Part shown: one piece after another, positions 1-42,562 of the stretch
Position numbering within the stretch: position 1 is the stretch's first letter
Layout: each line of letters starts with the position of its first letter
NCBI GenBank assembly: GCA_947175205.1
Contig: CAMWLS010000017.1
Coordinates: forward strand, 1-42,562
Direction: 5' to 3'
DNA: 42,562 bases
From: an uncultured Porphyromonadaceae bacterium
Lineage (GTDB): Bacteria > Bacteroidota > Bacteroidia > Bacteroidales > Muribaculaceae
Position numbers and translations under genes: made by a program
Notes under the pieces: generated by a model
What the model was told of the DNA's origin: nothing
Databases searched by the model: none
What the model saw: only the letters and a program-made list of their open reading frames with translations

Positions 1-43
<43 letters not shown>

Positions 44-44
44 A

Positions 45-296
45 ATAAGCCTGGTAATCAAGAAGTTATCACAGGTGAGTTTTGGTGTCTATCTGGTACA
101 CATCTTTATCATTAGAGAAGTGGTGTGGAAGATTTCATTTCTGAATGGGATTGAAAATTATATTTTACAGACTGCGACTGTGGTAGCTTTGTCCTCAATT
201 TTAACATTTGCGGTTTGCCTGGCAATCTCAAGATTCAGGATTGGCAAATATCTTATAGGATACACCGCAGTTAAGAGTGCGTCATCACAATGTTAA
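45..296 (+). CDS. Acyltransferase (acyltransferase_3 / OafA-like), C-terminal fragment
   Basis: This is the 3' end of a gene whose beginning is lost at the contig edge. The frame is open from at least base 45, so the GTG at 75 is not a real start. The last ~83 residues read as the end of a multi-pass membrane acyltransferase: the SFGVYLVH stretch is the usual start of a late helix in acyltransferase_3 proteins, followed by two hydrophobic segments and a short basic tail. Members of this family O-acetylate or O-succinylate surface polysaccharides or other cell-surface glycans. The substrate cannot be told from this fragment. The family call rests on one motif and hydropathy, so it is moderately sure. 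Confidence 0.65.
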   Translation: MSLVIKKLSQVSFGVYLVHIFIIREVVWKISFLNGIENYILQTATVVALSSILTFAVCLAISRFRIGKYLIGYTAVKSASSQC

Positions 297-316
297 TAGC
301 GGTAGGGCCAATTATT

Positions 317-348
317 TTTGGTGGTTAATAATAAAAGCTATAAATTTG
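317..348 (+). promoter_or_regulatory. Promoter of sppA (Bacteroidetes TTTG / TAnnTTTG type)
   Basis: TTTG at 317-320 is followed after 20 bases by TAAATTTG at 341-348, matching the Bacteroidetes primary sigma consensus (-33 TTTG, -7 TAnnTTTG). Transcription would start near 352-356, about 55 bases before the sppA ATG. Confidence 0.65.
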
Positions 349-357
349 TACCGTATT

Positions 358-382
358 GTACGCTGAAGTATTCTCAGCGTAC
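358..382 (+). promoter_or_regulatory. Stem-loop at the predicted 5' end of the sppA mRNA
   Basis: GTACGCTGA (358-366) and TCAGCGTAC (374-382) form a perfect 9-bp stem with a 7-base loop. It begins about 10 bases after the -7 element, so it would sit at the extreme 5' end of the transcript. It lacks a following T run, so a terminator for the upstream acyltransferase gene is less likely, though not excluded. Confidence 0.5.
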
Positions 383-408
383 CTTTAACATTTAACGTCT
401 TATCAGAA

Positions 409-2193
409 ATGAGCATTCTCAAGAGGTTCTTTATAGCCACGCTGGGTACAATAACCGGAATCTGGATTACCATCCTGATGTTATTTATAGCCATAATCTT
501 CCTTGTGGTGGGTATGGCCGGAAAGAGCAGTATTAAAACTGTTAATGATAACAGCGTACTTCACATAAAGCTCTCCGGAGCTATTGCAGAACGCTATACG
601 TCACCGTCAATTCAGGAAATAATTTCAGACGGCGGACTTAATGAGAATCCCACACTCAGCGATATTATAACCGCTCTTGACCGTGCTGCTGAGGACAAGA
701 ACATTAAGGGCGTGTATCTGGAATGTGGCGGGGCAGCCCTGGGAATAGCTTCACGCGAGGAGCTGATAGAAGCCATAGGACGCTTCCGTAAGTCCGGAAA
801 GAAAGTAGTGGCTTACGCTGATGCATACACACAGCTTGATTATCTGGTGGCAAGCGCTGCTGACCAGGTCCTTCTTAACCCTGTGGGGCATGTGGATATT
901 CACGGCATTGGAATGACGGTTCCCTTTTTCAAGGGGCTGCTGGACAAGTTAGGTGTTGAAGTGCAGGTTATCAAGGTTGGGTCCTTCAAAAGTGCGGTTG
1001 AGCCATATATCATGACTGAGATGAGCGACTCCGCACGGCTTCAGTCTACCATTATGGTGGACTCCCTGTGGTCATATTACTCAGCCACCCTTGCTGCCAA
1101 CAGGAGTCTGGCCCCTTCTGTACCCAACATGCTGGCTGACAGCCTGAGCATGTCATGGAGCCCTACACAGCTTGCGGATAACAAGGTAATAACAGCCACG
1201 GCGTACGGACGCAACGTGAAAACGGAACTGTGTAAGGCCATGGGAATAAAAGATAAGGATGACCTTAATCTTGTAACCCCCGCGGAGTATCTTCAGAGTG
1301 ACCGCGTGGAGCTTCACAAGCCGTCTGAGAAACATATTGCCGTGGTTTATGCTGTTGGCGATATAGTGGATGAGGGAAATGAAGGAAAAGAAATTGTGGG
1401 GTCCAAGATGGTGGAACTGATTCAGCGCCTGGCGGATGATGATAAGGTTGCCGGAATGGTATTGCGTGTCAATTCACCCGGCGGCAGCGCCTTTGCATCA
1501 GAACAGATTTGGGAAGCCACGGAATATTTTAAGAGTAAAAAGAAGCCCGTCTATGTATCAATGGGTGACTACGCGGCCTCAGGAGGTTATTACATCAGCT
1601 GTAACGCTGACTATATATATGCTGACGCCACCACACTTACCGGTTCTATAGGCGTTTTCGGAATGATACCAAACTTTGGAGGTACTCTTACTGACAAGCT
1701 TGGTATAAGCTTCTCAAGAGTAAACTCAGGACCTAACGCTCAGTTTATAAGCGTAACAGAGCCCATGACTCCTGAGCAGAAAGACGCCATGCAGAGGAAT
1801 GTGGAGAATACTTATGACCTGTTTACGAGCCGTGTGGCCGCAGGACGTAAAATGGAGCAGGCCCGTGTCAAGCAGATAGGTGAAGGGCGCGTATGGATAG
1901 GTTCATACGCTATAAAAATAGGCCTTGTTGATGCCATAGGGTCGCTCCACACCGCTATCAACGCTTTGGCCAAGAAAGCTGGCGTGGCTCCTACGGCATA
2001 TGTCAATTATCCCGAGGACACTTCTTCTTTCCTGCGTGAATTTATGGCAGCAACCGCATCAGACGGCATTAAAGGCATATCACTGGACCAGCTCCAGCTG
2101 GACGCCAAAACCGTGGAGCACCTCATGTTTATTAACCGTCTGCGGACCATGAATCCCATCCAGGCACGTATGCCGGCGGTTGAAATGGAATAA
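409..2193 (+). CDS. sppA: Signal peptide peptidase SppA, 67-kDa type
   Basis: This serine protease of family S49 sits in the inner membrane and degrades signal peptides left over after secretion. The 594 residues match the long, two-domain SppA class. A hydrophobic anchor (about residues 10-38) is followed by two S49 repeats. The catalytic lysine is in the first repeat (Lys194, context VGSFKSAVEP) and the nucleophile serine is in the second (Ser391, context DYAASGGYY), the same split Ser-Lys dyad as in E. coli SppA. The ATG at 409 lies about 55 bases after a good promoter. lpxK follows within about 10 bases, so the two are probably transcribed together. The call is secure. Confidence 0.97.
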   Translation: MSILKRFFIATLGTITGIWITILMLFIAIIFLVVGMAGKSSIKTVNDNSVLHIKLSGAIAERYTSPSIQEIISDGGLNENPTLSDIITALDRAAEDKNIKGVYLECGGAALGIASREELIEAIGRFRKSGKKVVAYADAYTQLDYLVASAADQVLLNPVGHVDIHGIGMTVPFFKGLLDKLGVEVQVIKVGSFKSAVEPYIMTEMSDSARLQSTIMVDSLWSYYSATLAANRSLAPSVPNMLADSLSMSWSPTQLADNKVITATAYGRNVKTELCKAMGIKDKDDLNLVTPAEYLQSDRVELHKPSEKHIAVVYAVGDIVDEGNEGKEIVGSKMVELIQRLADDDKVAGMVLRVNSPGGSAFASEQIWEATEYFKSKKKPVYVSMGDYAASGGYYISCNADYIYADATTLTGSIGVFGMIPNFGGTLTDKLGISFSRVNSGPNAQFISVTEPMTPEQKDAMQRNVENTYDLFTSRVAAGRKMEQARVKQIGEGRVWIGSYAIKIGLVDAIGSLHTAINALAKKAGVAPTAYVNYPEDTSSFLREFMAATASDGIKGISLDQLQLDAKTVEHLMFINRLRTMNPIQARMPAVEME

Positions 2194-2203
2194 TTATCAG
2201 AGA

Positions 2204-3289
2204 ATGGACGCACGTACAGTAATCTCCAAGTGTGTGCTCATGCCGGCCTCCTGGGCATATGGCATGGGGACGTATGTGCGTAACAAGCTATTTGATTTCC
2301 ATATACTGAAGCAACACTCCTTTGATGTTCCCGTGATTGTGGTGGGAAATCTGTCAGTGGGAGGTACCGGCAAGACCCCCATGGTGGAGTATATCATAGA
2401 ACACCTCAGACATACATATCATGTGGGTATGGTGAGCCGGGGTTACAAGCGCCACACCAAGGGTTTTGTAATGGCATCTTCAAAATCAACCCCGAGGGAC
2501 ATTGGAGATGAGGCATATCAGGTCTTTAATAAATTTGACGGTGATGTTCCGGTGGCTGTGTGTGAGGACCGCGTAAAGGGCATTCAGAAATTGCTGAGTA
2601 TAGATCCGGATATCAACCTGATAATTCTGGATGATGCTTTCCAGCACAGGTACGTAAAACCCACTGTGGCAGTGGTGATTACGGAACACGCACGTCCGGT
2701 TTTTGAAGACCGTATGCTCCCTTACGGTCATCTGCGTGAGAGTGTCCATGGATTAAACCGCGCTCAGATAGTGGTTGTTTCCAAGTGCCCGGACAGCATG
2801 AAGCAGATAGATTACAGGATTTATTCTAAAAATCTGAATCTCTATCCCAGCCCCACTCAGGAGCTATTCTTCAGCAGACTTAACTACATGCCGCTTAAGC
2901 CTGTTTTCCCTAAGGCCGTGCAGCAGACGCCGTTCCTGGACTGGTTAAGTGACACTGATTCAATACTGGCTATAGCCGGAATAGGTAATCCGCGTCCGTT
3001 CATACGTTACCTCAAAGGCTTCCGACCCAAGGTAAAGGTGAATATTTATCCTGACCACCACAAGTTTACAAGACGTGATGTGGAACATATCAAGAAAAGA
3101 TATGAATCCATGCGCGGCGGCAACAGAATTATTGTGACCACTGAGAAGGATGCAGTGCGTCTGGCTAATAATCCGTACTATCCTCACGAGCTCAAGGCTG
3201 TCACTTTTTATCTGCCTATAGAGGTGGATTTCATTCCTGAAGGTAATCCCGCCTCTTTTATAGAAGAGATTAAAAAGCGGCTGCGCTGA
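2204..3289 (+). CDS. lpxK: Tetraacyldisaccharide 4'-kinase LpxK
   Basis: LpxK phosphorylates the 4' position of the tetraacyldisaccharide-1-phosphate precursor to make lipid IVA, on the inner face of the cytoplasmic membrane, in lipid A synthesis. The P-loop GGTGKTP is at residues 53-59, preceded by the family stretch VIVVGNLSVGG. The short hydrophobic N-terminus, LMPASWAYGMG, then RNKLFD, is typical. I start at ATG 2204, giving 361 residues, 10 bases after sppA. An ATG at 2180 would add eight residues and overlap sppA by 14 bases. It is probably cotranscribed with sppA. An Asp-Asp-Ala-Phe-Gln-His motif (around base 2630) is the usual second active-site segment. Confidence 0.96.
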   Translation: MDARTVISKCVLMPASWAYGMGTYVRNKLFDFHILKQHSFDVPVIVVGNLSVGGTGKTPMVEYIIEHLRHTYHVGMVSRGYKRHTKGFVMASSKSTPRDIGDEAYQVFNKFDGDVPVAVCEDRVKGIQKLLSIDPDINLIILDDAFQHRYVKPTVAVVITEHARPVFEDRMLPYGHLRESVHGLNRAQIVVVSKCPDSMKQIDYRIYSKNLNLYPSPTQELFFSRLNYMPLKPVFPKAVQQTPFLDWLSDTDSILAIAGIGNPRPFIRYLKGFRPKVKVNIYPDHHKFTRRDVEHIKKRYESMRGGNRIIVTTEKDAVRLANNPYYPHELKAVTFYLPIEVDFIPEGNPASFIEEIKKRLR

Positions 3290-3342
3290 TTCAGCATGTA
3301 ATAAAAAATACTAACATATACTAACCAATAACCTGAATCTCC

Positions 3343-4158
3343 ATGTTAGAGACCATTAAAAGCACCGCGGATTTTTTACGCGAAAAAATTAACGGCAGTC
3401 TGCCCACAGTAGGAATTATCTTAGGCACCGGACTTGGTTCTCTGGTTGACCTGATAGACAATAAGCAAGTTATACCATATAAAGAAATACCTTCATTTCC
3501 TGAGAGCACCGTGGAAGGTCACAGCGGGAATCTGATTATAGGAAACATAGGGCCCAAGCGCGTTATATGCATGCAGGGCCGTTTCCATTATTATGAAGGA
3601 TATGACATGAAGCAGGTAACTTTTCCGGTGCGTGTAATGCGCGCGCTGGGTGTGGACACTCTTTTTGTGAGCAATGCTGCCGGCGGCATGAACAAGGAAT
3701 TCAAGGTGGGCGATGTGATGATTATCACAGACCACATTAACCTGTTCCCTGAGAACCCGTTACGCGGCAAGAACTATAATGAACTGGGTGACCGTTTCCC
3801 GGCCATGACAGAGCCCTACTCCAAGGAACTGATAGCCAAGGCTGATGCTATAGGTACGGAAGAGAATATACGCCTGATGCACGGCGTTTACGTTGGTACC
3901 ACCGGTCCCACATTTGAGACTCCGGCAGAGTATGAGTACTTCCGCATAATAGGCGGAGATGCCGTGGGCATGAGTACCGTTCCTGAGGTCATAGTGGCTA
4001 AACACGGCGGCATGAGAGTGTTTGGTGTGTCTGTAATCACGGACCTTGGTGGTAAGGATATTACTGATGTACCCACCCATGAGGAGGTGCAGAAGGCAGC
4101 TCAGGTGGCTCAGCCCGTTGTGGTTAAGTTAGTGGGCCGTCTGGTGGCTGAGTGCTGA
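3343..4158 (+). CDS. Purine-nucleoside phosphorylase (trimeric, PNP family 2)
   Basis: This enzyme splits purine (deoxy)nucleosides with phosphate to give the free base and (deoxy)ribose-1-phosphate, in cytosolic purine salvage. At 271 residues it has the length of the trimeric inosine/guanosine class. Visible motifs are the phosphate loop ILGTGLG near the start, the GRFHYYEGY segment, SNAAGG, and a base-binding GMSTVPE stretch. The residue that is usually Asn in the mammalian base pocket appears as Asp (VITDLGG); my memory is that Bacteroides homologues share this. The ATG at 3343 lies 53 bases after lpxK. I see no TAnnTTTG box before it, so readthrough from sppA-lpxK is plausible. Whether to name it punA or deoD is open. 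Confidence 0.93.
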   Translation: MLETIKSTADFLREKINGSLPTVGIILGTGLGSLVDLIDNKQVIPYKEIPSFPESTVEGHSGNLIIGNIGPKRVICMQGRFHYYEGYDMKQVTFPVRVMRALGVDTLFVSNAAGGMNKEFKVGDVMIITDHINLFPENPLRGKNYNELGDRFPAMTEPYSKELIAKADAIGTEENIRLMHGVYVGTTGPTFETPAEYEYFRIIGGDAVGMSTVPEVIVAKHGGMRVFGVSVITDLGGKDITDVPTHEEVQKAAQVAQPVVVKLVGRLVAEC

Positions 4159-4181
4159 TTAGATTAAGCCTTTATGACACG

Positions 4182-4214
4182 AGCGGGTGTGGGAAACCTT
4201 ATCCCCCACTCGCT
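4182..4214 (+). terminator. Hairpin between the PNP gene and thiL, possible terminator
   Basis: Bases 4182-4193 and 4203-4214 can pair over 12 positions with one mismatch and one G-T wobble around a 9-base loop. The stem is GC-rich. The T tract after it is weak (TGTTAC), so termination may be partial or the hairpin may protect a processed 3' end. Confidence 0.45.
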
Positions 4215-4246
4215 TGTTACTAACAGAAAATCAAAAATTGTAACTG

Positions 4247-5401
4247 ATGGCAACAGAAATATCAACCTTAGGAGAATTTGGTCTCATAGACCATATCACA
4301 CGCAACATGGAGCTTAAGCATGAGTCATCTGTCAAAGGCGTGGGAGATGATGCAGCAGTATTGGAATATGGTGACACACAGATACTGGTTACCACTGACA
4401 TGCTTCTGGAAAATGTTCACTTTGACCTGACTTATGTGCCACTCAAACATCTGGGGTATAAGTCAGCCGTGGTTAATTTTTCTGACATATATGCCATGAA
4501 CGGCACTCCACGGCAGATTACCGTTTCTCTGGGTATTTCCCGCCGCTTTACCGTGGAGCACATAGAAGCTCTTTATGAGGGTATACGCCTGGCCTGTGAA
4601 ATATACGGTGTGGATATAGTAGGGGGCGATACCTGTGCCTCAAATCAGGGGCTGGTCATATCCATAACCTGTATAGGTGATGCGCCTAAAGATAAGGTTG
4701 TGTACCGCAGCGGGGCCAAGGACACCAATCTGATATGCGTGAGCGGTGATTTAGGCGCGGCTTATATGGGCCTTCAGGTCCTGGAACGCGAGAAAGTGGC
4801 TTCTGCCGGGCAGCGGGATTTTGTTCCTGACTTTGCCGGAAAAGAATATCTGGTGGAGAGACAACTTAAGCCGGAAGCCCGCAAGGACATAGTCAAGGAA
4901 TTACGTGAGGCAGGTATTGTACCCACTTCCATGATGGATATAAGTGACGGCCTGAGTTCAGAGCTTATGCATATATGCAAGGCAAGCCATGTGGGATGCC
5001 GCGTTTATGAGGACCGGATTCCCATAGATTATCAGACGGCTGTGATGGCTGAAGAACTTAATATGAATCTTGTGACCGCCGCACTTAACGGTGGTGAGGA
5101 CTATGAACTCCTGTTCACCGTTCCACTGACTGACCGCGAAAAAATAGAAAAGCTTAAGGGTGTGAAAATGATAGGTTACATCACACCTGAGAATCTGGGC
5201 TGCGCACTGGTAACGCGCGATGGCGGTGAAATACCTCTGGTGGCTCAAGGCTGGAATCCGCTTAAAGAGCAGAATGTCACTGAGGCTACTGTAAGAACGG
5301 CAGCTGAAGATGCAGCAAAGGCGACTGAAGAAAATGCTGCAAAACCTGCCGATGATGACACGGTAGCTTCAGAAACAGCTGATACAGAGAATAAGAAATA
5401 A
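4247..5401 (+). CDS. thiL: Thiamine-monophosphate kinase ThiL with acidic tail
   Basis: ThiL phosphorylates thiamine monophosphate with ATP to give the cofactor thiamine diphosphate. The N-terminal FGLIDHIT segment, the KGVGDDAAVL metal/ATP-binding stretch, VGGDT and the later MDISDGLSSEL motif are characteristic of the AIR-synthase-like fold. The catalytic body ends near residue 342. After it come about 40 residues rich in Ala, Glu, Thr and Asp and ending in NKK, which is not part of the usual ThiL fold and looks disordered. The 384-residue length is therefore above the usual ~330-345. nadC follows after 32 bases in the same direction, suggesting a shared cofactor-synthesis transcript. Confidence 0.95.
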   Translation: MATEISTLGEFGLIDHITRNMELKHESSVKGVGDDAAVLEYGDTQILVTTDMLLENVHFDLTYVPLKHLGYKSAVVNFSDIYAMNGTPRQITVSLGISRRFTVEHIEALYEGIRLACEIYGVDIVGGDTCASNQGLVISITCIGDAPKDKVVYRSGAKDTNLICVSGDLGAAYMGLQVLEREKVASAGQRDFVPDFAGKEYLVERQLKPEARKDIVKELREAGIVPTSMMDISDGLSSELMHICKASHVGCRVYEDRIPIDYQTAVMAEELNMNLVTAALNGGEDYELLFTVPLTDREKIEKLKGVKMIGYITPENLGCALVTRDGGEIPLVAQGWNPLKEQNVTEATVRTAAEDAAKATEENAAKPADDDTVASETADTENKK

Positions 5402-5433
5402 GTACCACTGTACGAGAATCCAATATTTATACT

Positions 5434-6297
5434 ATGAAGGAAAAAGATGAACTGATAAACGATCTCCTCAAACTGGCCTTTGCTGAGGATGTGGGAGACG
5501 GTGACCATACAACTCTGAGCACCATTCCGGCTGATGAAACCGGAGTACAACAGCTGATAATTAAAGAAGAGGGTATTCTTGCAGGCGTGGACATGGCCCG
5601 CAGGGTATTTGAATTCTTTGACCCGTCACTGAAAATGACTGTCTTCCTTGAAGACGGCGCAAGGGTAAAACCAGGTGATGTTGCGTTCAAGGTTGAGGGT
5701 TCAGTGCGTTCCCTGCTGCAGACTGAGCGCACCATGCTCAATATCATGCAGCGAATGAGCGGAATAGCCACCACAACAGCACTTTATCAGAGCAAACTGG
5801 ATGGGCTTAAAACCAAGGTTCTGGATACACGTAAGACCACTCCGGGCATGCGTATGCTGGAGAAGGAAGCTGTGAAGATAGGCGGAGGCACAAATCACCG
5901 CATAGGACTCTTTGACATGATACTGATAAAGGACAACCATGTGGATTTTGCAGGCGGTATTCCGCAGGCTGTCAAAGCTGCACGAGACTACTGCCACGCA
6001 AAAGGGAAGGACCTGAAGGTAGAGGTAGAGGTACGTAATACCGAGGAGATTCAGCAGGCCCTGGATGCCGGCGCAGATCGCATTATGCTGGATAATTTTA
6101 CTCCTGAGCGCACAGCTGAAGCAGTAAAATATATACGTGCCAGCGCGCGTCCTGATGTGGAAATAGAATCATCAGGAGGCATCACTCTGGACACTCTGCG
6201 TGAATACGGAGAGTGTGGCGTGGACTTTATCTCAGTAGGAGCGCTGACTCACTCTGTGAAAGGTCTGGACATGAGCTTTAAAGCTGTCAAGGCTTAG
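5434..6297 (+). CDS. nadC: Nicotinate-nucleotide pyrophosphorylase (carboxylating) NadC
   Basis: NadC condenses quinolinate with PRPP, with loss of CO2, to make nicotinate mononucleotide in de novo NAD synthesis. The 287 residues have the usual length. The family core is plain: DTRKTTPGMR, then EKEAVKIGGGTNHRIGL, then ILIKDNH, with the later EVEV and MLDNF strands of the barrel and the phosphate-binding ESSGGI and ISVGALTHS segments at the C-terminus. It is close behind thiL and likely in the same operon. Its last 11 bases overlap the end of the convergent HAD gene, leaving no room for a separate terminator between them. Confidence 0.97.
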   Translation: MKEKDELINDLLKLAFAEDVGDGDHTTLSTIPADETGVQQLIIKEEGILAGVDMARRVFEFFDPSLKMTVFLEDGARVKPGDVAFKVEGSVRSLLQTERTMLNIMQRMSGIATTTALYQSKLDGLKTKVLDTRKTTPGMRMLEKEAVKIGGGTNHRIGLFDMILIKDNHVDFAGGIPQAVKAARDYCHAKGKDLKVEVEVRNTEEIQQALDAGADRIMLDNFTPERTAEAVKYIRASARPDVEIESSGGITLDTLREYGECGVDFISVGALTHSVKGLDMSFKAVKA

Positions 6298-6937
6298 GCA
6301 CCGGGACCTCAGAAAGATTACTAACCACCAAGTGCGCTTTCCCGTGGAGTCTCTCTGCGGGAAGCGTGGTGGCAAGTGCAACCACAGCGCATCCGGCGGC
6401 ATTTCCGGCTGAGAGGCCGGCCAGGGAGTCTTCATACACAATGCAGTCAGCAGGCTTACATCCAAGCCGTGCGGCAGCAAGCTGATAGCCTTCAGGATCC
6501 GGTTTAGAGCGGGTTACATCCTTATCCGTTATCACCACGTCAACTCTTTCTTTCAGTTGAGGCAGCTGAGTGAACAGGCGCTCCATTTTTTCAGGATTGC
6601 TGCTGGTGACAATGGCTTTTTTCCATCCCGCGCGGTCAAGGCGGTCAAAATAGTCCAACACTCCCTCAAATATCTCATATTGCATGCCGGCTTCAAAGGC
6701 TTTCAAATCAGCCACTACTTTGCGTCTGAGTTCCTCATCAGGATAATAAGTATCTAATATGCGACTAAGGGTATTACCCTTTATGACATGTGCAAAGTCC
6801 TCAATTCCGGTGGGATAACGGCGTTCAATTTCAGACCAGAAACGGGTGTACAGCGTTTCGCTGTCTATCAGTACACCGTCCAGGTCAAACAGAGCGGCAT
6901 GTGGCTCTTCTGTGAGTAAGTTTTCCGGTAGTCTCAT
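6287..6937 (-). CDS. HAD-superfamily phosphatase, beta-phosphoglucomutase-like
   Basis: This is a cytosolic HAD hydrolase of 216 residues. All four HAD motifs can be seen: motif I is FDLDGVLIDSE with the nucleophile and acid/base aspartates; motif II is the Ser in VTSSNPE; motif III is the Lys in RSKPDPEGY; motif IV is YEDSLAGL. A helical cap sits between motifs I and II. The C1 cap and the DGVLIDSE signature place it with phosphatases or beta-phosphoglucomutase-like enzymes acting on small phospho-sugars, but the substrate cannot be read. It is transcribed from its own promoter (TATTTTTG about 12 bases upstream of the ATG), divergent from the MATE gene. Confidence 0.9.
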   Translation of the reverse strand: MRLPENLLTEEPHAALFDLDGVLIDSETLYTRFWSEIERRYPTGIEDFAHVIKGNTLSRILDTYYPDEELRRKVVADLKAFEAGMQYEIFEGVLDYFDRLDRAGWKKAIVTSSNPEKMERLFTQLPQLKERVDVVITDKDVTRSKPDPEGYQLAAARLGCKPADCIVYEDSLAGLSAGNAAGCAVVALATTLPAERLHGKAHLVVSNLSEVPVPKP

Positions 6938-6948
6938 TTTTTTGAGTG

Positions 6949-6956
6949 CAAAAATA
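6949..6956 (-). promoter_or_regulatory. -7 element for the HAD gene
   Basis: Read on the minus strand, 6956-6949 is TATTTTTG, a match to TAnnTTTG, with 11 bases between it and the ATG at 6937. No clear -33 TTTG is visible. The leader would be only a few bases long. Confidence 0.4.
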
Positions 6957-7002
6957 ATACTTTTATCGGTATTGCGCGTTATAAAGATATTAACAAAAGT
7001 AC

Positions 7003-8415
7003 ATGACTCAAACCTCTACTTCATCAGAATCCCCGGGTAAAGCAATGTCTTCACCCACAGACTTGGGCACCAGATCCATAGGAAAGCTGCTGATGCAGTA
7101 CTCTCTTCCGGCTATTATTGCCATGCTGGCCACTTCACTATATAATATTGTGGACAGTATCTTTATAGGCCGCGGCGTGGGAGCGCTGGCAATCTCAGGA
7201 CTTGCCATAACCTTTCCGCTGATGAATCTGGTGGTGGCTTTCTGTACACTTGTTGCAGTGGGTGGCGCCACCATCAGCTCCATCTTTTTGGGGCAGAAGA
7301 ATCTGAGTCGTGCCACGGATGTGGTGAATAATGTTTTTACTCTGTGCCTGATTCACTCAGTGATTTTCGGAGGACTCACATTGCTGTTTCTGGATGACAT
7401 ACTGTTTTTCTTCGGGGCTACGGAACAGACCATAGGTTATGCCCGGGAATTTATGAAGGTTATACTTTACGGCACTCCCATATCTTACGTCTTCATTGGG
7501 CTTAACAACATCATGCGTGCCACCGGATATCCGCGCAAGGCCATGATTTCAGCATTGCTGTCAGTGATTGTCAACGTCATTCTTGCTCCCATCTTCATAT
7601 TCAAGCTTGACTGGGGTATCAGAGGAGCGGCCTTTGCCACTTTATGTGGCCAGTCATGCGCTCTAATTTGGGTGGTATATCACTTCATGAGCAAGAAAAG
7701 TTATGTACACTTCAATATCCATAACCGTTATCTGCAGTTGTCTCTGGTAAAGCGCATATATGCCATAGGCATGTCACCGTTTTTAATGAACTGCTGCGCA
7801 TGCCTGGTGGTGGTTTTCCTGAACAAGTCTCTGTTAGATGTTGCAGGGCCGGACGGGAACCTGGCAGTGGGGGCATACGGCATAATAAACCGTACCACTA
7901 TGTTCTTTGTGATGATAGTGTTTGGCGTCACTCAAGGCATGCAGCCCATATTAGGCTTCAACTATGGTGCCGGGAACTGGGAGCGTGTACGTAAGACACT
8001 GTACCGCGGTATACTGATAGGAGTATGTATCACCTTTGTAGGTTGGGTGCTCACGGAAACTGTTCCCAACAGCATAAGCCACCTGTTCACCACTGACCGC
8101 ACCATGACAGATATTGCGCGGCGCGGCTTCCGGGTTTACTTCATAGCGTATCCGGTGGTAGGCGCACAGATTGTGATACAGAATTATTTCCAGTCCATAG
8201 GCCATCCCAAGCTGTCCATATTCCTTTCACTCACACGCCAGCTGATATTCCTGCTGCCCTTGCTGTGGATACTTCCCAATATCTTAGGGCTTGACGGAGT
8301 TTGGCTGAGTATGACGGGAAGCGATATTCTGGCATTCCTTCTGGCGGTCATAACCATGATAATAGCCAACAAAAAAATTTCCAAGCATTTCAAGAAAGTA
8401 GAAAATGTTGCATAA
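7003..8415 (+). CDS. MATE family multidrug/cation antiporter
   Basis: This 470-residue inner-membrane protein has about 12 hydrophobic segments in two similar halves, as in MATE transporters that export drugs or metabolites in exchange for Na+ or H+. The opening GKLLMQYSLPAIIAMLATSLYNIVDSIFIGRGVG is cut here to its hallmarks: LMQYS, the LYNIVD segment and FIGR of the first helices. The MFFVMIVFGVTQGMQP stretch in helix 8 and GFNYGAG after it are typical of the MepA/NorM-like Bacteroidetes branch. ATG 7003 is used; an ATG at 7045 would shorten a polar N-terminus that carries no known function. It overlaps the next gene by 11 bases, so the two are translationally linked. Substrate unknown. Confidence 0.94.
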   Translation: MTQTSTSSESPGKAMSSPTDLGTRSIGKLLMQYSLPAIIAMLATSLYNIVDSIFIGRGVGALAISGLAITFPLMNLVVAFCTLVAVGGATISSIFLGQKNLSRATDVVNNVFTLCLIHSVIFGGLTLLFLDDILFFFGATEQTIGYAREFMKVILYGTPISYVFIGLNNIMRATGYPRKAMISALLSVIVNVILAPIFIFKLDWGIRGAAFATLCGQSCALIWVVYHFMSKKSYVHFNIHNRYLQLSLVKRIYAIGMSPFLMNCCACLVVVFLNKSLLDVAGPDGNLAVGAYGIINRTTMFFVMIVFGVTQGMQPILGFNYGAGNWERVRKTLYRGILIGVCITFVGWVLTETVPNSISHLFTTDRTMTDIARRGFRVYFIAYPVVGAQIVIQNYFQSIGHPKLSIFLSLTRQLIFLLPLLWILPNILGLDGVWLSMTGSDILAFLLAVITMIIANKKISKHFKKVENVA

Positions 8416-9979
8416 GATAAATCTGCGACTGACACCGCAGCAGGCAGCCGCCCCGGAAGATAAATTACGGCTGGTGGCCGCAGAGGCGCTGAAAATTAAT
8501 CCTCACAGAATAGTTTATGTGCGTATAATACGGCGTTCTATAGATGCACGTCAGCGGAAGGTTATGGTGAATCTGACCCTTGAAGTGCATGTTGATCGTA
8601 AGGAGGACACTGCATATAAGGCGGAGCCTCTTAAGCCGGTGACAGAGAACGCCCCTGAATGTATTATTGTGGGGGCAGGACCGGCAGGACTGTTTGCAGC
8701 CATAGAACTTATCAGAAAAGGCGTGAAGCCCATAATACTGGAACGAGGCAAGGATGTGGACAGCCGCCGCAAGGATATGGCCAAAATCAGCCGCGAGGGT
8801 ATTGTGGATGAAGATTCCAACTACTGTTTTGGAGAAGGCGGAGCCGGTGCATTCTCTGACGGCAAGCTTTACACACGTAGCAAAAAACGTGGAAATGTTG
8901 AGGATGTATTACGCATCCTGCACACTTACGGGGCTCAGGAATCAATTCTTATAGACGCTCATCCGCATATAGGCACAGACCGTCTGCCCGGAGTTATAAA
9001 GGCCATAAGAGAGGCTATAATTGCAGCCGGAGGACGGGTGCAGTTTAATACCCGAGTGACAGAACTTGTGATAGAAAACAATGAAGTGAAAGGTGTCAAA
9101 TGTCTTAATGGGGAGATATTTCATGGCCCGGTGATTCTTGCCACCGGTCACTCCGCACGTGATATTTACCGCATGCTGGCTGAGAAAAGGGTGGAGATGC
9201 AACCCAAGGGCCTGGCCGTTGGTGTCAGACTGGAGCATCCGCAAGAACTTGTGGACCGCCTTCAGTACCATTCATCCAACGGCAGAGGCAAGTATCTTCC
9301 GGCAGCGGAATATTCCATGCTTACCCGCGTGGATGACCGTGCGGTGTATTCTTTCTGCATGTGTCCCGGAGGATTTATTATACCGGCGGCCAGCGCTCCG
9401 GGGCAGCTGGTGGTGAACGGCATGTCACCGTCCAACCGTGGTACACGGTGGGCTAACTCCGGAATGGTGGTGGAAATATTACCTGATGATGTACCAGATA
9501 AAATAAACGAGAGTCACCCTGAGCTGAAAATGATGTCTTTTCAGGAAAATATAGAAAAGATTTTTGCCGCCGCGGCCGGAGGTACTCAGAAAGCTCCGGC
9601 TCAGAGGATGACAGACTTTGTAATCGGAACTGCCTCCCGTTCTCTTCCTGAGAGCTCATATGCCCCGGGAATTTTCCCGGCAAGAATTGATATGCTGTTA
9701 CCTGAGGGTGTGGCACAGCGTTTGCGCCGCGGCTTTATGGAGTTTAACAGAAAGCAACCAGGATTCCTAACCTCTGATGCGGTGCTGATAGGAGATGAGA
9801 CGCGGACCTCTGCGCCTGTTCAGATAGTGCGGAATGCAGAAAATCTGCAGCACATCAGAATTAAAGGGCTTTACCCATGTGGCGAGGGGGCCGGATATGC
9901 CGGAGGCATTGTCTCCGCGGCCATAGACGGTATGAGATGTGCAGATGCGGCAGCAGAAATGCTCACCGGCTCAAATTAA
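8405..9979 (+). CDS. FAD-dependent dehydrogenase (COG2509-type)
   Basis: The 524-residue protein has an N-terminal ~80-residue alpha/beta module, followed by an FAD-binding Rossmann site IIVGAGPAG (G90, G92, G95), an ERG segment, and the stretch CFGEGGAGAFSDGKL near residues 139-153 that marks this uncharacterised family of FAD-dependent proteins. The C-terminal GEGAGYAGGIVSAAIDG motif closes the flavin site. Proteins of this family are found widely in Bacteroidales, but the substrate is not established to my knowledge. The start overlaps the MATE gene by 11 bases, so the two likely form an operon. Confidence 0.92.
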   Translation: MLHKINLRLTPQQAAAPEDKLRLVAAEALKINPHRIVYVRIIRRSIDARQRKVMVNLTLEVHVDRKEDTAYKAEPLKPVTENAPECIIVGAGPAGLFAAIELIRKGVKPIILERGKDVDSRRKDMAKISREGIVDEDSNYCFGEGGAGAFSDGKLYTRSKKRGNVEDVLRILHTYGAQESILIDAHPHIGTDRLPGVIKAIREAIIAAGGRVQFNTRVTELVIENNEVKGVKCLNGEIFHGPVILATGHSARDIYRMLAEKRVEMQPKGLAVGVRLEHPQELVDRLQYHSSNGRGKYLPAAEYSMLTRVDDRAVYSFCMCPGGFIIPAASAPGQLVVNGMSPSNRGTRWANSGMVVEILPDDVPDKINESHPELKMMSFQENIEKIFAAAAGGTQKAPAQRMTDFVIGTASRSLPESSYAPGIFPARIDMLLPEGVAQRLRRGFMEFNRKQPGFLTSDAVLIGDETRTSAPVQIVRNAENLQHIRIKGLYPCGEGAGYAGGIVSAAIDGMRCADAAAEMLTGSN

Positions 9980-10023
9980 ACTATTTTAACAAGTCAAAGA
10001 CACTGCCTTTCATTCAGACAATT

Positions 10024-10031
10024 TAATTTTG
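10024..10031 (+). promoter_or_regulatory. -7 element for the GYF_2/CD225 gene
   Basis: TAATTTTG at 10024-10031 matches TAnnTTTG and lies 22 bases before the ATG at 10054. The -33 region has no clear TTTG. Confidence 0.5.
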
Positions 10032-10053
10032 CAGAAACTAAGAATTGTAAAAG

Positions 10054-10560
10054 ATGAGCCATTACTTTTATATTGATAATTCAGGTCAGCAGCAAGGCCC
10101 CATAGCTGCTGAGAACCTAATACAGTACGGCGTAACCCCCACCACTATGGTGTGGACAGAAGGAATGTCTGACTGGGCACCTGCTTCCAGTGTTGCAGAA
10201 TTAACCACCATCTTCCGCCAGACTCCGCCTCCCGTAAGCGCGGCAAACTATAATATGACCACAAATGCTCAACCGGCTTATCAGCCCAACAACATGCAGC
10301 AGCCATACATGCCCAAACCTGAAAGCAACCTGGTATGGGCCATCCTGTCCACTCTTTTCTGCTGCCTGCCCACCGGTATTGCCGCCATAATCTTTGCCAG
10401 CAAGGTTGATTCCATGTGGGCGCAGGGTTACTATGATGAAGCCGTAAGATATTCACGCAAGGCGCGCAACTGGTCACTGATTGGTGCAATAGCTGCTGTG
10501 GTAGTTTCCTTGTTATACTTCCTGCTCATTATTATGGCCGTATCATTTGATGATTTGTAG
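10054..10560 (+). CDS. GYF_2 (DUF4339) plus CD225/dispanin-like membrane protein
   Basis: The 168-residue protein joins two modules. Residues ~3-50 are a GYF_2/DUF4339 domain, with the usual FYIDNSGQQQGP start and the VWTEGMSDWAPAS ending; this fold binds short peptides in relatives. A Gln/Asn/Pro-rich linker follows. Residues ~90-168 resemble CD225/dispanin (IFITM-like) proteins: LVWAILSTLFCCLPTGIAAI, then a short loop with a YSRKAR segment and a second hydrophobic helix. The GYF domain would face the cytosol. No function is established for this pairing in bacteria that I can name. The DUF2752 gene follows after 12 bases. Confidence 0.85.
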   Translation: MSHYFYIDNSGQQQGPIAAENLIQYGVTPTTMVWTEGMSDWAPASSVAELTTIFRQTPPPVSAANYNMTTNAQPAYQPNNMQQPYMPKPESNLVWAILSTLFCCLPTGIAAIIFASKVDSMWAQGYYDEAVRYSRKARNWSLIGAIAAVVVSLLYFLLIIMAVSFDDL

Positions 10561-10572
10561 GCCATCTGCTGA

Positions 10573-11007
10573 ATGAACCGCACAATTCCACCTCAATATC
10601 ATCCTCACACTCCGTGGTACAAGAAACGGAGTGTGAGGATAATAATTTTAAGCTTGTGTATCCTGGTCTTTGCAGTGGTTTACACCCTGTTTGATCCTTC
10701 AGGGTCAACATACTTCCCTAAATGTACCATGAAAGCCCTTACCGGCTGGGAATGTCCGGGGTGTGGAGTCCAGAGGGCGGTACACGCTTTGCTGACAGGC
10801 CATTTTTCAGCCGCCATCAGATTTAATCCCTTCCTTTTTCTGATTTTACCCTATGTATGCCTGACACTGACGGCTGGTACTATTAAGACCCCGGGGGCGC
10901 AGAAAGTGTATTCCGCCCTGACCTCCAAGACGGCATGCTATTCATACATAGTCCTCTACTTTGCGTGGTGGATTTTACGCAATACCCTTTTGAAAGGGAT
11001 GTATTAG
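10573..11007 (+). CDS. DUF2752 membrane protein
   Basis: This 144-residue protein has a basic N-terminus, then one hydrophobic helix, then the DUF2752 signature TGWECPGCGVQRAVHALL with its CPxCG cysteine pair, and two more hydrophobic segments. DUF2752 proteins are small inner-membrane proteins of unknown function; the conserved cysteines suggest metal or redox chemistry, which is inference. The start is 12 bases after the GYF_2/CD225 gene. A perfect 14-bp inverted repeat lies in codons 10-22. No other ATG is available until codon ~50, so the chosen start stands. Confidence 0.85.
   Translation: MNRTIPPQYHPHTPWYKKRSVRIIILSLCILVFAVVYTLFDPSGSTYFPKCTMKALTGWECPGCGVQRAVHALLTGHFSAAIRFNPFLFLILPYVCLTLTAGTIKTPGAQKVYSALTSKTACYSYIVLYFAWWILRNTLLKGMY
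10601..10640 (+). repeat. Perfect 14-bp inverted repeat inside the DUF2752 gene
   Basis: ATCCTCACACTCCG (10601-10614) is repeated exactly as its reverse complement at 10627-10640, with a 12-base spacer. It lies 28 bases after the start codon. As RNA this is a strong hairpin close to the ribosome start site, able to act as an attenuator or translational brake; as DNA it could be an operator. Confidence 0.7.
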
Positions 11008-11049
11008 ACCCCGTTCCCCAACTTTAGCAAATACTGGGGAACAGAGTCT
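11006..11049. terminator. Bidirectional hairpin between convergent genes
   Basis: Bases 11006-11020 pair with 11035-11049 over 15 positions with two mismatches; the inner eight, GTTCCCCA/TGGGGAAC, are perfect. It fills the gap between the DUF2752 gene (+) and the CPBP gene (-) and touches both stop codons. No long T run follows on either strand. Confidence 0.5.
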
Positions 11050-11981
11050 CAGCCCTTATTAGACAGAAAGCTTCTCTGCTTAATATTCCCGCGATTGTAA
11101 ATTACATACAGACACACAGCGGTCAGGCCCACGCTAAATAAAATGATTATCCAGTCAGTTCCCTGTACCGGCAGACCGGTGTCCTGGCTCAGAGGTTGCC
11201 CTGAGTGCGTCAGCGTCCATCTGTTAACTACAAAGACTATATTATTAAAAGCATGAGCCAAAACCGGGATCCACAGGCTGCGCGTCCATAACAGCAGATA
11301 TCCGAAATAAGCGCCCAAAAGCAGACGTGGGATAAAGCCAAAGAACTGCAGGTGCATGGCACTGAAAACCACAGCCGCAGTCCAGACAGAGGCGTGCTTG
11401 CCCATACATCCGGTGGCCAGCAGACGCTGGAAACCGCCTCTGAAGAACAGTTCCTCCCCTACTCCGGCCAGAATACCTATAATGAGAATATTCATTATCA
11501 GGTCTCCAACAGTACTTCCTCCCTGCATGGCAGCAATAGTATTTTCCGCGCCGGTTTCCATGGCTCTCAGAGAATGTTCAAGCCCCGAAAGTGCCTCAGG
11601 AAAGCTCACTGAATTATTCAGATGGATAATAAGATTTAGGGCAGGAATGGCGGCTATAATAGCAAAGAAGCTCATCATCAAGGTATAAAAGCCCGGAGCA
11701 CGGTCTATCTCAAGGAAGCGCGCGGGCAGGCGTGTTATCATAACTGCAGTTACCACCGGCGGCAAAATAAACTGAAAAACGCTCTGAAGTGTGGCTGCAA
11801 TTCTCAGAATACGTGTATTTTCCATTCCAAAGTGGGCCAACAGGAAACCATTGGTTACCTGAACAATGACCCACATGAGCAATGCTATACACAGGAACAG
11901 GCACAATCTTGTTCCCGGTGTCAGAATGAGTTTAACGGTATTTGTCTTGATGCCGGTTTCCGGTTCAGAAATTTGTTTCAT
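11049..11981 (-). CDS. CPBP-family intramembrane glutamic endopeptidase
   Basis: This is a multi-pass membrane protein of 310 residues with the CPBP (CAAX/Abi) active-site pattern: GEELFFRGG with Glu176, Glu177 and Arg181, His210 in SAMHLQFFG, and the last motif HAFNN (His243, Asn247) in a late helix. Members are intramembrane proteases; in eukaryotes they cleave prenylated proteins, in bacteria some process peptides or give immunity to bacteriocins. Its substrate here is unknown. The start overlaps the stop of the methyltransferase gene by four bases (ATGA type), so it is the last gene of the leftward operon that begins at the CobW-type gene. Confidence 0.9.
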   Translation of the reverse strand: MKQISEPETGIKTNTVKLILTPGTRLCLFLCIALLMWVIVQVTNGFLLAHFGMENTRILRIAATLQSVFQFILPPVVTAVMITRLPARFLEIDRAPGFYTLMMSFFAIIAAIPALNLIIHLNNSVSFPEALSGLEHSLRAMETGAENTIAAMQGGSTVGDLIMNILIIGILAGVGEELFFRGGFQRLLATGCMGKHASVWTAAVVFSAMHLQFFGFIPRLLLGAYFGYLLLWTRSLWIPVLAHAFNNIVFVVNRWTLTHSGQPLSQDTGLPVQGTDWIIILFSVGLTAVCLYVIYNRGNIKQRSFLSNKG

Positions 11982-12685
11982 AGATAAAATGTTGCAGTAA
12001 GCGCCTGAAATTGAGTTGTAAGTATAGAATTATCCTTTTGCCTGATACTAAGTTGCTCCGTCACGCACTTTCCCGGAGACCTTCTGAACAGAATCAGCAC
12101 GCGGTTGGGGGGGATGCCCGCACGTGGACTTACCCTGCATACACTATACGGATGAAAGCCGTGCAGCGTACCCTCAAAAATGATGTCATTCAACTGCTCA
12201 AATGGACTTACCAGAGCAACCGCTGTCTCTTTTGTATAAGGCCAGTATTTTATCACAGGGAACAGCGTATGGTAAGATAAGCTCTGCTGGTGGCGGGCGG
12301 TGTTACGTTTCTGACCGGGACAGTTCAGTGAATGTGCAAAATAAGGAGGGTTGCACACCACCAGGTCAACAGGCTCTTCAGGCTTATATTCCCTGAAATC
12401 ACCGCACACCACACGTGTGCGCCCACCCCATGGAGAGTGCTCAAAATTACTTTTACAGTCCAGAGCGGCAGCAGGCTCAATTTCAAGAGCCGTTACTCTA
12501 AGAGCCGGGTTACGCTGCATAAGCATAAGCGATATTATACCGCTCCCTGTTCCAACATCCACAGCGTGATGCGCCGCGCTCAGAATATCATCCGGCAGCC
12601 ACGCGCCAAGGAGCACAGCATCTGTGCCCACTTTCATGGCACAGTTTTCATCATTTACATGGAACTGCCTGAATGTAAAAGACAT
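11978..12685 (-). CDS. tRNA1(Val) A37 N6-methyltransferase (TrmN6/YfiC)
   Basis: This SAM-dependent methyltransferase of 235 residues modifies adenine-37 of tRNA1(Val). The start, FTFRQFHVND followed by CAMKVGTDAVLLGAW, is a family hallmark. The SAM-binding loop VDVGTGSGI is at residues ~42-50 and the catalytic NPPY is at 112-115, the signature of N6-adenine enzymes. The ATG is nine bases after the MINPP-like gene in a leftward operon and the end overlaps the CPBP gene by four bases. The family call is secure; the exact tRNA target is by homology. Confidence 0.93.
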   Translation of the reverse strand: MSFTFRQFHVNDENCAMKVGTDAVLLGAWLPDDILSAAHHAVDVGTGSGIISLMLMQRNPALRVTALEIEPAAALDCKSNFEHSPWGGRTRVVCGDFREYKPEEPVDLVVCNPPYFAHSLNCPGQKRNTARHQQSLSYHTLFPVIKYWPYTKETAVALVSPFEQLNDIIFEGTLHGFHPYSVCRVSPRAGIPPNRVLILFRRSPGKCVTEQLSIRQKDNSILTTQFQALTATFYL

Positions 12686-12694
12686 AATGCTTTA

Positions 12695-13969
12695 TTACTG
12701 AGCGTAAAGCGGAATACAGCGCAGCAGGTATGCCTTTGCCTGCTCCCAGGGGATGTAAATATCCTCAACATTAGGAATCAGGGCCACCGGAGTTTCATTT
12801 AAGTCCGTACGCAGATAATACTTCCCTGACTTCTTGGCGCGGAAAAGAATCATCTGAAGATTTGCCGCCATGGGGACAACGTTAAAGTCACACCAGTGAC
12901 GCGCCACAGTGTCAAAATAATTTGTCATATAATAGCACCCTTTAAGGCGCATCAGCGATAGCAGCGGCATAAGCGTTTCTGCATGGCCAAAACGGAGCTG
13001 TACCGCAGCACTCTCCGTTCCGGCAATAAAGGCGTCAGTAGTGTTTATCAGGTTCATCAGAAGCTGGGAGGCAATATCCGCCGGTATCATTGAGAGTGTG
13101 GTGGCGGTACGCTGCAGGTACTGACGCAGATTAAAACAGCTCCAGAGCGCGTTATATTCAGCCGGGGTGAAAAAGACTCCTGCGTCACAACTCATTCCCA
13201 TGGCTTCAAGTCCGGCCAGCACATAATATTCTATGAGCGAGAGATTCTTTTTTTCAGACTCGCTGTCAAGGGCATATGAGTTACCGAGAGCGCGCACAAT
13301 AGGGTCAGTGGGGCAGACATTGTCAAAAAATTCGTTATACACCGGTGCGGATTCATCCTCCTTACGCCAGTCAATATAAGCCTTGTCAACATCAAAAGGA
13401 CGCATAAGCGCCGAGTTCATACGACCGGTGGAAGTGACAAACTCCATCTTGTTACTCATACGGTCCAGCTGATGTGTGAATGAGTACATACTCATCATTA
13501 CTCTTGGAGAGTATGAGGATATGGCATTTACAACCACACCTTCAGCAAACACAGGCTTGAAGTTACGGTACATCCGCGATGCAATGGCACGCTGTTCAGC
13601 CATTCCCAGTGAATCAAGGGCGCCCCAGTTGTTGTTTGCGCGTCTGAGGACTTCTGTAGTTATGGCCATGAGTTTGCGCCCAACGGGGGTGATGGTACCC
13701 TGTTCCAACGCACTTTCAAGTGCCTGATGGAGTTTCTGCGTGTTTGAGGCTGATGCCGGGAAACGCGCTCCATGCCGTCCAACGTGATTAATGAATACCG
13801 GCTGCAGAGAGTCAGGATATGCCTCTGCGTTCTTGACGGTTGGATATGGGCGCAGCGAGCCTTGACACTCATCCCAGCTGTATAAAGTGGGGGCTCCTGC
13901 TGCCTGTGCCATTACAACGAATGAGCACAGTAAGGCGGATAGTGTAAGTAAGAATCCTTTTATTTTCAT
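12695..13969 (-). CDS. Secreted histidine-type phosphatase, MINPP-like
   Basis: The protein belongs to clan-2 histidine phosphatases. It has the catalytic RHGAR motif (Arg65, His66, Arg69) and, late in the sequence, HAE (329-331) instead of the HD of acid phosphatases. HAE is the proton-donor motif of multiple inositol-polyphosphate phosphatases, so phytate or another inositol phosphate is a likely substrate. I place the start at 13969, where MKIKGFLLTLSALLCSFVVM followed by AQA gives a clear signal peptide; a longer frame to 14023 would overlap the upstream gene and hide this signal. The mature protein would be periplasmic or secreted. It lies second in the leftward operon. Confidence 0.88.
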   Translation of the reverse strand: MKIKGFLLTLSALLCSFVVMAQAAGAPTLYSWDECQGSLRPYPTVKNAEAYPDSLQPVFINHVGRHGARFPASASNTQKLHQALESALEQGTITPVGRKLMAITTEVLRRANNNWGALDSLGMAEQRAIASRMYRNFKPVFAEGVVVNAISSYSPRVMMSMYSFTHQLDRMSNKMEFVTSTGRMNSALMRPFDVDKAYIDWRKEDESAPVYNEFFDNVCPTDPIVRALGNSYALDSESEKKNLSLIEYYVLAGLEAMGMSCDAGVFFTPAEYNALWSCFNLRQYLQRTATTLSMIPADIASQLLMNLINTTDAFIAGTESAAVQLRFGHAETLMPLLSLMRLKGCYYMTNYFDTVARHWCDFNVVPMAANLQMILFRAKKSGKYYLRTDLNETPVALIPNVEDIYIPWEQAKAYLLRCIPLYAQ

Positions 13970-13988
13970 ACGCGGATGTTCATCTGAT

Positions 13989-15254
13989 TTATTCTTTAGC
14001 CAGACACTGGTTAAAGAGTTCATCTATTTCATGGTGGTGCACATGCTTGCCAATGACCACAATTTTATTCATGCGGTCACCGTACACGGGGTCCCAGGCA
14101 CGTGCCAAGGCCGGCATCTGAGCCAAGAGCTGCTTGAGTTCCTCCTCAGGTGCAGCGGCATACCATAAGCCACACTCCCGGAGATTCTTCATAGGACCGG
14201 CCTGCTCAAAAAGCAGGGACATATCATGGTTATTAGAAAAATAAACCACCCCTTTTGCGCGGATGATATTTTCCGGCCAGCGCTGCGCCAACATGCGGTC
14301 AAACTTGTTAAAGTCAAAGGGGCGTCGGTTCTGATACACCACTGTGTTAATTCCATATTTATCAGTGTGGCAGTGACAGTGTTCCGGATGGTCGGGATTA
14401 CAACAGCCACATTTATGGTCATGATGGTGACTGTCATGCTCATGGTGGTGATGTTCTTCATGCTCGTGATGAGGCTCATGGTGATGGTGCTCATGTTCTT
14501 CAACCTCATCACTGTGTTCATCATCCTCCCATCCTTCCAGGTGACGCACCCACGCGGCTGAGGTCGCTACTTTATTGAAGTCGTATAACTCTGTATCAAA
14601 CAGACTTTTAACGTCAATATCAGCATAATCACATACCCTTATCTCAGCTTCCGGCTGGAGAGCCTTCACCACAGCCATAATTTCTGCGGCCTGCTCCTTA
14701 GTGACCTCAGATATCTTGTTTAAGATTAAAATATTGCAGAACTCTATCTGGTCAATTACAAGCTGTTCCAGCTGTCCGTCATCAGCATGTGATTTAAGCG
14801 CGTCGCCGCATCCGAACTCAGAAGCCATACGCAGGGCATCCACCACGCAGACAATAGCGTCCAAAACAGGCACAGGTGTACCGGGCTGCGCCATAGCCGG
14901 CATGGCCTCAATGGTGCGGGCCACGGATACTGGGTCAGAGAGTCCGCTGGCCTCTATTACGATATAATCAAAACGCCCTGTTTCAGCAATTGAGAAAAGC
15001 TGATTCATAAGGTCAGCCTGCAGGTTACAGCAAATACATCCGTTCTGCAGAGTAACCATCTCATCAGAGGAGCCCTGAACCAAGCCCTCCTTGCTGATGA
15101 TTTCAGCATCAATATTTACCTCTCCTATATCATTGACAATCACAGCAATACGCTTACCGCTATGCGTGCGCAAAATATGGTTTACAAGAGTGGTTTTACC
15201 ACTTCCAAGATAACCGGTCAGCAATAGTACCGGAATATATTCTGACTTATTCAT
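13989..15254 (-). CDS. CobW/COG0523 GTPase with His-rich metal-binding insert (zinc metallochaperone candidate)
   Basis: This 421-residue GTPase has the P-loop GYLGSGKT (residues 14-21), the family metal motif CICC (Cys73, 75, 76) and a GTP-specificity NKISE region. The C-terminal CobW_C domain spans ~300-410. Between the two lies an insert of about 50 residues (247-296) with some 22 histidines and five cysteines, a store for Zn, Ni or Co. COG0523 proteins deliver metals to client enzymes, often zinc under shortage. No Zur-box is recognised by eye. It is the first gene of the leftward operon; the MINPP-like gene starts 19 bases after it. Its promoter is at 15301-15308. The specific metal and client are not visible. 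Confidence 0.92.
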   Translation of the reverse strand: MNKSEYIPVLLLTGYLGSGKTTLVNHILRTHSGKRIAVIVNDIGEVNIDAEIISKEGLVQGSSDEMVTLQNGCICCNLQADLMNQLFSIAETGRFDYIVIEASGLSDPVSVARTIEAMPAMAQPGTPVPVLDAIVCVVDALRMASEFGCGDALKSHADDGQLEQLVIDQIEFCNILILNKISEVTKEQAAEIMAVVKALQPEAEIRVCDYADIDVKSLFDTELYDFNKVATSAAWVRHLEGWEDDEHSDEVEEHEHHHHEPHHEHEEHHHHEHDSHHHDHKCGCCNPDHPEHCHCHTDKYGINTVVYQNRRPFDFNKFDRMLAQRWPENIIRAKGVVYFSNNHDMSLLFEQAGPMKNLRECGLWYAAAPEEELKQLLAQMPALARAWDPVYGDRMNKIVVIGKHVHHHEIDELFNQCLAKE

Positions 15255-15300
15255 ATAGGCTACTCCTGATTAAAGGTCAAAATGTAAATACATTATTGTG

Positions 15301-15308
15301 CAAATTTA
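15301..15308 (-). promoter_or_regulatory. -7 element for the CobW-MINPP-trmN6-CPBP operon
   Basis: On the minus strand this reads TAAATTTG, an exact TAnnTTTG match, with about 46 bases to the ATG at 15254. A TTTG lies about 24 bases further upstream, a little far for the usual spacing. Confidence 0.5.
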
Positions 15309-15447
15309 AACTATTTATCCCTGCTCTCATAACAAAAAAATGTTAATCTCCCCGGAATTAGGCCTATAATACCTCAAAACTAAGCAACAGACCTTAGATG
15401 GTTAAAAAATAGCAAGAGAACATAGTGGATAATCAGAATATTTTTTG

Positions 15448-15455
15448 TATCTTTG
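15448..15455 (+). promoter_or_regulatory. -7 element for thrS operon
   Basis: TATCTTTG at 15448-15455 matches TAnnTTTG. It lies across a possible TTG start at 15453, which rules out that longer reading of ThrS and supports the ATG at 15519. The predicted mRNA start is near 15460. Confidence 0.6.
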
Positions 15456-15458
15456 CGC

Positions 15459-15486
15459 GTGGTTTTGGCTTTATGCCAGAATCCAC
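15459..15486 (+). promoter_or_regulatory. Stem-loop at the 5' end of the thrS leader
   Basis: GTGG plus TTTTGGC (15459-15469) pairs with GCCAGAA and CCAC (15475-15486), an 11-bp stem with one bulged T and one G-T wobble, around a 5-base loop. It begins at or within a few bases of the predicted transcription start. Confidence 0.45.
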
Positions 15487-15518
15487 AAGCTAACACTTTG
15501 AATACAAACAAGTTAAGC

Positions 15519-17456
15519 ATGATCAATATAACTTTTCCAGATAACTCAGTAAAGCAGTTTGAGGCAGGCGTCACCCCACTTCAGATTGCGGAATCCATAA
15601 GTTCACGTCTGGCTCAGGACGTTTTAGCTGCTTCTGTCAATGGACAGGAATGGGATTTAACACGCCCCATCACAGAAGATGCGGCTATAAAACTTTTCAA
15701 GTGGGAAGACACAGAGGGCAAGCACGCTTTCTGGCACAGTTCAGCTCATCTGCTGGCTGAGGCCCTGCAGGAACTTTACCCCGGTGTTAAGTTCGGCATA
15801 GGTCCGGCAATTGAAAACGGCTTCTACTACGACATTGACCCCGGAGAGCACAAACTCACAGATGAGGACTTTGCCAAGATTGAGAAGAAAATGCTGGAAC
15901 TGGCCCAGCAGAAACAGGATATTGTACGTAAGGACATCAGTAAGGCTGACGCCCTGAAAATGTTCGGTGACCGTGGCGAGACTTATAAATGTGAGCTTAT
16001 CTCTGAATTAGAGGACGGCCACATAACCACATATACTCAGGGATCATTCACTGACCTTTGCCGTGGCCCGCATATCCCCACCACTGCTCCCATCAAGGCA
16101 GTAAAAATAACCTCTCTTGCAGGCGCTTACTGGCGCGGCGATGAGAAGCGCAACCAGCTGGTACGCGTTTACGGCATCAGCTTCCCCAAGAAAAAAATGC
16201 TGGATGAATATCTGGCAATGCTGGAAGAAGCCAAGAAGCGTGACCATCGTAAACTGGGAAAGGAGATGGAACTGTTTACATTCTCTCAGAATGTGGGCGC
16301 CGGACTTCCCCTCTGGTTACCCAAGGGAGCCGCTCTCAGAGAGCGTCTGGAGCAGTTCCTGCGCAAGATACAGAAGCAGTACGGATACCTGCAGGTTATC
16401 ACCCCCCATATCGGCAACAAGAACCTGTATGTAACCTCAGGACATTACGCCAAGTATGGCAAGGATTCTTTCCAGCCCATACATACTCCCGAGGAAGGTG
16501 AAGAGTATCTGCTCAAACCCATGAACTGCCCTCACCACTGCGAGATATTCAGAGCCGCACCGCGCTCGTACCGTGACCTTCCCATGCGCCTTGCCGAATT
16601 CGGTACCGTTTACCGTTATGAGCAGAGCGGTGAGCTGCATGGTCTGACCCGCGTACGTGGCTTTACGCAGGATGACGCACACATTTACTGCGCCCCTGAT
16701 CAGATAAAAGAGGAATTCCTTAAGGTGATGGATATTATTTTCTACATCTTCAAGGCTCTGAAATTTGATAATTTTGAGGCTCAGATTTCACTCAGAGACC
16801 CCAATAACAAGCAGAAATATATAGGTTCTGATGAGAACTGGCATCTTGCTGAGCAGGCTATCATTGAGGCTTGCGCAGAGAAGGGGCTGAACGCACGCAC
16901 AGAACTGGGAGAAGCAGCCTTCTACGGACCCAAGCTTGACTTCATGGTAAAAGACGCCATAGGCCGCCGCTGGCAGTTAGGAACCATTCAGGTGGACTAT
17001 AATCTTCCTGAGCGCTTCCAGCTGGAATACACCGGTGCTGACAACCAGAAACACCGTCCGGTTATGATTCACCGTGCGCCTTTCGGCTCAATGGAGCGCT
17101 TTGTAGCCGTCCTTCTGGAGCACACCGCAGGTAAATTCCCCTTATGGCTGGCACCTGACCAGGCGGTTATATTACCCATAAGCGAGAAGTTTAATGATTA
17201 CGCTTATGAGGTTATGAAAGAGCTTAACCGCAATGACATCCGTGCCATTGTGGATGACCGGAACGAGAAAATCGGTAAAAAAATACGTGACAACGAGCTA
17301 AAGCGCATACCCTACCTGCTCATTGTAGGAGAAAAAGAAGCAGAAAATGCAGAAGTTTCAGTAAGAAAACAGGGTGAAGGTGATAAAGGTACAATGAAAA
17401 TTGCTAACTTTGTGGCGCAAATAACTGACGAAGTCAACAAAATGACAAATCAATAA
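15519..17456 (+). CDS. thrS: Threonyl-tRNA synthetase
   Basis: ThrS charges tRNA(Thr) with threonine in the cytosol. The 645 residues show the full bacterial layout: TGS domain (residues ~1-60, INITFPDNS start), the editing domain with [11 protein letters not shown] and DLCRGPH motifs, the class II catalytic core with zinc ligand Cys in [10 protein letters not shown] and motif 2 around [12 protein letters not shown], motif 3 near [11 protein letters not shown], and an anticodon-binding C-terminal domain. I use ATG 15519, as the 22-residue extension before it overlaps the promoter. It heads the conserved thrS-infC-rpmI-rplT order; infC begins nine bases after the stop. Confidence 0.98.
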
Positions 17457-17465
17457 TCCCCCTGA

Positions 17466-18083
17466 ATGGAGAAAAAGCCCTTTAATCCCGCTTCGCGTCC
17501 GGCCCGTCCGGCAGGAGCACCGCGCCCCGTGGCGCCCCGTGGTAACGGCAGAAGAGGAGTTCCTGACCGTAATGCCAAAGACCCTAATGCCATCAATGAG
17601 CACATACGTGCCCGTGAGGTGCGTCTGGTGGGTGACAATGTCACCCCCGGTATTTACTCTATTCAGGAAGCTCTAAGAATAGCCGAGGAGCAGGAACTGG
17701 ACCTGGTGGAAATCTCACCCACCGCTGAACCGCCCGTGTGCAAAGTGCTGGATTATCAGAAATATCTATACCAGCAGAAGAAGAAAGCTAAGGAAATCAA
17801 GGCCAAAGCTACAAAGGTGGTGGTTAAGGAAATCCGCTTCGGACCCCAGACTGATGATCATGATTATAACTTCAAGCTTAAGCATGCCATCAGTTTCCTT
17901 CAGGAAGGAGCCAAGGTCAAGGCCTATGTGTTTTTCAAAGGACGCTCCATACTGTTCAAGGAGCAGGGAGAAGTCCTTCTCCTGAGATTTGCCAACGACC
18001 TGGAAGAATACGGAAAGGTTGAGCAGATGCCACTTCTGGAAGGCAAGCGTATGATTATCATGCTTACCCCCAAGAAGAAGTAA
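17466..18083 (+). CDS. infC: Translation initiation factor IF-3
   Basis: IF-3 binds the 30S subunit, prevents premature 50S joining and proofreads the start codon and initiator tRNA. Residues ~42-110 form the N-domain ([16 protein letters not shown] start), followed by a lysine-rich linker helix ([13 protein letters not shown]) and the C-domain with the [16 protein letters not shown] segment. The 205 residues include an N-terminal extension of about 40 residues that is rich in Arg and Pro ([14 protein letters not shown]), longer than in E. coli. The start is ATG at 17466. The gene lies between thrS and rpmI, as usual. Confidence 0.97.
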
Positions 18084-18155
18084 CACAACAGAAAATGAAG
18101 CATCACGCGATGATGTCATCATATATTTTACGAATTAATAAATTAACAAAAAACA

Positions 18156-18353
18156 ATGCCTAAGATTAAGACTAACTCCGGTGCCAAAAAGAGGTTCGCC
18201 CTTACCGGATCAGGAAAAATCAAAAGAAAACATGCCTTCAAAAGTCACATCCTGACCAAGAAGACTAAGAAACAGAAACGTAACCTTACTCACTTCGGCA
18301 CCGTTGCCAAGGTTGATGTAGCCGGCGTAAAGGCACTGCTTGCCATGAAGTAA
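18156..18353 (+). CDS. rpmI: 50S ribosomal protein L35
   Basis: This is a 65-residue, highly basic protein of the large subunit. The start [14 protein letters not shown], then TGSGKIKR and the KKQKRNL segment, is the standard L35 pattern. It is 72 bases after infC and 119 bases before rplT. Confidence 0.98.
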
Positions 18354-18410
18354 GCCGCCGATATAAGTTTCAGGTTTCCTTAATTCGTGATTTATCTTTA
18401 TTTATTAACC

Positions 18411-18454
18411 GGATGTACAGCCTCAAAGAGCTTTTCACACTGCCGCTGACATCC
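18411..18454 (+). promoter_or_regulatory. Stem-loop between rpmI and rplT, possible r-protein regulatory site
   Basis: GGATGT-A-CAGC (18411-18421) pairs with GCTGACATCC (18445-18454), a 10-bp stem with one bulged A and a 23-base loop. It ends 18 bases before the rplT ATG. In other bacteria L20 represses its own operon by binding mRNA near rpmI; whether this stem serves that role here is inference. Confidence 0.4.
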
Positions 18455-18472
18455 AAACAACATTAAAGAACA

Positions 18473-18823
18473 ATGCCAAGATCAGTCAACCACGTGGCTT
18501 CACGTGCTCGTCGCAAAAAAATCCTTAAGCTTACACGCGGTTATTATGGTTGCCGCCGCAACGTATGGACCGTAGCTAAGAACACATGGGAAAAAGGTTT
18601 AACTTACGCTTACCGTGATCGCAAGAACAAGAAGCGTAATTTCCGTGCTCTGTGGATTCAGCGTATTAACGCTGCCGCACGCCTGGAGGACCTCAGCTAC
18701 AGCAAGCTCATGGGTCTCATCCACAAGAGCGGTATAGAAATAAACCGTAAGGTGCTGGCAGACCTCGCCATGAACAACCCCGCAGCTTTCAAGGCTGTTG
18801 TTGAAAAGGTGAAGAACGCATAA
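18473..18823 (+). CDS. rplT: 50S ribosomal protein L20
   Basis: L20 binds 23S rRNA early in 50S assembly. The 116 residues open with [19 protein letters not shown] and contain the GYYGCRRN and [11 protein letters not shown] motifs typical of the basic N-terminal helix. It closes the thrS operon and is followed by a strong terminator. Confidence 0.98.
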
Positions 18824-18843
18824 TCATCCCCTGAACGGTAAAG

Positions 18844-18886
18844 AAAAACGGGAAACAGACTCCGATGTCTGTTTCCCGTTTTTTTT
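18844..18886 (+). terminator. Rho-independent terminator after rplT
   Basis: A perfect stem of 14 bp (AACGGGAAACAGAC and its complement), or 17 bp counting flanking A-T pairs, with a 6-base TCCGAT loop, runs into eight T residues ending at 18886. This is the clearest terminator in the window. Confidence 0.93.
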
Positions 18887-19015
18887 AGAGCCCGTTCACC
18901 AATATTTGTTAACGCTGAGGGACGGGGTATAAGAAAGCTGAACTATATAATATTGTCACAAGCGCAATGCATGATGAAATTAAGGGATTAGTGCTGACGG
19001 ATGGGAATTTTTTAC

Positions 19016-19023
19016 TAATTTTG
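19016..19023 (+). promoter_or_regulatory. -7 element for lon
   Basis: TAATTTTG at 19016-19023 matches TAnnTTTG. Ten bases separate it from the ATG at 19034, and 28 from the ATG at 19052, so the second start fits a normal leader better. Confidence 0.5.
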
Positions 19024-19051
19024 GGGGCGTTTTATGCACTATACATACAGC

Positions 19052-21460
19052 ATGTCAAATTCTCAAGATAAATCGTCTTCCGTGAAGACTTCATTCCATA
19101 TAGGTCATATTGACATAAATCCCTCTGCATTTGAGGCTAAACCGGCAACGGACGGGCTTCCACTGTTAGTAACCCGGAATCTTGTCCTGTTCCCGGGAGT
19201 ATCACTCCCTTTGGTTCTGGTGCGTGATGACTCTCTTTTTCTGGCTCGTGAGGCAGAGCGGCTTCACATACCCGTGGGTGTGGTGAATCAGCTTAATCAG
19301 GACAATGAGGAAGTGACTTCTCTGTCTGAGGTTTTTGATTACGGTGTCTTTGCGCATGTAGTGAAAGTCCTGGAGATGCCTGATGACACTCATCTGGCAC
19401 TTCTTAAGGCCGGGACACGTTTCAGAATTACCGGAGAAGGGAACACTGATGTTGTTCCCATGGCCACGCTGCATGCTCACGTGGTAAGGGCAAATGAGAC
19501 AGACTCTCATGACCAGAATATGATGCAGGCGCTGGCCTCCAATATCCGTGACTGTGCCCAATCTATAATAGAGGCTATGTCTAATGACGGGGCTGAGTTC
19601 AAATCCAACATGGATAACTATACCACTCCGGATGAGGTTATTAATTTTGTGTGTACTACCGCCCCCGTGGAGATAGAAGATAAACGCAGCCTGCTGTCAC
19701 GACGCTCACTTATGAAGCGTGGCACTGAGCTGCTGGTGCTTCTGCAGGGCTTACAATCACAGCACAACATGCGCCGTGAGCTGTTTGAGGCAACTAAAAC
19801 TGAAATGGATGCCCACCAGCGCGAAGCATTCCTGCGTCAGGAGATGGAAATTATCTCTAATCAGCTTTATGGCGATGCTGATGATTTGGAGCAGCTTCAG
19901 AAGCGAATAAATGAAACTGACCTACCTGAACATATCCGCAAGGCCATGGAGCGCGAGATGACACGTCTCAAGCGCTTTAATCCCCAAAGTCCTGATTTTT
20001 CAGTACTGTACGGCTATATTGAGACGGTACTGGATATACCCTGGAACAAGGCTTCTGACGCTGTTCCGGAATATAACACCGCCGTTGAGGTACTGGATGC
20101 TGACCATTACGGGCTTACCAAGGTCAAGGAGCGTATTCTGGAGCAGATAGCCGTACTGGTGAACAATCCTGAGGGGCGCGCTCCCATACTGTGTCTGGTG
20201 GGCCCTCCCGGAGTGGGCAAAACCTCCCTGGGAAGGTCTGTGGCACGTGCTCTGGGACGCGAATATGCACGTGTTTCACTGGGTGGACTGCATGACGAGG
20301 CTGAAATACGAGGTCACAGGCGCACTTACATTGGTGCCATGCCTGGACGCATCATTGCTGCCCTCAGAAAAGCCGGGACCAATAATCCGGTGATAGTACT
20401 GGATGAGATAGACAAAATTGGTAAAGATTACAAAGGGGACCCGGATGCCGCACTTCTCGAGGTCTTGGATCCAGAGCAGAATAAATATTTCCATGACAAC
20501 TACATAGACCTTGACGTGGACTTGTCCAAGGTTGTATTCATTGCCACGGCAAATAATCTCAGTACTATTTCAGCGCCCTTGCTGGACCGCATGGAAATTA
20601 TAGACCTCAGCGGTTATGTGGTGGAGGAGAAAATGGAAATTGCACGCCGTCACCTTATTCCGGAAATAATGAAGGAACTGGGCTACAAAGGGCCTGAGCT
20701 CAAGATTTCCGATAAGGCACTTCAGACCATAATAGAGCGCTATACCTCAGAGAGTGGTGTGCGAGCGTTGAAAAAGATGCTTCAGAAAACCGTGCGCCGT
20801 GCCATTGTGGCCTCTGTGCGTGGTGATGAGACATTCCCATCAGTCATTGAGCCGGAAAACCTCTATGCCATCCTGGGTAAAGAGCCCTATATCCCGGATG
20901 CTTATGAGGGTAACGATATTCCCGGAGTGGTCAACGGCCTGGCATGGACCGCTGCAGGTGGTACCATCCTCTTGGTGGAAGCTTCACTCTCCCCCGGCAA
21001 GCCGGAGCAGATACATGTCACAGGTAATCTGGGTGATGTGATGAAGGAATCCGCAGCCATATCACTTCAGTGGGTTAAGGCTAATGCAGAACAGTGCGGT
21101 ATAGACCGTGCAGTCCTTGACTCCAAGAGTGTGCATGTCCATTTCCCTGAGGGCGCCATCCCAAAAGACGGCCCATCAGCCGGTATAACCATGGTAACAG
21201 CCATTGTTTCAGCTCTTACAGGTCGCCTGCTCAAGCCTCGTACAGCAATGACCGGTGAAATGTCACTCAGGGGACGCGTGCTGCCTGTTGGTGGCATAAA
21301 AGAGAAGCTCTTAGCCGCGCGCCGCGCAGGGATTAAGACTATAATCCTTTCAGAACGGAACCGTCCTGACGTGGGTGAGATTGACGCCGCTTACACTGAC
21401 GGTCTTGACATCATTTACGTGGATACCGTTAATGAGGTCCTGGAGAATGCACTAATTTAA
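19052..21460 (+). CDS. lon: ATP-dependent Lon protease
   Basis: Lon degrades misfolded and regulatory proteins in the cytosol as a hexamer. The 802-residue form from ATG 19052 has the N-terminal LON substrate-binding domain (~35-240), a coiled region, the AAA+ module with Walker A GPPGVGKT (384-391) and Walker [11 protein letters not shown], and the C-terminal protease with the Ser709 (PKDGPSAG) and Lys752 (GGIKEK) dyad, 43 residues apart as in E. coli. ATG 19034 would add six residues but lies only 10 bases after the -7 element. A single-gene unit with its own promoter; no heat-shock operator was recognised. Confidence 0.97.
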
Positions 21461-21492
21461 GCACTTGATGACAGTCATTCATAGCAAAAGAC

Positions 21493-21500
21493 TATATTTG
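21493..21500 (+). promoter_or_regulatory. -7 element before the PCMD lipoprotein gene
   Basis: TATATTTG at 21493-21500 matches TAnnTTTG, 31 bases before the ATG at 21532. The nearest TTG upstream is 25 bases away, longer than the usual ~20. Confidence 0.5.
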
Positions 21501-21531
21501 TATTCTGAATGAATTCATAAACATATACAGT

Positions 21532-23106
21532 ATGAATAAGAGCCGGAGAATTTACCTGACAGTATGCGCAGCCTATATGCTGATGCTGTGCGGGGCATGC
21601 ATCAAGAATGACATTCCCTACCCCAAAATTCAGGCCAATATAATTAATATGGAGGCCCGAGGACAGACTCAGGGCGCATCCATTGACTCAGCCGCGCGCA
21701 CCGTTAAACTGTATTTCCCTGAAGAAACTGACCTTTACCATGTCAATATAGAATCAGTAACGCTTACTGAGGGTGCTCATTTTGTGCCTGATACAGTGGT
21801 AACTGAACTTAACCTCAGTTCTCCCGTAACACTGACAGTGGAATTATATCAGCAGTATGAGTGGACCATTTCTGCCGTTCAGAACATAGAACGCTACTTC
21901 ACCATAGCCGGTCAGATAGGAGCAACTCTGATTGACGCTCCGGGACGTCGCGTGGTGGTCTCTGTATCAGAACACGCTGACCTTGCGGCTCTCACTGTGG
22001 AGTCCATGAAACTGGGTCCACGCGGCTGTACCACCATACCTGACATGACCGGTAAGACAGTAAACTTCACCAGCCCGGTGGATGTGGAGATTATCTCACA
22101 CGGACACAGCGAGATATGGACCATTTATGTTGAGACCACCGCAAGTACGGTCAACACTGTCAAGGCTGATGCGTGGACACAGGTGGCCTTTGTGTACGGA
22201 GAGGCGCAGGGTGAGCGTAAAAACGGTATAGAGTATCGCCTGCAGGGTGACACTCAGTGGACTCGCGTTCCTGATGAGTGGGTGACCAGTGACGGTGGCA
22301 GTTTCTATGCCCGCATACTTCATCTGACTCCCGGTACAACTTATGAAGCACGTGCTTTCAGTGACAGTGAATACGGTCAGGCGCTGACCTTCACAACCGG
22401 CGCCGCAATCCAAGTACCGAATTCCGCCCTTGACCAGTGGTGGCTTAACGGCAAGGTGTGGTGTCCGTGGGAAGAGGGCGGAACCCCCTATTGGGATACC
22501 GGCAACAAGGGTGCCACCACACTGGGTTCCTCAAACAGTTTCCCCACTGAAGATACCAGTACCGGAAGTGGCTGGGCTGCCCAGCTGGAAACACGTTTTG
22601 TGGGTATAGGCAGTATAGGAAAGCTTGCGGCCGGTAACCTCTTTGTGGGCAGCTATGTGCGCACAGAGGGAACCAACGGCGTGCTGAGTTTCGGCAGACC
22701 TTTCACGGAAAGACCCACCAAGCTGCGCGGCTATATGAAGTATAAGACCGCTCCGGTTTCTTCTGCCTCAAAGGACTTTGACTACATGAAGGGACGCCCG
22801 GATACATGCATAATATGGTGTGCTCTCATTGACCAGGATGAGCCTTTTGAGATACGCACTAACCCCAATAACCGCCAGCTTTTTGATTCCAACGGTTCAT
22901 ATGTAGTGGCATACGGCAACTTCCAGTCAGGTGAAGATATTCCCGGATATATCCCATTTGAGATTAATCTGGATTATACATCCACCTCACGAGTGCCTAA
23001 ATTCATCCTCATTACAGCTTCTGCAAGTAAGTATGGTGATTACTTTACAGGTGGCGCCGGAGCCACACTGTGGTTAGACAATCTTGAACTGCTTTATGAT
23101 TATTAA
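21532..23106 (+). CDS. PCMD-domain surface lipoprotein
   Basis: This 524-residue protein begins with a basic-hydrophobic signal and a likely lipobox cysteine at residue 23 (CGAC; the -3 residue is Cys, not the usual Leu, so it is slightly atypical). Two beta-rich repeats follow (~30-205), each of the kind SIDSAARTVKLYFPEETDL, then a fibronectin-like segment (~210-295). The last ~220 residues fit the PCMD (putative carbohydrate metabolism) domain: W-rich start, the SGWAAQLETRFVG strand and the ATLWLDNLELLY ending. PCMD lipoproteins are thought to bind glycans at the Bacteroidales surface; the ligand is unknown. The stop overlaps the start of the next gene by 11 bases. Confidence 0.82.
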   Translation: MNKSRRIYLTVCAAYMLMLCGACIKNDIPYPKIQANIINMEARGQTQGASIDSAARTVKLYFPEETDLYHVNIESVTLTEGAHFVPDTVVTELNLSSPVTLTVELYQQYEWTISAVQNIERYFTIAGQIGATLIDAPGRRVVVSVSEHADLAALTVESMKLGPRGCTTIPDMTGKTVNFTSPVDVEIISHGHSEIWTIYVETTASTVNTVKADAWTQVAFVYGEAQGERKNGIEYRLQGDTQWTRVPDEWVTSDGGSFYARILHLTPGTTYEARAFSDSEYGQALTFTTGAAIQVPNSALDQWWLNGKVWCPWEEGGTPYWDTGNKGATTLGSSNSFPTEDTSTGSGWAAQLETRFVGIGSIGKLAAGNLFVGSYVRTEGTNGVLSFGRPFTERPTKLRGYMKYKTAPVSSASKDFDYMKGRPDTCIIWCALIDQDEPFEIRTNPNNRQLFDSNGSYVVAYGNFQSGEDIPGYIPFEINLDYTSTSRVPKFILITASASKYGDYFTGGAGATLWLDNLELLYDY

Positions 23107-24145
23107 GCGACTGCTTTCACTCCTCTCTCTCTCTCTGTTTGTCACCGGTGCTCAAGCAGCACCTGACAGTACAGGACACCGTAGCGTGAACTATGTTCCC
23201 ACGCTGGGGGGCGTGGTACGTGGACGCTTTGAGCAGACTACCAATGATGGCGGTAAAGGACGTTTTGCGGTACGTAATGCGCGTCTGAGTGTCAGAGGCC
23301 AGGTGCTTCCTGATTTTGGGTACTTCATCCTGACTGATTTCTGTGACATGGGAAAGATTAAGATTCTGGATGCCTACGCACGTTTCGCGCCGGAATCTCT
23401 TCACGGACATCTAAAGGTGGATATGGGGCAGTCTCGCATGCCTTTCTCAGTGGATGCCTCACGTGTACCGGGGCTATATTATTTTGCCAACCGTTCGTTC
23501 ATTGGTAAGACGGTGGGAAACCTCCGCGGAGTGGGAGTGAGAGTCTCATATTCATTTAGCGGACTGCCACTGGACCTTGAGGCCGGAATGTTCAACAGCG
23601 CTACTATTGGAGACCATACACCGTGGCAGACTGAATACTGCTACGCCGGTAAGGCACGTTACACTTTCATCCCCACCGGACTTTTTGCAGAAGCCGGATT
23701 TGAAAGCACTTATCCGGGCGGTATCCGTATAAATAATACTGATTTCTGTCTCCAGTGGCACGATGCGCACTGGCTGCTGGAAGCTGAATACATGTACAAG
23801 CATTATACCGGTGACGCTGCTCCTGCATGCCACGGATATAATTTCATGGCTGACTGGCACACACCTGTACGCTGGAATATGTTCAACACCTTTTCATCCC
23901 AGATTCGCTGGGACGGAATGACCTGTCACAGTGACGGCAAGACCGTAGATGAAGCTACAGCAAAACTGACATGCACTGACCCCGCAAGAAACCGCCTCAC
24001 TGCCGGTGTCACGGTATCACGCATAATGAGCAAATACCGCGCTGACATCCGCCTGAATTATGAACAATATTTTTTACACCACGACACCGCCGTCACTCCT
24101 GACTGCGCCAATAAACTGTGCGTGGAATTATCTTTAAATTTCTAA
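23096..24145 (+). CDS. Outer-membrane porin, OprO/OprP-like beta-barrel
   Basis: The 349-residue protein begins with a clear signal peptide (MIIKRLLSLLSLSLF then AQA) and continues as alternating strands of an outer-membrane barrel. Segments such as RNARLSVRGQVLPDFGYFILTD near the start and QSRMPFSVDASR after it match the phosphate-selective porin O/P family, which in Bacteroidales carries varied small anions. The last residue is Phe (LSLNF), the usual sorting signal for BAM. I use ATG 23096; a frame to 23084 would only place a short leader before the signal. A (CT)7 run lies in the signal-peptide codons. Confidence 0.8.
   Translation: MIIKRLLSLLSLSLFVTGAQAAPDSTGHRSVNYVPTLGGVVRGRFEQTTNDGGKGRFAVRNARLSVRGQVLPDFGYFILTDFCDMGKIKILDAYARFAPESLHGHLKVDMGQSRMPFSVDASRVPGLYYFANRSFIGKTVGNLRGVGVRVSYSFSGLPLDLEAGMFNSATIGDHTPWQTEYCYAGKARYTFIPTGLFAEAGFESTYPGGIRINNTDFCLQWHDAHWLLEAEYMYKHYTGDAAPACHGYNFMADWHTPVRWNMFNTFSSQIRWDGMTCHSDGKTVDEATAKLTCTDPARNRLTAGVTVSRIMSKYRADIRLNYEQYFLHHDTAVTPDCANKLCVELSLNF
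23123..23136 (+). repeat. (CT)7 dinucleotide repeat in the porin signal peptide
   Basis: Seven CT units run inside codons 10-14 of the porin gene. Gain or loss of a unit would shift the frame just after the start. Confidence 0.75.
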
Positions 24146-24162
24146 TCCTGAATAATCTTACC

Positions 24163-24960
24163 ATGACTACAACCAGACATCCTGATATTCCTGCCGGCTC
24201 ATATGTATATACCGCACCTGACGGCCAGAAAATGGCTTATGCGGTTTCCGGCAGTGGCGCCCCTCTGGTCCTCATGCACGGCTGGGGCTGTAACAGCAGC
24301 ACCGTGGCCTCAATAGCAAATGTGGCCTCGCAGACAAATACCGTATATAATGTGGACTTTCCCGGCTTTGGCGCCTCTCCTGAGCCTGATTCCATCTGGG
24401 GAATAGAACGCTATACACGCCTCATTGAGCGCTTTGTAAGAGACCTGGGGCTGGATAATCCCATACTTGTGGGACACTCTTTTGGCGGTCGCGTGGCTCT
24501 GCTGATGAGCTCACGTACACCCGTGAGCAAGGTGATACTGGTGGATGCCGCCGGCCTCAAACCACACCGCAGCTTAAAGTATTATCTTAAGGTTTATAGT
24601 TTCAAGGCTGCCAAAAGCCTGTGCAGGCTGATTTACGGTGCCGAAAAATCAAAAGAAAAAATTGAGAAGATGCGCAGCCGCCACGGTTCCTCTGATTATA
24701 AACAGAGCACCCCGGTCATGCGCGGAATTCTGAGCCGTGTGGTTAACGAGGACCTTTCTGACCGTCTGAGCCACATAGAGGCCCCCACTCTTCTTATCTG
24801 GGGCGCCAATGACAAAGCAACCCCACTGAAAGACGCGAAACTCATGAATAAGGAAATAAAGAATTCAGAATTAGTAGTCTTTCCGGAAGCCGGACATTAT
24901 AGCTTCCTTGATAACCCGGCACGCTTTGCAGCCGTACTGAACTCATATCTAAAACAATAA
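24163..24960 (+). CDS. Alpha/beta-hydrolase
   Basis: This 265-residue hydrolase has the complete alpha/beta-fold triad: the nucleophile Ser106 in GHSFGG, Asp217 in WGANDKATP, and His245 in AGHYSF. HGWG before it supplies the oxyanion loop. The ATG at 24163 starts MTTTRHPD; an upstream frame to 24118 overlaps the porin and adds a leader with no family match. Length and motifs suit a small esterase/lipase or a C-C hydrolase. The MurF-like gene starts one base after the stop, so a role in cell-wall metabolism is a reasonable guess, but no substrate is visible. Confidence 0.87.
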   Translation: MTTTRHPDIPAGSYVYTAPDGQKMAYAVSGSGAPLVLMHGWGCNSSTVASIANVASQTNTVYNVDFPGFGASPEPDSIWGIERYTRLIERFVRDLGLDNPILVGHSFGGRVALLMSSRTPVSKVILVDAAGLKPHRSLKYYLKVYSFKAAKSLCRLIYGAEKSKEKIEKMRSRHGSSDYKQSTPVMRGILSRVVNEDLSDRLSHIEAPTLLIWGANDKATPLKDAKLMNKEIKNSELVVFPEAGHYSFLDNPARFAAVLNSYLKQ

Positions 24961-24961
24961 T

Positions 24962-26563
24962 ATGATTATCATAGGATTCATAGCCTTAACCCTTACACTT
25001 GCGGCATTTTTGAGTGACAGCAAACGCTGCCTCATGATGATGCAGCAGAATTCATACCGCACTGAACGTTACAGCCGCTGGCTTACTATGTCCGGAGATT
25101 CCACTTCATTCCTGCGCCTGGCGGGCTATGTGGTGTTTTTTATCTCGCTGTGTATTTTCAGTATTCAGCCTGTGGCCCTGGTACTGATGTGTCTCTTTGG
25201 TGCCACAGTGACCGCCTTGCAGTATAAGGCATCCGGCAGCTATAAAAAGCCTCTGGTATGGACCGCACGCGCCAGACGCATATACATTACTCAGGTAACG
25301 CTGGGGCTGGTGATCACGGTTGCAGCCATGGGGATATTTGGAGATGAATCCGGAGTAAACTTATTTTACTCCGCTGCCACAGCCCTTACAGGATGTTACT
25401 GCGCTGATAACATCATAGTCATGCTGGCCGTGCGCCTGCTGGCACCGCTTGAAAAACGCATTAACCGCAGATACTACGATGAGGCCGAGATGATTTTGCG
25501 TTCCATGCCTGAACTCAAGGTGGTGGGCATAACCGGCAGCTATGGCAAGACCAGCACCAAACACTACCTGTACCGTATTCTGAGTGAGCATTATGAGACG
25601 CTGATGACTCCCGGAAGCTACAACACGACTCTTGGTGTGGTACGGACGGTACGTGAGATGATGAAGCCGTATACGGAAATTTTCATTGTTGAGATGGGCG
25701 CCAAGCAACCCGGCGACATAGAAGAAATATGCCGCCTGGTTCATCCCCAGGTGGGTATAGTCACTGCTGTGGGCCCCCAGCATCTGGAAAGCTTCAAGAC
25801 TCTGGAGAGAGTGCAGCAGACAAAGTTTGAGTTAGTGGACAGTCTGCCCGTTAACGGTCTTGCCATTATAAACAATGACTTCAGCATGATTCAGTCACGC
25901 GAGGTTACCAATGTACCTACAAGGCGCTATGCCGTGGCTTTCCCGGAGAAAGCTGACCTGACGGCCACAGACATCATATATTCACCCACAGGTACCACGT
26001 TTACTGTTACTGACGGCAAGGATTACAGCCTAACACTCACTACCCGCCTTCTGGGAGAATGTAATATCTCTAATCTTATTGCAGCGGTAATCGCGGCCCG
26101 ATACCTGGGAGTACCGGATGATAAGATTAAAACGGGGGTTGCAGCCATAGAGCCTGTTGAGCATCGCCTGAGTATTAAACGGGCAGGTAACCTAACTCTG
26201 CTTGATGATGCGTTTAACAGTAATCCGCTGGGCTCATCCATGGCTCTGGATGTGCTGTCAGCCATGCCCGGATGCCGCGTGGTGATTACTCCAGGCATGA
26301 TTGAGTTAGGGGAGAAGACCTATGAACTCAACCGTGAATTTGGCAAAAAGATAGCCGCTTGCGCAGATATTGCTTACATTGTGGGACACTACAACCGCGA
26401 GGCAATAGTGAGCGGTATAGAAGAAGGAATAAAAGAAGGCTCCAACATAAAGATTATCACCACGGAGACCTTCATGGAAGCCCAGACACTTATGGTGCAA
26501 CAGACTGCAGGTTCTCAGGCTACAGTCCTTTATGAAAATGACCTTCCTGATACTTTCAAATAA
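24962..26563 (+). CDS. Membrane-anchored Mur ligase, MurF-like
   Basis: The 533 residues divide into a membrane part (hydrophobic stretches at ~1-18, 52-84, 107-126 and 132-160) and a soluble Mur ligase from ~185 on. The ligase P-loop is GITGSYGKTSTK (189-200), followed by the family segments EMGAKQPGDIEEIC, a GIVTAVGPQHLESF stretch and the substrate region LLDDAFNSNP. The last motif and the neighbouring ddl point to MurF (addition of D-Ala-D-Ala to the UDP-MurNAc tripeptide). The usual MurF N-terminal uridine-binding domain is missing and replaced by the membrane segments. It is probably a second ligase, not the essential dcw-cluster MurF; that is inference as I see only this window. Confidence 0.82.
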   Translation: MIIIGFIALTLTLAAFLSDSKRCLMMMQQNSYRTERYSRWLTMSGDSTSFLRLAGYVVFFISLCIFSIQPVALVLMCLFGATVTALQYKASGSYKKPLVWTARARRIYITQVTLGLVITVAAMGIFGDESGVNLFYSAATALTGCYCADNIIVMLAVRLLAPLEKRINRRYYDEAEMILRSMPELKVVGITGSYGKTSTKHYLYRILSEHYETLMTPGSYNTTLGVVRTVREMMKPYTEIFIVEMGAKQPGDIEEICRLVHPQVGIVTAVGPQHLESFKTLERVQQTKFELVDSLPVNGLAIINNDFSMIQSREVTNVPTRRYAVAFPEKADLTATDIIYSPTGTTFTVTDGKDYSLTLTTRLLGECNISNLIAAVIAARYLGVPDDKIKTGVAAIEPVEHRLSIKRAGNLTLLDDAFNSNPLGSSMALDVLSAMPGCRVVITPGMIELGEKTYELNREFGKKIAACADIAYIVGHYNREAIVSGIEEGIKEGSNIKIITTETFMEAQTLMVQQTAGSQATVLYENDLPDTFK

Positions 26564-26622
26564 ACCATATTCCGGGATAAAGTGTTAATATTGAAATTAC
26601 TAACCCTTTAAAACCGAAAATT

Positions 26623-26754
26623 ATGGATCTCAAGAACCTCATCTCAAAAGACACAATCAAGGAAGTATCAGAATCTACACTGGTAAAGAAAATCAAGGAC
26701 ATCAATGTGGATGATGTAAAAGACGTGATTAACAAGATTAAACCTAAGAAATAA
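26623..26754 (+). CDS. Small basic 43-residue protein between murF-like gene and ddl
   Basis: A short reading frame, ATG at 26623 to TAA at 26754, encodes MDLKNLISKDTIKEV, then a Lys/Asp/Val/Ile-rich amphipathic helix-like sequence ending KPKK. It has no known domain. It lies 59 bases after the MurF-like gene and 61 before ddl, in the same direction, with clean spacing and an A-rich leader typical of translated genes in this genome. The pattern of hydrophobic residues every 3-4 positions suggests a single long helix. I do not recognise it. Confidence 0.65.
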   Translation: MDLKNLISKDTIKEVSESTLVKKIKDINVDDVKDVINKIKPKK

Positions 26755-26815
26755 ACTCAACTCCCATTCTCCTCCCTCCAACTGTTACTTAAACCAAATC
26801 ACTATTACTTTAACA

Positions 26816-28009
26816 ATGAAAACCAATATTGGAGTATTCTTTGGCGGCCGCTCCACAGAGCATGAGATATCAGTAATCTCTGCTAATCAGGCCATGCACG
26901 CCATAGACCGTAACAAATATGATGTGACTCCTGTGTATATAACCAAGGAGGGACACTGGTTTACGGGGGATGCCCTTCTGGACGTCAAGAATTACCGTGA
27001 CATTCCCGCTCTTTTAAAGAAATGTACTGAGGTGTACATGCGTCCGGTGTATGGAGATACTAAACTATATAAGATTAAGAAACCTCTTTTTGGCAACGAC
27101 ATTCTCACTTCTTTAGACGTGGCTATACCTGTACTGCATGGCAGCAATGGCGAGGACGGCACCTTTGAAGGACTCCTGGAGCAGTGCGGACTTCCTTATG
27201 CCGGCTGTGACACACTGGCCTCAGCTAACGGCATGGATAAGATTACCATGAAGATGATTCTTCAGAGTCAGGGTATACCGGTGGTAAAATATACATGGTT
27301 CACTGACCACACATGGAAGACATCGCAGCAGGAAATAATAGACCGCATTGAAAAAGAATTGGGTTATCCCGTAATAGTCAAGCCTTCAAATCTTGGAAGC
27401 TCTGTGGGCATAGGCAGAGCAGCTGACCGCAGCCAGCTCAAGGAACGCATTGATGACGCCTGCCGTTATTCAGACCGTATAATTGTGGAGCACATGGTGG
27501 ACCGTATTCAGGAAATCAACTGTTCTGTTCTGGGTGATGCTGATGAATACCGGACTTCCGTCCTTGAAGAGCCCGTAAAGAGCGGTGAGATACTTTCATA
27601 CGAGGACAAGTATATGGGCGGAACCAAGGGCGCCAAAGGCATGCAAGCCGCTCAGAAACGTATTCCTGCACAGCTGCCTGAGGATGTGGCCGCACGTATC
27701 TCACATCTTGCAGGCGAGACCTTCCGTGTTCTCGGGTGTCATGGCGTTAGCCGCGTTGACCTGATCATGGACGGTGCTGACGGCAGTATATATGTAAATG
27801 AGATTAACACCATTCCGGGGTCACTGTCATTCTATCTTTGGGAAGCAACAGGTATCAGTTTCCCTGAACTGATGGACCGTCTGGTAAAACTGGCAGTAAA
27901 GCGCCAGCGCACCAGAAGGAGCAAAACTGTGTCATACGGCGCTAATATTTTCGCGCTGACCGGTGGCGCGAAGGGCGCGAAAGGTGGAGTGAAGGGTGCA
28001 AAGGCTTGA
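26816..28009 (+). CDS. ddl: D-alanine--D-alanine ligase
   Basis: Ddl joins two D-alanines with ATP to make the end of the peptidoglycan stem peptide. The ATP-grasp layout is complete: GGRSTEHEISV at the N-terminus, VLHGSNGEDGT, the VKPSNLGSSVGIG ATP-binding loop, the SYEDKY substrate loop, and VNEINTIPGS with the metal ligands. The body ends near residue 370. The tail after it carries GGAKGAKGGVKGAKA, a repetitive Gly/Ala/Lys stretch not usual in Ddl. The last 68 bases overlap the end of the convergent membrane-protein gene. The set hydrolase/MurF-like/Ddl suggests one D-Ala-D-Ala module. Confidence 0.95.
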   Translation: MKTNIGVFFGGRSTEHEISVISANQAMHAIDRNKYDVTPVYITKEGHWFTGDALLDVKNYRDIPALLKKCTEVYMRPVYGDTKLYKIKKPLFGNDILTSLDVAIPVLHGSNGEDGTFEGLLEQCGLPYAGCDTLASANGMDKITMKMILQSQGIPVVKYTWFTDHTWKTSQQEIIDRIEKELGYPVIVKPSNLGSSVGIGRAADRSQLKERIDDACRYSDRIIVEHMVDRIQEINCSVLGDADEYRTSVLEEPVKSGEILSYEDKYMGGTKGAKGMQAAQKRIPAQLPEDVAARISHLAGETFRVLGCHGVSRVDLIMDGADGSIYVNEINTIPGSLSFYLWEATGISFPELMDRLVKLAVKRQRTRRSKTVSYGANIFALTGGAKGAKGGVKGAKA

Positions 28010-28571
28010 GCGTGGAAGGAACCAGAACCTCCCAGCCCATAACGCCAGTCCCACGTGTTATCTGCACGGTATCTGATTTTCTGAGTGCTTTATAGCTCTT
28101 AAAATTAGTTTCCACCGTGGCTTTCTCACCATCCGGAAAAACTATGTCAGTAAAATAAACCTTATAGGGATTACCCCTGACATATACCTTTCTGCTTATA
28201 CGCCTGCTTCTATAGCGGGTCTTGGTGTACCTCTTCTCCACTATGGCATGTGTCTCATTTCCGTCCTGAACAGCGGTGTAGCTGTTCCAGAAGAGGAGTC
28301 CGGCCATAATAGCAGATGCAGCAAAAAGCCATAAGACAAGCGCAGACAGCACGCGAACACGCACGGGAAGATTACGGCAGTATGCAGAGAAACGCTGTAA
28401 CAGCATCCCGGTACCGACAGTAACCAGCAGCCCTCCGGAAACGCCCACACTTATGGGTTGCCACCAGGGGCTTATGACATCTTGAAGCATAACCACACTA
28501 CCGGCCACCAGCGTCAGACCCGTCACGGCAAGCGCCACGCCTGCTACAAATATCCAAACATGATTTTTCAT
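27942..28571 (-). CDS. Membrane protein with DUF3592-like soluble part
   Basis: This ~209-residue protein has three hydrophobic helices (about 6-28, 38-58 and 75-96) and then a basic, beta-rich domain (HAIVEKRYTKTRYRSRRI, later VYFTDIVFPDGEKATVE) that resembles DUF3592 proteins in layout. I place the start at ATG 28571; a TTG at 28580 would lie inside the -7 element. The C-terminal ~23 residues (from TLKPLHPSL on) are encoded in DNA that also encodes the Ddl tail on the other strand. Function unknown. Confidence 0.6.
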   Translation of the reverse strand: MKNHVWIFVAGVALAVTGLTLVAGSVVMLQDVISPWWQPISVGVSGGLLVTVGTGMLLQRFSAYCRNLPVRVRVLSALVLWLFAASAIMAGLLFWNSYTAVQDGNETHAIVEKRYTKTRYRSRRISRKVYVRGNPYKVYFTDIVFPDGEKATVETNFKSYKALRKSDTVQITRGTGVMGWEVLVPSTLKPLHPSLHLSRPSRHRSARKY

Positions 28572-28577
28572 AACATA

Positions 28578-28585
28578 CAAAATTA
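28578..28585 (-). promoter_or_regulatory. -7 element of the DUF3592-like gene
   Basis: The minus strand reads TAATTTTG, an exact TAnnTTTG match, with only six bases between the G and the ATG at 28571. The mRNA would be leaderless or nearly so. Confidence 0.45.
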
Positions 28586-28598
28586 TCCATATTTTCTT

Positions 28599-29381
28599 AT
28601 GAAGACAAAATTTATTGCAATTATCGCTGTTTTAATGAGCATTTCCACAGCTACCGTATCTGCCCAGTTAAATCTGAGCAAGGCCGGCAGCGCACTCTCC
28701 AAGGGTGTCAAAGCATTCACTCTTACTGATGCTCAGATGGCTGAATATGTAAAGGAGAGCATTGACTGGATGGATGCCAACAACAAGGTATCAGCTCCCA
28801 ACAGTGAATACACCAAGCGTCTTAATCGTCTCACTCAAGGCATCACAGAGGTTGACGGCATACCCTTAAATTTTAAGGTTTATGAAGTTATAGACGTAAA
28901 CGCATTTGCGTGTCCTGACGGTTCTGTACGCGTATTCTCATCACTGATGGATATTATGGATGATGATGAACTGATGGGTATCATAGGCCATGAGATAGGC
29001 CACGTGGGCAAACACCACAGCAAGAAGGCATTCAAACAGGAACTTCTCACCGGTGCGCTTAAAGACGCTGTTTCAGCCAACGGAGGTGTTGCGGCTGCCC
29101 TGACTCAGTCACAGTTAGGAACACTGGGAGAGGCGCTTGTTGGTGCCAAATACTCACAGAAGCATGAAAAAGAGGCTGATGATTACGGTTATGAGTTCCT
29201 GAAGAAAAACGGCCGCAACCCCATGGGCATGATTCGCGCTTTTGAGAAATTCCAGTCCATGGAAGGCGAATCCGGTAACAAGATGTCTTATATGCAGAAG
29301 ATGTTCTCCTCACATCCTGAGACTGCAGAACGCATCAAGCGCCTCACTGAACGCGCCAAAAAAGAAGGCCTGGTGAAATAA
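28599..29381 (+). CDS. Secreted/periplasmic M48 zinc metallopeptidase
   Basis: The 260-residue protein has a signal peptide (MKTKFIAIIAVLMSIS, cleavage near TVSA-Q), then the M48 (HtpX/BepA-like) catalytic core: HEIGH with zinc ligands His131 and His135 and catalytic Glu132, and the third ligand Glu192 in KHEKEADDYG. The end has a SHPETAERI motif typical of this M48 class. It would act in the periplasm, perhaps in outer-membrane protein quality control like BepA; that role is inference. The start is at 28599, since a longer frame to 28458 has no family features and would lie within the divergent gene. No TAnnTTTG box was found for it. Confidence 0.92.
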   Translation: MKTKFIAIIAVLMSISTATVSAQLNLSKAGSALSKGVKAFTLTDAQMAEYVKESIDWMDANNKVSAPNSEYTKRLNRLTQGITEVDGIPLNFKVYEVIDVNAFACPDGSVRVFSSLMDIMDDDELMGIIGHEIGHVGKHHSKKAFKQELLTGALKDAVSANGGVAAALTQSQLGTLGEALVGAKYSQKHEKEADDYGYEFLKKNGRNPMGMIRAFEKFQSMEGESGNKMSYMQKMFSSHPETAERIKRLTERAKKEGLVK

Positions 29382-29414
29382 GTTTATATCCCGGCATAAT
29401 TCAAGTGACTGTAT

Positions 29415-29472
29415 CCAAAAGAGTCGCACCCCAAAAGTTTTGAGTTCAACTTTTGGGGTGCGACTCTTTTGG
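29415..29472. repeat. 25-bp perfect palindrome (8-base loop); bidirectional terminator or mobile-element trace
   Basis: Bases 29415-29439 are exactly complementary to 29448-29472 (25 bp, no mismatch) with an 8-base loop. The arm begins CCAAAAGAGTCGCACC. It lies between the ends of two convergent genes (M48 peptidase and an AT-rich orphan), the place of a two-way terminator; its A/T-rich shoulders would give T-runs on each strand. The perfection and length also recall palindromic elements of insertion sequences. Confidence 0.75.
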
Positions 29473-29481
29473 AAGTTCTAA

Positions 29482-29889
29482 CTATCTTAAACTATAATAC
29501 GCCTCAGCATCTTTTAACATAGATAAAATTATTGGAGATGATAAATCTCTATCAATTTCAGATTCCTCTGCATCTGTTAAATAGCGGCCTTTATACTTTT
29601 CTAAGGCATATTTTATGCAATAATTTGCCACATATATAGCCGGACTAACATACTCAGTTGAATAAATAACGGCATTATCTATTAATACCTTAAATTCTTT
29701 GCCGTCACTATAGCATAGTGAGAATCTATCATACTGATTTGGTCGCCATATATCAATGATGATAGCCAACTTTAGATTAGGAATATAAACAGTATTATCT
29801 CTCGGATCTATAACAGCTCCATATATAATAGATTGAATCTTAGTGGATATTTCTTCCCTCGTTGTTGGCCTACCTTGATAAGTTCCCAT
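29482..29889 (-). CDS. AT-rich orphan protein, function unknown
   Basis: A 135-residue soluble-looking protein that I do not recognise. It has no signal peptide or membrane helix. The DNA is visibly richer in A and T (I estimate in the low-to-mid 30s % GC) than the genes around it (close to 50%), and codon choice leans to AT-ending codons, which suggests recent acquisition. A -7 element TAAATTTG lies four bases before the ATG. A 25-bp palindrome follows its stop. The middle part (NQYDRFSLCYSDGKEF) is beta-rich, the C-terminal half helical and acidic. The gene may be a cargo gene, a toxin/antitoxin partner or a phage remnant; none can be shown. Confidence 0.6.
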   Translation of the reverse strand: MGTYQGRPTTREEISTKIQSIIYGAVIDPRDNTVYIPNLKLAIIIDIWRPNQYDRFSLCYSDGKEFKVLIDNAVIYSTEYVSPAIYVANYCIKYALEKYKGRYLTDAEESEIDRDLSSPIILSMLKDAEAYYSLR

Positions 29890-29893
29890 ATAG

Positions 29894-29901
29894 CAAATTT
29901 A
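29894..29901 (-). promoter_or_regulatory. -7 element of the AT-rich orphan gene
   Basis: TAAATTTG on the minus strand (29901-29894), four bases before the ATG at 29889, so the mRNA would start on or next to the start codon. Confidence 0.45.
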
Positions 29902-30017
29902 CGAATAATCAACAAGTTATCACAGGAATACTAAAAGGTATCATATTTTGAATATGCGACAGCTTCGGTGCGGGAGATACAGTTCCGGAACAATCTCTTA
30001 AGACCGGGAATAAAATA

Positions 30018-30482
30018 CTATTTCTGGAAGAGGCGGGCAAGATTGCGTTTATCCTCGCGCTCCTTTATGCTCTGGCGCTTGTCATATTCTTTCTTGCCTC
30101 TGGCCACGCCAATGACCAGCTTGGCCAGTCCGCGGTCATTTATAAACAACCTGAGAGGCACTATGGTGTACCCGTGTTCCTTACCGTTTTTCTCAAGCTT
30201 TAAAATCTCCTTGCGGTTAAGGAGCAGCTTGCGGTCACGCCGTTCAGTATGATTATTATAAGTGCCGTAAAAATACTCTGCTATATACATATTCTTGACC
30301 CAGACTTCACCATTATGAATATAGCAGAAGGTATCCACGAGACTGGCCTTTCCCAGGCGAATGGATTTTATCTCTGTACCTGTGAGGACCAGACCGGCGG
30401 TAAAAGTCTCCTCTATGGCATAGTCAAAAGTGGCCCTGCGGTTCTTTATGTTTACTTCTTTAAGCTTGAGTTTCTGAGTCAT
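30018..30482 (-). CDS. smpB: SsrA-binding protein SmpB
   Basis: SmpB binds tmRNA and brings it to stalled ribosomes in trans-translation. The 154 residues from ATG 30482 contain the family hallmarks: [13 protein letters not shown], then [13 protein letters not shown], the beta-barrel segment, KLLLNRKEI and the basic C-terminal tail [16 protein letters not shown] that enters the mRNA channel. A longer frame to 30554 overlaps the Yip1 gene and adds residues foreign to SmpB. It lies 13 bases after the Yip1-like gene and is probably cotranscribed. The tmRNA gene itself is not in this window. Confidence 0.97.
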
Positions 30483-30495
30483 AAGTGCACATGTA

Positions 30496-31044
30496 TTATA
30501 GCGATAACAGCAGTATTCCTGAATATAACGCCATTGGTACCACAACTGTTGCAACCACGGCTATAAGACCATATCTGAAATCATCCTCTGACGGAACTCC
30601 GAGATAGCGTGCTGATTTATATGCTATGAGCGCCACAAAGAGCGGCAGGAATTTCAGGAGCGTAAGATTAGCCGGGATACAGTTTTCAATTAATATAAAG
30701 AATGACAGCACGCTGAGGCAATATATGGATATGGTATCCAGCTTCTTCTCACTGACCTCTCCGTAAACCAGATTCCCGGCAAAAAGGTCCAGTATGAAGC
30801 GTACCAAAAAATAACCCGCAAAAAATGTCCCGAAGGTCAACACTGCGCGTGTAAGTACTGCAGCAAGGGTAATATCCGCCACCCACCAGAACTTCATGAA
30901 ACAACTTAAGGCCACAGCGCCCAAAAGTGGGTAATAACCATGTTCCAGCAGGTCCTGCGTCTCAGTGCCGTCAGCAGAAATATCCTCCCATCCCCGTGTG
31001 GGGGACAGTAACAGCTGCAACATATTTTTAAGGAAGCGTAACAT
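30496..31044 (-). CDS. Yip1-family membrane protein
   Basis: The 182-residue inner-membrane protein has a short N-terminal amphipathic part ([13 protein letters not shown]) typical of bacterial Yip1/DUF1282 proteins, then about five hydrophobic helices. Function of bacterial members is unknown. It heads a short leftward unit with smpB. Its -7 element TAAATTTG (31050-31057) is five bases before the ATG. Confidence 0.78.
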
Positions 31045-31049
31045 AGGTG

Positions 31050-31057
31050 CAAATTTA
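31050..31057 (-). promoter_or_regulatory. -7 element of the Yip1-smpB unit
   Basis: TAAATTTG on the minus strand, with five bases (CACCT) before the ATG at 31044. The transcript would have almost no leader. Confidence 0.45.
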
Positions 31058-31138
31058 ATATATTTCCATGAATCTGAATAAAAAAATAAAACCCAGCATA
31101 TACATAATATTATGCAGAAAGCTCATATTACCCTACTA

Positions 31139-31169
31139 TTGCGTATTTGCAAGAATAATGTTACTTTTG
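31139..31169 (+). promoter_or_regulatory. Promoter of the TetR-fabG unit
   Basis: TTG at 31139-31141, 20 bases, then TACTTTTG at 31162-31169: good match to the Bacteroidetes consensus. The predicted mRNA start near 31175 excludes a start at 31068 and supports the ATG at 31194. Confidence 0.6.
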
Positions 31170-31193
31170 CGTCTTGAAGTATCAGCAGAGTAT

Positions 31194-31802
31194 ATGGCAC
31201 TTAAAACACGAGAGAAACTCATAGAGGTGGCACGCCAGCTTTTTGTTCACAAAGGGCTGGAGAATACCACTATGAATGATATTGCCACGGCATCTGACCG
31301 CGGGCGCCGTACCATATACACATATTTCAAGAACAAGAAAGAAATATATCAGGCCGTTCTGGAGAGTGAGAGTGACCACGCCGTGGCAGCACTTGCAAAG
31401 GTTGTGGAGGACACTTCCTTACCGCTGCCGGAAAGGCTGGAAAAGATGCTTACGGTGCGTATTAATGAGCGCCAGAATGCCAGCGTGCCCTACACCACCC
31501 TGCGTCATCTTCTAAAGCTGGATTACAGGCGGGTGGAACGCATACGCCGCCGTGTACGCGAGAAGGAACTTCAGCTGCTGGATTCCCTTCTCAAGCAAGG
31601 CATAAAGGAAGGTGTCTTTGATGCCGACCGTTGCAGCCGCATGCGTAGTTTTCTTCCGGCATGTCTCTTGGGCTTTGAATCCTTGACCACCACGGCTTCT
31701 GATGAGCATCTGCGCAGTCTGATACCTGAGAATGCTCCGGAGAATTTTGCGCGCTTCATTGTAAATCAAGTAATAATAACCCAAAAAGAAAATAAAGTTT
31801 AA
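31194..31802 (+). CDS. TetR/AcrR-family transcriptional regulator
   Basis: The 202-residue protein starts MALKTREKLIEVARQLF, followed by the TetR helix-turn-helix (ENTTMNDIATASDRGRRTIYTYFKNK, cut here to its ends TTMNDIA and YTYFKNK). The C-terminal ligand/dimer part is not similar to a named subfamily. The neighbouring 3-oxoacyl-ACP reductase gene, 18 bases on, suggests control of a fatty-acid step, as TetR-fabG pairs recur in Bacteroidales by my memory. A longer frame from 31068 is ruled out by the promoter at 31139-31169. Confidence 0.9.
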   Translation: MALKTREKLIEVARQLFVHKGLENTTMNDIATASDRGRRTIYTYFKNKKEIYQAVLESESDHAVAALAKVVEDTSLPLPERLEKMLTVRINERQNASVPYTTLRHLLKLDYRRVERIRRRVREKELQLLDSLLKQGIKEGVFDADRCSRMRSFLPACLLGFESLTTTASDEHLRSLIPENAPENFARFIVNQVIITQKENKV

Positions 31803-31820
31803 TATAAACCATAAAGAATT

Positions 31821-32567
31821 ATGAAACTCCTTGAAGGTAAAACCGCCCTTATCACCGGCGCAGCCCGCGGTATAGGTAAGGCTCTGGCATTACGTTTTGC
31901 ACAGGAAGGTGCAAATATTGCTTTTACTGATTTGGTAATAGATGAAAACGGCAAGGCCACTGAGGAAGAAATTGCAGCTCTTGGCGTAAAGGTTAAAGGT
32001 TATGCATCTAATGCCGCTGATTTTGCTCAGACAAAAGAAGTGGTTGAACAGGTACACAAAGACTTTGGCCGCATTGATATCCTGGTAAACAACGCCGGTA
32101 TTACCAAAGACGGACTGATGATGCGTATGACTGAAGCTCAGTGGGACGCAGTTATAGCTGTAAACCTTAAGAGCGCATTTAACTTTATCAATGCCGTGCT
32201 TCCCATTATGATGCGCCAGCGTGGCGGCTCCATCATAAATATGGCATCTGTTGTGGGTGTACACGGTAACGCAGGCCAGTGTAACTACGCTGCATCAAAG
32301 GCCGGTCTGATTGCCCTGGCCAAGAGTATTGCTCAGGAAGTAGGTTCACGCGGCATACGTGCCAACGCCATTGCTCCCGGCTTCATAGAGACAGCCATGA
32401 CAGCAGCTCTCCCCGCAGAAATCCGTGAAGAATGGTGCAAGAAAATTCCTCTGCGCCGCGGCGGTAAACCGGAGGATATTGCTGATGTTGCCACATTCCT
32501 GGCTTCTGACCTGTCATCTTACGTTACCGGTCAGGTTATTCAGGTGGACGGCGGCATGAACATGTAA
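31821..32567 (+). CDS. fabG: 3-oxoacyl-[acyl-carrier-protein] reductase FabG
   Basis: FabG reduces 3-oxoacyl-ACP with NADPH in fatty-acid elongation. The 248 residues are of the classical SDR type: nucleotide-binding TGAARGIG near the N-terminus, NNAG, and the catalytic Ser (NMASVVG), Tyr and Lys (YAASK), then the VDGGMNM ending typical of FabG. It is likely cotranscribed with the TetR gene. A hairpin 44 bases after the stop may end the transcript. Confidence 0.95.
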   Translation: MKLLEGKTALITGAARGIGKALALRFAQEGANIAFTDLVIDENGKATEEEIAALGVKVKGYASNAADFAQTKEVVEQVHKDFGRIDILVNNAGITKDGLMMRMTEAQWDAVIAVNLKSAFNFINAVLPIMMRQRGGSIINMASVVGVHGNAGQCNYAASKAGLIALAKSIAQEVGSRGIRANAIAPGFIETAMTAALPAEIREEWCKKIPLRRGGKPEDIADVATFLASDLSSYVTGQVIQVDGGMNM

Positions 32568-32610
32568 TATTTTCTGCCAACAGGCGCATCTGCACTGGAA
32601 CAGAATTATG

Positions 32611-32650
32611 ATACAGACCGCGACAGCTCAAAAACTGTCACGGCCTGTAT
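32611..32650 (+). terminator. Hairpin after fabG, possible terminator
   Basis: ATACAGACCGCGACAG (32611-32626) pairs with CTGTCACGGCCTGTAT (32635-32650) over 16 positions with two mismatches. It abuts the proS promoter. No clear T run follows, so efficiency is uncertain. Confidence 0.45.
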
Positions 32651-32680
32651 TGTATATATAAGGAGAATTTCTTAATTTTG
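32650..32680 (+). promoter_or_regulatory. Promoter of proS
   Basis: TTG at 32650-32652, 20 bases, then TAATTTTG at 32673-32680. The predicted start near 32686 gives a leader of about 42 bases before the ATG at 32728. Confidence 0.65.
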
Positions 32681-32727
32681 CACCTTAAGAAGTCAACGAT
32701 TATTAAGACAAATTTTCACATATATTT

Positions 32728-34209
32728 ATGGCAATAGAACTCAAAGGCCTTACCAAGCGTAAGGACAATTATTCCCAATGGTATAATGAACTGGTGGTAA
32801 AAGCTGATCTGGCGGAACAGTCCGCAGTACGCGGATGTATGGTTATCAAGCCATACGGATATGCCATCTGGGAAAAGATGCAGCAGACACTGGACCGCAT
32901 GTTTAAGGAAACCGGAGTGCAGAACGCTTATTTCCCCCTGCTGATACCCAAGTCTTTCTTATGCCGTGAGGCCGAGCACGTTGAGGGATTTGCCAAGGAA
33001 TGTGCCGTGGTGACTCATTACCGTCTTAAAAATGACCCTGAAGGAAACGGTGTCATTGTTGACCCTGATGCACGCCTGGAGGAAGAACTCATAATACGCC
33101 CCACATCAGAAACCATAATCTGGGGTACATATAAGAACTGGATTCACTCATACCGTGACCTGCCCGTGCTGTGTAACCAGTGGGCCAATGTCATGCGCTG
33201 GGAAATGCGTACGCGCATGTTCCTGCGTACCGCTGAATTCCTGTGGCAGGAGGGCCACTGCGCTCATGCTACAGCTGAGGAAAACGAGGCACGCACCGTT
33301 CAGATGATAAACCTGTACGCTGAATTTGCTGAGAAATATATGGCAGTACCCGTAATCAGAGGTGTCAAGAGCCCCAATGAGCGATTTGCCGGTGCTCTGA
33401 ACACTTATACCATAGAAGCCATGATGCAGGATGGAAAGGCTCTGCAGAGCGGTACTTCTCACAACCTGGGACAGAACTTTGCCAAGGCTTTTGATGTTAC
33501 CTTTGCCAATAAGGAAAATAAGCCTGAATATGTATGGGCAAACTCATGGGGTGTTTCCACACGCCTGATGGGCGCACTCATCATGACTCATTCTGATGAC
33601 AACGGTCTGGTGCTCCCGCCGCATCTGGCTCCCATTCAGGTGGTGATTATTCCCATTTACAAAAATGCAGAGCAGCTGGCAAAAATTACAGAGAGTGTAA
33701 TGCCCATAGTGGAAAGACTCACCCAGTTAGGTATAAGCGTTAAGTATGACAACGCGGAGAACAAGCGCCCCGGATTCAAGTTTGCTGACTACGAGCTCAA
33801 GGGCGTACCCGTGCGTCTGGCCATAGGCGCCCGTGACATAGAAAACGGCACTGTGGAGCTCATGCGCCGTGATACGCTGGAGAAAGAGACTCTGCCCCTG
33901 GCAGGAATAGCTGACCACATTAACACCCTTCTGGAGGACATTCAGCAGAATATTTACAACAAAGCCCTCCAGATGCGCCAGGAACGCACATATATCTGTG
34001 ATTCATATGATGAGTTCAAGGAGCGTATAGAAGACGGCGGTTTCTTCCTCTGCCACTGGGACGGTACCACTGAAACAGAAGAACGCATTAAAGAAGAGAC
34101 CAAGGCCACCATACGCTGTATACCGTTTGACGGCGATGAGACTCCGGGTGTCTGCATGGTTACCGGCAAACCCAGCAAACGCCGCGTAATCATTGCCCGC
34201 AGCTATTAA
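32728..34209 (+). CDS. proS: Prolyl-tRNA synthetase, archaeal/eukaryal-type (ProS type 3)
   Basis: ProS charges tRNA(Pro) with proline. The 493 residues match the shorter class without the bacterial editing insertion: class II motif 1 region at the start, [15 protein letters not shown] (motif 2 zone), the [21 protein letters not shown] segment cut here to [11 protein letters not shown], then an anticodon-binding domain and the C-terminal zinc-like domain with FFLCHWDG and the final IARSY. That C-terminal Tyr is the family mark. The gene has its own promoter and is followed at 30 bases by umuD, with no box between. Confidence 0.97.
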
Positions 34210-34239
34210 TAAGACGCGCAAGCAGCACAGTACTGAAAC

Positions 34240-34686
34240 ATGGCAAATACCACACTGGACATATTTTTCCCGGACCTGAGTACCTCCCAGCCTTTACCCT
34301 ATGCTGACTCCGGAATTCAGGCCGGCTTCCCGTCACCGGCTCAGGACTATATCACGGAGAGCATAGATCTCAACCGTGAGATAGTCCGTCATCCGGCGGC
34401 TACTTTCTATGGCCGTGTGGCAGGTGATTCCATGATTGAGGAAGGTATTGAGCCCGGAGATATTGTGGTGATTGACCGCTCTCTTGAGCCTTCTGACGGA
34501 GACCTGACCGTGTGCTGTCTTGACGGTGAATTTACACTGAAACGTATTTCACTGCGCGCCGGTAATGTATGGCTGATACCTTCTAATGAAACCTTTGACC
34601 CTATCTTGGTTACTCCGGACAGCCGTTTTGAAATCTGGGGTGTAGTGACACATACCATCAGAAATAACCGCCGGCCCCGCCACTGA
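34240..34686 (+). CDS. umuD: UmuD-like S24 self-cleaving protein
   Basis: UmuD becomes active for translesion synthesis after RecA-stimulated self-cleavage. The 148 residues show the cleavage site Ala28-Gly29 (QAGFPSP), the catalytic Ser64 (GDSM) and Lys101 (FTLKR), exactly 37 residues apart as in E. coli UmuD. The start is ATG 34240, 30 bases after proS. umuC follows after 33 bases. No LexA box was recognised by eye, and no separate TAnnTTTG promoter is seen before the gene. Confidence 0.95.
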   Translation: MANTTLDIFFPDLSTSQPLPYADSGIQAGFPSPAQDYITESIDLNREIVRHPAATFYGRVAGDSMIEEGIEPGDIVVIDRSLEPSDGDLTVCCLDGEFTLKRISLRAGNVWLIPSNETFDPILVTPDSRFEIWGVVTHTIRNNRRPRH

Positions 34687-34719
34687 AAGCGGTGCTGTTT
34701 GCTCAGACCCTCCTCCAGC

Positions 34720-35982
34720 ATGTACGGGCTTGTTGACTGCAATAACTTTTTTGTTTCCTGTGAGCGGATTTTCAACCCCTCTCTCAGGAACAGACCCGTG
34801 GTGGTTCTGAGTAATAATGACGGCTGTGCCGTGGCTCTGAGTAATGAAGCCAAGGCTCTGGGAATAAAACGCGGAAACCCGTTCTTTGAGATACGAAGTC
34901 TGTGTGAGGCCAACAATGTGGCTGTATTCTCCGGCAATCACCGCCTTTATGGTGACATATCCTCCCGTGTCATGGCCACCATATCAGAGCTTGTACCTGA
35001 AATTGAAGTGTACTCCGTGGATGAGGCATTCCTGAATTTAAACGGCATAGGACCTGATGAGCTACCCGGCTTTAACCGTGAACTGGTAAGGAGGATACGC
35101 CGTAACGTGGGAGTTCCCGTCTCACTGGGCGTGGCGCACACAAAGACCCTGGCAAAAATAGGGGCGCGTTTTGCAAAAAAATTTCCCGGATACAGGAGCG
35201 TATGTGCCGTGGACACGGAGCAAAAACGCCGTAAGGCCCTAAGTCTCACCCCGGTGGGTGACGTCTGGGGAGTGGGAAGGCGCCTTAACCGCCGTTTTGC
35301 ACAGGTGGGTATAGATACCGCTCTTGACTTGGCTGACAGACCGTCCACGGATATTGAGCGCCTGCTGAATGTAACAGGTCAGCGCACATGGCGCGAGCTT
35401 AACGGGGAAGCCTGTATAAGCATGGAATACACAGAGAAGACCAAGAAACAGCTCTGCTGCTCCCGCTCATTTGGAGAAATGACCACTGACATAGAGCGCC
35501 TCTCTGAGGCTATAGCCGCATTCAGCAGTATACTGGGGCGTAAGTTGCGAGAACAGAAAATATGTGCTGTCTCTCTAAGCGTATTTCTTCATACAAACGC
35601 TTTCCGTCAGGACTTGCAGCAATATTTTAACAGCGCAGCTTACTCTCTGGATGAGCCCACTTCAGACACCATGCGTATCACGGAAGCCGCAGTGTCCGCT
35701 CTCAGGCGCGTTTACCGCAGAGAGTACTACTATAAGAAAGCCGGAATACTGATAACTGAGACTGTACCTGAATCAAACATCCAGCAGTCACTGTTCTCAA
35801 CACCGGCTGATCGCGAGCGGCGACGCAAGCTCATGAGCGTGGTGGACTTTATTAATGCCGGCTCTTGTGCCAGAGACACAGTTCATGTGGCCCGCTATAC
35901 TCCGGTGACATCCTGCATGAGACAGGAACACATATCACGCAACTACTCTACCCAACTCAAAGATATAATTCAAATCTATTAA
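34720..35982 (+). CDS. umuC: UmuC-like Y-family DNA polymerase (Pol V subunit)
   Basis: UmuC is the catalytic subunit of error-prone Pol V. The 420 residues open MYGLVDCNNFFVSCERIF (palm acidic residue and steric gate region), contain the VYSVDEAFLNL motif with the catalytic Asp-Glu, the SLGVAHTKTLAKI finger region and a C-terminal little-finger domain. I use ATG 34720; a TTG at 34699 would add seven residues without family support. An HU-type gene follows after 10 bases. A third member, RecA, is not in this window. Confidence 0.95.
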   Translation: MYGLVDCNNFFVSCERIFNPSLRNRPVVVLSNNDGCAVALSNEAKALGIKRGNPFFEIRSLCEANNVAVFSGNHRLYGDISSRVMATISELVPEIEVYSVDEAFLNLNGIGPDELPGFNRELVRRIRRNVGVPVSLGVAHTKTLAKIGARFAKKFPGYRSVCAVDTEQKRRKALSLTPVGDVWGVGRRLNRRFAQVGIDTALDLADRPSTDIERLLNVTGQRTWRELNGEACISMEYTEKTKKQLCCSRSFGEMTTDIERLSEAIAAFSSILGRKLREQKICAVSLSVFLHTNAFRQDLQQYFNSAAYSLDEPTSDTMRITEAAVSALRRVYRREYYYKKAGILITETVPESNIQQSLFSTPADRERRRKLMSVVDFINAGSCARDTVHVARYTPVTSCMRQEHISRNYSTQLKDIIQIY

Positions 35983-35992
35983 ACAGCATATA

Positions 35993-36277
35993 ATGGATAA
36001 CAAGCAGTTCATATCACGTCTGAGCAAGCGTCTGGGACGTCCGCAGTGCGAAGCCTCCGCTCTTGTGGATGCTCTTGCGCTAATTTTGCGGGAGCGATGC
36101 AGTACGCTTGAAACTGTGGCCGTTCCTTCCTTCGGAAACTTCACACCGGTAAAGACTGATGAATATGTACAGGTGGATTCCGTTTCAGGCGTTTCCATGC
36201 TGTATCCGCCCAAGATTTCCGTTTCCTTTGTTCCCGCCACCAGGCTAAGAAAAGCACTTGCCGATGAAAGAAAATAA
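35993..36277 (+). CDS. HU-family DNA-binding protein (divergent, small)
   Basis: The 94-residue protein has the HU layout: a helical N-terminal part (KQFISRLSKRLGR to RERC), the turn VPSFGNFTPVK, a beta arm region and the C-terminal helix (ATRLRKALADERK). It differs from canonical HU in the arm (DSVSGVSMLYPPKISVSF). It would bind DNA without sequence preference, probably as a dimer, perhaps with the next gene's HU domain. The next gene starts within its last 14 bases, so the two are translationally coupled. Confidence 0.85.
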   Translation: MDNKQFISRLSKRLGRPQCEASALVDALALILRERCSTLETVAVPSFGNFTPVKTDEYVQVDSVSGVSMLYPPKISVSFVPATRLRKALADERK

Positions 36278-37403
36278 CGCTCCTCAGGCACGCACTGTGG
36301 TTCTGTCTGAGTTAATAGAAGAACTGTGCCGTCTCACAGATACTGACTCAGCCACAGCAAAGGCTTTTACTCTGGATTTCTTCACCACCATAGAAGAAGC
36401 CCTGGCTGCAGGTGAGAAAGTGATAATCAAAGGTATAGGCCGTTTCTCTTATGAAGGCGGAAATGTAGTGTTTACCCCTGACAACACTCTGGCAGAAGCG
36501 GTTAATGAGCCTTTCAGCATGTTTGAACCGGTGGAATTAGCCCCCGGCGGAGCGCTTGAGCTCAATGAAGAGGATTCAGATTACCCGGGTAATGATGAAA
36601 TCAGTGTTTCTGAATCCATAGTAGGGCAGGCGCCTCAGGGAAAGTGGATGGATGAGTTCCAGCCGGAGACGGAATATCATGAATCTGAAGAAGAACAACC
36701 AGGTTCTGAGCCGTCAGAGGATGACAGCAATGATAAAGTTATGGAAACTGTTGTTACTGACCAGGAGGAAACTTCAGCACTCACATCAAAGAATGTAGTG
36801 GTAGACTCACAGCCTGCCCCTGAATACCCTGCCGCGGTTGCCACAGAGCCTGCTGCTTCACCGGCCGCAGAAACGCCCGCCGTACAGGCTGGAGAACCTT
36901 CTAAAACGCATACAGCATCAAAGGGGCTCACTTCAGGCGAGCCCATGCTGGTGGAGCGTATTCATATAAAGGAAGTACACCGCGGGCTTAACAAATCCAG
37001 CGCATGTCTTATGGCCATACTCATGTTTATAGCCGGATGGGTGGCCTGTATTTTCATCCAGCCCATTCTGGCAAACCTCTATAACAGCTATACATACAGC
37101 CCGCTGCCTGAGTCAAAACTCATGACTGAGACGACCAAGGTTAAAGAGCAGACTGATACGCCCACAGCGCTTGCCAAACCGGAAGCTCACGCTGAGCCTG
37201 CACTCAAACAGACTGCCGCCCCTACGGAGGTTTATGATACAGTGACAGCCAAAAGATACCTTACCACTATTGCAAGAGACCATTACGGCTCCCGTGACAA
37301 GTGGGTTATAATTTACGAGGCAAACAAGGATGTTATTACCAATCCTGATGTCATTGCACCGGGAACAATAGTGCGCGTTCCGCCGTTGGATACAGTGAGA
37401 TAA
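36264..37403 (+). CDS. HU-domain protein with acidic linker, transmembrane helix and LysM-like domain
   Basis: The 379-residue protein (ATG 36264) has, in order: an HU-like domain (residues ~10-90, with IIKGIGRFSYEGG and a shortened arm); a long acidic, Pro/Ala-rich linker (~95-235, with ESEEEQPGSEPSEDDSND); a single transmembrane helix (~247-272, CLMAILMFIAGWVACIF); a short linker and a LysM-like domain (~328-376, YLTTIARDHYGS to APGTIVRVPP). By charge the HU domain would be cytosolic and the LysM domain periplasmic, touching peptidoglycan. A TTG at 36258 would add two residues. Related HU-SPOR fusions are known in Bacteroidetes; a LysM version is less familiar to me. Confidence 0.88.
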   Translation: MKENNAPQARTVVLSELIEELCRLTDTDSATAKAFTLDFFTTIEEALAAGEKVIIKGIGRFSYEGGNVVFTPDNTLAEAVNEPFSMFEPVELAPGGALELNEEDSDYPGNDEISVSESIVGQAPQGKWMDEFQPETEYHESEEEQPGSEPSEDDSNDKVMETVVTDQEETSALTSKNVVVDSQPAPEYPAAVATEPAASPAAETPAVQAGEPSKTHTASKGLTSGEPMLVERIHIKEVHRGLNKSSACLMAILMFIAGWVACIFIQPILANLYNSYTYSPLPESKLMTETTKVKEQTDTPTALAKPEAHAEPALKQTAAPTEVYDTVTAKRYLTTIARDHYGSRDKWVIIYEANKDVITNPDVIAPGTIVRVPPLDTVR

Positions 37404-37404
37404 A

Positions 37405-37437
37405 TTTGTAAGCGGATTAATTTTTTTGCTATCTTTG
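37405..37437 (+). promoter_or_regulatory. Promoter of the DUF4290-rimM-ompA-uvrB unit
   Basis: TTTG at 37405-37408, 21 bases, then TATCTTTG at 37430-37437. The mRNA would start near 37443, which supports the ATG at 37462 for DUF4290. Confidence 0.65.
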
Positions 37438-37461
37438 AAGATTCACAGAACCGAAAAAAAT

Positions 37462-38046
37462 ATGCTGACATATAATACCCATCTTAAAAGTCTTATAATG
37501 CCTGAATACGGGCGCAACATCCACAAAATGGTGGAGCACTGCATAGGCATTGAAGACCGTGAGGAGCGCACGCGATGCGCCAATACTATAATTGAGTCCA
37601 TGCTTGCTCTCTTCCCTACGCAACAGAAGCAGGAAGAGTACAAACGCAAGCTTTGGGATCATCTGGCCATCATGAGTGACTTCCGGCTGGACGTTGACCT
37701 GCCTTTTGAACTTCCGCATGCAGAAGAACGCCAGACCGCTCCGGATCCCGTACCATATCATAGCGGAGCCAAAGGCTACAGAATATACGGTGACACACTG
37801 CTCCGTATGGTCAAGAACGCAGCCTCAATGGAAGAGTCACAGGAACGTGATGCTCTCATTATGCTTCTGGCTAACCAGATGAAAAAAAATATGCTGGCTG
37901 TAAATCCTGAGGGAGTTCCTGACCGCCGCATTTTTAAGGACCTGTATGAAATTACAGACGGTGCCATACGTCTTAATCCGGATGATGTATCTCTCTTTGA
38001 ATTCAAAGAAGCTGAGGTCCCCGGGAAGAAGAAAAAGAAAAAATGA
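37462..38046 (+). CDS. DUF4290 protein
   Basis: The 194-residue cytosolic protein starts MLTYNTHLKSLIMPEYGRN, a pattern I associate with DUF4290, conserved in Bacteroidetes and of unknown function. It is largely helical and ends with six lysines (GKKKKKK) that overlap the rimM start by four bases. A longer frame from 37426 is excluded by the -7 element at 37430-37437. In Bacteroides genomes I recall murA next to this gene; here rimM follows directly. Confidence 0.85.
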   Translation: MLTYNTHLKSLIMPEYGRNIHKMVEHCIGIEDREERTRCANTIIESMLALFPTQQKQEEYKRKLWDHLAIMSDFRLDVDLPFELPHAEERQTAPDPVPYHSGAKGYRIYGDTLLRMVKNAASMEESQERDALIMLLANQMKKNMLAVNPEGVPDRRIFKDLYEITDGAIRLNPDDVSLFEFKEAEVPGKKKKKK

Positions 38047-38600
38047 TTAAAGACAGCGAGATTTTAGAAATAGGCCGCGTCCTGAAGCCTCACGGAGTAT
38101 GCGGTGAGATGGTGGTGGTTCTTGACTGTCTGCCCCTGTCTGATATTGCCCCGGATGACTTGCTTTCAGAGCTCAGGTGTTTAATATTTGATGTTGACGG
38201 TATAAAGGTGCCTTTCTTCATCTCTGAAGTAAGACCTCGCGGTACTGAAAGCGTGCTTATTACACTGGAAGATGTAAACAGTGACCTGGACGCTGCATTT
38301 TTCAAGGGTAAGGAACTGTATGCTCTCCGGACTGATCTCAATAAGCATGGCGTTGAAACAGATGAGGACGGGAATTTTGCTGATTCTTTCATAGGCTTCA
38401 CACTTGTAGATGCGGATAACGGAAAAACTATAGGAAACATCTCAGACATAGACTGCAGTACGGAAAACTATCTGTTCATAGTCAGCACTGATGACAGAGA
38501 AATCATGGTGCCGGTGGCTGATGAATTAGTGACCGGCTATGATATGGAGAAACGTAACATAAGCATGCATCTCCCTGAGGGTCTCACTGAATTAAACTGA
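38043..38600 (+). CDS. rimM: Ribosome maturation factor RimM
   Basis: RimM binds the 30S head (S19) and assists 16S rRNA maturation. The 185 residues show the N-terminal RimM fold (EILEIGRVLKPHGVCGEM) and a C-terminal PRC barrel (FADSFIGFTLVD, then ENYLFIVSTDDREIMVPV). The start overlaps the DUF4290 stop by four bases (ATGA), so they are coupled. The next gene starts three bases after the stop. Confidence 0.95.
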   Translation: MIKDSEILEIGRVLKPHGVCGEMVVVLDCLPLSDIAPDDLLSELRCLIFDVDGIKVPFFISEVRPRGTESVLITLEDVNSDLDAAFFKGKELYALRTDLNKHGVETDEDGNFADSFIGFTLVDADNGKTIGNISDIDCSTENYLFIVSTDDREIMVPVADELVTGYDMEKRNISMHLPEGLTELN

Positions 38601-38603
38601 GAA

Positions 38604-38900
38604 ATGGAATACGACGAGGATAAAGCAGCCGCTCTGATGCTTCAGAAGCTAAAAAAGAGCGCAGAAGATAACAGATACAGTACAGATGACATGCTGGAAA
38701 TAATTGATGCCATCTATGACTACTATGAAGACCACGGCAATCTGGAAGTGGAGATGGATGCCGAGGACAGCGATGATGATATAGAAGATCTCATCAACTC
38801 CGTGGCCCGAACTCTGGTTAAGCCGGGCAGGCCATACTCACGCAATGACATTGCTCAAGCCGTGAGAGAAGAAATTAAGTATGAACTTTCATTAATATGA
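38604..38900 (+). CDS. Small acidic conserved protein, function unknown
   Basis: A 98-residue protein starting MEYDEDKAAALMLQKLKK. Its middle is very acidic (VEMDAEDSDDDIEDL) and the rest helical, ending in KYELSLI. It has no signal or membrane helix. It sits tightly between rimM and the OmpA-like gene in the same operon, which supports it being real. I do not recognise a named family. Confidence 0.8.
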   Translation: MEYDEDKAAALMLQKLKKSAEDNRYSTDDMLEIIDAIYDYYEDHGNLEVEMDAEDSDDDIEDLINSVARTLVKPGRPYSRNDIAQAVREEIKYELSLI

Positions 38901-38904
38901 TTCC

Positions 38905-39504
38905 GTGATTAAAAGACTTTTATTTATAATCCTTTGTCTGATGCCTTTTTCAGGCGTCAACTTACCGGCTTCTGAACCGGACCCGTATGAAATGAGCATA
39001 GATGACAATCTGAGCTATCCCCAGGTTCCGTCCAAAGCCTCTGCAGGGATAAAGGAACACATGAGCCGCCTGGCTGCCAGACTTAAACAGAAGGGCCTGC
39101 CCTCAACAAGTTATCGCGGCGGTCAGGTTATTCAGGTAGTAATACCGTGCAGTCTTCTGTTTGCCCCTAATGAAGACAAGCTCATGCCCGGAGCGTCTAA
39201 ACTGCTGCAGCCACTTGTGGAGGTTGCAGGACAGGAAGCGCTGTATAAAATTGTTCTGAGTGTACACGCTGACGATACTGGCGATGATGTGTATGCTAAT
39301 GACCTCACAGAACGCAGAGCAGTGGCGGTTGATGACTTTTTTAATGAAACGCTGGGGGATGAGTGTTGTGTGATAGTACCTTACGGCATGGGGAAAGCGG
39401 ACGCCATTACGGATAATTCAAGTATAGCTAACCGCGCCCGTAACCGCCGACTGGAAGTATTCATTATCCCGGAGACAGCACTTATAGAAGCGGCTAAGAA
39501 CTAA
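38905..39504 (+). CDS. OmpA-like cell-envelope protein
   Basis: The 199-residue protein starts from GTG 38905, since this start gives a full signal peptide (MIKRLLFIILCLMPFSG). After a variable part, residues ~75-190 form an OmpA-C-like peptidoglycan-binding domain, with LLFAPNEDKLMPGASKLL, LTERRAVAVDDFF and the closing NRARNRRLEVFI typical of the fold. It would bind peptidoglycan in the periplasm. uvrB starts two bases after the stop. Confidence 0.83.
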   Translation: MIKRLLFIILCLMPFSGVNLPASEPDPYEMSIDDNLSYPQVPSKASAGIKEHMSRLAARLKQKGLPSTSYRGGQVIQVVIPCSLLFAPNEDKLMPGASKLLQPLVEVAGQEALYKIVLSVHADDTGDDVYANDLTERRAVAVDDFFNETLGDECCVIVPYGMGKADAITDNSSIANRARNRRLEVFIIPETALIEAAKN

Positions 39505-39506
39505 TT

Positions 39507-41606
39507 ATGGACTTCAGGCTTCACTCAGAATATAAACCCACCGGAGACCAGCCGGAAGCAATCAGACAGCTTTCAGCAGGCATCCGGGAAGGTGTTGACG
39601 CCCAGACACTTCTGGGTGTGACAGGTTCCGGAAAAACCTTTACCATGGCTAATGTCATTCAGGAGGTGAAGAAACCCACTCTGATACTGAGCCATAATAA
39701 GACTCTGGCAGCGCAGCTTTACGGGGAGTTCAAACAATTTTTCCCTGAAAATTCCGTACAATATTTTGTTTCCTATTATGATTATTATCAGCCGGAAGCC
39801 TATATCCCGTCTGCGGACAAGTATATAGAGAAGGACCTGATGATTAATGAACAGATTGACCGTCTGCGCCTTGCCACCACGTCTGCGCTGCTTTCCGGCA
39901 GACGCGATATTATTGTGGTATCATCCGTCTCATGCCTGTATGGTATTGGTAATCCTGAGGAATTCAACGCTAATGTTGTGCGCGTACAGACAGGCATGAA
40001 AACCACAAGAAATGCATTTCTCCGCTCTCTTGTGGGTGCTTTATACTCCCGTAACGAGACTGCTCCGGCCCGCGGTACCTTCCGAGTAAAAGGTGATACG
40101 GTGGACATAAGTCTTGCTTATGAAGAAATAGTGTTACGCATTACTTTTTGGGGAGATGAGATAGAAGGTATTGAGACCATGACTCCTGAAGGGGTGTTTC
40201 TGGGAAGTTTTGAGAGCTTTAATATTTATCCGGCTAACATATTTGTAACCTCTCCCGCAAGACAGAAGACAGCTATTGAGCAAATTCAGCTTGACCTTGG
40301 GCAGCGTCTTGACCAGTTCAACAATGAGGCAAGGGAGCTTGAGGCAAAGCGCCTGTATGAGAGAGTAACATATGATGTGGAAATGATAAAGGAGCTTGGG
40401 TACTGCTCAGGAATAGAAAACTACTCGCGCTATTTTGATGGCAGGCAACCGGGTGAGCGGCCATTCTGTCTTCTGGATTATTTCCCTAAGGATTTCCTCA
40501 CCATTATAGATGAGAGCCACGTGACAGTTCCTCAGATACGTGCCATGTATGGCGGAGACCTGTCACGAAAGCAGAATCTGGTGGAATATGGATTCCGTCT
40601 GCCGGCAGCACTTGATAACCGCCCGCTGCAGTTTGAAGAATTTGAGGCACTGACTCCCCAGGTACTTTATGTGAGCGCAACTCCGGCTGACTATGAGCTT
40701 AAGCGTAGTGAGGGTGTTGTGGTGGAACAGATTATTAGACCCACCGGTCTGCTGGACCCGGTGATAAAGGTCATGCCCTCTGCAAATCAGGTAGACCACC
40801 TGCTGGAACAAATACAGCAACGTGTAGAACGTGATGAGCGCGTACTGGTAACAACGCTTACCAAGCGTATGGCTGAGGAGCTTAATGATTACTTCCTTAA
40901 ACTGAATGTCAAGACTGCTTATATTCATTCAGATGTGGATACTCTGGACCGTATTCAGATACTGGATGACCTGCGCGCCGGAGTTTACGATGTCCTTATA
41001 GGTGTAAACCTTCTGCGTGAGGGTCTGGACCTTCCGGAAGTGTCACTTGTAGCCATTCTTGATGCTGATAAGGAAGGCTTCCTCCGCAGTCACCGTTCAC
41101 TGACACAGACAGTAGGTCGCGCGGCACGTAATCTTAACGGAATGGTCATTATGTATGCTGATAAGATTACTGACTCCATGCGCCAGACCATTGAGGAGAC
41201 AGACCGTCGCCGTACCATGCAGCTGAAATATAATGAAGAGCACGGTATCACACCGGCAGCCATCATTAAAGCTCGCAAGGCCATAATTGGTCACGAAGAT
41301 GAAACAGAGGTGACAGTCACGTCAAAGCCGGCAAAGCAGCTTAATGCTAAAGAGAAGCGCGCACGCGCTGAACGTAACGCTAAAACAAAAGTTAAAGAAT
41401 ATACGGCCATTGAGGAATTCAATCCCACAATAGCTGCAGACCCTGTTACAGAGTACATGAATAAGGAAGAACTCCAGCGGTTCATCAATGTTCTGCGCTC
41501 AGATATGCTTAAGGCAGCAAAAGACATGGAATTTATGGAGGCCGCCCGTCTGCGTGACCAGATTATTAAACTGGAAATGAAACTTGAAAAACTCAGCAAA
41601 GAGTAA
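39507..41606 (+). CDS. uvrB: Excinuclease ABC subunit B
   Basis: UvrB verifies DNA damage and recruits UvrC in nucleotide excision repair. The 699 residues contain Walker A GVTGSGKTFTM near residue 40, the beta-hairpin region YYDYYQPEAYIPSADKYIEK that grips DNA, the helicase motifs including DESHVTVPQ, TVGRAARN in motif VI, and the C-terminal UVR motif (AAKDMEFMEAARLRDQIIKL) that binds UvrC. Start at ATG 39507. The ygiQ gene's ATG shares one base with its stop codon. Confidence 0.98.
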   Translation: MDFRLHSEYKPTGDQPEAIRQLSAGIREGVDAQTLLGVTGSGKTFTMANVIQEVKKPTLILSHNKTLAAQLYGEFKQFFPENSVQYFVSYYDYYQPEAYIPSADKYIEKDLMINEQIDRLRLATTSALLSGRRDIIVVSSVSCLYGIGNPEEFNANVVRVQTGMKTTRNAFLRSLVGALYSRNETAPARGTFRVKGDTVDISLAYEEIVLRITFWGDEIEGIETMTPEGVFLGSFESFNIYPANIFVTSPARQKTAIEQIQLDLGQRLDQFNNEARELEAKRLYERVTYDVEMIKELGYCSGIENYSRYFDGRQPGERPFCLLDYFPKDFLTIIDESHVTVPQIRAMYGGDLSRKQNLVEYGFRLPAALDNRPLQFEEFEALTPQVLYVSATPADYELKRSEGVVVEQIIRPTGLLDPVIKVMPSANQVDHLLEQIQQRVERDERVLVTTLTKRMAEELNDYFLKLNVKTAYIHSDVDTLDRIQILDDLRAGVYDVLIGVNLLREGLDLPEVSLVAILDADKEGFLRSHRSLTQTVGRAARNLNGMVIMYADKITDSMRQTIEETDRRRTMQLKYNEEHGITPAAIIKARKAIIGHEDETEVTVTSKPAKQLNAKEKRARAERNAKTKVKEYTAIEEFNPTIAADPVTEYMNKEELQRFINVLRSDMLKAAKDMEFMEAARLRDQIIKLEMKLEKLSKE

Positions 41607-42562
41607 TGACACAGGAAAGAAAGCCTCAAAATTCACTGTCTTATTATCTTCCCCTGCCTCCGGCGTCAGAGTATCTCCCCACTTCTGTTAAAGAAATGAA
41701 GGCTCTGGGATGGGACAGTGTTGATATTGTTCTGTTCACCGGAGATGCCTATGTGGACCATCCTTCTTTCGGGACAGCCGTGCTTGGACGTGTACTGCAG
41801 AAAGCCGGCTATAAAGTGGCCATAGTCCCCCAGCCTAACTGGCAGGATGATCTGAGAGACTTTAAGAAATTCGGTGCCCCAAGACTGTTTTTCGGTGTCT
41901 CGGCCGGAGCCATGGACTCAATGGTTAATCATTACACAGCAGCACGCAGAAGGCGCAGTGACGATGCGTATACTCCCGGGGGCCGTCACGGCGCAAGGCC
42001 GGACTATCCCACAGTGGTTTATACCAACATCCTGAAAGAATTATATCCTGATACGCCAGTTGTGATAGGAGGTATTGAGGCCTCTCTACGCCGTGTCTCA
42101 CACTATGATTATTGGCAGGACAGACTGCGTCCCTCCATTCTCATGGACAGCAAGGCAGACATGCTTCTGTATGGCATGGGTGAGAAGTCAATACTTGAAC
42201 TGGCACAAAGGATGGATTCAGGTGAAAAAATATCAGAGATAACTGATCTGAGGCAGAGTGCTGTTCTCCTGCCTGCAAATGAAGCTCCGGAATCATCAGA
42301 TAAGGATAATATTGTCCTGTGCTCATATGAGGACTGCCTGCGAGATGCCCGCAAACAGAGCGCAAACTTCCGTCACGTGGAAGAACAGAGTAACGCCGCT
42401 GACGGAGGCGCGACCTTATGGCAGATCCATGAGAGAAAGGTACTTAAGGTAAATCCCATGTTCCCGGCCATGGAACCGGGAGAGATAGATACATCCTTTG
42501 ACTTGCCTTATACGCGCTTACCCCACCCGCGTTATAAAGGTAAACGCATACCGGCATACGAG
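41606..42562 (+). CDS. ygiQ: YgiQ-family radical-SAM protein (N-terminal part, runs off the window)
   Basis: The frame is open from ATG 41606 to the last base, so 319 codons of a longer gene are present. The start (MTQERKPQNSLSYYLPLPP), the segment LPTSVKEMKALGWDSVDIVL with an FTGDAYVDHPSFG motif, then YTPGGRHGARPDYPTVVY and GIEASLRRVSHYDYW are characteristic of YgiQ. The radical-SAM CxxxCxxC site lies in the missing 3' part, so it cannot be checked here. YgiQ function is unknown. The gene is coupled to uvrB by a one-base overlap. Confidence 0.92.
   Translation, partial: MTQERKPQNSLSYYLPLPPASEYLPTSVKEMKALGWDSVDIVLFTGDAYVDHPSFGTAVLGRVLQKAGYKVAIVPQPNWQDDLRDFKKFGAPRLFFGVSAGAMDSMVNHYTAARRRRSDDAYTPGGRHGARPDYPTVVYTNILKELYPDTPVVIGGIEASLRRVSHYDYWQDRLRPSILMDSKADMLLYGMGEKSILELAQRMDSGEKISEITDLRQSAVLLPANEAPESSDKDNIVLCSYEDCLRDARKQSANFRHVEEQSNAADGGATLWQIHERKVLKVNPMFPAMEPGEIDTSFDLPYTRLPHPRYKGKRIPAYE

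Follow-up and report, generated by a model that had tools for sequence, protein, structure and literature searches.

Does the membrane protein encoded downstream of the umuDC-like genes of the window (the whole stretch of 42,562 nucleotides analysed here) tie the chromosome to the cell wall? A first-pass annotation of the sequence had described a lone fusion, in which an HU-like DNA-binding fold, an acidic linker, one membrane helix and a LysM-like domain follow one another, and had proposed that a single molecule could bind nucleoid and peptidoglycan together. To our knowledge, little is known about the position of the nucleoid relative to the envelope in Bacteroidota.

Domain organization of the HU-LysM protein

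The open reading frame is real, starting with ATG at 36264 and with the stop codon ending at 37403 (379 aa), and the proposed order of HU, acidic linker, single membrane helix and LysM was borne out by profile matches, AlphaFold, Foldseek and hydropathy (Table 1). The HU profile PF00216, for which a match had been expected within residues 10-90, matched residues 15-62 with 28.3 bits against a cut-off of 22.4. In the AlphaFold model, which was built with 71 relatives, residues 14-84 take up the HU fold with block pLDDT values of 90-97, and Foldseek with this model ranked HU structures at the top (E 3.8e-4); the best target-normalised TM-scores were obtained for chains of about 67-73 residues, which are HU cores (for example 1b8z, 0.94). 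The linker gave block pLDDT values of 39-53 over residues 101-240, carries a net charge of -27 in the stretch counted, and varies strongly in sequence among relatives.

One hydrophobic helix follows, located at residues 244-273 by hydropathy (peak 2.64) and at 244-277 in the AlphaFold model. Lysine plus arginine residues are more numerous before than after the helix in 81 of the 107 unique large proteins collected below (11 show the reverse and 15 are equal), and the LysM motif lies C-terminal of the helix in 103 of the 107. The charge distribution favours the orientation foreseen in the first-pass annotation, in which the HU end would be cytoplasmic and the LysM end periplasmic.

Table 1. Features of the HU-LysM locus (positions of the window)
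Feature	Position	Strand	Basis
S24 peptidase (UmuD-like) and Y-family polymerase (UmuC-like) genes, context only	34240..35982	+	PF00717, PF00817
Small HU, 94 aa, partner subunit	35993..36277	+	PF00216, AlphaFold, gene overlap, arm charge
HU-linker-TM-LysM protein, 379 aa	36264..37403	+	ORF, profile matches, AlphaFold model
Armless HU domain, residues 14-84	36303..36515	+	PF00216, AlphaFold, Foldseek
HU DNA arm replaced by tight turn, residues 64-67	36453..36464	+	alignment, model
Acidic linker, predicted disordered, residues 100-240	36561..36983	+	pLDDT, charge
Single transmembrane helix, residues 244-273, N-in favoured	36993..37082	+	hydropathy, model
LysM domain, Kbp type, residues 316-374, predicted periplasmic	37209..37385	+	NF008399, 7pvc, AlphaFold, Foldseek

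A divergent LysM domain

The LysM domain had been placed at residues 328-376, and this held for the NCBIfam model and for Kbp and failed for Pfam. PF01476 (LysM) gave no match on the large protein of the window at E<=1 and, in a set of 72 proteins made up of the window protein and its relatives, matched 2 at E<=0.01, while NF008399, an NCBIfam LysM protein model, matched residues 316-374 with E 1.8e-10 and 69 of the 72 members at E<=0.01; its score in the window protein, 41.4 bits, is far under the whole-protein cut-off of 134. The LysM domain of Kbp (7pvc) matched the same domain by sequence (9e-5), the AlphaFold model includes a confident LysM-like fold at residues 323-372 (block pLDDT 95-97 at 321-370), and Foldseek also matched the LysM of Kbp-based sensors, 7vcm and 8zex. 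Sequence matches and model agree in predicting a LysM fold, and the domain is divergent, beyond the reach of the Pfam LysM model. Since it misses that model and Kbp, its nearest relative with a solved structure, goes by the name of a potassium-binding protein, the predicted binding to the wall is not certain. In the excerpt of PMC10434189, BT0577 of B. thetaiotaomicron is given as a LysM protein.

A small HU protein as the partner subunit

The end of the small HU gene overlaps the start of the large gene by 14 bases. PF00216 covers residues 1-89 of its product with 42.2 bits (cut-off 22.4), the AlphaFold model has the HU fold with pLDDT 94.7, and the protein is basic overall (pI 9.4, net charge +4). 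For comparison we used 110 loci of relatives, the window being one of them, with 107 unique large proteins; 80 loci come from named genome records, being the top 80 among 476 confirmed stretches, and 30 came from the order search. All 110 were chosen via the large protein, the presence of which is thus given by construction and that of the partner is not.

A small HU gene with an ATG start was found directly upstream in 91 of the 110 loci, and 66 of these 91 pairs overlap. As the gene finder accepted ATG only and a minimum of 60 aa, it missed partners with other start codons, and its 19 misses were re-examined: 10 have a partner with another start codon, 4 loci (L061, L143, L144 and L154) carry one-chain fusions of small HU and HU-TM-LysM, 4 begin at a contig edge and were excluded from the testable set, and L049 showed no partner HU in the 700 bases upstream. 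Of the 106 testable loci, 105 therefore have a partner HU, separate or fused; counted by unique large proteins, the figure is 102 of 103. L049 is the sole exception; its partner may sit elsewhere in that genome. By profile comparison the first HU of all four fused chains resembles the small HU and the second the anchored HU, the weakest first domain scoring 16.7 bits (L168, the same as L144). The fused chains were read at L061:1570-2847 (named loci), L177:6563-8827 (family f30; the full reading of the L154 fusion), and L167:7489-8865 and L168:6912-8234 (family f87). As controls, no separate extra HU was found within flanks of up to 1.5 kb in 29 one-chain SPOR loci or in 28 ordinary-HU loci.

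The true unit is two genes, a small HU and an anchored HU. The small HU in front, which had been suggested as a dimer partner, was confirmed in that place by its near-constant presence, and on the same ground the lone-fusion reading was rejected; the large protein is rather one half of a two-gene module like the HU-HU-TM-SPOR proteins discussed below. The fused genes, together with the paired loss of arms described next, give indirect support to a heterodimer.

At E<=1e-5 the large protein was matched in 126 of 149 genomes of the family of the window and in 105 of the 110 good ones, and the layout, helix followed by LysM motif, was verified in 30 of 30 fetched loci; it is therefore not a chance product. 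Searches at the level of the order (99 of 198 genomes matched) and of the phylum (40 of 198) overstate the architecture, because many of the matched rows are plain HU or plain LysM.

Linked loss of the DNA-binding arms

HU and IHF (PF00216) share their fold with both subunits of the window pair, and grip DNA with two basic beta-ribbon arms; two such arms were not found in the window pair, which adds a membrane anchor and belongs to a lineage in which the arm is lost or uncharged. The shortening of the arm in the large HU noted in the first-pass annotation agrees with the alignment with the full-arm relatives L011, L019, L021, L029 and L031, against which a tight turn stands in place of the arm, and in the model strands 59-64 and 67-72 flank the turn. 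The arm of the small HU is of full length, with a net charge of -2 and no lysine or arginine at its tip; in 25 ordinary HUs of the order, the 23 residues that follow the GFGxF motif have a mean charge of +4.4. All 63 small HUs compared keep both arm prolines.

Arm classes, taken from simple sequence patterns, were assigned to 102 of the 107 unique large proteins, giving 45 full, 54 short and 3 unclear. The mean charge of the small-HU arm is +3.75 next to a full large arm (n=40) and -0.6 next to a short one (n=45), and the mean net charge of the HU pair is +6.9 with full and -4.0 with short arms; the window pair has -2 (large HU -6, small HU +4), and 25 ordinary HU monomers have a mean of +8.4. 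On a tree of 84 pairs, built without the arms and midpoint-rooted with no support test, the arm state changes 5 times, whereas 200 shuffles of the labels gave 28 changes on average and never fewer than 21, and the root state is full. Of the classed proteins 18 stayed outside the tree: the arms of 3 were unclear, for 14 no small arm had been parsed, and 1 was judged unsafe. For the same 84 pairs the correlation between the arms of the two subunits is 0.47 by contrasts (p 6e-6) and 0.81 raw. Judged from these patterns, both arms tend to go together, and appear to have done so several times over. A correlated loss suggests that the two arms had a joint function, and argues against ordinary DNA gripping in the lineage of the window. 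The pair at L079 is an exception, with a short loop in the large HU and a fully basic small arm of +4, and possibly represents a recent arm loss.

Relatives with intact arms look DNA-binding, the full-arm forms scoring as ordinary HU with 82.2 and 78.1 bits. It is plausible that DNA tethering was the ancestral state and became weakened in the lineage of the window, where, given the basic small HU, weak DNA binding via the HU body is possible.

Proposed role of the HU pair

With the layout, the partner, the linked arm loss and the distribution of the module in hand, we consider the window protein to be, probably, the anchored subunit of an HU module that consists of two subunits and spans the membrane. 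The HU pair of this module most likely serves here as a docking platform. In the cytoplasm, the small HU would pair with the HU domain at the N-terminus of the large protein; from there the long acidic linker of the large subunit, acting as a tether, and its single membrane helix would lead to the LysM domain, which most likely holds peptidoglycan. Where relatives keep both arms, the pair most likely holds on to DNA and would link nucleoid and wall. In the lineage of the window, with the large arm deleted and the small arm no longer positively charged, DNA bending of the HU type is probably lost or weak, and the pair would then be a wall-anchored platform for a protein partner, or weakly for DNA via the HU body. 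The searches gave no positive evidence of such a protein partner.

The closest alternative is a working nucleoid-to-wall tether in the window organism itself, with the HU pair binding the chromosome via its body or together with ordinary HU subunits. Both subunits do have the HU fold, the small HU is basic, its arm prolines are conserved, and the genome of the window also has two genes for ordinary HU; but the large HU is acidic and the pair as a whole negative, the arm is missing on one partner and acidic on the other, and the arm loss is repeated and correlated. With the arms for DNA degraded in both HUs, it is doubtful that a simple link from chromosome to wall operates in the window organism, and we regard this alternative as unlikely. 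That this particular protein binds the chromosome in the usual way of HU was not supported, and the tether idea fits the relatives with both arms better than the window protein for which it was put forward.

Relation to other membrane-anchored HU proteins

Burroughs and colleagues reportedly described in 2017 proteins of Bacteroidota composed of HU-CCDC81_bac_1, HU-CCDC81_bac_2, TM and SPOR (PF18174/PF18175), and their survey of the HU clade may already mention LysM forms. These proteins share with the module of the window two HUs, a membrane helix and a C-terminal domain of the wall-binding type, but combine the two HUs in one chain with SPOR, whereas the window has two overlapping genes and LysM. 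The likeness extends to single domains in a profile comparison, for which only 10 SPOR-type sequences, those fitting a motif, were used. The first HU of the SPOR type resembles the small HU (94% with short-arm and 86% with full-arm forms, against 30% with ordinary HU), which is its best match outside its own set. The second resembles the anchored HU, the short-arm form being best (97%, score 58); as ordinary HU follows with 95% and a score of 44, the likeness of the second half is weaker. By Pfam, HU-CCDC81_bac_1 matches 21 of 63 small HUs and bac_2 5 of 63, whereas among the 72 large proteins bac_2 matches 32 and bac_1 is absent from the match list; HU-HIG matches 28 of the 63 and 41 of the 72, respectively.

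The window protein was rejected as an ordinary HU-CCDC81 protein: there are two genes, a LysM domain, and scores under the Pfam cut-offs (the large HU reached 21.1 bits with PF18175, where the cut-off is 35, and the small HU 12.8 bits with PF18174, where it is 26), and Pfam gave no SPOR match in the large protein. The genome of the window does encode one HU-HU-TM protein, P0002, with both HU domains above cut-off (PF18174, 52.4 bits; PF18175, 56 bits), a hydrophobic stretch from residue 176 and a weak SPOR end (13.8 bits against a cut-off of 21).

Two families outside the order were also found. Family f132 (L241, L242 and L247) has, like the window, a small HU followed by an armless HU-TM protein in two genes, but with SPOR in place of LysM (43 and 41.4 bits in L241 and L247, the two scanned); it forms a bridge to the one-chain SPOR proteins. 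Family f142 (8 loci) consists of small HUs and full-arm HU-TM proteins, and no LysM was matched by Pfam in the four proteins scanned. As far as domain predictions go, HU pairs come with LysM or SPOR, in one chain or two, and the window protein appears as a variant of a wider module, in which a membrane stem carries an HU pair and a wall-binding domain that can be exchanged. Caution is needed on a common descent of the LysM and SPOR types, because the likeness of the full-arm forms to ordinary HU exceeds that to the SPOR type.

In layout alone, the window protein may also be likened to the polar landmark proteins HubP/FimV, with which it shares a periplasmic LysM, one membrane region and a long acidic cytoplasmic region. 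The chain order of HubP/FimV is reversed, and its TPR-type FimV domain lies inside, where the window protein has HU and gave no Pfam match to a cytoplasmic TPR/FimV domain. According to the excerpt of PMC12918733, the LysM of P. putida FimV is required for binding to sacculi. Among the matches listed from the open-licence literature, titles and the beginnings of abstracts named no characterised HU-LysM protein.

In a broader and more tentative proposal, to which we give somewhat less than an even chance, HU-pair stem modules with LysM or SPOR would extend across Bacteroidota as an ancestral chromosome-wall tether that was repeatedly turned into a wall-anchored protein scaffold by coordinated arm loss. 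If true, this would be a widespread, unstudied trans-envelope module common to Bacteroidota; the protein itself is already widespread in the family of the window. As relatives with and without DNA arms coexist, natural orthologues allow the roles of DNA and protein binding to be compared directly.

Gene neighbourhood

The umuDC-like genes end 10 bases before the small HU. Only 10 of the 80 named loci, those at contig edges counted in, have genes of this kind on the upstream side, and a function set by these neighbours was not adopted. Downstream of the pair, 105 loci offer enough sequence; 71 of these have a gene for a MoxR ATPase there, 68 of them within 322 bases, and the next gene clusters were matched by eye to the DUF58- and BatA-type genes that the genome of the window carries. 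MoxR is missing downstream in the other 34 loci, the window among them. In the genome of the window MoxR, DUF58, BatA (twice) and BatD, as named by Pfam, are located on another contig, and no HU pair was present in the 14 kb read around them (L160, C1:17000-31000), although an HU pair precedes MoxR in most examined relatives. The link between HU pair and MoxR was lost, or never formed, in the lineage of the window. Of 18 regions taken at the level of the order, 10 have a rimO-like gene in front of the pair, and 4 of these 10 are without MoxR; MoxR was found in 8 regions, and both genes in 6 (rimO and ftsY were named by eye).

This neighbourhood bears on another explanation, namely a sensor or regulator bound to the membrane, in which LysM would feel the wall and the HU pair act on nearby DNA or on MoxR/Bat proteins, tuning envelope-stress genes. 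The frequent MoxR gene, followed by DUF58- and BatA-type genes, speaks for such a role, as does the origin of the Bat genes, in the excerpt of PMC3557215, from an aerotolerance screen in B. fragilis. The gene is, however, absent from a third of the loci including the window, with the bat genes placed elsewhere, and the rimO-like gene before the pair in regions devoid of MoxR raises the possibility of plain gene order. We consider the sensor improbable, slightly more so than the tether in the window organism; a Bat-operon protein was likewise not adopted as the main reading, as the link is frequent in relatives and absent in the window. Least credible of all is a degenerate remnant under relaxed selection and devoid of important function, since, for all the loss of arm and charge and the highly variable linker, good genomes of the family nearly always keep the protein (105 of 110), core residues are invariant in both proteins across relatives, and the gene pair stays together, often overlapping.

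A simple promoter scan gave 4 sigma-70-like sites, as compared with 4.5 in shuffled sequences, and the same scan gave 9 terminator-like sites against 3.5 in shuffles. Before the DUF4290 gene, at 37405-37437, TTTG and TATCTTTG stand 21 bases apart, a pair which we take to resemble a Bacteroidota promoter motif.
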